A stretch of 64,000 nt of DNA, taken from positions 163,584 through 227,583 of the forward strand of contig CABMGO010000005.1 of assembly GCA_902385655.1 (NCBI GenBank), written 5' to 3'. The translations under genes and the position numbers were made by a program. The notes beneath the pieces are model-generated. The model made no database searches. It was not told the DNA's origin and saw only the letters and a list, made by a program, of their open reading frames with translations. Source of the DNA: an uncultured archaeon (GTDB lineage Archaea > Nanobdellota > Nanobdellia > Pacearchaeales > GW2011-AR1). Shown piece by piece: positions 1 to 64,000 of this stretch (positions within the stretch are counted from its first letter, which is position 1; each line of letters begins with the position of its first letter).

Positions 1-98
1 ACCGAAAAGTTATTGGCCCATATGAAGAAGAAAAAATAAAAGAAAATGGTGATGTAGAGTTAATTAATGATTCTCAGAAGGATAAAAAACAATATTAA
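1..98 (+). CDS. 3' end of a CDS truncated at the window edge (reads ...RKVIGPYEEEKIKENGDVELINDSQKDKKQY*)
   Basis: Open frame 3 from the window start to TAA at 96-98. Confidence 0.5.
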   Translation, partial: RKVIGPYEEEKIKENGDVELINDSQKDKKQY

Positions 99-99
99 A

Positions 100-1893
100 T
101 TAGAATTCGGCCCAATCATCTGCTTCTTTTTGTTCTCTATCTAAAACAGAGCCTTTCTTATTGATTCTAGGTCTTCCAGTATCTTTATCTTTTCTTAAAG
201 TAATATCCAACTGTCTTAACAATTCAGAAATGCCCTCTTCAAATTCGTACATCTCAGAAGATTTTCCATGCTTGCCAGGTTCACCAGAGAAAACGATAAT
301 TGAATCAGCCAGATAAGAAACCAAAAGTAAATCGTGATCAACAACGAAAGCAGTCTTTCCTTTCTCAACCATCAAATCTTTTATCGCTTTAGCACAAGAA
401 ATTCTCTCTTCAACGTCTAAATAAGCAGAAGGCTCATCAAGCAAATAAATATCCGCATCTTTAGCTAAACATCTTGCAATATTAAACCTCTGCAACTCTC
501 CACCCGAAAGAGTCTTAATCTTTTTATGATATAAAACTTCTAAAGAAAACATCGAAGAAATATGTTTAGGTATTTTTTCTTTTATCATAACATCTCGCAC
601 CATCTCTTCAGAGTCTGTAAATAAATATTGCGGCTTATAGGAAATCTTCATCTTCAAATCCAATTTTCTGCTCGTAGTTCGAGCTGACCCTTTATGGGTT
701 GTACTATCTTCTTTAATCTCAACTTCCTCAAGACCTGCAAGACATTTCACGAAACTAGTTTTTCCAGTTCCATTCTTTCCCAAAATTCCTACAACATGAT
801 TTTCTCTAATTTCTCCAGATTGAACATCAACTTTAAATTTAGCCTCACTATCTCCAAAACTTTTTGAAAATTCAGGCCATTCAGAAATTAATCTTCCCGC
901 ACTCAATTTATTTTTAGTAAAATTAAAAGTCAATGGAGCGTCTCTAATCCTCATATTGTCTTCTCTCAAAAATCCTTCCAAATAAGAATTCACACCATTT
1001 GTAGAAGATTTGATTCCAGAAACTAAACCGTAAGCTCCAGCCTGACCAAAAAAGATATTCAAATATTCAGTCAAATAGTCTAGAATTAATAAATCGTGAT
1101 CAACAACAATAACTGTTTTACCCTCAGCAACTTTTCTAATAAAATCAGAAACATTCAATCTTTCTTGAATGTCTAAATAAGCTAAAGGCTCGTCGAAAAA
1201 ATAAATATCCGCTTCCTTTAAACATGCAGCAAGTATGGCAATTTTCTGTAATTCACCGCCAGATAATTTTGAAAGATTTTTTTTAAGTAAATGAGTCGCT
1301 CCAAGTTCTTTAGCGATTTTTTCAATTTTTTCCTCGCTTCCAAGTTTAGTCAATAATTCTGTTGCAACCATATTCACTGCAAGACTCGAGAGATTTTGGG
1401 GCTTATAAGCTATCTTGGTATTTTTCTCAATCGAATCAAAATATTTTCCATACTCTGTTCCTTTGTAATGTTCTTTTGGACTTACTAATTTAGCATCAGC
1501 AGAAATATTTCCAAAGTTTGGAATAACTTTTCCAGCAAGAATTTGAACAGCAGTAGATTTTCCAATACCGTTTCTTCCAAGTAAGCCTAAAACAGAACCT
1601 TGTTTTGGCAAAGGCAATCCATAAAGTGCAAAACCATTCATACCGAAACGAGTAACAATATCTTCTTCTTTTATTGTCGGCAAATTGATAATATCTATCG
1701 CCCCAAATGGACATCTTTTAGTGCAAATCGCACAACCAATACAAGTTTTCTCATCTATCTTTGCCTTCGGCGTCTCTCCTTCGGCAATTGTCACACATTC
1801 TATACCTTTTTTATTTACAGGACAACATTTAACACATTCATGCGCACATAAGTTTGGCTTACATTTATCTCTGTTTACTATTGCGATACGCAT
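100..1893 (-). CDS. ABCE1/RNase L inhibitor-type ribosome recycling ATPase
   Basis: N-terminal Cys-rich ferredoxin-like domains (CKPNLCAHECVKCCPVNKKG, CIGCAICTKRCPFGA) followed by two ABC ATPase domains with LSGGE signatures. Confidence 0.97.
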   Translation of the reverse strand: MRIAIVNRDKCKPNLCAHECVKCCPVNKKGIECVTIAEGETPKAKIDEKTCIGCAICTKRCPFGAIDIINLPTIKEEDIVTRFGMNGFALYGLPLPKQGSVLGLLGRNGIGKSTAVQILAGKVIPNFGNISADAKLVSPKEHYKGTEYGKYFDSIEKNTKIAYKPQNLSSLAVNMVATELLTKLGSEEKIEKIAKELGATHLLKKNLSKLSGGELQKIAILAACLKEADIYFFDEPLAYLDIQERLNVSDFIRKVAEGKTVIVVDHDLLILDYLTEYLNIFFGQAGAYGLVSGIKSSTNGVNSYLEGFLREDNMRIRDAPLTFNFTKNKLSAGRLISEWPEFSKSFGDSEAKFKVDVQSGEIRENHVVGILGKNGTGKTSFVKCLAGLEEVEIKEDSTTHKGSARTTSRKLDLKMKISYKPQYLFTDSEEMVRDVMIKEKIPKHISSMFSLEVLYHKKIKTLSGGELQRFNIARCLAKDADIYLLDEPSAYLDVEERISCAKAIKDLMVEKGKTAFVVDHDLLLVSYLADSIIVFSGEPGKHGKSSEMYEFEEGISELLRQLDITLRKDKDTGRPRINKKGSVLDREQKEADDWAEF

Positions 1894-1927
1894 AAAAAAT
1901 ACTAGAATTGAAGAGTTTTAAAGTTAA

Positions 1928-2212
1928 TCACTCTCTCTTCGCGCCACATTCACCACAGAAAACATCATTCTCTTCAAAGAAATTCCCACATTTTACACAC
2001 TTAGTAGAAGTAGGCTTTCTTTCAGCCTTCTTACCACAAGTTGGACAGAATTTTTTGTCTCCTGGAATAATAGTTCCGCACTCACACTTTACTGGATCTA
2101 CTCTCCTTTCGATAATGGGTTTATAACCTGATTTTCCAGAAAGAATTTTACCGAATGCATCTTCTATAGCCGAAACGTCTTGATATTTTCTTAAATCTAT
2201 ATTTGACCCCAT
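1928..2212 (-). CDS. small protein with paired zinc-ribbon motifs (CECG..CPTCG, CVKCG..CGECG)
   Basis: ORF 94 aa with CxxC pairs. Confidence 0.75.
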   Translation of the reverse strand: MGSNIDLRKYQDVSAIEDAFGKILSGKSGYKPIIERRVDPVKCECGTIIPGDKKFCPTCGKKAERKPTSTKCVKCGNFFEENDVFCGECGAKRE

Positions 2213-2392
2213 TTTTTCTTCAGAAAAAAATGAAACGCAAAGCGTTGCTTATTTTTTTCACCTGCTAATTTATGATATAATCTCTTTTTAAATCTTTTTC
2301 TTCTAAAGTATAGATTTCGCATTTTTTTAATAAAAAATCATTAAAACCGAAAACAACATCACATTTAAAAATGAAAACATACTAAATAAATT

Positions 2393-2485
2393 ATGCCAAA
2401 GACAAAACCAAGAAGAAAACATAGACAGAGAAATGCAAGAGCAGCAAGAAGAGACAGAAAGGAAAGAAGATATATTTACAGTTAA
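2393..2485 (+). CDS. 30-aa Arg-rich basic microprotein MPKTKPRRKHRQRNARAARRDRKERRYIYS
   Basis: ATG..TAA below the ORF-track cutoff; TTTAAAA about 26 nt upstream of ATG fits a leaderless archaeal promoter. Confidence 0.5.
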   Translation: MPKTKPRRKHRQRNARAARRDRKERRYIYS

Positions 2486-2713
2486 TTTCTAACTTCAAAC
2501 AGCTCAATTTTTCTAATCAAAATCTTTTAGATAGTTTAAACACTAAAAAATAATCAAAATGAGGAGAAGAGGATTCGAATTCCCCTAGACGAACGAAAAC
2601 AAAATTCAAAAGTTCGGATACATAACGAAACGAAGTGTAGTTATGGCTATCTGGGGTGAGAACGACCAGGAGGAGCGAGTCATTTGATTTGAAAACAAAT
2701 TTAAAAAAGCAAA

Positions 2714-2796
2714 TGAGGAGAAGAGGATTCGAACCCCTGAAGGCGAAAGCCAGCAGATCTTGAGTCTGCCCCGTTTGACCGCTCCGGCATCTCCTC
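2714..2796 (-). tRNA. tRNA-Leu (anticodon CAA)
   Basis: GAGGAGA/TCTCCTC acceptor, GGTTCGAATCC T arm, anticodon stem GCAGA-CTCAAGA-TCTGC, long variable arm. Confidence 0.95.
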
Positions 2797-2867
2797 GGAT
2801 ACATTTCTTGAAGAACAGCTATTTAAAAAACTTTAGGAATGGGAAAACGAGCAGTGCGTTTGACTGA

Positions 2868-2924
2868 GCAAAGAGGCTTTCAATAAATAAGTTGTAAAAT
2901 AAAAAATAAGAAAGAGCTCTTTGC
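2868..2924 (+). repeat. GCAAAGAG palindromic element, copy 1
   Basis: GCAAAGAGGCTTTC...TTGTAAA...GAAAGAGCTCTTTGC; 57 bp. Confidence 0.75.
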
Positions 2925-2962
2925 GAATAGCTCCGGCATCTCCTCAGAAAAGTTTTAAACCC

Positions 2963-3715
2963 TCATTCTCCCAATTCATCGAAATTATAAATAACCTTCT
3001 TGTCCAAATCGTAATGTGAAGCATAAAAAGGATTTTCTTTCAAGTCTTTCTCAGTTCTAGGTAAAACCTTCTTTTTCCATTGATAAATATCTGCTTTTAA
3101 TGGCGGACCTGGATAAGCAATCAAACGAAAATTATCTTTTTTTACAAGTGCTTTTGGAAATTCTATTTCCCGTTGACGAATAAGATGCGTAACAACAATT
3201 TCCTCCAAGATAAATGCAACATTTGCCTCACTTTCCTTGCGATCTTTTAAAACTTCTAAAACAAGTTTGTGAAATTCCTTATCTTCTCTGTCTAACTTTC
3301 TTAATAACTCATAATAAGTTTGAAAATTAGGAGAATTGAGAATTATATAATCCCAAGGAACAAAATGAATCGCTTGGGGCATGTACTTTCTATTTTTGAT
3401 AACTAATTTTCTAACTGCATTGCTGTGACTAATCATCTGTCCATTAGTTTTTTTACGAACCTCTAAAGCAGGATCTTCATCGTTGTAGTAAAGTCCATTA
3501 GTATATAGAAAAATCGCATCAAGACCAAGAACTTCGATTTTCTTTTCAAGAAACTCTAACCATTTATAACATTCCTCCGGATTTTGAGCATTTGAAATAC
3601 GACTCATAGACAGAGGAAAAACAACATATCCATCACTTGGTAGTTTACGTAGATCTCTCAAAACTCCTTTTTTATCCATTCGAAAAATAACATTAAAAAC
3701 TTTATAAAGGTTCAC
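2963..3715 (-). CDS. hypothetical protein
   Basis: ORF 250 aa. Confidence 0.7.
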   Translation of the reverse strand: MNLYKVFNVIFRMDKKGVLRDLRKLPSDGYVVFPLSMSRISNAQNPEECYKWLEFLEKKIEVLGLDAIFLYTNGLYYNDEDPALEVRKKTNGQMISHSNAVRKLVIKNRKYMPQAIHFVPWDYIILNSPNFQTYYELLRKLDREDKEFHKLVLEVLKDRKESEANVAFILEEIVVTHLIRQREIEFPKALVKKDNFRLIAYPGPPLKADIYQWKKKVLPRTEKDLKENPFYASHYDLDKKVIYNFDELGE

Positions 3716-3737
3716 TCTAATAGTTAACTTCTCCTCA

Positions 3738-4199
3738 CTAACCCTCAGAATCTTTTATCTCATAATGTTCATGAAGAAACTTTCTAAGATCGTTAATCCT
3801 AGAAATAAGCTCTTCTCGTTTCTTCTTCTGAGCTTCCCTTTCAGCCTCCACTAATCTAGCCTGAATTGCTACAGCTTCCTCAACTGCATCTTCCTTTTCA
3901 CCAATCATGTGATGGTAAAAATCTAAAGCAAAAGCGAGAGTATCTCCCGAGTAATTTTGAGAAACATAACCTATTACCTTTCTAACAAGTTTATTGTGCT
4001 CGGCCTGATAAATCGGCAACATGACATCGTTAATAATAGGATCATGAACACCTTGAGTCTCAGTAGCAAACAATTTTTCAAGCTCTCCCAATCTCTTTAA
4101 ATCTTCGCAAAGTCTACCCATTCCCTCATAAGAATTAGCCATAAGAACAAAATAAAAATTCAATTTATAAGGATTTATGTAAAATGGAAGATAGATCAT
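3738..4199 (-). CDS. hypothetical protein with C-terminal coiled coil (start may be at internal MANSYEG)
   Basis: ORF 153 aa. Confidence 0.6.
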   Translation of the reverse strand: MIYLPFYINPYKLNFYFVLMANSYEGMGRLCEDLKRLGELEKLFATETQGVHDPIINDVMLPIYQAEHNKLVRKVIGYVSQNYSGDTLAFALDFYHHMIGEKEDAVEEAVAIQARLVEAEREAQKKKREELISRINDLRKFLHEHYEIKDSEG

Positions 4200-4206
4200 A
4201 GAATAA

Positions 4207-4282
4207 TAGCGGGGGCGGGATTTGAACCACGCGACCTTCAGGTTATGGGCCTGACGAGCTAACCAGACTGCTCCACCCCGCT
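4207..4282 (-). tRNA. tRNA-Met (CAT), probably initiator
   Basis: AGCGGGG.../...CCCCGCT acceptor with A1-U72, anticodon stem TCAGG-CCCATAA-CCTGA, GGTTCAAATCC T arm. Confidence 0.9.
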
Positions 4283-4366
4283 ATAAAAAATGAAAAGTTA
4301 ACACGCTTTTAAACTTAACTACCAACGTCAATAAATTCGAAAAAATAAAAAATAAAAAATTGGAGA

Positions 4367-5080
4367 TTAATCTCCGCTAGACTCATTTTGAGTTCGATTT
4401 TGCACTCTTTGTACAATTCGGTCTGCTCGTTCAGTCTGATTCTCTATTCTGTTCTGAGTTTTATTTTCAAATTCAGAAAGATTCTCAGATCTCCTTTCTC
4501 TAACTTGAGCTCTAACTTCGTCCAAATGAGCAGTGTTGTTCTCTAATTTGCTAATTCTATCTTCAATCTTAGATCTTTGATCATCAGTCAAATTAGAGTT
4601 TTGTAAACTAGCATTTAGTCTAGCCAATCTCTCCTCATGAACGCTTATAGCCTGATCCAATCCAGGAGTTAAAGACTGATTAGAATCTTTTAACTTTTGA
4701 ACCTCATCTCTAATTTGAGAAATAAGTGCATCATGTTCCCTGAGCGCATTGTCTGTTCCATTAAAATCCTTGTTTCTAGCATCCCTTCTAGCTTCAGCCA
4801 ACTTCCAATTTGCAAGCCTTAATTCCTGTTGTATTCTATTAGTTTCATTTCTCATAAAAAACAACTTGAAATTTTCCCAACCGTATCTAAAAGCACCAAC
4901 AGTTTGTTCATCATCAGAAACATTCAAAGAAGAATTATCTGAATACAATGTAGGAGCAGGAGAAATCAAACTAGTATTATCGCTTACGGAAATATTACTG
5001 GTATTGTTTTCAGCAAGAACTAGTGAAAAACTAGCAAAAGCTAACAAAGCAAGCATTCCAAACATTAATTGTGTTTTCAT
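4367..5080 (-). CDS. secreted coiled-coil protein with N-terminal signal peptide
   Basis: MKTQLMFGMLALLAFASFSLVLA signal; SD-like GGAGGTC upstream. Confidence 0.7.
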   Translation of the reverse strand: MKTQLMFGMLALLAFASFSLVLAENNTSNISVSDNTSLISPAPTLYSDNSSLNVSDDEQTVGAFRYGWENFKLFFMRNETNRIQQELRLANWKLAEARRDARNKDFNGTDNALREHDALISQIRDEVQKLKDSNQSLTPGLDQAISVHEERLARLNASLQNSNLTDDQRSKIEDRISKLENNTAHLDEVRAQVRERRSENLSEFENKTQNRIENQTERADRIVQRVQNRTQNESSGD

Positions 5081-5261
5081 ATATTTTTATTGACCTCCTT
5101 TCAACTTTAAACAAAAGCATTCATCCATCAAAACGAAATAATTTAAAGTTGAGTGAATCAACTTGTTGATGCTCTCACTTTTGACAATAAAGGTGTAAAA
5201 TAACTAGGCAGGACTCCTATATAAACATAGCTTTTATTAACCTAAAAAAACTACTACAAAT

Positions 5262-5912
5262 ATGGACTACATAATAGGGATAGATGATGCAGGAAGGGGC
5301 CCAGCAATAGGGCCAATGATTCTAGCAGGAGTTCTAATAGAAAAAAGTCAGGAAAAAGATTTAAAAGAGATAGGTGCAGTGGACTCAAAACTTCTAACTC
5401 CGAAAAAAAGAAAAGCAATAGGGGATGAACTTAAGAAGAAGTATAAATATCATTTCGAAATAACCTCTCCAAAAGAAATAGATGAATGCGAGAATCTCAA
5501 TACCTTAGAAGCAATAAAGGCTGCAATGATAATCGGAAAACTTTCTGAAGGAGTTAATGAAAAAATCGAAGCAATAATTGACTGCCCATCTGTCAACACA
5601 AAAGCCTGGCAAGCGGAAGTAGAAAAATACTTATCAAAACCCGAGATAAAAATAAAGGCAGAGCATAAAGCAGATTTTAATTATCCAGTTGTATCTGCAG
5701 CATCAATAATTGCTAAAGAAACAAGAGAAGATGAAGTTATAAAAATAACAAAAGAAATAGGAAATATTGGCTCAGGTTATCCTGCAGACCCATATACAAA
5801 AGAATTTCTAGAAAAAAATCTTGACAATCCCAAAGCTCAACAATTCATAAGACATTCTTGGGCAACAATAAAAAATCTAAAAAAGAAAACAGATCAAAAA
5901 AAATTATTTTAA
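5262..5912 (+). CDS. rnhB: ribonuclease HII
   Basis: GIDDAGRGPAIGPMI and DSKLL motifs. Confidence 0.95.
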   Translation: MDYIIGIDDAGRGPAIGPMILAGVLIEKSQEKDLKEIGAVDSKLLTPKKRKAIGDELKKKYKYHFEITSPKEIDECENLNTLEAIKAAMIIGKLSEGVNEKIEAIIDCPSVNTKAWQAEVEKYLSKPEIKIKAEHKADFNYPVVSAASIIAKETREDEVIKITKEIGNIGSGYPADPYTKEFLEKNLDNPKAQQFIRHSWATIKNLKKKTDQKKLF

Positions 5913-6586
5913 AATTTCTCAAATTTCTTAGATTGATCAAATAAAATCACTATCATAAAGATAAAGGCCACTAAAAAGGCAAACAATCCAACCCCAACAA
6001 TCAAAGTGCATGCCCCAACAACAGTTAAAACTCCAGTAACTTTTACGTATTTTATCTTATCATTTAATTTAATCAAAGCAACTCCCCACAAAATAGCATA
6101 GATCACAAATATGAAAAAACAAACAGCAAATGTCGCAAGTAACGGAAAAACATCTTCAACAATTTTATTTGAAATTTCAGTACTCAGTTGATCTATTGCA
6201 GTAGAGCTGATATTTGCACTTTGATTAAGAGAACTAATAGTATCATTATAATCCGCTAAAGTCTGGTTTAATCCAACAAAATATGAATTCAATGAAGGTC
6301 CAAATACAACTCCTCCTAAAGAAAAAACTATAATCCCCACAATCCCGATAATAGGAAGCACCTTCAAAAGTTTGCTTTTATACTTATCTCCGATAACGTA
6401 AAATCCATATAAAAAAATAATGCTTGCACAAAATACGACTGCAGAATAAATCGCACTGAAAAATGAAGACTTAAAAAGAACAAATAAACTGTTTGCAGCA
6501 AAACTAATAAATATTAAGACGATAGCAGCAATACCTGCAAAATAAATAGGTTTCCTAAAAAGATACTTCTTGTCTTTAGCACTCAT
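5909..6586 (-). CDS. multi-TM membrane protein
   Basis: ORF 225 aa, several hydrophobic segments. Confidence 0.65.
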   Translation of the reverse strand: MSAKDKKYLFRKPIYFAGIAAIVLIFISFAANSLFVLFKSSFFSAIYSAVVFCASIIFLYGFYVIGDKYKSKLLKVLPIIGIVGIIVFSLGGVVFGPSLNSYFVGLNQTLADYNDTISSLNQSANISSTAIDQLSTEISNKIVEDVFPLLATFAVCFFIFVIYAILWGVALIKLNDKIKYVKVTGVLTVVGACTLIVGVGLFAFLVAFIFMIVILFDQSKKFEKF

Positions 6587-6703
6587 AATTCAAAAAAGGC
6601 TAAATCGTTTAAAAATCTTCGCATAAGTGTTTTAGTTATAAGTTAATATATTTATTTTTCTGGAAATAAATCCTTAAAAACCTTTAATTCTTCAATAAAC
6701 CAG

Positions 6704-9568
6704 ATGGCTTATATAAAAAAATTGGTGATGCAAGGTTTCAAATCTTTTGCAAGAAAAACAGAAATACCTTTTGAGAACTCCATGAATGTGATTGTTGGAC
6801 CAAATGGATCTGGAAAGTCGAACGTTGCAGATGCACTTTGTTTTGTGCTTGGTAGAATGTCAATAAAGTCAATAAGAGCCGCAAAGGCAGCAAACTTGTT
6901 ATTCTCGGGAAATAAAGATTACAAAGGCTCAAATGAGGCATCTGTAGAGATGGTTTTCGACAATAGAGATATGGCCTTCTCAATAAATACTCCAGAAGTT
7001 TCAATCAAAAGAGTCGTAAGAAAAAATGGATTATCAATCTATAAAATAAATGAAGAAACAAAAACGAGACAAGAATTAATTGAACTTCTTGCCCAAGCAG
7101 GAATAGACCCAAACGGTTTCAATATAGTTCTTCAGGGAGACATTACTGCATTAGTAAAAATGGGTGCAGAAGAAAGAAGAAAGATCATAGAGGACGTTGC
7201 AGGAATTTCAATCTATGAGACAAGAAAAGCAAAATCCTTAGCAGAATTAGAAAAATCAGAAGAAAAATTGAAAGAAGTCTCTGCAGTTTTAAGAGAAAAG
7301 AATGCGTATTTGAAAAATTTAGAAAAGGACAGACAAGATGCTTTGAACTATCAGAAATTAGAACAAACAATCAAGAAATGTAAAGCTACAATTCTTTCAA
7401 AGTCCATAAAAGATAAAGAGAAAGAAATTTGGGGAATAGAAAAACTTATTGAAAATCAAAGAAAAGAAATTCAAGAGCAAAAAAAGAAGATAGAAGAAGA
7501 AAATAAAGATGTTGTGGCATTGGAAGAGAAAATAATAAAAATAAATAGGAGCATCCAATCTTCAACAGGAGAAGAACAGGAAAAGTTACACGATGAAATT
7601 GCAAACCTGAAAGCTCTCATTGCAGGATTATTGGCAAAAAGAGAAAATTTTGAAAATAGGCTTGATCAAAATAAATCAAAAGAATTTTCAATAAAACAAA
7701 AAGTAAAAGAATTAGAAGAAGAAATTGGGAAAATAAAAGTAAACAGCCCAGAAATAAAAAAACAGCAAGATTTATTGAAAGAAACAAGAGAAAGATTTGA
7801 TCTTCTTGAAAAAGGAAGAAGAGAATTTTATGTAATAAAATCTGAACTTTCCACACTAGAAAATAGAAGAGAAGAAAAAAATAGGAAAATAAACGAGTAC
7901 AAAAAGGAACTGGAGTTTATAGACCGAAGCATAAACCAAATATTTGAAGAAATAAAACATGAAAAATCCCTTGAGAAAGCTAACTATCTCAAAGATAAAA
8001 TAATTTTAGAAATAAGAAATCTTAAAGAAAAAAAAGTGATAACCGAAAAAGAAATTCTAGAAATGGAAAAGGCAAATGCAGTCCTGAATGGGATAATGGA
8101 CAGGGAAAGAAAGCTTAAACAAGATATCCTTAGCTTAGAAGTTTGTCCAACATGCAAAAGTACCGTAACCGAAGAACACAGAAAACATGTAATTGATACT
8201 GCAAATAGCCGGATACAAAAAGCAGAGCAAGATATACAGAAGAATCTCGAAAATAAAGTAAAATTAAATGAGTCCTCCTTAGAAAGTTCAAATAAAATTT
8301 CTAGCCTCGAGCAAAAAGCAAGAGAAATTGAATTAGATGTCTACAAAATAAGAAACGCAGAAGACAAAAAAGAAAGCATCAAGAGAATTATGGAAAATAG
8401 AAAAGAAACGGAGAATCAGCTTGAAGAAATAAACAAAAAAATAGTTGAATTGCAAACTAGATTCCAATCAATGAAAGATATAGAGGAGCAATATGAAGAA
8501 ACTAGATTGAAATTACAGGAAATCTCAGTAATGGACATAGATGTAGACACAAATATAGTAATAAAAAATAGAGAATTAGAAAGATTAAGGGGAGATATCA
8601 AAACAATTATGCGAGATTCCGAAGAATCAAATCAAGAGCTTAAAAAAATAATGGAAAAACTCATAGAAAATGAAAAAATATCTGAGAAAAAAGAAGAAGA
8701 GGAAAGAATACTTTACGAAAAATTCAAAAAACTTTTTGCAGATAGAAACGAACTTCAGGACAACCAAAAAGCAATCGAGACAGTAATAATTGGAATCCAG
8801 AACGACATAAGAAATATGGAAGATAAGGTTAGCCAGTTTAATATACAAAAAGCACAACACCAAGCACAAATTGAGTCTCTTAAATTCGATTTTAAAGATT
8901 TGGAAGGAACAGAGATACTCCAAATCCCGATAGAACAAGCAAGACAAAAGTTACAAGAATGCCAGTTAAAATTAAGTGGTTTAGGAAGTATAAATTTGAA
9001 AGCATTAGAAATTTACGATCAAGTAAAACAAGCCTGTGAACAAATTGAAGAAAAGATGAATACAATTTTACAAGAAAAAGAAAAAGTAAAAAAAATCATT
9101 GAAGAAATTGACAAGAAAAAAAGAAAAACTTTCATGAAAACACTTGAATCGATAAATGTTTTATTTACAAGAAATTTCACTCAGCTAAGTAAAAAAGGAG
9201 AAGTATTTTTAGATTTGGAAAATAAAGAAGACCCTTTTGCCGGCGGTTTAAACATAATTGTAAAAGTAGGAAAAGGAAAGTATTTTGATATCACTTCACT
9301 TTCGGGAGGGGAAAAAACACTCGTAGCACTTTCATTAATATTCTCTATCCAAGAGCACAAACCATACTGCTTCTATGTATTCGACGAAATCGATGCAGCA
9401 TTAGATAAACATAACTCAGAACTTTTAGCCGGTTTAATTAAAAGATACATGGTTTCTGGCCAATATATTGTTATCACACACAACGATGCATTAATCTCTG
9501 AAGCAACAAATCTTTACGGAGTCTCAATGCAAGAGGGGCTCTCAAAGGTCATAAGCCTAAAAATATAA
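6704..9568 (+). CDS. SMC-family ATPase with Rad50-like zinc hook at the midpoint
   Basis: N-term MQGFKSFARKTEIPF, GPNGSGKSN Walker A; C-term LSGGEKTLVALSLIF, FDEIDAALD; CPTCKSTVTEEHRKH at residues 481-495 of 954; long coiled coils on both sides. Confidence 0.93.
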   Translation: MAYIKKLVMQGFKSFARKTEIPFENSMNVIVGPNGSGKSNVADALCFVLGRMSIKSIRAAKAANLLFSGNKDYKGSNEASVEMVFDNRDMAFSINTPEVSIKRVVRKNGLSIYKINEETKTRQELIELLAQAGIDPNGFNIVLQGDITALVKMGAEERRKIIEDVAGISIYETRKAKSLAELEKSEEKLKEVSAVLREKNAYLKNLEKDRQDALNYQKLEQTIKKCKATILSKSIKDKEKEIWGIEKLIENQRKEIQEQKKKIEEENKDVVALEEKIIKINRSIQSSTGEEQEKLHDEIANLKALIAGLLAKRENFENRLDQNKSKEFSIKQKVKELEEEIGKIKVNSPEIKKQQDLLKETRERFDLLEKGRREFYVIKSELSTLENRREEKNRKINEYKKELEFIDRSINQIFEEIKHEKSLEKANYLKDKIILEIRNLKEKKVITEKEILEMEKANAVLNGIMDRERKLKQDILSLEVCPTCKSTVTEEHRKHVIDTANSRIQKAEQDIQKNLENKVKLNESSLESSNKISSLEQKAREIELDVYKIRNAEDKKESIKRIMENRKETENQLEEINKKIVELQTRFQSMKDIEEQYEETRLKLQEISVMDIDVDTNIVIKNRELERLRGDIKTIMRDSEESNQELKKIMEKLIENEKISEKKEEEERILYEKFKKLFADRNELQDNQKAIETVIIGIQNDIRNMEDKVSQFNIQKAQHQAQIESLKFDFKDLEGTEILQIPIEQARQKLQECQLKLSGLGSINLKALEIYDQVKQACEQIEEKMNTILQEKEKVKKIIEEIDKKKRKTFMKTLESINVLFTRNFTQLSKKGEVFLDLENKEDPFAGGLNIIVKVGKGKYFDITSLSGGEKTLVALSLIFSIQEHKPYCFYVFDEIDAALDKHNSELLAGLIKRYMVSGQYIVITHNDALISEATNLYGVSMQEGLSKVISLKI

Positions 9569-9622
9569 AACAACTCTTGCAATAAATAGTTTTGGAGAAG
9601 TATCTTATGAAAAACAAAACTA

Positions 9623-9719
9623 GAAAATTTTTGTATTAATTGAAACGGATAACTTCAAAAGATAGGGGCGGGAATTTTGCAGTAGGCAAAATAACTGGGG
9701 AGATTATACAAAAATTTTC
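9623..9719. repeat. variable-stem intergenic element, copy A
   Basis: Perfect 14-bp inverted ends GAAAATTTTTGTAT/ATACAAAAATTTTC around a core GGGGCGGGAATTTTGCAGTAGGCAAAATAACTGGGGAGAT. Confidence 0.75.
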
Positions 9720-9759
9720 GCGAGATAGAATACAAAAAGTAATTTCTTTAAAAATATAA

Positions 9760-10281
9760 TTAATTCGTCGTAGGCCCGCAAAAATCATCTCGCCCATACA
9801 TACCATGGTGTACTGAAGTAAGATTTTCTTTATGGCTGCATTTTCCGCCATAAACACATAGAGACCAAGTAGAATCTTGAGAATATTCTCTCTTAAATCT
9901 ACAAGTATGGTGATTTCTAGAAGAAACTTTTGTAGAAACGGGTGAAGAAAATAGCTCTCTAGCAAAGTCAATTTCACTTTGAGTTAAAACTCTTATCAGT
10001 TCTTGCTCCCGAGCGTCCCATCGATACATCCTGCCATTTTGAGTGTAATGTCTACCATGAACTCTTTTAGCAGGATCAGCAAATTCTGCATCTATTTCAT
10101 TACCTAACTGAACAAGCAAATTATTAGCATGAGGTATATGTCCAAGAAGATTTTTAGGAGAATCGAAATCAACTAGAGAGTATTTTTCATCAGGTTCAAA
10201 ACCTAATGGAGATTTTCCAAAAAAATAATCAAATAATTCAGAATCGACATGTTCTCTCCCCGAAATTTGATTTTGTCTCAT
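9760..10281 (-). CDS. hypothetical protein with His/Cys-rich C terminus
   Basis: ORF 173 aa. Confidence 0.6.
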   Translation of the reverse strand: MRQNQISGREHVDSELFDYFFGKSPLGFEPDEKYSLVDFDSPKNLLGHIPHANNLLVQLGNEIDAEFADPAKRVHGRHYTQNGRMYRWDAREQELIRVLTQSEIDFARELFSSPVSTKVSSRNHHTCRFKREYSQDSTWSLCVYGGKCSHKENLTSVHHGMYGRDDFCGPTTN

Positions 10282-10289
10282 TTTAAATA

Positions 10290-10646
10290 TTATTCAACGA
10301 AATCCTCAAAAGGATTATCTGATTGACTCCCATAATCCTCAGCAAGTTTTTGATCCAAAACAAGTCTATTCCGTCCAATTCTTCTAGAAACTTCAACCAT
10401 TTTATTATCTAAAAATTGATATCCTTTAGAAGTTCCAAAGGTAATCAAACCTTTAACAAAAGCAGAGCCATAATTTCCTTCAGCAAGATCATAAAGTGCA
10501 CTAAATCCTGACCAAATTCCCCCCACAATAACTGCAAGCTTACCTGTGCAATACGAAGCAGATAAAGCAGAATCTCTTCTCAAGTCTGAATAAGCATTCC
10601 TAATTCTCTGTTTTTGAAAGGTTTTGTAAGTCATTTTGCGAATCAA
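10290..10646 (-). CDS. hypothetical protein
   Basis: ORF 118 aa, preceded by the structured leader described in findings. Confidence 0.6.
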   Translation of the reverse strand: MIRKMTYKTFQKQRIRNAYSDLRRDSALSASYCTGKLAVIVGGIWSGFSALYDLAEGNYGSAFVKGLITFGTSKGYQFLDNKMVEVSRRIGRNRLVLDQKLAEDYGSQSDNPFEDFVE

Positions 10647-10851
10647 GCTACCTTCGCAAGGTAACGAATTAACTGAGTTACCGCTAACTTCCTTGCGAAA
10701 TTCAAATTTAACTTCCAGCAGGATGATCCTTTGAGGATTTGATTCATTGTGAGCATTTTGTTTTCATTAATATTCGATTTATAAAACTTCCTCAGAGGAA
10801 GCATTCACGGACAAATAAGATATAAAAAAATAAAAAAAATTAATAATGTGT

Positions 10852-12090
10852 TTAGTAGTAACTAGTTTCTACTTCTTCTGCTGGTTTGTCTTTCTTTGTT
10901 AAAAGAACAACTAACACAACAAGAAGAACAACGAAAACAATTACAAGAACAACTGTCAAAGCAATAGTTGCAACCGGTAAAGAATTACCAGAAACTACAT
11001 TTGCATTCAAAGTTGTGGATTGGCCATTAACATTTACTGTAAAGGATTGAACTCCCTTAGAAGCGTCATTAGAAGCTGTAACAGAAACTTGAACAGTCTT
11101 GCTGGATCCTGCATCAACAGTAACTACTGAAGGTACGGAAACACTCAAAGCTGAACCAGAAACTGCACTTAATCTATATACTGCTACTTTTGAACCAGTA
11201 TTAAGTATGATCAAATCGTATGTCTTTGTTTCGCCTGCTTTTATGTCTTGGCTAGTCTGTGTTGGTATAACCTGATTTGTAGTTGAACCGTCTACAGAGA
11301 TAGATTTTGTAACAGTTGTTACAGAATCTGCGTTGTAAACTTTAGCTACAAGGCTATAAGAACCAGCTTTAGCGGACTCAGGTATTACTAAATTTAATAC
11401 CTTCACTACAGAATCGTCTGTGTTACAATCATCAGAACAGTTTTCAACAGCTACTAAGTCACCGAAGTAACTCTTAGCGGAGACACCAAGTTCTGGGATA
11501 GTTACAGTAACGAATCCATCATTTGCATTTTCAAAACCCATGTTTTTGATAACAACAGAAACTGGAACAGTTTGTCCAGCAGCAACTGTATTATCATAAT
11601 CAAGAGAAAGAACATTCATTTGATAGGAATTTCTCTGTACTGCTAAAGTATACTCTACGTGAGATACTTCAGAATCATCTGCAAGAATAGTAACTCTTAA
11701 TGAAAGATTCTTAGTTAAATCGTCTCTCAAATCAGCTGGAAGTTCTATGTTCATAACGCCAGATCTGTAAACTCTGCTGTCAGCGACAACATTGCCAAAG
11801 AAATAGGAACCGTCAGATTCATAGTTTCCGCTTGAAAGTGCTACCTCTACCTTAACATCTTTTGCATCAGAATCAGCTGTAAAATAAACTCTTACAGGAA
11901 CTGTTTCACCAGCGAAAGTTGCCAAAGTGATTGGAGAAGCAGTGTTATTAGTAGCAACGGAATTTAATTCAATTCCATCAACACTTGTGATAACATTGCT
12001 AACACTTGCAGAACTAAAGCCAAACATAAATACAGCTAAAACTGCTACAAGAGCAATCATAAATGCTGTTTTTTTCATTTTGGTTTTCAT
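10852..12090 (-). CDS. secreted/surface protein with signal peptide, beta-rich repeats and C-terminal TM anchor
   Basis: N-terminal hydrophobic signal; C-term VATIALTVVLVIVFVVLLVVLVVLLTKKDKP. Confidence 0.75.
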   Translation of the reverse strand: MKTKMKKTAFMIALVAVLAVFMFGFSSASVSNVITSVDGIELNSVATNNTASPITLATFAGETVPVRVYFTADSDAKDVKVEVALSSGNYESDGSYFFGNVVADSRVYRSGVMNIELPADLRDDLTKNLSLRVTILADDSEVSHVEYTLAVQRNSYQMNVLSLDYDNTVAAGQTVPVSVVIKNMGFENANDGFVTVTIPELGVSAKSYFGDLVAVENCSDDCNTDDSVVKVLNLVIPESAKAGSYSLVAKVYNADSVTTVTKSISVDGSTTNQVIPTQTSQDIKAGETKTYDLIILNTGSKVAVYRLSAVSGSALSVSVPSVVTVDAGSSKTVQVSVTASNDASKGVQSFTVNVNGQSTTLNANVVSGNSLPVATIALTVVLVIVFVVLLVVLVVLLTKKDKPAEEVETSYY

Positions 12091-12177
12091 AATAAATTTA
12101 GTTAAAATCCTGACCCAAATGACCTTTATAAATCTTCTTATTTTGTTGTAACTATATAATTACAAAAATTTATAAAT

Positions 12178-12195
12178 AGTATACTCTAGTATACT
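12178..12195. promoter_or_regulatory. operator-like tandem palindrome AGTATACT-CT-AGTATACT
   Basis: Perfect symmetry, just downstream of TATA-like AATTTATAAAT and 18 nt before the ATG at 12214. Confidence 0.7.
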
Positions 12196-12213
12196 TTGTA
12201 GGTCAAACACACA

Positions 12214-12525
12214 ATGACAGAAAAAATAACTACGCTTAAACTCGAAAAAGAAACAAAAGAGAGACTTGAAAAGCTAAGAGAGCATAAACGAGAAACTTAC
12301 GACGATATTATTAGAAAGATCTTATATGTTTTAAATACAGTAAGGGAGGAACCTGAAAAAGCTAGAGGTATACTGGAGTTCATAGATGAGAAAAGAAAGA
12401 GGATAAACGAAGTAGAATTCAAAGATAAAATAGAACAAAAACCTCGAGCAAGTATACCTCAAAAACAACCCCAAACCCGAAAGGACGAAAAGAGTATACC
12501 GAAACAACAGGTAAAGAAAAAATGA
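12214..12525 (+). CDS. RHH/antitoxin-like DNA-binding regulator
   Basis: MTEKITTLKLEKETKERLEKLREHKRETYDDIIRKIL resembles ribbon-helix-helix proteins; basic C-terminal tail. Confidence 0.65.
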   Translation: MTEKITTLKLEKETKERLEKLREHKRETYDDIIRKILYVLNTVREEPEKARGILEFIDEKRKRINEVEFKDKIEQKPRASIPQKQPQTRKDEKSIPKQQVKKK

Positions 12526-13196
12526 AAATAGAGAGAAAAAAAGTTGCAGATAGAATAGTATTATTAACCTTTCAGAGCAGATTTGATTTAACCTCTTCCT
12601 TATTAAGGTTTCAAGAACATTATGAGTCTCCAGAATTTAGAGGAAAAATCTTTACGCTTGAAGAATATCAAAAATGGTACATAGTAAATTCCCCAGAAGG
12701 ACAAAAAACAGGCAAATTCACCTATTATGATGACTGGAATGGATTCAATTTTCCTTCTCATGTTTTAACGCCTTTCTTTGCAGGAGATTTTAACCCATTA
12801 TCAGAAAAAGAAGAACAAATAGTCAGATTATTGAGGCCAGAAGCATATCCCTTTTACACAATTGGAATTCATAGACAAAATAAAATAAGCACAATCATAG
12901 ATGTACTTAATCATGAAATTGCCCATGGCTTATTTTACACAGATGTAGAATATAGAAAAAAAGTACTCGCCGAAATGCAATCTGAAGATCTTTCAGAGTT
13001 AAGAAACAAACTTCGTTCACTTGGAGGATACCATGAGTCGGTTTTAGATGATGAGTTACATGCATATTCTTTAAGACCATCAGAAAGAGTAAAAAGTGAT
13101 AAAACTGAAAATTTAAAGCAAAGATTAGAAAGAATATTTGCAGAACATGCAAAGCTAAATAATGTAATTATGCCAGGAGAGTTTATCCAAAAATGA
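12522..13196 (+). CDS. putative zincin-like protein (HEIAH motif)
   Basis: VLNHEIAHGLFYTD = HExxH; ATGA overlap with the upstream gene. Confidence 0.5.
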   Translation: MKIERKKVADRIVLLTFQSRFDLTSSLLRFQEHYESPEFRGKIFTLEEYQKWYIVNSPEGQKTGKFTYYDDWNGFNFPSHVLTPFFAGDFNPLSEKEEQIVRLLRPEAYPFYTIGIHRQNKISTIIDVLNHEIAHGLFYTDVEYRKKVLAEMQSEDLSELRNKLRSLGGYHESVLDDELHAYSLRPSERVKSDKTENLKQRLERIFAEHAKLNNVIMPGEFIQK

Positions 13197-13669
13197 AAAT
13201 ACGATTAGTTAGAGCAGTTGGAACAATAACTGGAGGGTTAAGAGGAAAATTAGATCAAATCAATAATTTTCAATCAGAAAGAACCGCCAGAGAATTTACA
13301 GAAGAAGTAGAGAAAATGTTTAAAATGGTGGACGTAGAAACAAAAACTCCTTTTTGGGGAAGAAGAGGATACTTCTTGCAGCTAATAGATGGCTTTGATT
13401 TAGTAGAATTGATGATTCAAAAAGAAAGAAAAAGGTCAATGGCAGGATATATAAAATTAAACCCTTGGACACAAAAAGAACTTGAAGCGACCGTAAGAGT
13501 TGAAAACCAGACTGCTTATACTCTTCCTTCTTGCAGAGAAGACATACTGCTAAAAAGAATAGGTCCGCTAGATAGTATGCCCGTAGGAATAGTTATTGGA
13601 AACAAACCTTATCCTCTTGTAAAAAATTACATTTACATTCCTCAGCAAAATAGAATAAAATTCAGCTAA
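13193..13669 (+). CDS. hypothetical protein, overlapping cassette
   Basis: ORF 158 aa, ATGA overlap with the previous gene. Confidence 0.65.
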   Translation: MKIRLVRAVGTITGGLRGKLDQINNFQSERTAREFTEEVEKMFKMVDVETKTPFWGRRGYFLQLIDGFDLVELMIQKERKRSMAGYIKLNPWTQKELEATVRVENQTAYTLPSCREDILLKRIGPLDSMPVGIVIGNKPYPLVKNYIYIPQQNRIKFS

Positions 13670-14010
13670 TGGCATATTATTTTTTTAACAAATGTGAAAG
13701 AGAATGTCTACCAAGTTTAGAGAGACTAGCGCAAGAAATGGGCCTGGCAGAGAAAGTTGCTTCATCTCCTTCAATAAGATTTTGGTCTGGGAGAGTAATT
13801 AAGTCAAGAGAGGAATTTTATCAAGAACTTTTAATGAGTTATGATCCTACTTCTCCAACACCGCTTATGGTCCAAACAAACTTAGAAGATCATTTAGTAA
13901 AACAAGTAAAAGAAATAATAATAAAACTGATAAAACTCACAGACCCTTCAGAAATTTATCAAGAACCCTTCGGACATCTAAAATATGATTTAAAAGATTT
14001 CGAAGATTAA
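13669..14010 (+). CDS. hypothetical protein, overlapping cassette
   Basis: ORF 113 aa, TAATG overlap with the previous gene. Confidence 0.65.
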   Translation: MAYYFFNKCERECLPSLERLAQEMGLAEKVASSPSIRFWSGRVIKSREEFYQELLMSYDPTSPTPLMVQTNLEDHLVKQVKEIIIKLIKLTDPSEIYQEPFGHLKYDLKDFED

Positions 14011-14813
14011 AGCTTTTCCAAAATTTTCAATCCCTCTTCAGAGTCCGCAACAGGATCTGGCGCTTCACAAATAATTATAATTTGCTGCTTGTCTAACTTT
14101 TTCAAAAAATTCAACAAATGTTTCCATTCCCTTTCTTCAACATGCCTGTGCTGTTTCTCCCCCTTATTAGTATAAATGATCCCAGAAAAATGACAATGCC
14201 ATTCCTTTAACTTAGAAAAAGCATCCAATATTTCTTCGAACTTATCTTCTCCCTGATAACGAGCTAAAACATGCGCAAAATCAATACAGCATGAGCATCC
14301 AGTCCTATTTACAACTTCAGCAATTTCATCGATAGAACCAAAAACATTAATCTTTCCCATCAACTCAGGGCACAAAATAACATTCCATTTTTTCTCTTTA
14401 ACAATCTCCATTAATTCAGAAATTCTTTTTTCGATATTCTCAAGAGCCTTTTTTCTATCTTCGCTATAGTAACCTGGATGAAACACAATGCTAGTTTTTC
14501 TTTTTGAATCTCCGCAAGAAAAATAGTGTCCGATTTCACAGCAATCTAAAATTCTTTTTTTCGTTGCTTCAATTTTTGCCTTTTCATCAGAATTTAAATT
14601 AACATAGTAAGGTGCGTGAATACTTAGTTTAATATCCAAATCTTTAGCTTTCTTTCCAACTTCTTCAGCAGTAACCTTATCAAAATAAACGCCATAAGTA
14701 AAAGCAACCTCACAAGCTCTCAAACCCATTTTAGAATACAGCCCTAAATTAGTAATCGCCTCACTTTTTCCACCAATTCCAGAAGGACCAAACCTAATTT
14801 CTACCATAATCAT
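14007..14813 (-). CDS. endonuclease IV-like AP endonuclease (TIM barrel)
   Basis: GPSGIGGKS..., LSIHAPYYVNLNS, FHPGYY, CIDFAHVLA, HCHFSG metal-ligand motifs. Confidence 0.85.
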   Translation of the reverse strand: MIMVEIRFGPSGIGGKSEAITNLGLYSKMGLRACEVAFTYGVYFDKVTAEEVGKKAKDLDIKLSIHAPYYVNLNSDEKAKIEATKKRILDCCEIGHYFSCGDSKRKTSIVFHPGYYSEDRKKALENIEKRISELMEIVKEKKWNVILCPELMGKINVFGSIDEIAEVVNRTGCSCCIDFAHVLARYQGEDKFEEILDAFSKLKEWHCHFSGIIYTNKGEKQHRHVEEREWKHLLNFLKKLDKQQIIIICEAPDPVADSEEGLKILEKL

Positions 14814-14837
14814 AAAAGAAATTTCTAAATTATAAAC

Positions 14838-14969
14838 TTATCCAACAACTTTTACAGCATTCCCCGTAACGCCTAGCATGACTTTGAAAAAATCAGAAAA
14901 ATAAACCGCTGCGCCAACTAAAAAGAGAATAACTAATAATAAAATCAAAACCTTATTTTTCTTTTCCAT
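14838..14969 (-). CDS. 43-aa single-TM membrane microprotein ending ...LGVTGNAVKVVG
   Basis: ATG at 14969, TAA at 14838; MEKKNKVLILLLVILFLVGAAVYFSDFFKVMLGVTGNAVKVVG. Confidence 0.55.
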   Translation of the reverse strand: MEKKNKVLILLLVILFLVGAAVYFSDFFKVMLGVTGNAVKVVG

Positions 14970-15012
14970 GAAAAATCAAGCTCGCAGTTATTTATAAAGG
15001 TTCCTTCCGCAT

Positions 15013-15112
15013 GGGCGTTCTGCAAGAATGTCACCGAGAATTGGCTATTCGTATGCAAGTGAGGGGCGTTCTGCAAGAATGTCACCGAGAAGTCTATGTC
15101 TGTATGCAGGTG
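15013..15112. repeat. two-copy tandem repeat, period 51 bp
   Basis: GGGCGTTCTGCAAGAATGTCACCGAGAA at 15013 and again 51 bp later, both followed by TATGCARGTGA. Confidence 0.85.
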
Positions 15113-15210
15113 AAAAAATTTCGCTTTTCAGAGTATATTGCAAAGCAAGAAAATAAAAAATTAGAAATGCAAAATTTTTTGAGGGAAGGACACATGGGAA
15201 TGGCTTGTCT

Positions 15211-15675
15211 TCAATGCAGGACAGGTGTTGAATTTGATTGACCGCCATCAAGATTGTCAATAATATAGCCATGAAGTTTCTGAAGAATAAGTTCCTGCAG
15301 ATTTTCTTTCAACGGCCCATGACATTTGTCTAAATCTTCTTCAGGAAAAGTTATTTTACCAAACGGAACATCACAAACCATACTTTTACCATTCAAACTG
15401 TCAAAACTTGTTCCTCTCCAAAACGATCTGACAAGAGTTACGTCGATGTTACAATGATCATCATCCTTGCCATTGATAGAGTAATCAAAACTAATATTAC
15501 CTGCATAAAAAAATTTACTAGGAGTACAAGTAGCAACATTCTTGAAAAAACATTCGGTCGTGCTACAAACAGGAACATTTAGTCGGTAATAGACAAAAAC
15601 CCCGATAGCAACAATTGCAAGAAGTATAACTGCAATAAGAATATACCGTTTAACACTCACATCCTTTTTAAGCAT
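15211..15675 (-). CDS. single-TM, Cys-containing extracytoplasmic protein
   Basis: N-term YILIAVILLAIVAIGVFVYYR. Confidence 0.65.
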   Translation of the reverse strand: MLKKDVSVKRYILIAVILLAIVAIGVFVYYRLNVPVCSTTECFFKNVATCTPSKFFYAGNISFDYSINGKDDDHCNIDVTLVRSFWRGTSFDSLNGKSMVCDVPFGKITFPEEDLDKCHGPLKENLQELILQKLHGYIIDNLDGGQSNSTPVLH

Positions 15676-15792
15676 ATATAGAATATGAAAAATAACTATA
15701 TAAAACTTCCTTCAGATAGTCAAGCAAAAAAAATTAAAATATAATCTACATCTGAATTTAAAAGAATAATATAAAACTAAAGTCCTCAAGAA

Positions 15793-15957
15793 GAAAAAGT
15801 TTATTGACTAACCAAACGGATAAATTTAGAAAATAGAGGTAAAAAATTTCGCTTCGAAAAACAAATTTTTTAAAATAACTAATTTTGAAATGCAAATTTT
15901 TTAGAGGGAATTTTGCAGTAAGCAAAATAATTGGGGAAATACTCAATAAACTTTTTC
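15793..15957. repeat. variable-stem intergenic element, copy B
   Basis: Perfect 15-bp inverted ends GAAAAAGTTTATTGA/TCAATAAACTTTTTC; core GGAATTTTGCAGTAAGCAAAATAATTGGGGAAAT. Confidence 0.75.
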
Positions 15958-16105
15958 GACCAAGCCAGAACCAAATACGCTCGCACAAAAAATTTTGCAT
16001 TTGCGATTTTTACTTTTCAAAATTTTAAAGCAAAAGCGAAATTTTTTCATTTGCTCGCGCAATAAATAAAAAAAAATAAAAAAGAGAATCCACTTAGAAT
16101 TCTCT

Positions 16106-17362
16106 TTAGATTGAAACTAACTCAATACCTTCAATATCTTCTATTTTCCCAAAACTTTGAGCAGCAACGTATCTTGCTCCAAGATTTTGAGCTCCTTCAA
16201 TTACAGAACTTGAAGCAGTTTCAGTTAATAACACCCAAACTGGTTCTTCAACTCTTGAAAAAGAAAGTTTTGACATTGGAAGATTTCTTAAAACTTCAAG
16301 ATTCTCACCTAAAACGAGAACGTTTTTTCCTCTCAATTCAGACATCAAATCCTTAAGCTTTTTTCTGTCGTCAGTTCCCAAAACTTTGTCGCTTTTCTGC
16401 TTAGGTGCGGAAGTTTCTTCTCTTTGTTCAGAAAATTCTCTTCGAGGATATCTATCTCTAGAATCTCTTGAGAATCTGTTATCTCTCTGCTCATATCTTC
16501 CAAAAGATCTATTGTCAGATCCGGAAAAACCAGAACTTCTTTCAAATTTCTTGAAAAATTCTGCAGGAGTAACTTTCTTTCTCAAAGCAAGCAATATTTC
16601 TTTCCCAGCAAGTTCTTCTACTTCTTTTCCGTCTGGAGCTTGAGCGATATACATTACTTTAACATTATCACAAACATTTGTCGCAATAAGTTTTCCGCCT
16701 CTGTCTCCATCAACAAAAAGAGTAATTTCTTTCTCTTGTCCAAGTTTTGCAATTTCTTTTGGAAGTCTCGCTCCGTTCATACCAATTACATTGTTAACAT
16801 TGTGTTTCAATAAATTGACAACGTCAGCTCTTCCTTCAACAACAACAATTTCATTTCCAGATAAATCTCCAGCAGGTAATTGTTCCTCGCCATAAGAAGT
16901 TATCTTCATTGTTCTTGTAGATTCTTTCAATTCTTGTCCAAGTTCTTGAGATTCTAAATCAGAACCCTTTATACCCGAAAGCAACTGTTTTGCTCTTTCC
17001 ATAATGTAGTCTCTCTTGCTTCCTCTAACGTCTTCGATTTCGTTTACCTTGATCTTAGCATCAGTCGGACCTATTTTGTCAATAGTTTCAAGAGCAGCAG
17101 CAATGATTGTAGTTTGAGTTTTGTCTAGTGCAGAAGGAATAGTAATTTCTCCCTTAGTCTTACCTTCTTCTGTGACCAAATCAACTTCAATTCTACCAAT
17201 CTTACCTTCTTTTTGTAATTCTCTTAATTCTAAATCAGAACCAAGCAAACCTTCTGTTTGACCAAAAAGAGCTCCGATTACATCTGGTTTTTCAAGCAAA
17301 CCTTCAGCTTCAAAGTCAGCACTAATAGTGTACTTTATTGATACTGGACTTACTTTAGCCAT
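16106..17362 (-). CDS. archaeal DnaG-like TOPRIM protein
   Basis: IVVVEGRADVVNLLKHNVNNVIGMNG and LFVDGDRGG TOPRIM motifs; R/D/S-rich linker. Confidence 0.93.
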   Translation of the reverse strand: MAKVSPVSIKYTISADFEAEGLLEKPDVIGALFGQTEGLLGSDLELRELQKEGKIGRIEVDLVTEEGKTKGEITIPSALDKTQTTIIAAALETIDKIGPTDAKIKVNEIEDVRGSKRDYIMERAKQLLSGIKGSDLESQELGQELKESTRTMKITSYGEEQLPAGDLSGNEIVVVEGRADVVNLLKHNVNNVIGMNGARLPKEIAKLGQEKEITLFVDGDRGGKLIATNVCDNVKVMYIAQAPDGKEVEELAGKEILLALRKKVTPAEFFKKFERSSGFSGSDNRSFGRYEQRDNRFSRDSRDRYPRREFSEQREETSAPKQKSDKVLGTDDRKKLKDLMSELRGKNVLVLGENLEVLRNLPMSKLSFSRVEEPVWVLLTETASSSVIEGAQNLGARYVAAQSFGKIEDIEGIELVSI

Positions 17363-17576
17363 TTTTTCTTTGTCTCCTTAATTTAGTTATATTAGAAAAA
17401 GTCCTAACTATTCTGCAAATAGCAGTAATGTATGAGTGTGATTTTAATCAGAGATTGTGATATGTTAATGATCCCAACCTAACTTCTTCTAATACTTACA
17501 CATACCCAAAGACCTTTTTAAAGGTTATGATGACCAAAATCCTCCAAAATACTAAATAATATATTAATTAGAAGAA

Positions 17577-17681
17577 GAAAATTTTCCATTCCCAAACAAA
17601 GGGGCAATTCAAATAATAAATGGGGGCGGGTCGTGAGCAATAGCGAGCATATAGTGGGAAAATAGAAATGGAAAAATTTTC
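17577..17681. repeat. variable-stem intergenic element, copy D
   Basis: GAAAATTTTCCATT / AATGGAAAAATTTTC inverted ends (one-base indel) around GGGGGCGGG...GTGGGAAAAT; followed by CGCTCGCCTTCGGCTCGCG. Confidence 0.65.
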
Positions 17682-17802
17682 GACCAATTCATCGCTCGCC
17701 TTCGGCTCGCGTAATAGACACATAGAGGATAGATTATGCTCGATTATAGAAATATTTATAAATAAAAACCATAATACAAAAGTAACTAAAAAAAGAGATA
17801 AC

Positions 17803-17889
17803 ATGCCATTATTTGACGAAGAAAACAAAGTAGATGAACTCGAAGAGGACGATCTCGACGAGCTAGATGACGACATGGACAACGATTAG
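17803..17889 (+). CDS. 28-aa highly acidic microprotein MPLFDEENKVDELEEDDLDELDDDMDND
   Basis: ATG at 17803; TATA-like TTTATAAAT about 45-50 nt upstream; the ORF track extends it to 17668. Confidence 0.5.
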   Translation: MPLFDEENKVDELEEDDLDELDDDMDND

Positions 17890-17980
17890 TCCTAGTCATT
17901 TATTATTTAATTATTATTTATTATTTGCCCAAAAATTCCTTCCTAAAACACCCTTAGCCCATATAAAAAATTCCTTAAAA

Positions 17981-18550
17981 TTATTTATGTTCAACCATTC
18001 TCAAGTCAGCAAATCTACCAACTCTTTTGTAATACTCCATTAACTTTTTCTTGACTAAATCTTTTTCTAAAGGATCCAATTTCAAGCTCAATAAATGTTC
18101 ATAAAATTTAGCAGCATAATTCATTCTTCCTTTCTTTTCTAAATCAGAAGCAACAGCCATATAGATATTTTTCTTAGCCAACTCCACTTTTACTCTTTGT
18201 TCAGTATTAGCCTCTCTAGAAGCACGAGCGAACATATCCTCCGCACCCATAACATTATTTGCCTTAACATTGTATTCTCCAGCAAGAATAAGCGAATCAA
18301 CCTTTTCTCGGTAAGTAACATCATAACCTGATTTCAAGAAATATGCTTTAGCAGCTTTATCAAACATTAATCTCTTCTCATATAAACTTCCAAGATTAGC
18401 AAAACAAAATTTCTTTATGTCGATAGCAACATCAGGAACTCTAACAACAGACTCAAGATATTCCATCTTGTTCAAATCAGTCATCAAAGAATCAAACTTA
18501 GCTTTAACAGCCTGCAACGTACTCTCTTTTACTTGAATCACCATGCTCAT
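17981..18550 (-). CDS. alpha-helical repeat (TPR-like) protein
   Basis: ORF 189 aa with helical repeat pattern. Confidence 0.6.
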   Translation of the reverse strand: MSMVIQVKESTLQAVKAKFDSLMTDLNKMEYLESVVRVPDVAIDIKKFCFANLGSLYEKRLMFDKAAKAYFLKSGYDVTYREKVDSLILAGEYNVKANNVMGAEDMFARASREANTEQRVKVELAKKNIYMAVASDLEKKGRMNYAAKFYEHLLSLKLDPLEKDLVKKKLMEYYKRVGRFADLRMVEHK

Positions 18551-18670
18551 TAAATAAAAATCCTATTTTTAAAGTTTGTTATACTATTTTGAGGAATACC
18601 TGAAGAAAAACAAAAGTGTTCTTTAGGTTCCAGGGAGCCTTTCTTTGTAAGAAAGGGAGCCTTAATATTA

Positions 18671-19258
18671 TTATGTAAAACAACAACCTTTCACAAAATC
18701 TCCATTGATTCCCGAATCATTAAATCTTGCTACAAGACCTCCAAGACAACCATCCATCTTATGTTTAGAAGTGTACTTGACAACTCTTCCTCCCGCAAAA
18801 AGAAAACGAGAAGAAATATCTTTCAAATAATCTGCATCTCTACCCAGCATTAGTAAGTCAGAAGGATTTGATTCATCACGAAGAGTTTTAATAAAATAAA
18901 CACCATCAAAAGATTTTCGAGTAGCTAAAAGAATTCTTTTTGTTGTAGGCAATCTAAAATCGGATTCATACAAATAAATATTCCCTTGAAAAGACGATAA
19001 AAATGATTTAACATTTTCCAAATAATTTTCTCGAGGCATATTCCACCAGTAGTCATTTTCAAAGAAAACTTCATAATAAGATCTTCGAGATTCTTCTTCG
19101 CCATAATAAAAAGGATGAACCAAAACTAAAGGTTTTTCCGAACTTTTGATATCCACCCCGAGAGGCACAAAAACTTCTCTAGCAGCTAACTTCTGAGCCA
19201 TCGCTGTAGCAACTGCAATAACTTTTTGATCGGCATGAGGTAAATCTACGGAATTCAT
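18671..19258 (-). CDS. hypothetical protein
   Basis: ORF 195 aa. Confidence 0.6.
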   Translation of the reverse strand: MNSVDLPHADQKVIAVATAMAQKLAAREVFVPLGVDIKSSEKPLVLVHPFYYGEEESRRSYYEVFFENDYWWNMPRENYLENVKSFLSSFQGNIYLYESDFRLPTTKRILLATRKSFDGVYFIKTLRDESNPSDLLMLGRDADYLKDISSRFLFAGGRVVKYTSKHKMDGCLGGLVARFNDSGINGDFVKGCCFT

Positions 19259-19337
19259 TTTTCTAAATTATCACAGAACTCTCTTTCCCTAACAATCCTA
19301 AATAAAAAAAGGATTAAAAAAATAAAATTTGAAGAAA

Positions 19338-20630
19338 TTATTTCTTCTTTTCGACAATAGACTTACAGACACCTGCTGCAACTGTTGCACCAGCGTCTCT
19401 GATAGCGAATCTAGCCATGTATGGATTTACGTCAGCGGTTTCTAATACAAGATTTCCGATTGGTTTCAATCTAACAATTGCTACATCGCCATTCTTTAAG
19501 AAGTCAGGATTAGCCTGAGCTACCTGTCCAGTTCTAGGGTCCAACTTACTTACAAGTTCAATGAATTGACATGGAACTTGAGCAGTGTGAACGTGGAAAA
19601 CTGGTGTGTAACCTTTAGCAATAACTGTAGGATGGTTGATAACCGCAACTTGCGCTGTGAATTCTTCAACTATCTTGATTGGTGAAGCCGCATCGCAGAT
19701 AACGTCGCCTCTAGCAACATCTTTCTTTCCAATGCCTCTAATATTTACACCAACATTATCTCCAGCTTCGCCTTGTGGTAATTGTTCGTGGTGAGCTTCA
19801 ACAGTCTTGATTTCACCTGGAACTCCAACTCCACTTCTTCCTGGTAAGATTATGATCTTTTGACCAGGTTTCATAACTCCTGTTTCAATCTTTCCGACTG
19901 GAACAGTTCCGATACCTGTAATTTCATAAACATCCTGGATTGGCATTCTTAATGGTAAGTTTGTTGGTTTTTCTGGAGCTGGGAATCTATCAAGTTGTTC
20001 TAACACTGTAGGTCCTTTGTACCAAGGCATTTTATCAGATTTCTTAGCTACATTTTCGCCAAGGAATCCTGCACCTGCAAGGAACGGTGTTGCTTCAACT
20101 AATTTAGGTCCACCAACTTGTGTCAATAAAGCTGTGACATCAGCCTTAGCCTTATTGAACTTTTCCTCAGAATATTGAACCATATCCATCTTGTTAATCC
20201 AGATAGCGATATGTTTTACGCCCATAGTTCTTAATAACCATAAGTGTTCTTTTGTCTGAGGCTGTACTCCATTTACTGCGTCGACAACGAGGAATGCTGC
20301 ATCAGCTTGTGATGCACCTGTAATCATGTTCTTAACGAAGTCTTTGTGACCTGGTGCGTCAATAACAGTGATTTCGTAGTTTTGAGTTAAGATCTTCTTG
20401 TAAGACAAGTCGATTGTAACTCCTCTTTCTCTTTCCTCTTTGATGTTGTCCATAACGTAAGCAAATTCGAAACCAGCTTTACCATGTTTAGCTGCTTCTT
20501 CTTTAAGCTTGTCCATCTCCTGTTGAGATACGCCGCCTGTTTCCCAGAACAATCTTCCGATAGTTGTGGACTTACCAGCGTCTACGTGTCCAACGAAGAC
20601 AACATTCATAATTGGTTTTTGTTTAGCCAT
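19338..20630 (-). CDS. tuf: translation elongation factor aEF-1A
   Basis: [27 protein letters not shown] GTPase motifs. Confidence 0.98.
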
Positions 20631-20753
20631 TTTTTTATATAAGTTTAGTTAATTTTTAGCTCTTTCAAGCTAGAAAATCATGCAAAAACCCATTTTTAAG
20701 CTTATCTATCCCAAAGATTTAAATATAACAAATTATAATAAATTGTTATAAAA

Positions 20754-21302
20754 ATGGCAAGCTATGTATTAGTTTATTTGATTGAAGGAAAAGCAAAAAG
20801 ATATCATCAGGCTCTATCAAAAGAAATTTCTAAAAAATTTAATGTTAAAAACCCTTCTGACAGAATTGTTCCACATATAACCATAAAGTTCATTGGAAAT
20901 TTAAATAATAAAAACCAAGTTAAGGAATTAATAAGAAAAATTAATGAAACAAGCTTCAACTTAAGAAAATTTGAATTCACTCTAGAGGGATTTAATAATT
21001 TTGACAGACGAGTACTTTTTATAGATGTAAAAAAAATAGATGCTCTTCAAAATGCTTACCAAGAAGTATACTCTCGCATTATCAAACTTCCATTTATTAA
21101 AAAAGTTCCAAAGTTCGAAGGAAAAAACATGCATTTTCATGCAACACTTTGCATAGATGACATAGAAAAAAAGTTTGATAAGATAAAAAACTATTTGAGT
21201 AATAGAAATCCAGTATATGAGGTATATTTTAACAATCTTGCATTAATGAAAAAAGAAAATAATGAAAGATGGAAGCCGATAAAGATCTGGAGGATAAAAT
21301 GA
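20754..21302 (+). CDS. 2H phosphoesterase / RNA 2',3'-cyclic phosphodiesterase (ThpR-like)
   Basis: HITIKF and HATLC HxTx motifs. Confidence 0.85.
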   Translation: MASYVLVYLIEGKAKRYHQALSKEISKKFNVKNPSDRIVPHITIKFIGNLNNKNQVKELIRKINETSFNLRKFEFTLEGFNNFDRRVLFIDVKKIDALQNAYQEVYSRIIKLPFIKKVPKFEGKNMHFHATLCIDDIEKKFDKIKNYLSNRNPVYEVYFNNLALMKKENNERWKPIKIWRIK

Positions 21303-21778
21303 AACCGCTAATTGTAATTCGAGGTCCTTTAGGAATAGGAAAATCAACTATAAGCAGACTTTTAGCAGAAAAAATAAATGCGAAATATTTTTCAGTAGAC
21401 AAAATTCTGGAAGAAAATAAGCTTGATAGAGAAGATAACAATTTCACCGCGAAAGATTTTATCAAGGCAAATAAACTAGTCCTGAAAGAAATTAAGGATT
21501 CATTAAAAGAAAGACCTGTGATTATAGATGGAAATTTTTATTTTAAGGAAGCAATAGAACACTTAGAAAAAGAAATAAAAAATACTCGAGTATTCAATCT
21601 AAAAGCACCTTTAGAAATATGCATTTCCAGAGACAAATCAAGAAAAATAGTTTATGGAGAACAAGCTGCAAAAGAGGTTTATGCACTCGTTTCGAAATTT
21701 GAGTATGGAACTCCAATAGACACCGAGGACAAAACTGCAATAAAGGTTGTAAAAGAAATAATTGGAGAATTAAGATGA
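21269..21778 (+). CDS. P-loop nucleotide kinase-like protein
   Basis: IRGPLGIGKSTISRLLAEKINAKYFSVD Walker A. Confidence 0.75.
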   Translation: MEADKDLEDKMKPLIVIRGPLGIGKSTISRLLAEKINAKYFSVDKILEENKLDREDNNFTAKDFIKANKLVLKEIKDSLKERPVIIDGNFYFKEAIEHLEKEIKNTRVFNLKAPLEICISRDKSRKIVYGEQAAKEVYALVSKFEYGTPIDTEDKTAIKVVKEIIGELR

Positions 21779-21999
21779 GTGGCCCAGGACCAGGCAAAAA
21801 ACTGATAGGAAAAGCAAATGTTTACATTCATGAAAAAGGAAAGAGCGGAGCAAGGATTACTCATGTAGACATAGAACTCGACGAATTAAATAAAATAGTT
21901 TTGCCAGGGGAAGCAACTTATGTTCAAGGAAAAGAAGGTGGAGTTTTCATCGGTTTGAAAAAAGAGATGATAGCGAGGGCCGAGAAGGAGCTAGAATGA
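21775..21999 (+). CDS. hypothetical protein
   Basis: 74 aa, ATGA overlap with upstream gene. Confidence 0.6.
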   Translation: MSGPGPGKKLIGKANVYIHEKGKSGARITHVDIELDELNKIVLPGEATYVQGKEGGVFIGLKKEMIARAEKELE

Positions 22000-22142
22000 T
22001 AAAACCAATTTGTGACAAATGTAAAAGAGAACTGAATGACTTTGGTGCCTTGCTTTTTAGTCCACCGAATGAAAAAAATGAAGTGAGAAAATTTCACATC
22101 TGTAAAAAGTGTTATGAAAAAATGAAAGAGGAGTTAGCATGA
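21996..22142 (+). CDS. 48-aa zinc-finger microprotein (CDKC...CKKC)
   Basis: Not in ORF track; ATGA overlaps on both sides: MIKPICDKCKRELNDFGALLFSPPNEKNEVRKFHICKKCYEKMKEELA. Confidence 0.7.
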   Translation: MIKPICDKCKRELNDFGALLFSPPNEKNEVRKFHICKKCYEKMKEELA

Positions 22143-22372
22143 CAGATCAAGATATAACTGATTTATTATTTGAAGGAAGAGAACCTACCGAAGAAGAAAA
22201 AAGAAAAGAAGAACTTTGGAGAAAAGCAACACAAAGAGCATACAAGCTAGTTGGAAGTGAAAGTCCGATGAGATTCCTAAGAAAAACAGAAGAAATGTTC
22301 AGAGGCTATCTAAAAACAGAAAATCTACATGACGATGATTATCACGTTGACGGAGAAAGGTTAAGACAATAA
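22139..22372 (+). CDS. hypothetical protein
   Basis: 77 aa in overlapping operon. Confidence 0.6.
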   Translation: MTDQDITDLLFEGREPTEEEKRKEELWRKATQRAYKLVGSESPMRFLRKTEEMFRGYLKTENLHDDDYHVDGERLRQ

Positions 22373-22373
22373 A

Positions 22374-22598
22374 ATGGTACAAAATATAATAAAATTATCC
22401 GAAAGAGAAAATAGAATTGTAAATGTAGTAAAAGCAAAATCCGGAATGAAAAACAAAAATCAGGCACTCGGTTTTATAATCCAAACTTATGCAAAAGAAC
22501 ATCTTCCAGAAATGATGGCTCCAATAGAAAAACCAGGAAGACCTTCTGAAAAACAAATCTCTTCAGTAGAAGAATTAAGAAAAGAGATTAGAGAATAA
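22374..22598 (+). CDS. DUF2683-like small protein
   Basis: MVQNIIKLSERENRIVNVVKAKSGMKNKNQALGFIIQTY resembles archaeal DUF2683. Confidence 0.55.
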   Translation: MVQNIIKLSERENRIVNVVKAKSGMKNKNQALGFIIQTYAKEHLPEMMAPIEKPGRPSEKQISSVEELRKEIRE

Positions 22599-22706
22599 AG
22601 TTCCCCAAAAATATTTCTTTTTGTTTAGAGAAATTTTTCTTTTGAGGCCCAGTAGGGTCATCCTTTGAGGATAAAGAAAAAGAACTCAAAGAGATTAGAG
22701 AATAAA
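22581..22706. repeat. 19-bp direct repeat AAAGAGATTAGAGAATAAA flanking a K-type hairpin element
   Basis: Exact copies at 22581-22599 and 22688-22706. Confidence 0.85.
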
Positions 22707-22751
22707 TTTTTCAAAAAAATAATTAAGTAAAAATCAGAGTTCTAAATAAGT

Positions 22752-23150
22752 CTAAACATCAATGACATCACAAACACTCCAGCGCTCATATTCATAGTCT
22801 ACTCTCTGTCTTAATAGTTTTCTAGCACTTTTTGTATCTCCTTTTTTTGCCAATTCGTATAATCTCTTCTGCTCAGAACTCCTTCGAAAATCTTTCATTA
22901 AAGAATTATACTCTGCATGTTCTCTCTCAGCAAGCAATCTAACATTTCCGGAAGGTAGTTCTGCAATCTGCTCGAGTGTTAAAGAAGGTCTTGGAGGAGT
23001 TTCCAAATTATCAAGATCATTATAAACTGACCACTCATTGTCTAAAACATTAAAAAGAGCTAGAAAAGATTTTTCTTCCAATTCTGGCGTCGAAATATCA
23101 TAAATGTAAGGATCGCACTTCCGATTTTCATAAATAAGAACTTTCTTCAT
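22752..23150 (-). CDS. hypothetical protein
   Basis: ORF 132 aa. Confidence 0.55.
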   Translation of the reverse strand: MKKVLIYENRKCDPYIYDISTPELEEKSFLALFNVLDNEWSVYNDLDNLETPPRPSLTLEQIAELPSGNVRLLAEREHAEYNSLMKDFRRSSEQKRLYELAKKGDTKSARKLLRQRVDYEYERWSVCDVIDV

Positions 23151-23197
23151 AAAAAGAACATGTCTAATTAATATATAAATACTATCAACAAAAATAA

Positions 23198-23989
23198 TTA
23201 AGTCAAAACAAAATTTCCTTTCAAAGTCTTATCCGGGTGAACTGCAGCACCTTCTCCCTTCTTAATAGTGTACTCTACAAGTCGTCTGTCAACATCGCTA
23301 CCTCGAAGTTTAATGACTTCAATAGCTCTCTTTCTTGGAGCATCTCGATAGAAAACATTGTAAATAGCAACAATTCCATCGGAAAGGAATGAGACTGCTT
23401 CTCCTCTTTCAACAAAACTAGTACCTACGTGAGAAGGACTAGAAACTTCTCTAATTAAGAATGAAGTCATGTTATAGGATTCAAGATATCTGAAAAGTTG
23501 TTCCATATAAATTCTAAATCTAGACTCTTCTCCAGAGAAAGCAGAAGCAATAGAGGACAAGGAGTCCATTAAAACAAAGTCTGGCTTGAAATCTGCAGGG
23601 ATTAAAACCGGTTGAACATCAATCAGTAATTCTTTCTTAGCCTCAGATAATAAAGCCTCTACGCTTCTAGCAATATCTAATGCATTAAATCTTTTTATGT
23701 ACAAAAGTCCTTTCTTTTCATACTCCTCGGGGTCTGCGCCAAAAGATTTCATGTGGCCTCTAAGTCGGTCTTCTCTTTCTTCAAAACTCATATAAAGAAC
23801 TTTCTTTCCAGCCTGGCACATTCGTTTAGCAACCTCTAAGCAAAGAATAGTCTTTCCACTACCTGGACCGCCCTCAACTAGAATAGAACTACCTCTTGGA
23901 ATACCCTCGGGAACAAGCTTATCAAAACCAGGAATAAAAGTCTTAATTCTATCCTCTTTCACATCACGTCGCTCTTTTTTCATAACCAT
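23198..23989 (-). CDS. KaiC-like RecA-superfamily ATPase
   Basis: GFDKLVPEGIPRGSSILVEGGPGSGKTILCLE; FVLMDSLSSI. Confidence 0.88.
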   Translation of the reverse strand: MVMKKERRDVKEDRIKTFIPGFDKLVPEGIPRGSSILVEGGPGSGKTILCLEVAKRMCQAGKKVLYMSFEEREDRLRGHMKSFGADPEEYEKKGLLYIKRFNALDIARSVEALLSEAKKELLIDVQPVLIPADFKPDFVLMDSLSSIASAFSGEESRFRIYMEQLFRYLESYNMTSFLIREVSSPSHVGTSFVERGEAVSFLSDGIVAIYNVFYRDAPRKRAIEVIKLRGSDVDRRLVEYTIKKGEGAAVHPDKTLKGNFVLT

Positions 23990-24017
23990 TTAAATTGAAT
24001 ACTATTTAAAAACATTT

Positions 24018-24506
24018 CTACCGAATTTTCCTTTTGATACTATTGTCGAATAAGTTCAAAACGGACTTAAACATATTTTCCTGTCTTCTTTTATGTATAT
24101 GGTAAATTAAAAAAATAATAAGGCCAACAACAGCGAGACCAGCAACAACCATTCCACCATAAGAAACAGAATTGTTTGCACCGACGACATTTCCAGTAAG
24201 TGAACCACTCATAAAAAAACCCGCAGCCAAAAAGGAAGCTAAAATGCCAAAAACAAATTTTGAACCAAGTTTAGTCTTCAAATATTTTTCAAAATTCTTT
24301 TTTTCTTCTGCAGTCAAGTTCTGATAATATTTTGTTTTTGTATAGGGAATAACCTCACCAAAAGATGCAGAAACTCTCTGCTCTAAACGAATCATACGAG
24401 CAATCAAATCGTTTGACAAAAATTCTTTTCTCTCCCGCTTATTCATGGATTTCAATTCGTCCAATTTTTCCTGCTTCGGATCTTTACTAAACATTGGAAA
24501 TAACAT
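24018..24506 (-). CDS. two-TM membrane protein with SLTGNVVG motif
   Basis: ORF 162 aa. Confidence 0.65.
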   Translation of the reverse strand: MLFPMFSKDPKQEKLDELKSMNKRERKEFLSNDLIARMIRLEQRVSASFGEVIPYTKTKYYQNLTAEEKKNFEKYLKTKLGSKFVFGILASFLAAGFFMSGSLTGNVVGANNSVSYGGMVVAGLAVVGLIIFLIYHIHKRRQENMFKSVLNLFDNSIKRKIR

Positions 24507-25390
24507 TATTCTTTTCCTCCCTTCAACTTAGCAAGCTCTTCCTTTATTAAAGGTACCTGTCGATCTATATCCCTAACCAATTCTGCATAATTGCCAACTC
24601 GGATCTTGTAATCTGAATCGGCAATCTTTCCAGTTTGAAAATAATCTTTCTGACTTACCATAATCAAACGTTTTATTGATTCTCTTCGCCTAGCCAATCT
24701 ATCAAGCTGATTATTTAGCAGCTTGACTCTTATAGGAGTCTTAAACATAAACCAGAGAAGAGTAAGTACTGCCAAAACAGCAACAATAATTTTCCAATTC
24801 TTCAAAAAAAATGATTTTAATCCACGAGTAGTCGAATCAACAAACAAATTCAAAGTAGTACTTCTCGCCCTTACATTTGTAATTTCTTGGTAAGCATTGT
24901 CTATTAGAGGTTGCACTTTTTCATACCTCTCGCTTTGCATTTCAAACATTGTCTCATTAATAATTACATCGATAGTAGTAGTATTCATCTCAGGAGTAAC
25001 GCTTTCCTTATAATATTTTAAAAGAGTTGACAAAGAATCCTTAGAATCTAGAGCTAAAGAATAAATCTTGGAAACACTATCACAATAAGAAATAACAAGG
25101 GAAAAATCTGTTTTCTGTTTTCTAGCCTTCAAAACTTCTTGAGCATTATATAAAACTTCAGCCTGAGAAATAGTATCGTTAACTCTTGAAACAGTCAAAT
25201 TTTCAGCAACCAATTGATTCATCAAAACTTTTGAATTATTCAAGCAACTAGAAGCCTGATCTTCAACACTCAGATTAGTAGAATCAGCAGCACTTGCAAA
25301 AGAAAGCAAAACAAAAAAGATGAAACTAACAGAAACTAAAATGCCTAAATGTAACCTAATTTTTTTATTCATAAACTCCAAACCCTTCAT
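24506..25390 (-). CDS. membrane protein with signal peptide, extracytoplasmic helical domain, one TM and cytoplasmic coil
   Basis: ORF 294 aa adjoining the previous gene. Confidence 0.7.
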   Translation of the reverse strand: MKGLEFMNKKIRLHLGILVSVSFIFFVLLSFASAADSTNLSVEDQASSCLNNSKVLMNQLVAENLTVSRVNDTISQAEVLYNAQEVLKARKQKTDFSLVISYCDSVSKIYSLALDSKDSLSTLLKYYKESVTPEMNTTTIDVIINETMFEMQSERYEKVQPLIDNAYQEITNVRARSTTLNLFVDSTTRGLKSFFLKNWKIIVAVLAVLTLLWFMFKTPIRVKLLNNQLDRLARRRESIKRLIMVSQKDYFQTGKIADSDYKIRVGNYAELVRDIDRQVPLIKEELAKLKGGKE

Positions 25391-25566
25391 GCCATTAACA
25401 GGAGTTCTTTATTTTTAAATATATCCCAAATATATATTCAAGAATATTCTTATCTAGAAAGTTCAATAAGAGAGATATAAGACATTCTATTTAAAAATAA
25501 ATGTGTAATATAGGATATAATCTAGTTTTTAAGAAAGTTTAAAACGGCAATTATATCGGAATATTT

Positions 25567-26202
25567 ATGGAACTAACAGATATTGCCCCTTATTTCCAAA
25601 CTACGGAGATATCCACAGCAGCTAGAGAAAAAGTATTTTCGCTACTTGGGAGCTTGAGAGCCTATCACCAGCCCACATTTGATCATTCAATCCGAGTAGG
25701 CATTCTTGCTCATAAACTCGGAGGCATGCAAAATCATGATCCGAAAACAGGAATCTATGGCGCGCTCCATGATATTGGCAAGCTAAATATTCACTTAGAT
25801 GTTTTAAATAAAACTGAAGGTTTTAATGAAGAAGACAGACAAAGAATGAAAAGCCATGTTTCAGAAGGATACAAAATTTTATCGAGCTTAGAATTACCAT
25901 TCAGCGCGTGGATTGCCCTAACCCACCACCGTTACCAACCAAGATTTTATCCCGAAAATTATGAATTAAGCAAATATCCATTCCCAATTCCTAACGCAAC
26001 TCCTTCGACAAAACTTCTAGCAGATACCTGGGCAAGCTTAGTAAGTACTGGCGATTCATATGACGCGGCAACTAACAGAAAAAATGACAGATTTCATGGG
26101 GTGCAACTTGTTGGTCAAGAGTTAAAAAATTGGTTAATCACACAAAATCCCGCTTCAGAGTATATTATAAGAAAAGCATACGATACAGGAATTTTAAGTT
26201 GA
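25567..26202 (+). CDS. HD/HD-GYP-like phosphohydrolase
   Basis: H..DH...GALHDIGKLNI, SHVSEGYKIL, THHRYQPRFYP. Confidence 0.8.
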   Translation: MELTDIAPYFQTTEISTAAREKVFSLLGSLRAYHQPTFDHSIRVGILAHKLGGMQNHDPKTGIYGALHDIGKLNIHLDVLNKTEGFNEEDRQRMKSHVSEGYKILSSLELPFSAWIALTHHRYQPRFYPENYELSKYPFPIPNATPSTKLLADTWASLVSTGDSYDAATNRKNDRFHGVQLVGQELKNWLITQNPASEYIIRKAYDTGILS

Positions 26203-26868
26203 TCCGCCAAACATTTGAAAATAAAACTGGTCTGGCAAAGTATCAATAGCTAATTGTCTAGCACGATTTTCTTTTTCGAGTAAAACAGGATTTGCATAAA
26301 CAGATCTAATTCTAGGTAATTTATATCCTGCATTAGCCATAGCCAAATTACCACAGAACATTGCAAAATCCTCAGTATCTTTTATCTCTTCTTGTGTCTG
26401 TCGAGACACACCATACTCTCGATAAACAGAATCACGCAAACCTACATTAAAAAGAAAATGTCCATTTTCATGACCAACAACGTAAGTCTGAGTTGGTTCT
26501 CGTAAACCTTTTTTTACAAGAACAAAATTCAAAGAACAACCATGAGTTAATTCAGGATTTCTCATCGGAATAAATAATCCCTTTAAACTGTATCTGTCTG
26601 CATGCCTAACGTCAACATGGCCCAAATAAGTTTCCTGTATTTCAACTTCTCTAGAGAATAAATCATCTGCTTCTTCGAGTCTGTACATTTGATCTGGTTT
26701 CAAAGAAACCTGAAGCTTCAACTCTGGAAGAAAAACCTTGCCTGTTTGAAATCGGTCTTTAAATCTAGGAAATCCCCCTCTTCGACGAGGTACACGAACC
26801 ATATCTCTAGTCCATGAAGCAATTTCAAGTCTTCTAAAAAGAGAGTCCACTTCTCTTCGATCCATCAA
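26194..26868 (-). CDS. hypothetical protein with zincin-like HENGH motif
   Basis: VGHENGHFLFNVGLRD. Confidence 0.5.
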   Translation of the reverse strand: MMDRREVDSLFRRLEIASWTRDMVRVPRRRGGFPRFKDRFQTGKVFLPELKLQVSLKPDQMYRLEEADDLFSREVEIQETYLGHVDVRHADRYSLKGLFIPMRNPELTHGCSLNFVLVKKGLREPTQTYVVGHENGHFLFNVGLRDSVYREYGVSRQTQEEIKDTEDFAMFCGNLAMANAGYKLPRIRSVYANPVLLEKENRARQLAIDTLPDQFYFQMFGGST

Positions 26869-26923
26869 AAAATAAATATTATACTGCTTAAATAGATTAT
26901 TGTGCCAGAAAATTTAATAAAAA

Positions 26924-27148
26924 TTATAACGGCCGAGTATCCAATCCTCTCTGTCTTCTCAATTCCAAAATACCTTTTCTTGCCAATCTTCTGGCCTCTT
27001 CCGCACAAATATACCTAGCTTCTGTTTCTCTTCTCATTTCATCAGCAACAACCCTCACTCTGTCTCTTCGAATAAAACTATTAGCATATTCAGATGGAGG
27101 ATAATAAGTTCCAGCTTGCATTACCATAAAAAAACAAACCGATTCCAT
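26924..27148 (-). CDS. small hypothetical protein
   Basis: ORF 74 aa. Confidence 0.45.
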   Translation of the reverse strand: MESVCFFMVMQAGTYYPPSEYANSFIRRDRVRVVADEMRRETEARYICAEEARRLARKGILELRRQRGLDTRPL

Positions 27149-27306
27149 TTTTTAAATATTTTGGAAATCTAAAAAAAATTCTCAAACAAAACCTTTTGTA
27201 ATTAATAAACTCGCAATCGATTTGCGCATTAAAAGAACAAATTTTTTCTCCGAAAAAATTTGACAATTTCCTTAAAAAATTCGGTTACCTAGAATAATAA
27301 GAAGAA

Positions 27307-27771
27307 TTACTGATTTTCTTTTTTAGGAAAAAGTTTTCTCATAAACTCAAAAATGGGTCTAAAAGCCCAGCACAACATAATTATTACTAAAAAAGCTAAC
27401 TTTATTCCAGAGTTATACTTTGAAAGAAGAGTAATTACCGCAACAGCGGTTAAAATATTGGCAACAATGTCAATTATCGTCCAAGTAGGTTCCATAAAGC
27501 CCACTTTTCTAGATAAGTTATGGTCACTCTTTTTCTTAAAACCTAAATAATTAACAATGAGATTATAATTCTTAATCAAACGACTTAAAAAAATAATAGT
27601 AGCCAAAACGAAAAGTACTGAAAGAATCATTAAGGAAGAACTTAACCACTCAATTTTTCCACTAGTAGCGATACTTCCGATAAAAGAAGTAAGGGTAGCC
27701 GCAAGAAAACTAAAAAAAGTACTTTTATTAAAATCATAGTCAACTTTTAACAATTCAAAATATTTTTCCAT
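27307..27771 (-). CDS. four-TM membrane protein
   Basis: ORF 154 aa directly downstream of EF-2. Confidence 0.6.
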   Translation of the reverse strand: MEKYFELLKVDYDFNKSTFFSFLAATLTSFIGSIATSGKIEWLSSSLMILSVLFVLATIIFLSRLIKNYNLIVNYLGFKKKSDHNLSRKVGFMEPTWTIIDIVANILTAVAVITLLSKYNSGIKLAFLVIIMLCWAFRPIFEFMRKLFPKKENQ

Positions 27772-27774
27772 CGC

Positions 27775-29976
27775 TTACTGATTCTCTTGTAATCCTTTTC
27801 TGTCTCTGATTTGTTTGATTACCTTCTGTTGCAATTCATTTGGCATTCTCTCAAATGTCTGATCAAGTAATGAAGAGATACCTCTTCCACCAGTACAAGA
27901 TCTCAAATCACTAGCCCATCCAATCATTTCTCCAACTGGAAGTTTAGCCTTGATAAAAGAAACAATTCCTTCTTGTCTCGCATCAATCATTTGTCCTCTC
28001 TTCTGTGTAATCAACTTCGAAACTTCTCCCATGAATTCAGTTGGGATTTCAATAACATGTATCTGTGTAGGTTCGAATAAAACTGGTGAAGCATTCTTAA
28101 AAGCAAATTGAAGAGATTCTCTAATAGCTGGATAAACCTGAGCTGGGCCTCTGTGGATAGCGTCCTCGTGAAGTTTCATATCAACTAAAGAAACTTTCAA
28201 TCTCTGACAAGGTTCTCTAGAAAGTGGACCTGCCTTCATAACCATTTCAAAAGAATCCAAGATTAATTCAATAACTTCTCCGATGTGAACTTCTCCCTTA
28301 GTTTTATCTAAGAAAACATTTCCAAGGAAAATATCTCTGTACTGTCTTGCTTCATCATGTGAAATACCTAGACCTAACAAAGTTTTTAATAAATTTTCAT
28401 CTTTCTTATCTTTCTTAATTCTTCCGTCGTTGATTTCTCCTTTTTCAATAGCTTGTGCAAGAGCTTCATCTAAAGGTTCAACAGTCATGTAGAATGCGTT
28501 GTGTCTGTTTGGAGATTTACCTTCTGTTGGACCAGAATTTTTCAAAACAGTTTCTCTATAAACTACAATAGGGTTGGAAGTCTTAACTTGAACTCCTTTT
28601 TCTTCTCGGATTCTTCCTTCAACAATTTCTAAGTGCAATTCCCCCATACCAGAAACAAGATTTTCTCCAGTCTCCTCGTTAATTTCAATATGGATAGAAG
28701 GATCTTCCTTTGCTACTTTTCTCAAAACCTCAACTAACTTTGGTAAGTCAGCAGATTTTTCTACAGAAATGGATTTTGTAATAACTGGTTGGAAGATGTG
28801 TTTGATTTCTTCGAATGGAGTTTGTGGAGTTGCAGTGATTGTTTCACCAACTTCAGAAATAACTCCTGCAATCGCGAAAACATTTCCAGCTACTACTTCT
28901 TCAACTTGTTCAGGTCTGATACCATCGTAAACTAAAACCTGTTGGATTCTTTGTTTCTTTTGTGCTAAGTTCAAATAAACTTCTTGACCAACTTGTAATT
29001 TTCCAGAGAATAATCTTCCAGCAGAAATTTCTTTTCCAGATCTTGGATCAATAACAATTCTTGTAATAACAAAAGCAGGTTCTCCGTTAGGATCTGCAGC
29101 CAAAAGTTGCTTACCAAATTCAGATTCTGAATCTCCTTTCCAAATTCTTCCAATTCTGTATTTTTGAGCATCTAGTGGAGAAGGCAAGTGTTTAACTACT
29201 ACATCCATCATAGCTTCGAATAAAGAAGCATTTTTCCAAACCCAATCTTTTCTTTCTTGTTCCGGTAAAGATTCATCATAAATTTTATAGATATCAGCAA
29301 ATGTAATTCCTTTTTTCTTCATGAAAGGAACAGTTAAAGCCCAATTGTCTCTTGCAGAACCAAACGCAACGCTTCCGTCTGCCACATTAACTTGCCATTT
29401 TTGTTTGAATTCTGGCTCAGCAATATTTGCAATAAGTGTATTGAATTCGTCGATAATTTTCTTGAATTTTTCCTGCATTTGTTGAGGAGTAACTTTCAAT
29501 TCTTTGATTAATCTATCTACTTTATTGATAAACAAAACTGGTTTTACTCTTTCTCTTAAAGCTTGTTTTAATACAGTTTCAGTTTGAGGCATAATACCTT
29601 CAGAAGCACAAGCAAGAACTACAGTTCCATCAATAGCTCTCATAGCTCTCGTAACATTACCTGAAAAATCTACGTGACCAGGAGTATCGATTAAATTAAC
29701 TAAATATTCCTCATCAGCATATGAGTGAACCATAGATACATTAGCAGCGTCTACAGTCATTAATCTCTCTTGCTCATCAGCGTGTTGCCATGTTGCCATA
29801 CCTGCTTCTAAGTCTCCAGCAGATTTCGCAGACATTTTACCAGCAGCTGCTAAAAGATTATCTGTGAATGCAGTTTTTCCATGGTGGATGTGAGCAGAAG
29901 TAGCGATGTTTCTAATATTTTTTTGATTCTTAATAATCCTCTTGATCTTCTCAAAATTTTTCTCTTCTGTAGCCAT
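27775..29976 (-). CDS. translation elongation factor aEF-2
   Basis: SAHIHHGKTAFTDNLL, DTPGHVDF, NKVDR; full length 733 aa. Confidence 0.98.
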   Translation of the reverse strand: MATEEKNFEKIKRIIKNQKNIRNIATSAHIHHGKTAFTDNLLAAAGKMSAKSAGDLEAGMATWQHADEQERLMTVDAANVSMVHSYADEEYLVNLIDTPGHVDFSGNVTRAMRAIDGTVVLACASEGIMPQTETVLKQALRERVKPVLFINKVDRLIKELKVTPQQMQEKFKKIIDEFNTLIANIAEPEFKQKWQVNVADGSVAFGSARDNWALTVPFMKKKGITFADIYKIYDESLPEQERKDWVWKNASLFEAMMDVVVKHLPSPLDAQKYRIGRIWKGDSESEFGKQLLAADPNGEPAFVITRIVIDPRSGKEISAGRLFSGKLQVGQEVYLNLAQKKQRIQQVLVYDGIRPEQVEEVVAGNVFAIAGVISEVGETITATPQTPFEEIKHIFQPVITKSISVEKSADLPKLVEVLRKVAKEDPSIHIEINEETGENLVSGMGELHLEIVEGRIREEKGVQVKTSNPIVVYRETVLKNSGPTEGKSPNRHNAFYMTVEPLDEALAQAIEKGEINDGRIKKDKKDENLLKTLLGLGISHDEARQYRDIFLGNVFLDKTKGEVHIGEVIELILDSFEMVMKAGPLSREPCQRLKVSLVDMKLHEDAIHRGPAQVYPAIRESLQFAFKNASPVLFEPTQIHVIEIPTEFMGEVSKLITQKRGQMIDARQEGIVSFIKAKLPVGEMIGWASDLRSCTGGRGISSLLDQTFERMPNELQQKVIKQIRDRKGLQENQ

Positions 29977-30040
29977 ACTAATTACTTAGAAAAATGCTTT
30001 ATAAACGTTTTGGATAATCTCTAAAAAAGGTAACCAAGAA

Positions 30041-30211
30041 GAGAATTTCTTATTTCCCAAGAAAAATGGCAACGAAAAATAATCTCAAGGGCGGGTGAGC
30101 AATTCGCTTTTCAAATATGTGCGAAGCAACAAAAATAAAAATCAGAAATGCAAATTGCAAAAATTCTGCGAAGCAGAAAAGTAGCGGGATATACGGAAAT
30201 AAGAAATTCTC
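30041..30211. repeat. variable-stem intergenic element, copy C
   Basis: Perfect 17-bp inverted ends GAGAATTTCTTATTTCC/GGAAATAAGAAATTCTC, followed by CGCTCGCACTTCGTGCTCGCG. Confidence 0.8.
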
Positions 30212-30259
30212 GAACAACGCTCGCACTTCGTGCTCGCGTAAATCACGATAAAAAATTTT

Positions 30260-30715
30260 TTATTCAACACATTTCAAACCATTAAAAAATTCGTCTAGAT
30301 GTTTTTTAGCCTCATCGAAATTAGTATAAAATCCTTTATTCAATGTCGGACAGCCATTAATCATAGCAGACAATCTCTTATCGACTTGCGGACGATACAA
30401 ACATAAAATATCTTTTCTTTGATCTCGAGGCACCCACAAATTTCTTTCAACAACCCTGCCAAGTTCATAACCGACGCCCAAACTTGCTTGAGTAACTTCA
30501 GCAACAACAGTTCTTGCATCAGAAATCCAAGCCATGTCGCGATCATGTATTTGAGTATCATTCAATCCGGCTTCGCCAGCCCTAGACAAATCTTTTTTTC
30601 CAATATGTTCAGTCAAAACTTTTCCAAATTTCCCTAAATAATTAATAATAGCTTCATAGACAGCAACATCTTCCCTTCCGCCCCTGATTGAACCTGCGAA
30701 ATAAATTTCTTTCAT
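30260..30715 (-). CDS. 2'-deoxynucleoside 5'-phosphate N-hydrolase (DNPH1/Rcl)-like
   Basis: FAGSIRGGRED...VLTEHIGKKDL...IHDRDMAWISDARTVVAEVTQASLGVGYELGR...CLYRP. Confidence 0.85.
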   Translation of the reverse strand: MKEIYFAGSIRGGREDVAVYEAIINYLGKFGKVLTEHIGKKDLSRAGEAGLNDTQIHDRDMAWISDARTVVAEVTQASLGVGYELGRVVERNLWVPRDQRKDILCLYRPQVDKRLSAMINGCPTLNKGFYTNFDEAKKHLDEFFNGLKCVE

Positions 30716-30765
30716 ATTTTTTAATTAATCTAACAATATTTAAAGATGATTATACTAAAAATAAA

Positions 30766-31575
30766 TCACTTCCAAGCCACTAAATAACTTCCCTCTTCAT
30801 CTCTTACAACCTTTTTGAAACCAGCTTTTTTCAAATAAGAAGAAATCCTTGCAGCAAAATCAACGCCTCGATTTGTATGATAATTGGGAACATAATGGTA
30901 CAATCTTCCTCCAAATTTCAAAACCCTGAAAGCCTGATTATAATTTTCCTGCGAAAAAAATTCTCCGGAACTTCTAGGTGTTCCTCCGTCGAGAATGATA
31001 AAATTAAACTCCATATTTCTAAATTTTTTTATTTCTTCAACCAAGTCTCCATGAACAAGTTCAACTCGTTTATTATCGAATAGTTCTTGAGAATAAGGAT
31101 TTATTTTTTGTATTTCACGAACCATTTCATCAATTTCAATAGTTATAATCTTGCTAGCCGTTTTAGAAGCAGCAATTGCAGTATAGCCCAGACCAGTTCC
31201 CGAATCCAAAATTCTTCCGAATAATTTATCTTTTTCAATTCTTTCAATAAAACTTTGTTTATGCATTGAAGTTCCAGAAATTTGTAAAATAGGTCTAAAA
31301 CTCGTCGGTATAAGTTTGTAAACGCCTCCACCAGAAGAATATTGGACTTTCTCGAAAACATCTTCTAAAATTAAATAGCAACTCTTATCATCATCTCGAA
31401 TTTTTGGAACCTCGACCTCTTTCCCATTGAAAATAATTCCATTTTCAGATAATTTTAATTTTTCCTTCTTCGCAGAGAAATCTAAATCAAAAGAAACTGA
31501 AATTTCTGATTTACCTTCCGCAATTGCATTCAAAATCATTCTCAAACTCTCAGAACTTAAAATTGGATAAGCCAT
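30766..31575 (-). CDS. SAM-dependent methyltransferase-like
   Basis: GRILDSGTGLGYTAIAAS Rossmann motif. Confidence 0.75.
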   Translation of the reverse strand: MAYPILSSESLRMILNAIAEGKSEISVSFDLDFSAKKEKLKLSENGIIFNGKEVEVPKIRDDDKSCYLILEDVFEKVQYSSGGGVYKLIPTSFRPILQISGTSMHKQSFIERIEKDKLFGRILDSGTGLGYTAIAASKTASKIITIEIDEMVREIQKINPYSQELFDNKRVELVHGDLVEEIKKFRNMEFNFIILDGGTPRSSGEFFSQENYNQAFRVLKFGGRLYHYVPNYHTNRGVDFAARISSYLKKAGFKKVVRDEEGSYLVAWK

Positions 31576-31607
31576 AAAAGAATAAACTAAACAACCATTA
31601 TAAATAT

Positions 31608-31862
31608 TTATAGATCAAAATCGTCAGGAGAAGGATAGTCAATACCAACAAGATCCTCAATATTTTTTGAAATATCCTGTAGACTTTTTCCTTGAGAAAC
31701 CAAAGAATTAACCAAACTTTCTCTTCGAACTAAATAATTGTCTACAGCTTGATTGTACGCATCAAATCGAGTTTTATCTCGTTTCGCACATGCAGACTGA
31801 TACAAATAATAACTTGCTCCAAGCGAAGTTACAAAAACACCCAACTCGATAAATCCATCCAT
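31608..31862 (-). CDS. small hypothetical membrane protein
   Basis: ORF 84 aa. Confidence 0.45.
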   Translation of the reverse strand: MDGFIELGVFVTSLGASYYLYQSACAKRDKTRFDAYNQAVDNYLVRRESLVNSLVSQGKSLQDISKNIEDLVGIDYPSPDDFDL

Positions 31863-31962
31863 AAAAAAACAAAAAATAAGTAACTTTTAAAGATTTGTAT
31901 AATAAAAAATCAACAACCAAAAATCATTTTGAATAGATAAATTTAAAATACCTTCAAGAAAC

Positions 31963-32184
31963 TTAAATCCATCTTACTCTCTCAGCAATACTTTCGGGAA
32001 GATCTGGAAAACTACGTTGTGAAGAAGAAACACTTGATTCATAAGCTATTGCAGAACTCAAAGCCCGTGCAACATCACATTCAGTACCATCAGCAAAGTA
32101 TAATTTACCATCTGATTTCCTTTCTACTCCTAATCTTTTGCAAACCTCGGAAAATTCTAAACAAAGTGCCATTTTATTACCCAA
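31963..32184 (-). CDS. small hypothetical protein
   Basis: ORF 73 aa. Confidence 0.4.
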   Translation of the reverse strand: MGNKMALCLEFSEVCKRLGVERKSDGKLYFADGTECDVARALSSAIAYESSVSSSQRSFPDLPESIAERVRWI

Positions 32185-32257
32185 TAACCTTCATTTTTAA
32201 ATATTTAGATAGCAAAAATATTCCATAATTTTGAATTATTTTTATCTGACGAGGCGA

Positions 32258-32311
32258 GCAAAGAGCTCTTTCTATTTTCAATTTACAACAATTTTATGAA
32301 AGCCTCTTTGC
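32258..32311 (-). repeat. GCAAAGAG palindromic element, copy 2
   Basis: GCAAAGAGGCTTTC...GAAAGAGCTCTTTGC on the minus strand; second copy at 2868-2924. Confidence 0.75.
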
Positions 32312-32461
32312 GAGAAGGAGGTTGCGAAGCGTATATTACGCGAACAATATCGCAAAAATCCAATTCTAATTTTTAGAAAAAAGTTTTAGGCAAAGCCAAA
32401 CGCAGCATATCGAGATATGTAAGTTTGGATTTAACGACAAAATTTGCACTAAAAATTAGAA

Positions 32462-33058
32462 TTAACGAGCAGCGTCAGCTTGTTTCTCGATATCATTTTT
32501 CTTAGAAACAGCATAACTATCACCAGAGTTATTGTAAGCAGCAATGATTTCTTTTGCAAGTGATTCAGTTATAGTTGCCTTTTTACCGAAAGCCTTATCA
32601 TAAGCCCCATTAATCATAAATCTTAAAGCTAAATTTAATCTTCTTCTTGGAGAAGTATCTACTGCTTGAGGATATCTAGCTCCGCCATATTCAATAGCAG
32701 TAACTTCATCTCTTGGAGCAGCATTTTCGATTGCCTTAACCAAAACAGCGACAGGATTTTGCTTTGTTTGTTGTTCAACCATTTTCAAAGCATCAACCAC
32801 AATCATAGTTGTTTTTTGTTGTTTACCAGAAATCCAACTTGTAATAATTCTATGCTTCTTTCCTCTGCTTCCAGGAACTTGCAAAATATTTATAATTCTT
32901 TCAATAACATTAACTTTAGTCTTAGCTTGATCGTATTTGATTCTTCCATGAGATTTCAAAAGCAATTTATCGTCAAGATTAATAACTTTTTTCAATCCAG
33001 GATCTGCAACAGAAACTTCTGAAATATCCCACAAACCAAATATTTTCATTGCTACCAT
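32462..33058 (-). CDS. rps7: 30S ribosomal protein S7
   Basis: ESLAKEIIAAYN, GGARYPQAVDTSPRRRLNLALR. Confidence 0.95.
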   Translation of the reverse strand: MVAMKIFGLWDISEVSVADPGLKKVINLDDKLLLKSHGRIKYDQAKTKVNVIERIINILQVPGSRGKKHRIITSWISGKQQKTTMIVVDALKMVEQQTKQNPVAVLVKAIENAAPRDEVTAIEYGGARYPQAVDTSPRRRLNLALRFMINGAYDKAFGKKATITESLAKEIIAAYNNSGDSYAVSKKNDIEKQADAAR

Positions 33059-33060
33059 TT

Positions 33061-33483
33061 TTATCTTCTACCCTTCTCGATCTTGCCTTTCCATAATCTT
33101 CTTAATGGCTGATCATTTACTTTAACAACTTGGAATCTAACTCCAGAAAGGTCTCCCTTTGTCTTACCTTGTTTTCCACCGATTTTTTCAATCATAACTT
33201 CATCATGTTCATCAATGAATTTTTGTGCAAGATTTCCTGGAATAAAACAACCAATAACTTTACCGTTCTTTGTCAACTGAACTCTGCAACATTTTCTCAT
33301 AGCGGAGTTTGGCTGCTTAGCTTCTAATTGGAATTTGGAAGTAACAATACCTTTTGCTTGAGAAGATCTTCCTAAAATCGCATACTTTAGAGTAATACCT
33401 AACTTTTTCTTTTTCCAAACTTTATCATTCATTTGGAACTTTTTTCTATTCTTTCTCAATTTCTTTGCATTCATTAATCCCAT
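33061..33483 (-). CDS. rps12: 30S ribosomal protein S12 (start re-assigned to ATG at 33483, MGLMNAKKLRKNRKKF)
   Basis: QPNSAMRKCCRVQLTKNGK motif; the ORF-track start at 33525 is TTG within the leader hairpin. Confidence 0.93.
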   Translation of the reverse strand: MGLMNAKKLRKNRKKFQMNDKVWKKKKLGITLKYAILGRSSQAKGIVTSKFQLEAKQPNSAMRKCCRVQLTKNGKVIGCFIPGNLAQKFIDEHDEVMIEKIGGKQGKTKGDLSGVRFQVVKVNDQPLRRLWKGKIEKGRR

Positions 33484-33602
33484 TTTGACATATTTTTCAA
33501 AAATAGATTTTTGAAAAAATGGCAAGGTAACAAGCTTGTCGCGTTACCGCTATCGGGCTTTTTTGACCAAACTGAAAGTTTGGAGCGATTCAAAAAACGC
33601 CC
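33481..33602 (-). promoter_or_regulatory. structured leader element, rps12 copy
   Basis: Three consecutive stems homologous to the nrdR leader; see findings. Confidence 0.75.
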
Positions 33603-33786
33603 TACCATCTTTCGAAAATTTATTTTCGACTTTTACTATAAATTAGAGTGAAATCTTCATTTATAAACATTTCGAGAGGAGTATCGACGTAGTCGATATG
33701 ATTTTTATAATCTATAAATAACAAATTGAAAATTTGTTTTCATTTAAAGCTCAGCAGAGTCATCCTTTGAGGATAAACGTTTCGCG

Positions 33787-34242
33787 TTAAATAAATTTCA
33801 ATTCTTTAACTCCAAAAGTCCTCGATAAAATATCTTGAAGTTCAGTTTGTCTAACTCTGTCTCTTCCAATCATCATTGCTTTTTGTTCTCGAGTTCCGGA
33901 AATTGAAACAGTTCCTTCAGAGAATTCAAGTGGACCAAATTCAATTGGAGAAACAATTTCTTCAATAAAAGATTTTAAAATATTTTTCTTGTCATCATCG
34001 GAACCAGCATTAAATTTATCCCTGCTCGGCATTGAAATAACTCTTATTCTTTTTCTTAGTGTTTCAGAAATTCTTTTAACATTAATTCCATTTTTACCGA
34101 CGGCTTGCATAACCAAAGGTTTTGGAACAGCAAAATAAATTGCACCATTGTAAACAAAACAATCAGTTGTTGAAACTTTAGAGATTCGTCCAAATAAATT
34201 AATATATCTCATAAACTGCATATCTATTGTTTTGCCTGCCAT
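33787..34242 (-). CDS. NusA-like KH-domain transcription factor
   Basis: ORF 151 aa in conserved L30e-NusA-S12-S7 order; AVGKNGINVKRI KH motif. Confidence 0.9.
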   Translation of the reverse strand: MAGKTIDMQFMRYINLFGRISKVSTTDCFVYNGAIYFAVPKPLVMQAVGKNGINVKRISETLRKRIRVISMPSRDKFNAGSDDDKKNILKSFIEEIVSPIEFGPLEFSEGTVSISGTREQKAMMIGRDRVRQTELQDILSRTFGVKELKFI

Positions 34243-34244
34243 TC

Positions 34245-34496
34245 TTATTTGATCAAGAATACTTCTGAATCGAAATCCAATTCAAGTTCTCTAGAAATGT
34301 CTCTTTTATTTTTCAAGACTTCAAATTCAACACCAGCATTTTCCAATTCCTTCAAAACTTCTTCTCTTGTGTCTCTGCAAACAAAAACTCTAGAACTTTT
34401 ACCAAGTTTTTTCTTCTTTGCGAGTTTCAAAACTTGTTTGATCCCACAACTAATTTTGTTTGCTTTCTTTGCTTCGTTTAATTCTTTTAAGCTCAT
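34245..34496 (-). CDS. ribosomal protein L30e
   Basis: ORF 83 aa in canonical position between rpoA and nusA. Confidence 0.85.
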   Translation of the reverse strand: MSLKELNEAKKANKISCGIKQVLKLAKKKKLGKSSRVFVCRDTREEVLKELENAGVEFEVLKNKRDISRELELDFDSEVFLIK

Positions 34497-34531
34497 AATT
34501 AATGCTCATTATTGAGACTATTTAAATGTTA

Positions 34532-35050
34532 TTATTGATTTGTCGACGGAAAAAGAGGTTGAGACTTATATCTTGCATAAAAGGGCAAATACAGTCTTGT
34601 AACTTCTTCAACGTCTAGACTCGAAACTAAAGTTCTTGCAAAGAGATCTTTTTTAATATCCATAAAGCCAGGCTCTAACCAGGGTTGGCCCCTTGAAGCT
34701 TCAATCAAATAATGACTAAATACAGATTTAGAAAAGGGATTGAAAACCATCCGAGTTCTTTCGGGAACAACAATTGTGGAATGAGACTTACAAGAAAATT
34801 GTCCATACCATAGCGCACCATTATGCGCATTCGGATATCCATTTGGCCCCCATTGTTGACCAGCCCAAGAATTCAAAGGAGAATTTTCAGAAACACCGAC
34901 TATCATAAAGAGATAATCTTCACCAGAAAAATTAGGGTTAAAAACTTCTCCTTGCAAAATTTTCAAAAAATCTCCTTCAACAACTTCAATAGATTTTTCA
35001 GGATGAAAATAATCTCGTGACTTAAACTTATATCGAAGTTTGCCTAACAT
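34532..35050 (-). CDS. hypothetical protein inserted between rpoA and rpl30e
   Basis: ORF 172 aa. Confidence 0.65.
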   Translation of the reverse strand: MLGKLRYKFKSRDYFHPEKSIEVVEGDFLKILQGEVFNPNFSGEDYLFMIVGVSENSPLNSWAGQQWGPNGYPNAHNGALWYGQFSCKSHSTIVVPERTRMVFNPFSKSVFSHYLIEASRGQPWLEPGFMDIKKDLFARTLVSSLDVEEVTRLYLPFYARYKSQPLFPSTNQ

Positions 35051-35059
35051 AATTTCCTA

Positions 35060-38000
35060 TCACTTTTTCTTTTTGCCGTCTTGTTCAGCTAATGGACCAG
35101 TAACTTTTACAAGAAGTCCTGGAAGACCTGTTCCGACTGGAACTGGCTGATTCAAGATAATATTCTCGATAACCGAAGCCATCTTATCTTTCTTTCCTGT
35201 TCTAGAAGCATTTACAAAATGTTTAACTGGAGTTTCGAAAGAAGCTCTTGCTAAAACAGATGATTTGTCTGAGATAATACCAACTCTTGTAACTCCCTTA
35301 ACAACTCCGGAAGCAGTCATAGAATCCGCAATTAATGTCAAGTGTCTGTAATCGATATCTAAACCCTGTGATGTCAAAACTTTCTTAATTTCGTCGATAA
35401 TTGCTTGTCTTGCAGACTCAATTCCTAAAAGAGAAGCCAGCTCATGCAAGTCGTTTGTAGTTACTTTCTCAGGATTTACTCCTTTGAATTGCAATATTTC
35501 TTTCAAGTTTGTACCAGCAGTCAAGATTACAAAATTAGAATCTCTCTTTACAACAAGAACATTCTGTATTCCTTTTACTCCAGAAATAACTGTATCCTTT
35601 ATTTTTTGTTTTGTTTTGTAAATTTGTTTGAAATCACTATCAGCCAAATCTAATGTAATCGCATCTTCACCTTTCTTCTTTGTTTTGAATCCTTTTTCAT
35701 CAAGACCTTCAACAACTTTGTCAAGTCCCATGTGAACTGTTTTCAATGCATCTTTGTTAATCATAATTTCAATTTTCTTAGCACCAAAGTCAACATTAAT
35801 TTCAGACATTATTTCTTTCAAAGAAACTTCCTTGATTTTTTCAGCGATAATCTTTGCGTCTTTGTCATTATTATGATCTTTGTCCAAATAAATTTCCATC
35901 GAAGGTGTGGAAGGTTTCTTTCTAGCATCAAGAATTTCAATTAATCTTGGAAGACCTTGTGTAACCTGCACTTCCGCAACTCCCGCAGAGTGGAATACGT
36001 TAAGAACCATCTGTGTAGAAGATTCTCCGAAAGATTGAGCAGTAACAATACCAATAGCTTCACCAGGTGCAACCTTCTGTCCAGTATGTAAACCAGCAAC
36101 GTCTAATCCGTCGCCACCAAATGAATATTGAACAATTCCTTCATTAGCATCTCTAACTGTTCCGTCATATTCAACAATATAATCTTGTAATGCAGAAACT
36201 AATCTTCTGTATAAATAACCAGACTTTGGAGTTCTAAGAGCAGTATCCATCATCGCGTCTCTACCAGTCATACCGCCAAAGAAGAATTCATCAGGTCTCA
36301 AACCATTGATGAAAGAATTCTGGATAAATCCACCAGCTCTTGGAGACAAGTCTCCTTTCTTGAAACAGCTCAATGATCTTCCAGTATAACCGAAATTAAT
36401 TCTTTGTCCTCTCATAACCTGCTGACCTACCGAACAAGCAATCTGTGTAACGTTTAACATACTACCTCTTGCTTTAGCGGAGATCATCTTATTTACAAGA
36501 TTGTCTTTAGGGAATTTTTCCTTAACAAATTTACCAATATCCGTTCTCACACCATTAAGAACTTGCAAGATTCTAATTTCTCTTGTCTGTTCAGCAGTCT
36601 TTCCTGGTAAAACCTCGATAGAGTTATTGTAATATGATTCGATAATTTCTTGTGTTTTCTTTTCAGCAGCTGCAATCATCTTGTCAGTTTCTCTCTTAAC
36701 TTCATCAGAAACATCTAAGTCAGTAATAGAAATTGTGAAACCAGTTCTAGATAAGAAAGTCATACCTAAAGTATAAACGTCCTTAAGAACTTCCATTGTT
36801 CTCTTTCTTCCGATAATTTTATCTAATTTTTTAACGTCTTCTCCTTCTTCTGTAATAAATCCTTCAGTCTTAATCTTAGAATTCTTCAACTCAACAGGTA
36901 AAGCATTTTCAAATAAATCTCTACCGGAAACCATCTTGGTCATTGCAAAAGGTTTTAATCCTGCAGAATAAACGAGTTGCATTGCTTCTTCCTTGCTTAC
37001 TTCTTGTTCAGCTAAAACATAATTACCAGTTAAAGCGTCATCAGTACAACCAAATAAATTTGAATTATTCTTTGGAGAAATCAAATTGTGTTCTACTCCC
37101 AACAAACATTCAGCTTCAGCTCTAGCTTCCTCAGTCTGTGGACCGTGGATATTCATTTCATCTCCGTCAAAGTCTGCGTTGTAAGGGAAACAAACAGAAG
37201 GATGCATTCTGAAAGTTTTATGTGGTAAAACTTTTACAAAGTGCGCCATTAAAGAGGCTCTGTGAAGCGAAGGGTGTCTGTTAAATAAAACGATATCTCC
37301 GTCGGTCAAATGTCTTTCAACAACATAGCCAGGCTCTATTTCTTTAGCTAAATCTTCTTTCAATTCAGGAGTAATTCTTTTTCTCTTTCCGTCAGGTCTT
37401 GTGATATAATTTGCACCAGGATATTCACCAGCTAAAACAAGTTTTCTCATTCTTTCAATATTTAATGTTGTAACTCTTTCAGCAACAGTCAAAATCTTTG
37501 CAACTTCTAATGGAACTCCAACTTCATTCAATTTCAAATATGGATCTGGAGATACAACAGTTCTCGCCGAGAAATTAACTCTCTTACCAGCAAGATTCTT
37601 TCTGATACGTCCTTCTTTACCTTTAATTCTTTCATTAATTGTTTTTAATGGTTGACCGCTTCTGTGTCTTGCAGGAGGAATTTTAGCAACAGAATTGTCA
37701 AAAAATGTTGTAACGTGATATTGTAATAAATCCCAAAGATCCTCGATAATAACTTCTGGAGCTCCGGCGTTTAAATTTTCCCAAAGTCTCTGATTTGCTC
37801 TGATAATATCTGAAAGTTTGTGTGTTAAATCGTCCTCAGATCTTTCACCGGATTCTAAAGTAATAGAAGGTCTAACTGTTACTGGAGGTACAAGTAAATA
37901 TGTCAAAATTGACCATTCAGGTCTTAATGTCTTTGGATTTATTCCAAGATGTTTTAAATCTTCATCATAAACCTTAGATAATTTTTCTCTAATTTCAGAA

Positions 38001-38476
38001 GGGAAAATTCTTCTTTTTCCGATATGGAATTGAGATGGTTTTTCGAACTTAACTTTTTCTTGAATAATTCCGCAATGCGGACATTTCTTTGCATCTTTAG
38101 CTTTCTTTAATCTTGTCTTCAAATCATATTTTTCAACTTCCTCTTGAGTAAGTAAAATTTTTCCACAAGCTTCACAAGTACTTCTCATTACTAATTCCAT
38201 GATAGAAAGATATTTTATATGAATAACCGGTCTTGCTAATTCAATCAAACCAGGGTGACCCAAACATTCTTTTAAGTGCCCGCCACAAGTTCTACATCTT
38301 ACTCCAGGATCAATAGCACCAAGTCTCAAATCCATCAAACCTCCGTCGACAGGATAACCGTCAACATCATAAAGTTCAGGAGTCACAATTTTAGCAACTG
38401 CAACTTTCTTAATTTGCTCAGGACTGAACAAGCTAAACTTTATTGCTTTAATTTGTTTTTTCACAGGTTTTTCCAT
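35060..38476 (-). CDS. rpoA: RNA polymerase subunit A, A' and A'' fused
   Basis: NADFDGDEMN catalytic loop, CRTCGG/CLGHPG zinc motif, continuous through the A'' region. Confidence 0.97.
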   Translation of the reverse strand: MEKPVKKQIKAIKFSLFSPEQIKKVAVAKIVTPELYDVDGYPVDGGLMDLRLGAIDPGVRCRTCGGHLKECLGHPGLIELARPVIHIKYLSIMELVMRSTCEACGKILLTQEEVEKYDLKTRLKKAKDAKKCPHCGIIQEKVKFEKPSQFHIGKRRIFPSEIREKLSKVYDEDLKHLGINPKTLRPEWSILTYLLVPPVTVRPSITLESGERSEDDLTHKLSDIIRANQRLWENLNAGAPEVIIEDLWDLLQYHVTTFFDNSVAKIPPARHRSGQPLKTINERIKGKEGRIRKNLAGKRVNFSARTVVSPDPYLKLNEVGVPLEVAKILTVAERVTTLNIERMRKLVLAGEYPGANYITRPDGKRKRITPELKEDLAKEIEPGYVVERHLTDGDIVLFNRHPSLHRASLMAHFVKVLPHKTFRMHPSVCFPYNADFDGDEMNIHGPQTEEARAEAECLLGVEHNLISPKNNSNLFGCTDDALTGNYVLAEQEVSKEEAMQLVYSAGLKPFAMTKMVSGRDLFENALPVELKNSKIKTEGFITEEGEDVKKLDKIIGRKRTMEVLKDVYTLGMTFLSRTGFTISITDLDVSDEVKRETDKMIAAAEKKTQEIIESYYNNSIEVLPGKTAEQTREIRILQVLNGVRTDIGKFVKEKFPKDNLVNKMISAKARGSMLNVTQIACSVGQQVMRGQRINFGYTGRSLSCFKKGDLSPRAGGFIQNSFINGLRPDEFFFGGMTGRDAMMDTALRTPKSGYLYRRLVSALQDYIVEYDGTVRDANEGIVQYSFGGDGLDVAGLHTGQKVAPGEAIGIVTAQSFGESSTQMVLNVFHSAGVAEVQVTQGLPRLIEILDARKKPSTPSMEIYLDKDHNNDKDAKIIAEKIKEVSLKEIMSEINVDFGAKKIEIMINKDALKTVHMGLDKVVEGLDEKGFKTKKKGEDAITLDLADSDFKQIYKTKQKIKDTVISGVKGIQNVLVVKRDSNFVILTAGTNLKEILQFKGVNPEKVTTNDLHELASLLGIESARQAIIDEIKKVLTSQGLDIDYRHLTLIADSMTASGVVKGVTRVGIISDKSSVLARASFETPVKHFVNASRTGKKDKMASVIENIILNQPVPVGTGLPGLLVKVTGPLAEQDGKKKK

Positions 38477-38477
38477 T

Positions 38478-39080
38478 TTATTGATCGTATTTATTCTTTA
38501 GTTCGAATTTAGTTAATAAATGCATGCCCTGTAATTCTTCAAGTAACAATTTGAATGCATAAGAAACCTCAATAGGTTCAACCAAATTAGATTGGCACAT
38601 TGGACAAAGTTGTCTGTCTCTGATTTTGTCGTCGGTAGCAATGTTTCCACATCTTTCACAGATGTGCACGACTACTTTATCAGAATCATATCTTTCCTTT
38701 AATAATAAAGATGCTCCATGTGCAACTAAAGCCTGTTGCTCCATCTCTCCAAGTCTAAGTCCTCCGCCTCTTGCTCTTCCCTCAATTGGCTGTCTTGTTA
38801 AAAGTGCAATCTTACCAGAAGCTCTTGCGTGAAGTAAGTTCTTTACCATACGTACAAGTTTCAAATAATACATATTACCAACGTAAATCTTTATAGGCAT
38901 CTTTTGACCTGTAACTCCGTTGTACATAACTTCCTTACCATCATATCTGAATCCTAATTTTCTTAAATTATCTTCAAGAGTTCCAAGTTCAGTTCCAGCG
39001 AATGCAGAAGCATCTTCAGCAATACCTTTTAATGCGGCAACTTTACCTGCCATTAATTCTAATAAATAACCAACAGTCAT
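38478..39080 (-). CDS. rpoB: RNA polymerase subunit B, C-terminal part after an in-frame stop
   Basis: MTVGYLLELMAGK..., GGLRLGEMEQQALVAHGA, CERCG/CPMC. Confidence 0.9.
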   Translation of the reverse strand: MTVGYLLELMAGKVAALKGIAEDASAFAGTELGTLEDNLRKLGFRYDGKEVMYNGVTGQKMPIKIYVGNMYYLKLVRMVKNLLHARASGKIALLTRQPIEGRARGGGLRLGEMEQQALVAHGASLLLKERYDSDKVVVHICERCGNIATDDKIRDRQLCPMCQSNLVEPIEVSYAFKLLLEELQGMHLLTKFELKNKYDQ

Positions 39081-39152
39081 ACGAGATGGAATACCGTGTG
39101 GATTGAAAACGACATCAGGATGAACTCCTTTACTTGTGAAAGGTATATCTAA

Positions 39153-41759
39153 TTATGGCGCAATAAATCCAATAACTCCCTTCTGTCCATGGGGTGTAGC
39201 GAACTTGTCTCCAATTTCTGGTTTTCTCATATCTCTCATTCTTACCTGAACAATCTTATTACCTTCTGCATCTTGTGTAACAAAAACACCGTCGACAGTT
39301 CCACTTTCTTCTTGTCTCATTGCAGTAGAATTTTCTTTCTTAGTCTGTATAGAAATTTCTCTAGCTTCAGATAAGAATTTTGGAGGAGAAGTTTTACCAA
39401 TAATAACATCGCCTTCACCCATTTCAGCTTCAGGATATGCAATACCATCGTCTTCTAAATATTTGTAACTTGTTTCCATTCTATATCCAGAAACATCTTT
39501 TTCAGGAACACAGATTTGATCTTTTAATCTACCTGCATAATTCAATTCAACAGAATCATAGGGTCTAAAATAAGTAGATCTTGCTAATCCTCTGTCAACA
39601 GAACCTTGATTCAAAACAATCGCGTCCTCAATGTTGTAACCGTCATATGGAGCAACAGCAACGATAACATTTTGTCCAGAAGGATACATTGCAAGTGTGT
39701 CATACATGAAACTTCTTGCTAATGGTTTTTGTGGATAATATAAAACGGAAACATTTGTGTCCATTCTTACAGGATAATTTGCAGCATAAATACCGATGGA
39801 CTGTGTTTGTGTCTTACTACCTCTTAACAATCTTGGTCCCTGGTCGTGATTTGCATAAGGAACAATAGAAGTAATAATACCTAAACAAGCAATAGGATCA
39901 ATTTCTAAATAATCATGATCTTTTGTAACTTCTTCTCTGTATAAAGCAACAAGAGAATTATCTTCCTCAGCAGCATCGACATATTCAACTATTCCCTGCT
40001 GTATTAAATTATCCCAGCTCAAAGAACCTTGCTCAATTAATTTTAAATGTTCGTCTTTTAATTTTGGAACACCACTTTCAACAACAATTAGTGGCCTAAT
40101 AACTCTTCCAACTTCTGTAGAAACGAAAACAGCACCCATAAAATCATCAAATCTCACGCTTAGTTCAATAGGCAATTCATTCTTTCTTCTTTTTTCTCTA
40201 ACTGCTTGGAAAAATTGTTTTCCATCTTTAACACTTCCAACAAATTTACCATTATAAAAAACATCAATTACATTTTCGGAATCTTTTGACAAACCAGCTT
40301 CAGAGAATACTTTGACTATCTTGTCCTCAGCCATCTTTGGTCTTGTAGAAACTCTAGCCAACATTGCGAGATTTTTTCTTAAACCAATTTCAGTACCTTC
40401 TGGAGTTTCAATAGGACAGAATCTTCCATAATGAGTTGGATGAACTGTTCTAGCCGCAAAATTTTCTTGTTCGCCTGGTAAAGTAGAAACAACTTTCTGT
40501 AACTGAGAAAGCATAGATAAAGAATTATCTTTCTTCATGTTCTGAGTAACTCCAGTCCTCTCACCGATCCAAGAACCAGTTGCAATTGCAGACTCAATTC
40601 TGTGAGAGAATAAAGTAGATTTAGCAATTGTTTTTATCGAATAGAATTTTCTTCTTTTAACAGTCTTCTGAAGAGAATGTTGTATTTCTCTTATTAATAT
40701 ATTTAAATTAACTCTGAATAAATCAGCCAATAAATCACCAGAAAGTCTAACTCTCTTATTTGCATAATGATCCTTATCAGTCAAAGCCTGTTCTGGATTT
40801 TCTCTTGCAGTGTAAAATTGTTTTAATAATTTACAGATTGTCTTTGCTTTTTCCAATCTAGCATTTTTGTCTAAACCTACATGAGGTAATAAATAAGAAT
40901 CAATTCTTTGCTTTGTTCTGTCCAAAATTTCTTTCTTTGTTCCTTGTAACGAAGTTAATTCTGCAATCTTCATCAAAGCTTCTTCAGGATCGCCCATAGC
41001 GGCATATTCATAAAGATTAACAAGCAAACCATCAGTTTGTTTTCCAATAATTTTGGAGATTTCAGCTTCAGAAACCATTCCAAGCGCTTTCAATAAAACA
41101 ATTACTGGAATCTTAGAGAATCTTGAAAAAGAAATTTCTAAAATGCCATCTTTATTTTCATTGATTGTTACTGGAATTTTATAAGCGCCCCTTTGAGAGA
41201 ATAATCTTAAAACAAGACCTCTAACTTTCTGAACTTCAAGGAAAGACTGATTAGAAGCCAAATCTTCAGCCATAACCAAAATTCTTTCATTACCATTAAC
41301 TAAGAAATAACCGCCAGCATCAGCAGGATCAACATATTTCTCGATTAATTGTTCTTTGCTTAAACCATGAAGATTACAAGCCTTTGATTTAACGATAACT
41401 GGAATTCTTCCTAATTGAACTTCAGCAGTTTCAACCTGACCATCGTATCTAATTGTTAACTCTATTTTGATAGGTGCAGAATAAGTCAAATTTCTTAATC
41501 TAGCTTCAGCAGGAGTAATTAATTTTACAGAACCATCAGCTTCAACAATGTCTGGTTTACCCACACTTATTTTGCCAAGTTTTATTTCAAAATCTTCTTT
41601 CGGAATTGTTTCGTTCATTTCATTAACAATTTCTTGCATTCTGTTTTCAACAAAATCATTAAATGAAACGATATTTGATTCGACAAGAGAATGATTCTTT
41701 AAGAATTCCTTAACTACAATGTGTTTTCTATCGACAGTAAAGGATTTCTTAGCTTCCAT
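39153..41759 (-). CDS. rpoB: RNA polymerase subunit B, N-terminal 868 aa up to an in-frame TAA
   Basis: GDKFATPHGQKGVIGFIAP* then same-frame continuation LDIPFTSKGVHPDVVFNPHGIPSR-MTVG. Confidence 0.93.
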   Translation of the reverse strand: MEAKKSFTVDRKHIVVKEFLKNHSLVESNIVSFNDFVENRMQEIVNEMNETIPKEDFEIKLGKISVGKPDIVEADGSVKLITPAEARLRNLTYSAPIKIELTIRYDGQVETAEVQLGRIPVIVKSKACNLHGLSKEQLIEKYVDPADAGGYFLVNGNERILVMAEDLASNQSFLEVQKVRGLVLRLFSQRGAYKIPVTINENKDGILEISFSRFSKIPVIVLLKALGMVSEAEISKIIGKQTDGLLVNLYEYAAMGDPEEALMKIAELTSLQGTKKEILDRTKQRIDSYLLPHVGLDKNARLEKAKTICKLLKQFYTARENPEQALTDKDHYANKRVRLSGDLLADLFRVNLNILIREIQHSLQKTVKRRKFYSIKTIAKSTLFSHRIESAIATGSWIGERTGVTQNMKKDNSLSMLSQLQKVVSTLPGEQENFAARTVHPTHYGRFCPIETPEGTEIGLRKNLAMLARVSTRPKMAEDKIVKVFSEAGLSKDSENVIDVFYNGKFVGSVKDGKQFFQAVREKRRKNELPIELSVRFDDFMGAVFVSTEVGRVIRPLIVVESGVPKLKDEHLKLIEQGSLSWDNLIQQGIVEYVDAAEEDNSLVALYREEVTKDHDYLEIDPIACLGIITSIVPYANHDQGPRLLRGSKTQTQSIGIYAANYPVRMDTNVSVLYYPQKPLARSFMYDTLAMYPSGQNVIVAVAPYDGYNIEDAIVLNQGSVDRGLARSTYFRPYDSVELNYAGRLKDQICVPEKDVSGYRMETSYKYLEDDGIAYPEAEMGEGDVIIGKTSPPKFLSEAREISIQTKKENSTAMRQEESGTVDGVFVTQDAEGNKIVQVRMRDMRKPEIGDKFATPHGQKGVIGFIAP

Positions 41760-41968
41760 CAGACAACCACACGGAAGTATTCTTCCTCTCCATTATCGTT
41801 TTTTCTTTCAATCTTAACAACATCCCCAGTCTCAACACCAAGAGAAACAACAGCAGCATCTTCCTTAGAAATTTTAGGTAACTGCGCTAAAGAAATATTA
41901 TACTTAACTAATAACTTTTTAACTTCATCCTGCTTTAATTTTGAGTGTTTTGGTTGGAGAATATGCAT
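41759..41968 (-). CDS. rpoH: RNA polymerase subunit H
   Basis: 69 aa directly upstream of rpoB; HSKLKQDEVKKLLVKYNISLAQLPKISKEDA. Confidence 0.93.
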   Translation of the reverse strand: MHILQPKHSKLKQDEVKKLLVKYNISLAQLPKISKEDAAVVSLGVETGDVVKIERKNDNGEEEYFRVVV

Positions 41969-42112
41969 AATAGTGACTATATGATATTTTAGATGAAATC
42001 ATTAAAAAAAGTTGCCTTTTAAATGTTTCGATTTTGTTATTTACTTCCCGCAGGGATGATCCTGAATGTTGGTTTTTCCTATGCAATTGAGGGAAAGAGT
42101 AGTTTGAAACAG

Positions 42113-42736
42113 TTATTCTCTAAAATGATCTGCACAAACCGGGAAATATTCCCAACCTTTCTCTCCATCTAAAACTAAAAGAGGTTCACCATACTTCGAA
42201 GGCTGGCCATTATGAGTTCTTTGCGTTAAACTAGCAGGTTTTTGACATTTTGAACAAGTTGATTCGACACAAAATTCAACCCTGTCTGCATATCTGTAAA
42301 TGTCTGAAACAAAATGAACTGGCCTTTTATTAAAAAAAGCGTGAATTGAAGGAATAAAAACTTTTTTCCCATCGGCTTTCCATTCTAAAACTAATTCTGC
42401 CAATTTAGCAGCATAACGTTCAGCGTTTTTTTCATAACTTTCAGGACTGTTACAACAAACAAAAGAAAATGGTTCATCAATACCAATAACTTCCCTGTCT
42501 TCGGCGAGAGAATCCATTTCTCCTAAAAAGTTAGGTTTACTTAAATCAATAACTTGAGCAGGAAGAGTATAACTCAATCCTCGAGATCTCCAAACATTTC
42601 CATCTCTTTTATTCCAAGACGATTGAAAAAGAACATAGCTTGCACCAGCACCAATTAAAGGCCCAATGGTTTGCATAGCTCTTTTCGTCTTTCCAGAAAA
42701 CATAGTTCCTAAAAATAAATCTAAACTCCCCTTCAT
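42113..42736 (-). CDS. type II thymidine kinase (start at MKGSLDL)
   Basis: LFLGTMFSGKT Walker A, GIDEPFSF, CSKCQKPA zinc motif. Confidence 0.85.
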   Translation of the reverse strand: MKGSLDLFLGTMFSGKTKRAMQTIGPLIGAGASYVLFQSSWNKRDGNVWRSRGLSYTLPAQVIDLSKPNFLGEMDSLAEDREVIGIDEPFSFVCCNSPESYEKNAERYAAKLAELVLEWKADGKKVFIPSIHAFFNKRPVHFVSDIYRYADRVEFCVESTCSKCQKPASLTQRTHNGQPSKYGEPLLVLDGEKGWEYFPVCADHFRE

Positions 42737-42834
42737 AAAAAATAAAACCTGAAGCACTATTTAAATAAATAGATAGTTGAAAATAATCTTCAGAAAAAAT
42801 AAAAAAAATCAAATCACTTCAAATAAAATAAAAG

Positions 42835-42909
42835 TGGTCCCGACGGGATTTGAACCCGCGACACCCGCGTTAAGAGCGCGGTACTCTAACCAGGCTGAGC
42901 TACGGAACC
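42835..42909 (-). tRNA. tRNA-Lys (CTT)
   Basis: GGTTCCG/CGGGACC acceptor, CCGCG-CTCTTAA-CGCGG anticodon arm. Confidence 0.95.
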
Positions 42910-42980
42910 TTTGAAATACCTTGAACTACAATTATGTAGTATAGTTTTATGAAAAAATGCGTTTAAAAAAGTAATGTTTA

Positions 42981-43256
42981 TTACTTAGAGACTATTTCTT
43001 TTATAGCTTCTATGTGATCAGCAATCTCAAGTCCTTTTTTTGTAAGTTTGATAATTTTTATTCTTCCTTTCTTTTCAAATACAACTAAACCCATTTCCTC
43101 TAGCGTTTGTAAAATCTTAACCGCGTGAGAATAAGTACAATCAACTTCCTTAGCTAAAACAGAACCATACTTAGCCTTACTTACTCTTTTCAAAGCAAGC
43201 AGCATCATAGCTGGTTTTCTTCTAAAAAACAAATCAAAGTGATCTTCTGTTACCAT
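42981..43256 (-). CDS. winged-helix DNA-binding protein
   Basis: 91 aa, VLAKEVDCTYSHAVKILQTLEEMGLVVFEKKGRIKIIKLTKKG. Confidence 0.85.
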   Translation of the reverse strand: MVTEDHFDLFFRRKPAMMLLALKRVSKAKYGSVLAKEVDCTYSHAVKILQTLEEMGLVVFEKKGRIKIIKLTKKGLEIADHIEAIKEIVSK

Positions 43257-43484
43257 TTTGCGATATTTTCACTAAATTTATTTGAATTGAAAAATCGGAA
43301 GGTTGTAAAGCAACCGCTAACATTCTTGACAACTGCGAACGAAGTGAAGTTTGTGTTTGTCATTTGAATATATATTATTTAACCTATATTTCTGAGTTGT
43401 AAACTGCTTTTAAAGCTTTCTCAAGTTTTTCGTCCACGCGTAGTAGATACATCTAATTTGAGAGAAGTAACAAAAAAACTAGAA

Positions 43485-44513
43485 CTAATATTTCCTATTA
43501 GCGGCCTCTTCAGACATACGTACCATTTCTTCTCCTTTAGGCATAATCTTGTCTGCACCAAAATAGGCCATAACCCTTCCTTGCTTCCCCTCGGAGATTT
43601 TTATTCTTTCTCCTTTAAGATTCTGCGCGTCTAAATAAATAATCTTATTAGATTTATCAAAATAGGTATTAGGATAATAAGTGATACTTGATCCTCTTCT
43701 AAAAAGAGAATTAGAACTTAAAACCTCATCAGATCTAAATCTAAAAAATTTTCCATGTGCAGGGCAATCCCAGCTCCCCTCTAATTCCTCACTCCAGGGC
43801 GGAGCAATTGCACCCTCAAAAACAAGATCTACTTCCGAATTCTGACCTCGAGTATTAAATTTCATCTCTGCAAAAATAAAAGCACGAATACCTTGCTCAT
43901 TTGGAGAATAATCAAAAGAAAGAGATCTCCCTATTCCTTCAAAATATGTTCGAACACCATACTGGGTTTGCCACGTAGAATGCTGAATAAATCTATTTGT
44001 ACCTCTAAGCGCATAAACTGAAACCTGATCGCTATCAAAAGTTCCCCTAGTTAAAGTATTTTTTCTCGCAATAGATATTGCTTTCTTTTTCTCTAGATCA
44101 TTAGAACTAAGATCAAGCCTTTCAGAAGAATATGAAACTCGAGTTCCACTTAAAGGCACGCTTGTCACTAAATAAACTACTGAATCATCTCTCTGAAAAC
44201 TTTTAACATCTTGTTCATTATCAAAAGAGAATACAACTGAGGGATGAAGATCGACACCACTGGGACTAGAAGAAACACCCACCCTAACACGATATAAATT
44301 GGTTAATACCGAAACTGATTGCTCCTTGCCCACATCTAGCCTAATCAAATTTGAAGAACCTCTGTTCTCCTCTAGTCTAATTAAACTCGAAGAACCTTTG
44401 CTTTCATTTAATCTAACTGCATTTGAAGAATCCTTTCCACAGCCGCCCAAAAATATCGAGCTGGCACCAATCACACATGCGCCCAAAATTGAAAGCAGAT
44501 CTCTTTCACCCAT
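43485..44513 (-). CDS. lipoprotein-like protein (start at MGERDLL; lipobox LGGC) with 12-aa N-terminal repeats
   Basis: SIFLGGCGKDS; LIRLEENRGSSN-type repeats. Confidence 0.65.
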   Translation of the reverse strand: MGERDLLSILGACVIGASSIFLGGCGKDSSNAVRLNESKGSSSLIRLEENRGSSNLIRLDVGKEQSVSVLTNLYRVRVGVSSSPSGVDLHPSVVFSFDNEQDVKSFQRDDSVVYLVTSVPLSGTRVSYSSERLDLSSNDLEKKKAISIARKNTLTRGTFDSDQVSVYALRGTNRFIQHSTWQTQYGVRTYFEGIGRSLSFDYSPNEQGIRAFIFAEMKFNTRGQNSEVDLVFEGAIAPPWSEELEGSWDCPAHGKFFRFRSDEVLSSNSLFRRGSSITYYPNTYFDKSNKIIYLDAQNLKGERIKISEGKQGRVMAYFGADKIMPKGEEMVRMSEEAANRKY

Positions 44514-44596
44514 AAAATAAGAATAAATAATTAATTTAAAAAGATTTGTGCATTGAACAACATAATCTTTAAATATCTCCCAAAGCTCAAACAAAT

Positions 44597-45871
44597 ATGA
44601 TAGACATTAAACTAATCAGGGAAAATCCAGAACTAGTCAGAACAAATGCAAAAAATAGAGGGTATGATGTAACAATTCTAGACAAATTGATAGACCTAGA
44701 TAAGAAATGGAGAGCTTACAAATTAGAAGACGATACTTTAAGATCACAGAAAAACAAATTTTCAGAATCTATAAACCAAGCAAAAAAGAATAAGCAAGAA
44801 AATGAAGCTAAGAAATTGATTGATGAAGCTAAAAAAGTTGGAGAAAAATTAACAGCTAATGAGCAATCTGAAAATACACTAAAAGCAGAAATGGATGATC
44901 TGATCTCAAGACTACCAAATATTCAGTCCCCAGAGTCTCCAATAGGAGATGAAACTAAGAATAAGGAAGTCCACAAAAAAGGAAAAATTCAATCAATAAA
45001 AAATCCAAAAGGACATCTGGAATTAATGGAAGCTTTAGATATAATCGACATGAAAAGAGCCACAAAAATTGCTGGAGCAGGATTCTATATTCTAAAGGGA
45101 AAGGGAGCAAAACTTCAAAGAGCTCTTGTCCAATATATGTTAGATTTCCATGAGAAAAATGGATTTACTGAAATAAATCCTCCACAAATGGTTAATAGAA
45201 AATCCGCATTTGGAACTGGAAACTTACCAAAATTTGATGATCAACTTTACAAAACAAACGATGAATTGATTATGGTGCCTACAGCAGAAGTTCCAGTAAC
45301 GAATATCTATGCAGATGAAATACTGAACGAAAAAGATCTTCCAATGAGATTCTGCGCATTTACAGAATGTTATAGAACTGAAGCAGGAAGAAAAGCAGGT
45401 GAAGAGGGCCTTTTTAGATTACACCAGTTTGAAAAAGTAGAAATGGTTTATTTGTGCAATCCAGAAGAATCATACGATATGCTTGAAGAAATGACTGGAA
45501 ATGCAGAAAAGATTTTAGAAAATCTTGAAGTTCCATTCAGAAGAATCTGGTTATCCACAGGAGATGCAGGTTTCGCATCCGCTAAAACCTATGATCTTGA
45601 AGTATGGAGCCCTGGAATGAACAGGTACTTAGAATGTTCATCTTGTTCAAATTGCACAGATTTCCAAGCAAGAAGAATGAATTGTAGAGTACAAGGAAAA
45701 AACGGGTTAAGATTCTTAAATACGTTAAACGGGTCAGGCATAGCTCTTCCAAGATTAATGATAGCTATAATTGAAAATAATCAGCAAGAAGATGGTTCAA
45801 TAAAAATACCGAAAGTTCTTTGGCCTTATACCAACTTCAAAGAAATAAAGGCTGGAAAAAAAAGAGACTAA
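44597..45871 (+). CDS. serS: seryl-tRNA synthetase
   Basis: MIDIKLIRENPELVR...; class II motifs TECYRTEAG, NGSGIALPRLMIAIIENNQQ. Confidence 0.97.
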   Translation: MIDIKLIRENPELVRTNAKNRGYDVTILDKLIDLDKKWRAYKLEDDTLRSQKNKFSESINQAKKNKQENEAKKLIDEAKKVGEKLTANEQSENTLKAEMDDLISRLPNIQSPESPIGDETKNKEVHKKGKIQSIKNPKGHLELMEALDIIDMKRATKIAGAGFYILKGKGAKLQRALVQYMLDFHEKNGFTEINPPQMVNRKSAFGTGNLPKFDDQLYKTNDELIMVPTAEVPVTNIYADEILNEKDLPMRFCAFTECYRTEAGRKAGEEGLFRLHQFEKVEMVYLCNPEESYDMLEEMTGNAEKILENLEVPFRRIWLSTGDAGFASAKTYDLEVWSPGMNRYLECSSCSNCTDFQARRMNCRVQGKNGLRFLNTLNGSGIALPRLMIAIIENNQQEDGSIKIPKVLWPYTNFKEIKAGKKRD

Positions 45872-45935
45872 AGAAGAGTCCACAGAAAAGAAGCCTTCTA
45901 AAAAGAAATAAATAGTTCTATTTCATCCAAATTAC

Positions 45936-46559
45936 ATGGATTCCTCGAAAGCAATTAAACAACTAAACTTTCTAAGAAAATTAATTTCTAAAAATTCTGA
46001 AAAACCAAGACTTGCTGCAGAAGGCTGGGATGAAAATTGGAAAACCCTTATCGCAATTATCCTTTCCGCACAAACTCGAGATAGCAAAACAATCCCAGTC
46101 GCAGAAAAACTGTTTGATAAGTACAACTCTCCAGAAAAACTTGGAAAAGCTCCGTTAAAAGAAATAGAAGAAAGTATTAGATCACTTAATTACTACAAAA
46201 CAAAATCAAAAAATATCAAAGCAACAGCAGAAATAATAGGAAAAAAAGGAGTTCCTGTAGAATTTGAAAAACTAATTGAACTTCCAGGAGTAGGAAGAAA
46301 AACTGCAAATGTTTTTCTGGTAGAAGAAAAAAACGCGCCTGCAATAGGCGTAGACACTCATGTTTCCAGGTTAGCAATCAAACTAAACTGGACAAATAAA
46401 AAATTCGAAGATAAGTTTGGAATAGAAAAAGATCTGGAAAGATTATTTCCAAAGAAATATTGGAACTCAATAAATTATATTCTTGTAACTTTTGGTCAAA
46501 CTTTTGGAAGAAGTAAAAAAATCGAAGATGAAATTATCGAAAAAATAAGAAATATTTAA
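45936..46559 (+). CDS. nth: endonuclease III
   Basis: LSAQTRD, ELPGVGRKTANVFL, GVDTHVSRLA. Confidence 0.93.
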   Translation: MDSSKAIKQLNFLRKLISKNSEKPRLAAEGWDENWKTLIAIILSAQTRDSKTIPVAEKLFDKYNSPEKLGKAPLKEIEESIRSLNYYKTKSKNIKATAEIIGKKGVPVEFEKLIELPGVGRKTANVFLVEEKNAPAIGVDTHVSRLAIKLNWTNKKFEDKFGIEKDLERLFPKKYWNSINYILVTFGQTFGRSKKIEDEIIEKIRNI

Positions 46560-47416
46560 GATTTCTTCCTTCTATAGACTACCTTACTCATTAAGCAAGT
46601 TGAATTTTGCTGACAATTTCTTTTTCCGAATTCATATCCTTGCTGAAATTTCTCATTGACAAGATCATAAGGACACTGAACAATTCTGCCACCAATAATA
46701 TAATTCGCAAACGCACATTTTGTAACAGGCAAATCAAGAGTACTTTCAAAAACTCCTCGCTTAGAAACATGAATAGCCATATTTCCATTATACCTCTCTA
46801 AAAATTGATGAACAAGTTTTTTATAATCTAAAACAGGCATTGTCAAATCAGTATCTGTAAAAAATTCCTTTTGGGGATTATCTAGCTCGCGAATACTTGA
46901 AATGAAAAACACTTTTCCATCTCTTTCCCTTTCAAATTCTTCTGCACAAGAAACAAGTTCTTCTAATTTTGTCTTTGAAGAAACCATGAAATTTGCATCA
47001 AAGGGAATATCCGTTTGTGGAAGACCTTCAGAACTTTTAATCCCATCGGTTTTACAATATACTGAAACTCTTAATTTGGCACCCTCAAACTGCTGAGCAG
47101 TAAACCTATTTAGAAAATAACCATTTGTGTAAACGGTAGTAGAAAGTTCTTTTTCCCTATTAAGTGCGATCATCGAAAGTAAGTCAGGATGAAGTAAAGG
47201 TTCTCCACCCAATAAATTTACTTGTTTAACACCTTTTGAAACTCCATCATCGATTGCAGCGACATATTCACCCATAGAAATGTTCGTGTTGTCTACTAAA
47301 AGCTTTCTCGCAAAACACCCTTCGCATCTAAGATTGCACCTGTTTGTAACAAATACCTGCAAAGTATTTCTTTTTTTCACAGGCAACTCCTCATATTCTC
47401 CCCAAGGAAATTTCAT
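46556..47416 (-). CDS. radical SAM protein
   Basis: NRCNLRCEGCFA (CxxxCxxC), LLGGEPLLHPDL. Confidence 0.85.
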   Translation of the reverse strand: MKFPWGEYEELPVKKRNTLQVFVTNRCNLRCEGCFARKLLVDNTNISMGEYVAAIDDGVSKGVKQVNLLGGEPLLHPDLLSMIALNREKELSTTVYTNGYFLNRFTAQQFEGAKLRVSVYCKTDGIKSSEGLPQTDIPFDANFMVSSKTKLEELVSCAEEFERERDGKVFFISSIRELDNPQKEFFTDTDLTMPVLDYKKLVHQFLERYNGNMAIHVSKRGVFESTLDLPVTKCAFANYIIGGRIVQCPYDLVNEKFQQGYEFGKRNCQQNSTCLMSKVVYRRKKS

Positions 47417-47530
47417 TTTTCACCCCCAATATTAAATCTCATAATTAGATTAGAAAAAATCTAAAAATATACTTTTGGTTATAAAAAGATAAACCAAAAA
47501 GTTTATAAAAAAGAGACTGTAAAAAACAGT

Positions 47531-48364
47531 ATGTTTGAAACAAAAAAAGACTCTACAACAAAAGATAAAATAATTTCCATCCTAGGATACGAGTGGCCAC
47601 TGTCAGCAAGAAAGATATTCTTTTTGCTAAAGAAAAAAGATCAATTTTCAGGAACATATCAAGCAGTATACAAAGCAATCCAAGAAATGTGTGAAGACTC
47701 AATCCTCAAGAAGAATAAAACGGAATATCAACTTAATTTAGAGTGGATAAAAAAGATACATGATGAAACAGAAATGATTCGTGTCAACTATTACGCAATT
47801 CAAAAAGCCACAATTCTAGAAGGTAATGATTCTTCAGAAATAAAGATACTTGCTTTTAAAAATTGGTTCGATGTAGAGAAATACCTTTACTATTTACAAA
47901 AAAAAGCAATTCTAAATTCTAATAGGGAAGAAGAAATATTTTTTTGCCATTCCCACGAGTGGAGACCTATGTTTTATCTTAGGGCAGAATATAATTGGCT
48001 AAGAAAATTACAAACAGAAGGTCACAGAACGTACACCCTGTGTTCTGGAAACACAGTTATAGATAAAAAAATGGCAGAGTTCTACACTTCTGCAGGAAAT
48101 AAAATAAAACTAGGAGCATCTTACTCAGAAGAATTTGAAACAATGATATATAGTGACTACGTAATAAATGTCTACATCCCATTAGAATTAAGAGAAACGC
48201 TAAATAAATACTTCAAATCGATAAAGAGCATTTCAGAAATAGACTATGTTTATCTCATAAAAAATGTATTCGAAAAAGAAACAAATATCAAAGTTGTAAT
48301 CAATAAAGATAAAAATTTAGCAACGGAAATAAAAAAACAACTTTTATCAAAATTCAGAAAATAA
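47531..48364 (+). CDS. winged-helix regulator-like protein
   Basis: N-terminal wHTH pattern; divergent from the radical SAM gene. Confidence 0.6.
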   Translation: MFETKKDSTTKDKIISILGYEWPLSARKIFFLLKKKDQFSGTYQAVYKAIQEMCEDSILKKNKTEYQLNLEWIKKIHDETEMIRVNYYAIQKATILEGNDSSEIKILAFKNWFDVEKYLYYLQKKAILNSNREEEIFFCHSHEWRPMFYLRAEYNWLRKLQTEGHRTYTLCSGNTVIDKKMAEFYTSAGNKIKLGASYSEEFETMIYSDYVINVYIPLELRETLNKYFKSIKSISEIDYVYLIKNVFEKETNIKVVINKDKNLATEIKKQLLSKFRK

Positions 48365-48406
48365 AAAGACTTATATACATTCCAAAAAATTAATAATTAA
48401 GACCTT

Positions 48407-48479
48407 AGCCCTTTAGTGTAGCGGTCAAGCATATGGGACTCTGACTCCCATGACCCAGGTTCGAATCCTGGAGGGGCTA
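48407..48479 (+). tRNA. tRNA-Gln (CTG)
   Basis: AGCCCTT/AGGGGCT acceptor, TGGGA-CTCTGAC-TCCCA anticodon arm, GGTTCGAATCC. Confidence 0.93.
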
Positions 48480-48580
48480 TTTATACATCTTGGTATTTTC
48501 GTACTATCTAATTTATCTATAACCATTTTGAGATTTAATTAAATAGACATTTATTTAAATTAGAACTGCCTAAAAAATAT

Positions 48581-49168
48581 ATGGCAGAAAGTGATCCTGA
48601 AAATTCTGAGTATATCCAAAGAGAAATGTTAAATGAATTAACACCACGATTATTTTCAAGCTACCAAATGCTGCAAGAGCTATCAGGGGGTCAAGATCCT
48701 CTCTTAAAACTTATGAAAATTGAAAAAGTTAAGGAAGGAGAAGGAAGAATTGTCATAGGAAAGATGTCTGATTTTATAAAAAGTGTAGGGTTAAATGAAG
48801 CAGAAATGCTAAATCCCAAAGCATATTATGCATTTAGAAAATATCATGCAATGATTTGTGCAAAAATAAGATTTAGGGAAAGAGCTTCACTCGACTCATC
48901 CGTTCAAGGCCTAACCGAGTATGTTGATTTACTTTCCCAAAAGTTATATGGAAAACCTTCAGAATATTCAGATTTTATAGACTTCAAAACTCAACCCGCA
49001 AGAATATTACCCCTATTTAGACAATATGCCGAAATAACAGAAAGTGAATTAGAAAAACTATGTTCCCAAAGAAATTGTTCAAATAGAAATGACATCCTAC
49101 TAAATATATTTATTAAAATGGCTCAAGGCGAAGTCAAAAGGCTAGAAGAAAAGCTGTTCATTCACTAA
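48581..49168 (+). CDS. hypothetical protein
   Basis: ORF 195 aa. Confidence 0.6.
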   Translation: MAESDPENSEYIQREMLNELTPRLFSSYQMLQELSGGQDPLLKLMKIEKVKEGEGRIVIGKMSDFIKSVGLNEAEMLNPKAYYAFRKYHAMICAKIRFRERASLDSSVQGLTEYVDLLSQKLYGKPSEYSDFIDFKTQPARILPLFRQYAEITESELEKLCSQRNCSNRNDILLNIFIKMAQGEVKRLEEKLFIH

Positions 49169-49205
49169 AAAAAAGGTTTATAAACCGACTTTTTTTAAAT
49201 AAACT

Positions 49206-49313
49206 ATGAAAAGATCATCAAGACGTTGGAAAAAGAAAAATCAGATGCGTTGGAAGTGGCAACGTAAAAGATTGAAGAAGGAAAAGAGAAAGAGAAAGTT
49301 GAAGAGAGGTTAA
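49206..49313 (+). CDS. ribosomal protein L41e-like, 35 aa
   Basis: MKRSSRRWKKKNQMRWKWQRKRLKKEKRKRKLKRG; TATA-like GGTTTATAAACC about 30 nt upstream; missed by ORF track. Confidence 0.8.
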   Translation: MKRSSRRWKKKNQMRWKWQRKRLKKEKRKRKLKRG

Positions 49314-49424
49314 TCTCTACTTTTATTATATATTCTTTGCAGTATAAATACTTTGATAATAGATCGTTACATTTATCTCCCCTAGAAGATAAATACTTAT
49401 AAATCAATTATTTTTCAATTTAAT

Positions 49425-49913
49425 ATGAGAGACGATATTTCTGCTTGTGAACCTCGAATGAAAAGCGTAAGAGTTAAACCATTTGTAAGCTTAAGAAGTC
49501 CTGGACAACTATACACTGAATTAATGACTAACTTTAATAGCGCCTTTCTTTCAACTTATTCAAGACTACCTGCAGAACAGTTTGAGTCTGCTCAAAGAGA
49601 CATAAAAGTAGAATACCCTTGTAAATCCCGACCAGGTTCATTAAGTATAAAATTCTTAGACCAAACAGACCCTTTAAACGAATGTTGGGAAATCTATTTT
49701 TCCGGAGCAAATATTATCGAAGGATGGATGCCAGAAGGCATAAGAGCTGCAGAAGTTGCTTACAATACTTTCTTGGGAAGCCATCTTCCCATATCCCTAG
49801 AGAAAATCCACCCCGCAGTAAATGATTTAGAAGAAAATGTTCAAAGGTATTTTGTGCAGCTTCAAGACAATTATAGACGACTCAAAGGATTACCCGTATT
49901 AAACAGGCAATAA
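49425..49913 (+). CDS. hypothetical protein
   Basis: ORF 162 aa. Confidence 0.6.
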   Translation: MRDDISACEPRMKSVRVKPFVSLRSPGQLYTELMTNFNSAFLSTYSRLPAEQFESAQRDIKVEYPCKSRPGSLSIKFLDQTDPLNECWEIYFSGANIIEGWMPEGIRAAEVAYNTFLGSHLPISLEKIHPAVNDLEENVQRYFVQLQDNYRRLKGLPVLNRQ

Positions 49914-49965
49914 TATTATTTTTAATTACCTAAATCATTATAAATCGATTCTGTGGCCTATTCTC

Positions 49966-50700
49966 ATGAACAAAACATTTATCTTTGATTTGGATGATAC
50001 ACTAATTTATACCCATTTTTTATATTCGAGAGCTAAAGCAGATTTAGCGAGACTTGTCGATTCTAGATTTGGCTATGTTGCTCCAGATGTTCTAGCAATT
50101 TTGAGATTACATGAAGAAGTTGATTTGAGACTAACAAAAGAAATGGGCTTCTCTAGAGAAAGATTTCCAACTTCCTTATCTGAAGCATATACAAGAATTT
50201 CGGAAATGATGGGCGAGCCTGAAAGAGAAAGAAAACAAAATGCTCAAGAAGCATACAACCTAGGCAAAACTGTCTTTGATAAAGGAAGATGGTTGCCTAG
50301 TTTAGTTCCTGGAGCACTAGAAACACTCGATTTCTTAACAAGACAAAGAGATGAACTCGCAATAGTAACAATAGGAGAAGAGTTTACACAGAATGAGAAA
50401 GTTAAATTTTACGAGCTTAACAGGTGGTTTGGAGATAGAGTCTACATAGTTCCAAATCATAAAAAAGAAAGAATAAAAGAATTAGCAGAAGACAGAGATC
50501 CAAAAAGAGTTTGGTTCGCTGGAAACTCCGCAAGAAGTGATATTCTGCCTGCACTAGAAGTAGGTATCGGAGCACTTTATGTCCCCCGAGAAACTTGGGC
50601 ACATGACCAATGCGACTTAAAAGGCGTAGACACTTCTCGACTAATTACTTTGAAAAGTATCAAAGAAATACCTGAAATTTACTCGACAAAACTCTCATAA
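49966..50700 (+). CDS. HAD-superfamily hydrolase
   Basis: FIFDLDDTLIYTHF; KRVWFAGNSARSDILPALEVGI. Confidence 0.88.
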   Translation: MNKTFIFDLDDTLIYTHFLYSRAKADLARLVDSRFGYVAPDVLAILRLHEEVDLRLTKEMGFSRERFPTSLSEAYTRISEMMGEPERERKQNAQEAYNLGKTVFDKGRWLPSLVPGALETLDFLTRQRDELAIVTIGEEFTQNEKVKFYELNRWFGDRVYIVPNHKKERIKELAEDRDPKRVWFAGNSARSDILPALEVGIGALYVPRETWAHDQCDLKGVDTSRLITLKSIKEIPEIYSTKLS

Positions 50701-50759
50701 CTAAGTTATTAATTTTTTATCACAATAATACTTATAAAGCAAGTTTCTTCTTTTAGTTT

Positions 50760-51743
50760 ATGGAAAGTAGTGATGTATGGACAGAGAAATATCGTCCAAA
50801 AAAATTTGAGGATGTTGTAGGTCAGGAAGAAATTCTTAAGAGAGTTAAATCTCTAGTTAATTCAATAAATATCCCTCATTTGCTTTTTGCAGGACCAGCA
50901 GGAACAGGAAAATCAACACTTGCATTAATTATTGTTAGACAACTTTTTGGAGAATCTTGGAGAGAAAATTATCTTGAATTAAATGCTTCAGACGAAAGAG
51001 GTATAGATGTTGTCAGACAAAAAGTAAAAGATTTCGCGAGAACAAAAGCTATCGGAAATGTTCCATTCAAAGTTATTTTCTTAGACGAAGCAGACGCTCT
51101 GACAAGAGAAGCACAGCAAGCATTGAGAAGAACAATGGAAAATTACACTTCAACTTGTAGATTCATTTTGTCCTGTAATTACTCTTCAAAAATCCTAGAC
51201 CCAATCCAATCAAGATGTGTCGTATTCAGATTTCAGCTATTAGACAAAAAAGACATCAAAAGAAGAATAGAGTACATCGCACAAAATGAAGGACTTACAA
51301 TCACACCAGATGCATTTGATGCAGTTTATGAGGCCTCAGAAGGCGATTGCAGAAGAGTAATAAATTTCCTACAAGCAACAGCCTCAATTTCTCCTAATAT
51401 AACTCCTGATTTAGTAAATACAATTGTATCCAAAGCAAAACCAGCTGACATAAAAGTCGTTCTAGATTATGCACTTTCGGGAGACTTTCAAGGATCAAGA
51501 GAAAAATTATTGAGCATTATGTTAAAAGATTCTGTTTCAGGACAAGATATAATCAAATCTATACAAAAAGAAGTTTGGAACCTACCAATTGACAACGAAT
51601 TGAAAGTAAAACTAACAGAAAAAACTGGCGAAGCCGAATTCAGAATGGTAGAAGGAAGTGACGAGTTTATTCAGTTAGAAGCCTTGCTTGCAAGTTTCGT
51701 ATTAGCAGGACAAGGAGGCGTGAAGGATTTAGCTTCTAAGTAA
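50760..51743 (+). CDS. replication factor C small subunit
   Basis: WTEKYRPKKFEDVVGQ, GPAGTGKST, FLDEADAL, SCNYSSKI. Confidence 0.97.
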   Translation: MESSDVWTEKYRPKKFEDVVGQEEILKRVKSLVNSINIPHLLFAGPAGTGKSTLALIIVRQLFGESWRENYLELNASDERGIDVVRQKVKDFARTKAIGNVPFKVIFLDEADALTREAQQALRRTMENYTSTCRFILSCNYSSKILDPIQSRCVVFRFQLLDKKDIKRRIEYIAQNEGLTITPDAFDAVYEASEGDCRRVINFLQATASISPNITPDLVNTIVSKAKPADIKVVLDYALSGDFQGSREKLLSIMLKDSVSGQDIIKSIQKEVWNLPIDNELKVKLTEKTGEAEFRMVEGSDEFIQLEALLASFVLAGQGGVKDLASK

Positions 51744-51744
51744 T

Positions 51745-52944
51745 ATGATTAACCAAGAAAATATTCCCTGGTCTGAAAAATATCGTGCAGCTAGGTTTTC
51801 TGAAATAAAAGGACAAGAATTAGTAATAGACAAACTAAAAACATTTTTAAGAAGTTTTCCAGCAAAAAAAGCAGTAATTTTACACGGCCCACCGGGAGTT
51901 GGAAAAACTTCAATGGCTTACGCAATAGCAGCCGAATACGATGCAGAAATCATCGAGATGAATGCCTCAGATTTAAGAAACAAAGAAAAAATCTCAGAAG
52001 TAATTGGGCCAGCATCTCAACAGAGAAGTCTATTTAAGAAATTTAAAATTATTTTAATCGATGAAGTAGATGGAATATCTACAAGAGATCGAGGAGGACT
52101 AACCGAACTTCTAGGGCTTATAGAAAAAAGCTCTTTCCCATTAATCATAACAGGAAATGATATCTGGCAACAAAAATTCAACTTGCTAAGACAAAAATCA
52201 GAATTACTTGCATTAAAAGAAATGGACTATAAAACAGTTCTATCTATTTTAAAAGAAATATGTATCAAAGAAAATCTTTCAGTTATGAATGATGTGCTAA
52301 CTTCAATTGCAATAAAAGCTAGAGGAGATATGAGAGCAGCACTTAATGATTTACAATCTCTATCTAAAATGGACGAAAAAACATTCGTAAAAGAAATTGG
52401 AGACAGAAACAAAGAAGTATCTATTTTCAATGCGCTACAATTTATTTTCAAAAATGCTCAGATTGATACGAAGATGACAAATGTTTACGAGGAAGTTAAT
52501 ATGGATGTCGATGAAATATTCCTTTGGATTGAAGAAAACATCCCATACGAATACAAGGGAAGAGAACTTTACAAAGCAATGGATGCACTCTCAAGAGCAG
52601 ATGTATTTAGGGGGAGAATTCACAGACAACAACATTGGAGATTTTTAGTATACGAAAACTTTTTCTTAGGATCTGGAATAGCAGCAGCAAAAAAATATAA
52701 TCGAACTGGCTGGACTAATTACAAAAAACCGTCGAGAATATTAAAAATTTGGCTTAACAATCAAAGAATGGCTAAGAAAAAAAGTATTTGTGAAAAATAT
52801 GCAAAAGTAGCCCATCTTTCAATAAAGGGAGCCATGAAAGACTTTCTTCTAATAAAACAAATTTTAGCAAATCCAAAAATAAGAGAAGAGATAAAACTTG
52901 ATGAAGAAGAAACAGAATTCTTAGATAAGCCAACAATAGCTTAG
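51745..52944 (+). CDS. replication factor C large subunit
   Basis: WSEKYRAARFSEIKGQ, GPPGVGKTS, LIDEVDG. Confidence 0.95.
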   Translation: MINQENIPWSEKYRAARFSEIKGQELVIDKLKTFLRSFPAKKAVILHGPPGVGKTSMAYAIAAEYDAEIIEMNASDLRNKEKISEVIGPASQQRSLFKKFKIILIDEVDGISTRDRGGLTELLGLIEKSSFPLIITGNDIWQQKFNLLRQKSELLALKEMDYKTVLSILKEICIKENLSVMNDVLTSIAIKARGDMRAALNDLQSLSKMDEKTFVKEIGDRNKEVSIFNALQFIFKNAQIDTKMTNVYEEVNMDVDEIFLWIEENIPYEYKGRELYKAMDALSRADVFRGRIHRQQHWRFLVYENFFLGSGIAAAKKYNRTGWTNYKKPSRILKIWLNNQRMAKKKSICEKYAKVAHLSIKGAMKDFLLIKQILANPKIREEIKLDEEETEFLDKPTIA

Positions 52945-52975
52945 AAAGCACAATAAAACTTATAAACTAATATTA

Positions 52976-53377
52976 TTGAACTTCTGCATGACAGAAAAAC
53001 TACAAACACTAGAAAAGCTCAGGCTAGAAAAAAGATTATACGAATTAGGAAAAACAACTGTAGCCCAAGTAGCTGTAGACAATTTAAGAAGAGAGCTCCA
53101 AGATTACACCAACTACCAACATTTTGATTCAAATCCAAGTATGAACAAACAAGGGGGAGAAAATAGTCGAAGTGTTGTCTGTCGATGGGATTTTGCAGCT
53201 CACGCAGGTTTATTCTTTGATTTTACATATACAGTAAGTACACCGAGTCACAGCACAAGTACAGTTTTCACAAATGCTGCACGTCTAATCTATGCTCCCG
53301 CAATCACTGATGAACAAACAGTAAGTGATATAGAAAAAATAATCCTCGCACAAGGTTTCTCAAGGAAATTAACTTAA
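52976..53377 (+). CDS. hypothetical protein
   Basis: ORF 133 aa. Confidence 0.5.
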   Translation: MNFCMTEKLQTLEKLRLEKRLYELGKTTVAQVAVDNLRRELQDYTNYQHFDSNPSMNKQGGENSRSVVCRWDFAAHAGLFFDFTYTVSTPSHSTSTVFTNAARLIYAPAITDEQTVSDIEKIILAQGFSRKLT

Positions 53378-53644
53378 ACCGAAACTATTTGCAAACTCTT
53401 TTATCGCTGAATATTCTGATAAATACTTTTCCCCTTTAGGAGTTATCACATAAGTTTTCCCCTTCTCTTTTTTAATCTCTAAAATAAATTCCTTTTGTTT
53501 AAGTTCTTCAAGATACTCCATCATCATCTGATGAGACAAATTAGATTTATACAAAATATGTGTTGGCTTTATTCGGCCATTTCTCTCTCTAATAACTCTC
53601 AAAATGTCATGAATTATCTGAAGTCTATTTCTCTTTTTTTCCAT
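53369..53644 (-). CDS. winged-helix DNA-binding protein
   Basis: 91 aa; KPTHILYKSNLSHQMMMEYLEELKQKEFI...YVITPKGEKYL. Confidence 0.85.
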   Translation of the reverse strand: MEKKRNRLQIIHDILRVIRERNGRIKPTHILYKSNLSHQMMMEYLEELKQKEFILEIKKEKGKTYVITPKGEKYLSEYSAIKEFANSFGLS

Positions 53645-54299
53645 ATTTAAGTGCCCGTATAAATGTAAAAAGGATTATCAAGAATGATGCCAATTCTAAA
53701 ATGTGAGTATCTGCATAATTTATGTAAGAATCATTTGTAAACATCATAAGCACGTTCGCAAAGAATAAAAGAACAAATGCACCGAAAATAGATAATGTGC
53801 TACCAACACCATTCTTCCTAAAAGTATTCAAGTAATAGACACAAATATAGACTAAGATAATAGAAGATATAGAATAAACGGCCATAGCCTTATCAAAAGA
53901 AAATAAGATTGCAAGAGAAGAAATCAAAAGCAAAGCAGAATAAAGTTTAGGATCCTCAACTTTGCAAGTCATATAAAATAAAGTAACAAGCCCAGCCATA
54001 AAAAGCAAAATATGTGAATAGATTCCCACCACGCTAAATAAATTTATTTCATTCAAAATTAATACTTTCGTAGATTCTGTAAGCTCTTGTACTAAAAAAA
54101 CATTGATAATGGACCAAATAAAGTAAGACAAAGAAATTAAAATAAATGAAGTACCAAATAATCCAAATTCCCTTTGCTTAGTTGTCCTATAAATTTTCAA
54201 AGAGTAAAAAGCAACAAAGAAAGCAATAATCCCAAATAAAACTTCTAGACAGATATCATAACCAAAAAACCAATTAGGAATTGTATATATGTGAGTCAT
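53625..54299 (-). CDS. multi-TM (about 7 TM) membrane protein, sensor-like
   Basis: ORF 224 aa, hydrophobic throughout, overlaps the HTH gene. Confidence 0.7.
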   Translation of the reverse strand: MTHIYTIPNWFFGYDICLEVLFGIIAFFVAFYSLKIYRTTKQREFGLFGTSFILISLSYFIWSIINVFLVQELTESTKVLILNEINLFSVVGIYSHILLFMAGLVTLFYMTCKVEDPKLYSALLLISSLAILFSFDKAMAVYSISSIILVYICVYYLNTFRKNGVGSTLSIFGAFVLLFFANVLMMFTNDSYINYADTHILELASFLIILFTFIRALKYGKKEK

Positions 54300-54350
54300 A
54301 TTATAATCATACCTATAAAGTTTTTAAGTATTGTGAAAATCAAATCTAAA

Positions 54351-55358
54351 TTAACTTCCGCACTGAGCAGCAGAACTATCAGAAGCACTTGTTCCGTAAC
54401 CAAATCCAGGACTAGTTTGTGCAGTTGGAAGAGAAGTAGAACATTCGCTTGGTGCAGTTGTGAAAGCTCCACAAACAGCAGCCAAAACAGCTGAAGGACT
54501 TCTTCCAGCTTGTGCCTCAACACCATTGATTATTAATGTAGGTGAACCTTGAACACCATATTTTTGATTATCACTAGCATCAATAGCAAAAGGAGGATAT
54601 TGACTAGTACTTGCTTTAACTGTAGCATTTATCTGATAGTCTGAATCAGTCTTCTTCACACAAGCATCCAGCATTGCAGTATTAACACTCGCGTTCTTTA
54701 AACAGCTTACTCTATCGCCGTTTCCAAGGAAACATTGAAGGTAACTTAAGTATTTGGAATTCTGTTCTTTTTGTATACAATATTGAACAACATTTTCATC
54801 TGTTTCTTTTTGACCATGCATAGTATAGCTAACCCATCTTACTTTGAAATCAATCTTGCTTCCAAGTAAAGAAACAACTGGAAGCATAGCTTTTTCCATT
54901 TGAGTTCCAAAAGGACAATAAGACATAACAAATAAATCAACTACCGGTTTGTCAGATTTAGGAATATTAGCAGTTTGAGTTTGAGTATTTGTATTAGTAT
55001 TAGTATTTGTAGAAGGTTTAGTAGAAGTTATAGGTAAAATAGATGAGGTGAAATATTTTCCATCTTTAGTGATATAGAATGTACCAGTTTGTCCTTGGAT
55101 TTCAGCGCTAACTGCATAAAGACTTCCTTGACTTGTTACGTTCAAGACATTTAGAGTTACTCCTTGAGATTCAGCAAAGTTAGTAAGAATTTGTCCAGCT
55201 TGTTTAGCTGAAACTTTATTCATTCCATTAAAAACTAAAACAGCTAATAATAAAATAGCTAAAGCAACAGTCGCAACCATCCAAAAGTTAACTTTCATTT
55301 TCTTAACGGAAGATTCATGATGTTCATGCTCAACACTGTGCTCTTTTTTTTCAACCAT
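54351..55358 (-). CDS. membrane-anchored DsbA/thioredoxin-fold protein (start at MVEKKEHS)
   Basis: VMSYCPFGTQMEKAM, GVQGSPTLIINGVEA. Confidence 0.88.
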   Translation of the reverse strand: MVEKKEHSVEHEHHESSVKKMKVNFWMVATVALAILLLAVLVFNGMNKVSAKQAGQILTNFAESQGVTLNVLNVTSQGSLYAVSAEIQGQTGTFYITKDGKYFTSSILPITSTKPSTNTNTNTNTQTQTANIPKSDKPVVDLFVMSYCPFGTQMEKAMLPVVSLLGSKIDFKVRWVSYTMHGQKETDENVVQYCIQKEQNSKYLSYLQCFLGNGDRVSCLKNASVNTAMLDACVKKTDSDYQINATVKASTSQYPPFAIDASDNQKYGVQGSPTLIINGVEAQAGRSPSAVLAAVCGAFTTAPSECSTSLPTAQTSPGFGYGTSASDSSAAQCGS

Positions 55359-55480
55359 AAATTCATTTTTGTAATGCGTCTTTATAAATCTTATGAAAAA
55401 TAAATCCGTACTTATTTCAAATAATATATTATATTCTAGTATCAATTTATTTAAATAATCACAAAATTCCTAGAAGAGCT

Positions 55481-56875
55481 ATGAAAGTAGAGGTATTGAA
55501 ACCAAGTTTCAAAGTAAAAGAGAGTGGACTCGAATTTAGTCCCGAAGTATTGGCTGCAATTTTTGCAAGATATAGTAGAAATGGCGAGGGAATCACAGAC
55601 ATATTAAAGGGACTTGAGAAAACACCAGTAGACAAATTTCAAGATGCTGTTTGGAAATGGTTAGATTACGGTCATGCGAGCATCGGAGGCCTTACTGGAG
55701 GAATTCCTACTGGAGTCGACAGAGTCTCGATGTTAATACCTTATTTGGGATTTTTTTTACAACCAAAACAAGACGGCCAAGAAACTAGCACAAGATATGT
55801 AGAATTTAAACCGGAAGGACTTGAAAAGCCGAGCGAGTTTGGAATACCTGAGAGATTTCATCAGGAGTGGTATAGAGTAATGTTAGAAGGATTTGCAATA
55901 AATAAAGATCTTACAGCTAAACTTGATGAGCTAGGAAAAAATAATCCCGAACTTGCAAAAATTCCTTCAACCGCAAATGATAAAGTAAGAACAAGAATGA
56001 TAAAAAATTTTGGATTTGACAGATCTAGATATACTTTGCCCGTCGCTGGATTAACAAATTTTGGAATGGTCATGACTGCAAGAGAATGGACACAAACAAT
56101 TCAGTACTTAGATAGTTTTGATATAAAAAGTTCAAGAGATCTTGCAGGAATGTTAAGAGAAGGAATTACTGAAGTCGCACCGAAACTTATGAAACATAGT
56201 TTTGGAACAGACAGAACAAGAAGTTTTGCTGACGACTTTTTAGACAGAGGAGTTCAGTATCTTTTAAGAAATGGGGTAAATACCTCTCAAGCCCAAGATG
56301 AAGTTATTGTAGAAGTGCATAATCCAGTAAGGTCAGGCTATATACATCCAGAATTAACTGATGAACAATTAATGGATCTTTCTTTCAAAGGAAAGCAGAA
56401 CAGATATGACTTTGCAAAAGGCCTTGCTGAAAAAACTTTTGTTTCAATATTATGGAATAACATGGCTATCGCAGAAGCAAGAGATATTAACAGACAAAGA
56501 CCGTGCAAAAAAGACACACTTTTAGCGCCAATCGGATCCTATATGCCAGACATTTCAGTTGAAGAAATGAAAAAGGGCGACGGAAAACTCTATCAAAGAT
56601 ATCAAAGATTTTTAGATGATCGAGCAAAATTAATGACAAGTATATTAAATTCAGAAAATCCTCGAGCCTATACCGGTTGTCTATTGTTGGGAGACCAAAC
56701 TCCATTTGAATTGCATACAACAGGAGATCATCTTGCTTACGTAACTGAATTAAGAACAGGAATTGGAGTTCATTTTAGATACGAAGATCACATGAGACGA
56801 GTTCATAAACAACTTACTGAAAAAAGACCAGACTTAGCAAAACATATAGTTCTAGGAAAAGGAGAACCTGAGTAA
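55481..56875 (+). CDS. ThyX-like (FAD-dependent thymidylate synthase superfamily) protein, double length
   Basis: DYGHASIGG...PKQDGQETSTRYVEF; second half ARDINRQRPCKKDT...TELRTGIGVHFRYEDHMR; adjacent dTMP kinase. Confidence 0.65.
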   Translation: MKVEVLKPSFKVKESGLEFSPEVLAAIFARYSRNGEGITDILKGLEKTPVDKFQDAVWKWLDYGHASIGGLTGGIPTGVDRVSMLIPYLGFFLQPKQDGQETSTRYVEFKPEGLEKPSEFGIPERFHQEWYRVMLEGFAINKDLTAKLDELGKNNPELAKIPSTANDKVRTRMIKNFGFDRSRYTLPVAGLTNFGMVMTAREWTQTIQYLDSFDIKSSRDLAGMLREGITEVAPKLMKHSFGTDRTRSFADDFLDRGVQYLLRNGVNTSQAQDEVIVEVHNPVRSGYIHPELTDEQLMDLSFKGKQNRYDFAKGLAEKTFVSILWNNMAIAEARDINRQRPCKKDTLLAPIGSYMPDISVEEMKKGDGKLYQRYQRFLDDRAKLMTSILNSENPRAYTGCLLLGDQTPFELHTTGDHLAYVTELRTGIGVHFRYEDHMRRVHKQLTEKRPDLAKHIVLGKGEPE

Positions 56876-57553
56876 ATGACTCGAGGAAGATTAATTGTCG
56901 TTGAAGGAACTGATTGCTCTGGAAAAGAAACCCAAACAAAATTACTTTATGAAAGACTAAGAGCAGAAAATTTTCCAGTTGCTTCAATGTCTTTCCCAAG
57001 ATATGAAACATCTACTGGAAAAATCGTCGGAGAATGCTATTTAGGAAAATCTGGAAAGTCTTGGTTTGAATCGCCAACAACACTAGACCCGAGAATAGCT
57101 TCTTTATATTATGCTGCAGATAGACTTGCGGCTAGAGATGAAATAGAAAAAACCCTTGCCTCTGGAACAAATCTTGTGTTAAATAGATACGTAGAATCAA
57201 ACATGGGACACCAAGGCGGAAAAGCAAAAACACCTGAAGAAAGGGAACAAATAGTTAACTTCATCAGAAATCTAGAATACAAACTTTTAGGTTTACCAAA
57301 ACCAGATCAAGTAGTTTTTCTCTATATGCCCTATCAAGTTGGAATGGAATTGAAAAAGGGTAGAGCGGGAATCGCAGATGCACACGAAGCAAGCGAAGAA
57401 CATCTCAGGCAAGCAGAACAAGCTTATTTGTGGATTGCGAGAAATTTTAACTGGACAAAAATAAACTGCACAACTGACGGAACATTTGAAGGACTAAGAA
57501 CAAGAGAAGAAATAGCTGAAGAAGTTCATTCAGTAGCTCTTAGAGTAATTTAA
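56876..57553 (+). CDS. tmk: thymidylate kinase
   Basis: VVEGTDCSGKETQTKLL, FPRYETSTG, NRYVESNMGHQ. Confidence 0.9.
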   Translation: MTRGRLIVVEGTDCSGKETQTKLLYERLRAENFPVASMSFPRYETSTGKIVGECYLGKSGKSWFESPTTLDPRIASLYYAADRLAARDEIEKTLASGTNLVLNRYVESNMGHQGGKAKTPEEREQIVNFIRNLEYKLLGLPKPDQVVFLYMPYQVGMELKKGRAGIADAHEASEEHLRQAEQAYLWIARNFNWTKINCTTDGTFEGLRTREEIAEEVHSVALRVI

Positions 57554-57600
57554 TTACCAAAAAAGTGGTAACACAAGTTTAAATACTAAACACATCTCAA

Positions 57601-57648
57601 ACACTACATATTGTGGTTTAAAAGACATAAAAACACAATAGATAGTGT
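57601..57648 (+). promoter_or_regulatory. tandem NrdR boxes ACACTACATATTGTGG and ACACAATAGATAGTGT, 32 bp apart
   Basis: Match acaCwAtATaTwGtgt at 14/16 and 15/16 positions; TATA-like TTTAAATA at 57578-57585. Confidence 0.8.
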
Positions 57649-57676
57649 CTTCGACACTTCGATAAAATCGTATAAA

Positions 57677-57798
57677 GGACGTTTTTTGAATAACGCCAAA
57701 CCTTCGGTTTGGTCAAAAAAGTCCGATAGCGGTAACTCGACAACTTTGTTGCTCGTTACCTTGCGATTTTCCAAAAAAATTCGAAATATCGCAAAATG
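57677..57798 (+). promoter_or_regulatory. structured leader element, nrdR copy
   Basis: 122 nt from GGAC to ATG, homologous to the rps12 leader; UUCG hairpin CCAAACC-TTC-GGTTTGG. Confidence 0.75.
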
Positions 57799-58236
57799 AG
57801 ATGCCCATATTGCAGCAATGAAGAAACAAAAGTTGTTGATAAAAGAGACACCGAAGGGTTAGCGAGAAGGAGAAGAGAATGCCTCAAGTGTGAAAAAAGA
57901 TTCACAACATACGAAAGAGTTCAACTTGATTTGACTGTAATAAAAAAAGACGGAAAAAAAGAAAAGTTCGATGCTGAAAAATTAAAGAGAGGAGTATGCC
58001 GAGCTCTTGAAAAAAGACCGATAGAAAAAGAAGACATCGAACAAGCAATAATCGAAATCGAGTCAAGAATTTATCGTGTTGCAAAAGATGAAGAAATTCA
58101 AACTTCAAAAATTGGAGAAATAATCATGGACAAACTAAAAAAAATGGACAAGGTAGCATACATCAGATTCGCAAGCGTTTACAGAGAATTTGCAGACCTG
58201 GAAGATTTCAAAAGGGAGATGAAAGAACTAAAATAA
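57796..58236 (+). CDS. nrdR: transcriptional repressor NrdR
   Basis: MRCPYCSNEETKVVDKRDT...CLKCEKRFTTYERV zinc ribbon + ATP cone. Confidence 0.96.
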   Translation: MRCPYCSNEETKVVDKRDTEGLARRRRECLKCEKRFTTYERVQLDLTVIKKDGKKEKFDAEKLKRGVCRALEKRPIEKEDIEQAIIEIESRIYRVAKDEEIQTSKIGEIIMDKLKKMDKVAYIRFASVYREFADLEDFKREMKELK

Positions 58237-58237
58237 A

Positions 58238-61200
58238 ATGAAAACACAAATAGTAAAATATTCGCCAGAAAAATCAAGAGGTCATGAAATAGGAAGAACA
58301 GGAACACCTTACGTAGCGAGTGCTGAAGGAGTTTATCCTGAAAATGGCTTAAAATTCAATCCAGTATTTTCAAATCCTGCAGTAAATAATCCATTTGAGT
58401 GGAGCCCATATGCTGGAAGTAAATTGGAATACGAATTAAGAACTGCATCAATAACGGACGATACTGGAAAAGAAATATTTAAACAACATGGAATAGAAGT
58501 TCCAAAATCCTGGTCTCCTTTAGCAACAAATGTAGTCGCTTCAAAATATTTTTACGGAGATAATGCAGTTGCAGGAGATCGTGAACAATCTGTTCCAGCA
58601 TTAATTGACAGAGTCGCACGAACAATAACTGACATGGGTGTCAAAGACGGATACTTTGCTTCCCAACAAGATGCTCAAACATTTTATAGAGAATTGGTAT
58701 CTTTAACAGTTGACCAATTTGGATCTTTTAATTCGCCAGTTTGGTTCAACACTGGACTTTTCCATCAATATGGAGTTGGAAAAACAAGTGGCGCAGGAAA
58801 TTTCTATTATGATAAAGAAACTGGGGAAACCAAACAAGCAGCAACGCAATATGAAAAACCACAAGTATCAGCATGTTTTATTCAAAGTGTAGATGACACT
58901 ATGGAAAGCCTTATGGCGCTAGCAACTAGCGAAGCTATGCTTTTCAAATATGGTTCCGGTTCAGGAACAAATTTATCTTCAATAAGAAGTACAAAAGAAA
59001 AATTATCTGGAGGAGGAACACCTTCTGGACCACTTTCTTTCTTAAAAATTTATGATGCTGTTGCAGGAGTAGTTAAGTCTGGCGGAAAAACAAGAAGAGC
59101 AGCAAAGATGAACACATTAGATGACTGGCATCCAGATATCAAAGAATTTATCGAAGCAAAAACAATTGAAGAAAAGAAAGCTTGGGCGTTAATTGAACAA
59201 GGCTATTCTGGAGATTTCAATGGTCCTGCATATGGTTCTGTAGATTTTCAAAATGAAAATTTATCAGTAAGACTTTCCGATGAATTCATGAAAGCAGTAA
59301 AAGAGGACAGAAAATGGAAAACCCATTTCGTTACAGATTCTGCAAAAGAAGGACCAACATATAGGGCAAGAGATTTATTAAAATGGATAGCAGAAGGAAC
59401 TTGGACTTGCGGAGATCCAGGAGTTCAATATCATGACACAATAAACAGAGGAAACACAGTTTCAAATACTGGGAAAATAAATTGTTCAAACCCATGTTCT
59501 GAATATATGTTTTTAGATGATACTGCATGTAATCTTGCATCACTTAACTTGCATAGATTTGTAAAATCCGACGGAACATTTGATGTAGCGAGATACAAGA
59601 GTGCAGTAGAAGTTTTTATCACCGCACAAGAAATTATAATAGACAACGCATCCTATCCTACTCAAGATATAGCAAGAAATTCTCACATTTATAGAACGCT
59701 CGGATTAGGATATGCAAATCTCGGCGGACTTCTTATGTCAAGGGGCCTAGCATATGGATCCGATGAAGGAAGAGAAGTAGCAAAGGCAGTAACAGCTTTG
59801 ATGCATAATCAAGCATATTTGCAATCTGCAAGAATCGCTTCAAGAAAAGGAACCTTTGAAGATTATGAGAAAAATAAACAGCCCATGATGCAAGTTGTAA
59901 AAAGACACAAAGAAGAAACTGATAAAATTAATCCAGAGTTAGTTCCTGCAGAAATGAGAGAAGTTGTATCTGCAGCAAGACAAGCAGGACTCGAAATGAT
60001 TTTAGAAGGAGAAAGACATGGATTTAGAAACGCACAAGTTACAGTACTTGCTCCAACTGGAACAATTGGTTTCATGATGGATGCTGACACAACAGGAATA
60101 GAACCAGATTTAGGATTAGTAAAATACAAAAATCTCGCCGGAGGAGGAATGTTAAAGATTGCTAACAGAATGGTAGCCCCCGGACTCAAGAGACTAGGTT
60201 ACTCTCCTGAAGAAGTTCAAGCAATAACAAAGTATATTGAAGAACAAGACACTATCGAAGGAGCTCCGGGATTAAAAGAAGAACATCTTCCAGTATTTGA
60301 TTGTTCGTTCAAACCAAAGAAAGGAAAAAGATCTATCCATTATAGAGATCACATTAAAATGATGGCAGCAGTCCAACCATTTTTATCTGGTGCAATTTCA
60401 AAAACAGTAAATCTACCTAGCGACGCTACAGTCGAAGATGTTATGCAAACTTATCTAGAAGCTTATGATTTGGGATTAAAAGCAGTTGCATTATACAGAG
60501 ATGGTTGCAAGAGATCTCAGCCAGTCTCGACCGGAAAAGTAGAGGAAAAAAAGGAAGAAGTTGATCTTGGAAAATTAGAAAAAATGTTAGCTGGAATGGG
60601 AAAAAGAATTGTTTCAGTAGAAACTCAGGTAGAAGAAGTTCAAAAACTTCCAACCCAAATGAGGGAAAGACTTCCACAACATAGACTGGCAGTAACTACA
60701 AAATATGACATGGGAACAGAGCATGAATTTTACATAACAACAGGATTTTATGACGACGGAAGAATCGGAGAAACATTCCTTACGGCATCTAAAGAAGGAA
60801 GCTTTGCAAATGGCATGGCCGATATTGCGTCTACATTTATTTCAATGGTTTTACAAAATGGAACACCAGTACAAAAAGTTGCAGAACATTTAGTTGGAAC
60901 AAATTTTGAGCCTTCCGGATGGGTAGCACCAAGAAGCGAGGGGGGCCTGCTTGCGTCCCTAATTAAAAATCCAGTACAGGGAAGAGTAAACTCTGTTGGA
61001 GAATTATTGGGAAAACATCTTTTAGTTGCACAAGATTTGGGATATGAGCTTTCAGGAAGAATACAAGGAACAAACACTGCTCAAGAAAAACCAACACCAG
61101 CGGTTGTCGCAACTCAAGCACCTTTAATAGCAGATTCTTCAGGAAAAGATGAAAAGACATTACGAGAAGAACAAGAATATGCAGAATTTATGAAAGGAAA

Positions 61201-61312
61201 AGAACCGGGAAAAATCTGTCCTCTCTGTCAAAGAAGAATGGCGAAAATAGATAATCATTGCACAGAAGCATGTATTTGCGGAAACATAAGCAAAGAAGGT
61301 TGTTCTGGTTAA
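58238..61312 (+). CDS. nrdJ: adenosylcobalamin-dependent (class II) ribonucleotide reductase
   Basis: QVSACFIQSVDD, NPCSEYMFLDDTACNLASLNL, APTGTIGFMMD; C-terminal Cys cluster. Confidence 0.95.
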   Translation: MKTQIVKYSPEKSRGHEIGRTGTPYVASAEGVYPENGLKFNPVFSNPAVNNPFEWSPYAGSKLEYELRTASITDDTGKEIFKQHGIEVPKSWSPLATNVVASKYFYGDNAVAGDREQSVPALIDRVARTITDMGVKDGYFASQQDAQTFYRELVSLTVDQFGSFNSPVWFNTGLFHQYGVGKTSGAGNFYYDKETGETKQAATQYEKPQVSACFIQSVDDTMESLMALATSEAMLFKYGSGSGTNLSSIRSTKEKLSGGGTPSGPLSFLKIYDAVAGVVKSGGKTRRAAKMNTLDDWHPDIKEFIEAKTIEEKKAWALIEQGYSGDFNGPAYGSVDFQNENLSVRLSDEFMKAVKEDRKWKTHFVTDSAKEGPTYRARDLLKWIAEGTWTCGDPGVQYHDTINRGNTVSNTGKINCSNPCSEYMFLDDTACNLASLNLHRFVKSDGTFDVARYKSAVEVFITAQEIIIDNASYPTQDIARNSHIYRTLGLGYANLGGLLMSRGLAYGSDEGREVAKAVTALMHNQAYLQSARIASRKGTFEDYEKNKQPMMQVVKRHKEETDKINPELVPAEMREVVSAARQAGLEMILEGERHGFRNAQVTVLAPTGTIGFMMDADTTGIEPDLGLVKYKNLAGGGMLKIANRMVAPGLKRLGYSPEEVQAITKYIEEQDTIEGAPGLKEEHLPVFDCSFKPKKGKRSIHYRDHIKMMAAVQPFLSGAISKTVNLPSDATVEDVMQTYLEAYDLGLKAVALYRDGCKRSQPVSTGKVEEKKEEVDLGKLEKMLAGMGKRIVSVETQVEEVQKLPTQMRERLPQHRLAVTTKYDMGTEHEFYITTGFYDDGRIGETFLTASKEGSFANGMADIASTFISMVLQNGTPVQKVAEHLVGTNFEPSGWVAPRSEGGLLASLIKNPVQGRVNSVGELLGKHLLVAQDLGYELSGRIQGTNTAQEKPTPAVVATQAPLIADSSGKDEKTLREEQEYAEFMKGKEPGKICPLCQRRMAKIDNHCTEACICGNISKEGCSG

Positions 61313-61370
61313 TTCAATCTCTATATTCGTATACAACAATCCTTTAAAAAATAATTAGTATGTCTTTTTC

Positions 61371-62399
61371 ATGTTTATCGGACTAACTGGGAGTTTATCG
61401 GCAGGAAAAGGAGTTATTGCCACTTTTCTTAAGAAGAAAGGATTCGTTTACATTTCTTTGTCAGACGAATTACGAGAATACTTGAAAGAAAATAAAATCC
61501 AAATTACTAGAGAAAATCTTCAAAATGAAGGTAACAAACTCAGAACAAAAAAAGGAAACGATGTGCTTGCAAAAATGGCTTCTGAAAAAATAAAGAATCA
61601 AGAATACAAAAATGCCATTATAGACGGAATAAGAAATCCTGCAGAAGTTCTTCACCTTCAAAAAAATATTAAAAATTTCTTCTTAGTCGCAGTAGATGCT
61701 CCAGCCGAAGTAAGGTTCAAAAGAATGCTAGCAAGAAATAGAGAAAGTGATCCAAAAAATATAAAAGATTTTTTGAAGGTTGATGCAAGAGATAAAGGAA
61801 AAGGAGAAGAGAAATCTGGACAGCAAGTAGGTGCTTGTATGAAACTAGCAAAATTTGTTTTGATAAATGACGGGACTCTTGAAGAAATTAGTAGTAAAAT
61901 AGAAAGATTATACTCTGACATTGAGATGAAAATTCCAAGACCAACTTGGGACGAATATTTTATGGAAATTTGTAGAGCAGTAGGAACTAGAGCCACATGT
62001 AACCGTGGACGAAGCGGATGTGTCATTGCTAAAGACAAACAAATATTGGTTACAGGTTATGTTGGCGCACCAAGAGGTTTACCTCACTGCGATGAAGTTG
62101 GACATTTAATGAAAGAAGTTTTACACGAAGACGGAAGAAAATCTTCCCACTGTATGAGAACAGTCCATGCAGAACAAAATGCAATCTGTCAAGCTGCAAG
62201 AATGGGAATTTCATTAGATAGCGCAACAATCTATTGCAAAATGACTCCCTGCAGAACATGTGCAATGCTAATTATTAACTGCGGAATAAAAAGAGTGGTA
62301 AGTGAAAAAGATTACCAAGATTCTATTGAATCTAAAGAGATGTTTAAAAAAGCAGGAATAGAATTAGAGATATTAAATAAAGAAATAGAAAGATACTAA
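61371..62399 (+). CDS. fused P-loop kinase-like domain + dCMP deaminase domain
   Basis: GLTGSLSAGKGVIATFL; VHAEQNAI and MTPCRTCA deaminase motifs. Confidence 0.9.
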   Translation: MFIGLTGSLSAGKGVIATFLKKKGFVYISLSDELREYLKENKIQITRENLQNEGNKLRTKKGNDVLAKMASEKIKNQEYKNAIIDGIRNPAEVLHLQKNIKNFFLVAVDAPAEVRFKRMLARNRESDPKNIKDFLKVDARDKGKGEEKSGQQVGACMKLAKFVLINDGTLEEISSKIERLYSDIEMKIPRPTWDEYFMEICRAVGTRATCNRGRSGCVIAKDKQILVTGYVGAPRGLPHCDEVGHLMKEVLHEDGRKSSHCMRTVHAEQNAICQAARMGISLDSATIYCKMTPCRTCAMLIINCGIKRVVSEKDYQDSIESKEMFKKAGIELEILNKEIERY

Positions 62400-62455
62400 G
62401 AAAAAACATTTATAAAGATGGTAAATAACAAGAAGTTAAATTATGGTGAACAAAG

Positions 62456-62782
62456 ATGGTATTTCAAGAACTAGTAACAGATTTAGATCTAAGCAATCAT
62501 GACAATTTTGTCAAAAATGATTTCTCAGTAGTTCATTATTTTTCAGACGCAAAAATGGATTGTCTTTGTGTCCTACCGATATTTGAAGGAATAGCAGAAG
62601 AATTTAACGGAAAGGCACAATTCGGGAAAGTAAATATTGAAGAAGCTGAAGATGTAGCAAAAAAACACAAAGTTCTGAGAGTGCCAAGCATTTTATTCTT
62701 TAAGAAAGGAAACGTTATAGATAGAATAGAAAAATTTAATTCTGAAGATGCCCTAAGAGACAAAATTAGTTGTTTGTTGTAA
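62456..62782 (+). CDS. thioredoxin-fold protein with atypical active site (MDCLC)
   Basis: FEGIAEEFNGKAQFGKVNIEEAEDVAKKHKVLRVPSILFFKKG. Confidence 0.85.
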   Translation: MVFQELVTDLDLSNHDNFVKNDFSVVHYFSDAKMDCLCVLPIFEGIAEEFNGKAQFGKVNIEEAEDVAKKHKVLRVPSILFFKKGNVIDRIEKFNSEDALRDKISCLL

Positions 62783-62964
62783 ATTAACGTTTTGCTTAAC
62801 TTTTCTAAGATTATTGTCGAATAAAAATATTTTAAATTTATTTACCGTCAAGAAAATATTGTTCTATTCCTTTCGGGAACAGATAATATTCCAATCTTTT
62901 TAAACCTTATAAACCTTTCTTTTCCGACGGAAAGCTTTATAATTGAAATTTGTCCAAAAGAGTT

Positions 62965-63291
62965 ATGGAATTTTGTAAAGATTGCGGGAGCATTTTATTT
63001 TACTTTAAAGAAAAAGGAGAAAATAAAGTTTATTGTAAAAAATGTAGAAGTGCTAAACTAAGTGAAGGAAAAGGAAATTTTAGTGAAACTCAAAAAAAGA
63101 AAGAAGTTGGGCAAGGTTTTATTGAAGGAATAAATCCTTCTGCTAATTATGATCACAAATGTAAAAAATGCGGGCACATAGGAGTTGAAATCATTGATGT
63201 TGGAATTCTGTATTCTGACGAAGACAATTTAATACTGCTTAAGTGTGGAAAATGCGGTTTTTCTGAAAGATTAGGACATAAAGTCACTTAA
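62965..63291 (+). CDS. TFS/RpoM-like double zinc-ribbon protein (start at MEFCKDCG)
   Basis: CKDCGSIL...YCKKC and CKKCGHIG...LKCGKCG ribbons; no recognisable acidic hairpin tip. Confidence 0.75.
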   Translation: MEFCKDCGSILFYFKEKGENKVYCKKCRSAKLSEGKGNFSETQKKKEVGQGFIEGINPSANYDHKCKKCGHIGVEIIDVGILYSDEDNLILLKCGKCGFSERLGHKVT

Positions 63292-63342
63292 GCCAAACTT
63301 TTTAAATGGTGTAAAATAGGTATAATTACGAGTAAAATCGAT

Positions 63343-63417
63343 GGCCTCGTAGCTCAGCCTGGTTAGAGTACCGGACTTTTAATCCGGGTGCCGCGGGTTC
63401 AAATCCCGTCGGGGCCA
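63343..63417 (+). tRNA. tRNA-Lys (TTT)
   Basis: GGCCTCG/CGGGGCC acceptor, CCGGA-CTTTTAA-TCCGG anticodon arm. Confidence 0.95.
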
Positions 63418-63617
63418 TAAAAAAGCACATTGAACGAAGTGAAATGTGCTATCATATTCTCTGACGTGATTATCAAAAAAATCAAATCCTGAGCAAAACT
63501 CTCCGAACAAAACTAATTAAAGATTAAGTAAATTTGTGAGGTGCATTTTGCGAATAGTCGGGGCCATTTCCTAAAAACCATACAAATCTATATAAACTTC
63601 AAAAAATAAATGAATAC

Positions 63618-63842
63618 ATGACACTAGCGCCATACAGAACGACAGTTCCACTAGACTGTCAATTTCAAGATACCCAATTTGGAATAGTGAAAGTTGCTAG
63701 CGCCACATTGGGTCCAGGAGTAGATCCCTCGAGAGCGGGCCTATCTCAAAGTACAATGCAAGAAATTTTCGAAAGAAACAAACATAGAATTGGAGACCCA
63801 AAATACGATATAGATATCGCAGAGTTATTTAGGCTGGGATAA
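63618..63842 (+). CDS. small hypothetical protein
   Basis: ORF 74 aa. Confidence 0.45.
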   Translation: MTLAPYRTTVPLDCQFQDTQFGIVKVASATLGPGVDPSRAGLSQSTMQEIFERNKHRIGDPKYDIDIAELFRLG

Positions 63843-63846
63843 AAAT

Positions 63847-64000
63847 CACTCCCCAATTTCTTCATCAAAATCTTCATCAGTCAATTGATCTAAATCTGCC
63901 TCAGTTTTTTCCAAATCAAATTCGGCCTTAGCAAGTTTTTTCTGAGCATCTTCCTTGTCAGTTTTCTTGCCTTCCTCATTAACTAAATCTTCAGCAATTT
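63847..64000 (-). CDS. C-terminal end of an acidic protein truncated by the window (...LTDEDFDEEIGE*)
   Basis: Open frame from the window edge to TGA (complement 63847-63849). Confidence 0.6.

Follow-up and report, generated by a model that had tools for sequence, protein, structure and literature searches.

The window, by which we mean the whole stretch of 64,000 nt analysed here, belongs to an archaeal genome of 0.84 Mb in 8 contigs, about 85% complete. The best match of its ribosomal protein S12 (84% identical) is in 'Nanoarchaeota archaeon E14_metabat.bin.268', and many Candidatus Pacearchaeota come next; this one protein suggests a position of the genome within or close to the Pacearchaeales (DPANN). 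The window holds four copies of a leader that lies at the start codons of genes, and the core GTCAAAAAAGNCCGATAGCGGTAAC, common to the leaders of rps12 and nrdR, occurs in it twice against 0 occurrences expected by chance. The features are the following:

33061..33483, minus strand: rps12 (S12, 140 aa), with an authentic N-terminus (Pfam PF00164, E=1.7e-36; relatives align from residue 1)
33481..33602, minus strand: rps12 leader of the long class (class I), 122 nt from GGGC to ATG, found by blastn and model R1
33485..33525, minus strand: helix P3 of the rps12 leader, M arm TTGCCATTTT (33516-33525) with R arm (33485-33495), ending 1 nt before the AUG and excluding P0
33526..33548, minus strand: helix P2, GGTAAC/GTTACC, from pair counts across copies
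33549..33554, minus strand: junction GATAGC (GATAGC/GTTAGC), the unpaired block with the highest conservation in the family
33555..33602, minus strand: helix P1 (33591-33602 with 33555-33565) and apical hairpin P1b (33567-33583), from A1 pair counts
33603..33611, minus strand: L arm AAGATGGTA, partner of the M arm in P0, the closing helix of a three-way junction whose other two helices are P1 and P2 (minimum-energy fold and permutation tests)
33474..33608, minus strand: uORF MVGRFLNRSKLSVWSKKPDSGNATSLLPCHFFKNLFLKNMSKWD, spanning the whole leader, with its stop 7 nt past the A of the rps12 ATG
33661..33668 (approximate), minus strand: TATA-like TTTATAAA, a putative promoter element upstream of the rps12 leader and uORF
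57677..57798, plus strand: nrdR leader of the long class (class I), 122 nt from GGAC to ATG, found by blastn and model R1
57662..57674 (approximate), plus strand: nrdR L arm with AAAATCGTA inside, pairing with M arm TGCGATTTT when the R arm is left out of the fold
57611..57799, plus strand: possible nrdR uORF, weak because it has a TTG start and no ATG; its stop is the TGA of the ATGA at the nrdR start
57796..58236, plus strand: nrdR, with an authentic N-terminus (Pfam Zn_ribbon_NrdR and ATP-cone)
43250..43363, minus strand: third copy, P1 lost, whose uORF MTNTNFTSFAVVKNVSGCFTTFRFFNSNKFSENIAKW ends where a winged-helix gene (42981-43256) starts; matched by R1 and R2
10632..10804, minus strand: fourth copy, a short form with arms TTCGCAA / TTGCGAA / TTCGCAA and a uORF stop 11 nt before the start codon; matched by R1 and R2

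The rps12 and nrdR leaders had been described in a sequence-only reading as each exactly 122 nt long from GGRC through ATG, and these coordinates were confirmed, together with the compensatory change in stem 1 (GGGC/GCCC versus GGAC/GTCC). This length holds for the two leaders but is not a constant of the family, since other matches measure about 57 to 186 nt. The last stem of that reading is indeed a pairing helix next to the AUG, but in rps12 its register was wrong: the homologous helix is TTGCCAT.../...ATGTCAA, 1 nt from the AUG. The stretch then marked, 33481-33602, holds the leader but misses the 5' arm at 33603-33611. As the TATA-like sequence lies 5' of both the rps12 leader and its uORF, the leader should be within the transcript, provided that this sequence acts as a promoter.

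Leaders of this kind are dispersed over the genome, with about 15 copies found by blastn, about 30 by model R1 and 36 by the core model R2 after one antisense partial match was taken out. A genome-wide family excludes chance as the source of the likeness between the rps12 and nrdR leaders. The earlier picture of two leaders was therefore correct about their reality but too small, as it missed the roughly 36 copies, the uORF, helix P0 and the existence of two architectural classes, long (class I) and short. All 36 copies end on ATG or GTG; 29 of them start an ORF of at least 42 aa, three start the next tandem unit and four (L021, L033, L036 and L167) a very short ORF. Ten downstream proteins were recognized by Pfam, namely S12, NrdR, PheT domains, SecY, SBDS, L3, L18, PIN, T2SSF-like and winged helix, and further genes were judged by eye to be ABC, MFS, radical SAM and glycosyltransferase genes. 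The downstream genes are mostly authentic and mutually unrelated, and because S12, L3, NrdR and PheT seem to begin at their authentic starts, the position of the leader at the start codon is real. An autoregulatory leader of ribosomal protein genes was considered and rejected, since copies also precede transporters, PIN, radical SAM, glycosyltransferase and other genes.

From 5' to 3' a leader consists of the L arm, P1 with apical P1b, the junction GATAGC, P2, the M arm (TTGC...), a variable loop, the R arm, one A and the AUG. Across 11 copies 96.1% of the cells in P1, P1b, P2 and P3 are paired, compared with 83.1% after shuffling and 31-56% in slid controls; for P2 and P3 in 36 copies (A3, which was fitted to its own model) the values are 95.4%, 78.8% and 21-56%, with 86 two-sided cells versus 26 shuffled and two-sided changes at 10 of 16 pairs, although the copies are related, so that the shuffle tests overstate significance and the slid controls are the sturdier comparison. 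In A1, for which loop insertions were removed from two seeds, the cells of P1 and P1b are paired in 95% and 98.5%, and two-sided changes are present in both helices. P2 alone is paired in 97.1% of cells across copies, with two-sided changes at five of its six pairs. About ten variants of its 5' strand (GGTAAC, GGTTGC, GTTAAC, GTTAGT, GGCAGT, GACAGC, GATAGC, GTTTGC, GATAAC and GGTTAC) have a compensating 3' strand in nearly all cases. Against these variable helices the junction GATAGC/GTTAGC hardly changes, and the long class retains a bulge of one nucleotide in its R arm. The leader helices therefore covary very strongly. A lack of covariation or of an association with start codons had been named as evidence against the sequence-only reading; neither was encountered, and both predictions held in the newly found copies. 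A hairpin motif like TTCGTCTTCGACGAA recurs in the loops of L032, L034, L026 and L171 (as TTCTTCTTCGACGAA in the last of these) and may be another exchangeable module.

In 16 copies of the long class the M arm has a second partner, the flank directly 5' of P1, with which it forms P0. The mean energy of this duplex is -7.9 kcal/mol as compared with -5.6 kcal/mol when flanks are swapped among copies (permutation p = 0.0002, 16 copies), whereas the next 32 nt upstream, used as a control, gave p = 0.37. Likeness of the L and R arms could be viewed as a simple target duplication. This fits L022, L026 and L032, but in 13 others L differs from R and still pairs with M (p = 0.0035 for P0 in these 13 copies). 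P0 and P3 both use the M arm and are consequently mutually exclusive: the minimum-energy fold is the three-way junction in rps12, pheT and others, and P3 in nrdR, secY and others. The short class is without P1 and often without a good P0. Exclusive helices, as would be expected of a riboswitch, are supported here by the folds and the permutation tests; a ligand-binding aptamer, the other defining part, would be hypothetical.

The leaders are also crossed by an open frame. We defined the uORF as one with an ATG start at least 60 nt upstream, which runs across the leader and has its stop between -12 and +20 relative to the gene start. Such a frame is present in 18 of 28 copies compared with 2.8 +/- 1.5 when shuffled (none of 300 shuffles reaches 18), for an end window that was chosen after looking, which is mitigated by later copies, most of them of the short class used to build R2: all seven found afterwards with R2 have it. 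The same 18 of 28 and 7 of 7 copies thus carry a mini-cistron whose stop overlaps or adjoins the next start, either as TGA within ATGA, as TAA just before the ATG, or as a stop a few codons further on. In the long class alone the count is 9 of 18 versus 1.6 shuffled; shuffling only the flanks gives 1.8, which indicates that the uORF start codon, contributed by unrelated flanks, is itself non-random. With the chosen cut-off, an ATG-started frame reaching the gene start is missing in a bit under one third of copies (L022, L023, L027, L030-L034 and L036). The 14 short-class uORFs listed have lengths of 96, 102, 108, 132, 153 and 168 nt, all multiples of three, and the frames of the composite copies, 75 codons in L035 and 94 in L047, stay open across inserted hairpin modules. 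A conserved leader peptide was rejected, because the frame of the core differs among copies (it is read as VSGNSTSSLPC in some and as KLAVTRLARYLAK in others) and synonymous changes are not in excess, with a synonymous ratio of 0.36 in frame against 0.40 and 0.17 for the out-of-frame readings. What is selected seems to be the translatability of the uORF and the position of its stop. Much of the short class has a GGAGG Shine-Dalgarno sequence in the P3 loop (7 of 10 below -5 kcal/mol with the anti-Shine-Dalgarno sequence), matched by the 16S tail of the same genome, which keeps GGATCACCTCC; in the long class a Shine-Dalgarno sequence is found in only 33%, versus 24% of the genes in the window.

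A clean empty site was observed at rpl18. In the relative G056 the L19e-like gene overlaps L18 as CAATGAGC, and here the arrangement is CAATGA-[unit]-AAATGAGC, i.e. one ATG-to-ATG unit of 95 nt placed at the ATGA gene overlap, with a uORF of 32 codons, so that both stop-start junctions survive. In relatives, rps12 has no such leader, and its ATG is typically preceded at a short distance by a TATA-like box (at about 28 nt in the closest relative). The secY gene studied here has a TATA-like box about 26 nt before the uORF ATG, a spacing which suggests that the uORF now occupies the old start position. Tandem units are found at two places (C6:64495-64739 and C5:252573-252759), and modules P1, P2 and P3 have been exchanged among copies, for example in the mosaic L030/L033, where P2 and P3 are common and P1 is not.

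Related-genome homologues had been proposed as a check, but model searches of relatives gave no convincing match. R1 was searched in 55 relatives and 10 named neighbours and R2 in 378, 371 and 36 genomes (overlapping samples, with only 12-13 candidates scored per genome in the large R2 scans), and no convincing copy was found in G056, in 32 same-family genomes or in the larger class and phylum samples, together about 800 other genomes of the phylum outside the genus. Weak matches had E=0.004 (R1, in G024) and 0.09-0.5 and look like chance; the place in G024 starts no open frame of gene length. Pattern scans of GTDB and viral contigs gave 0 matches, and the same pattern does find the copies in this genome. 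Rfam returned no family match on the leaders of the window at the gathering threshold and nothing convincing on the leader for ten loci at E<=5, where only a sub-threshold snoRNA-like match around L034:1608-1704 was seen. The leader family is real and is without a match to any described family in the libraries searched.

Several known systems resemble these leaders in part. GEMM (c-di-GMP) riboswitches in Geobacter are multicopy, and like the leaders they place one structured element with alternative helices near the start before many genes; the leaders differ in having no Rfam match and no known ligand, in having turned up in a single genome and in the uORF through the structure. Bicistronic design (BCD) cassettes carry an internal Shine-Dalgarno sequence, which the short class resembles in having one within the leader cistron. 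In BCD cassettes, too, a short leader cistron is coupled to a target gene (PMC5995908), but the leaders are natural and multicopy with covarying hairpins, and the long class is mostly without a Shine-Dalgarno sequence. Coupling by termination-reinitiation at ATGA/TGATG overlaps has been established by experiment both in Haloferax and in E. coli (Huber et al. 2019, PMC6728339); of the two routes that have been proposed for coupling, one depends on structure near the second start (review PMC12548453). In those ordinary gene pairs (PMC6728339) the stop of the first ORF also overlaps or nears the next start, whereas the first cistron of the leaders is a repeated, structured and peptide-indifferent insert. 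Rickettsia palindromic elements, as summarized in PMC10969869, are palindromic repeats of about 150 bp in unrelated genes with frames kept open (Ogata et al. 2000), which is also true of the leaders. In the same account many of them are in-frame fusions within ORFs with a conserved peptide, unlike the leaders, which end and terminate at start codons with a varying frame and no conserved peptide; an element of this type, as there described, was therefore rejected. IS200/IS605-derived MITEs and REP elements are likewise dispersed hairpin-bearing DNA, but the covariation of the leaders is tied to the start codon. The sole Y1_Tnp gene of this genome, an IS200-type TnpA gene (L190, G000:C1:18460-18804), has its own flanking hairpins, unlike the leaders as judged by eye only, and on this ground a MITE origin was rejected.

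It is rather probable that the leaders are a dispersed structured mini-cistron, located at the start codons of unrelated genes, through which termination-reinitiation couples or gates translation. A ribosome would enter at the uORF start, which may coincide with the former start of the gene or overlap the stop of the upstream gene, would make an unimportant short peptide while opening hairpins P1-P3, and would then terminate on or next to the true start codon and reinitiate there. Since P3 (M:R) abuts the AUG, direct initiation should be poor when no ribosome translates the uORF; in the short class GGAGG lies in the P3 loop, and in the long class P0 (L:M) frees the R arm, so that uORF traffic or another signal could decide which fold wins. 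The earlier suggestion of a cis-regulatory or mobile leader stands as far as a covarying RNA structure at start codons and a dispersed family are concerned; control of access to the start codon we infer. What speaks against this reading is that the set of leader-bearing genes has no regulatory logic and that nearly a third of the copies lack an ATG-started uORF reaching the gene start. The heterogeneous gene set, the tandem arrays and the absence from relatives argue that the element spreads, and the compensatory changes in diverged copies argue that its structure is kept after arrival. A more far-reaching proposal, which we hold only tentatively, is that of a self-dispersing mini-cistron that inserts at start codons, gives the new start codon and rewires genes to termination-reinitiation through an L/M/R three-arm RNA switch; genes so rewired would include essential ribosomal-protein genes.

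The leaders could also be purely selfish mobile elements that target start codons, comparable to Rickettsia palindromic elements and with no regulation; their structure would then serve movement alone, and the frame would be kept open only so that an insertion does no harm to coupled genes. This we regard as unlikely. It would account for presence and absence at rpl18, rps12 and secY, for the tandem units, the mosaic and composite copies with their open frames, and for the lack of copies in the about 800 other genomes searched, but highly diverged copies still pair via compensatory changes, which suggests selection after insertion; moreover, terminal inverted repeats and a consistent target duplication were not found in the copies, and the only IS200-type transposase found has, as judged by eye, different end hairpins. 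Some bacteria have tens of copies of one riboswitch class per genome, and a lineage-specific riboswitch-like switch, in which the P0/P1/P2 junction with its GATAGC core binds a metabolite or protein and sets P0 versus P3 across a global regulon, would agree with the three-way junction folds (that of rps12 included), with L and R arms both matching M copy by copy and with the nearly invariant junction. We nevertheless judge it quite unlikely, given the incoherent gene set with mid-operon sites included, the lack of an Rfam match even at permissive thresholds, a short class without P1 and open frames ending at the start codon, which it does not predict. Residual ancient leaders or functionless chance repeats could explain copies with in-frame stops or with no sizeable gene directly downstream, but in view of the covariation across 36 copies, the frame statistics and the complete association with start codons this is extremely improbable.

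By mechanism the proposed termination-reinitiation leader would follow a known process, and by architecture it is possibly a new kind of genetic element. If it acts as proposed, nature would have in it a multicopy equivalent of the bicistronic leaders made by engineering, dispersed in the genome and fitted to a start codon in structure, frame and end point alike. It would also offer testable cases of the evolution of uORF coupling in minimal archaeal genomes and of a repeat entering the S12, L3, L18 and SecY genes without killing the cell.

Some individual loci have further peculiarities. At L043 (G000:C6:64495-64739) three tandem mini-cistron units, overlapping near their start codons, are followed by a glycosyltransferase-like gene. 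L035+L046 (G000:C5:30366-30550) and L038+L047 (G000:C5:133792-134055) share an additional module of similar sequence, GAACTCACAAAATGCATTTCGT...GCATTTTGTTCACC or close to it, which lies at one and the same position in P1 within the open frame; L047 carries another in the loop of P2. Possibly the module is a separate hairpin element nested within the leader. Directly after the leader L033 (G000:C5:279984-280127), whose ATG is the start of no sizeable gene, comes ATGGTTGCGCAGTGA, which nearly repeats the stretch immediately 5' of the leader (AATGGTTGCGCAGT on both sides); a resemblance to integron attC was considered there. At L021 / L002 (G000:C3:187456-187582) the leader is followed by a 19-codon ORF, MDEIKLRMTRIDNDVFNRI, with the same peptide as the C-terminus of the upstream gene; the two differ by about a dozen synonymous changes and 0 protein-changing ones, the pattern that might be expected if the tail was copied or was exchanged for that of a diverged relative.
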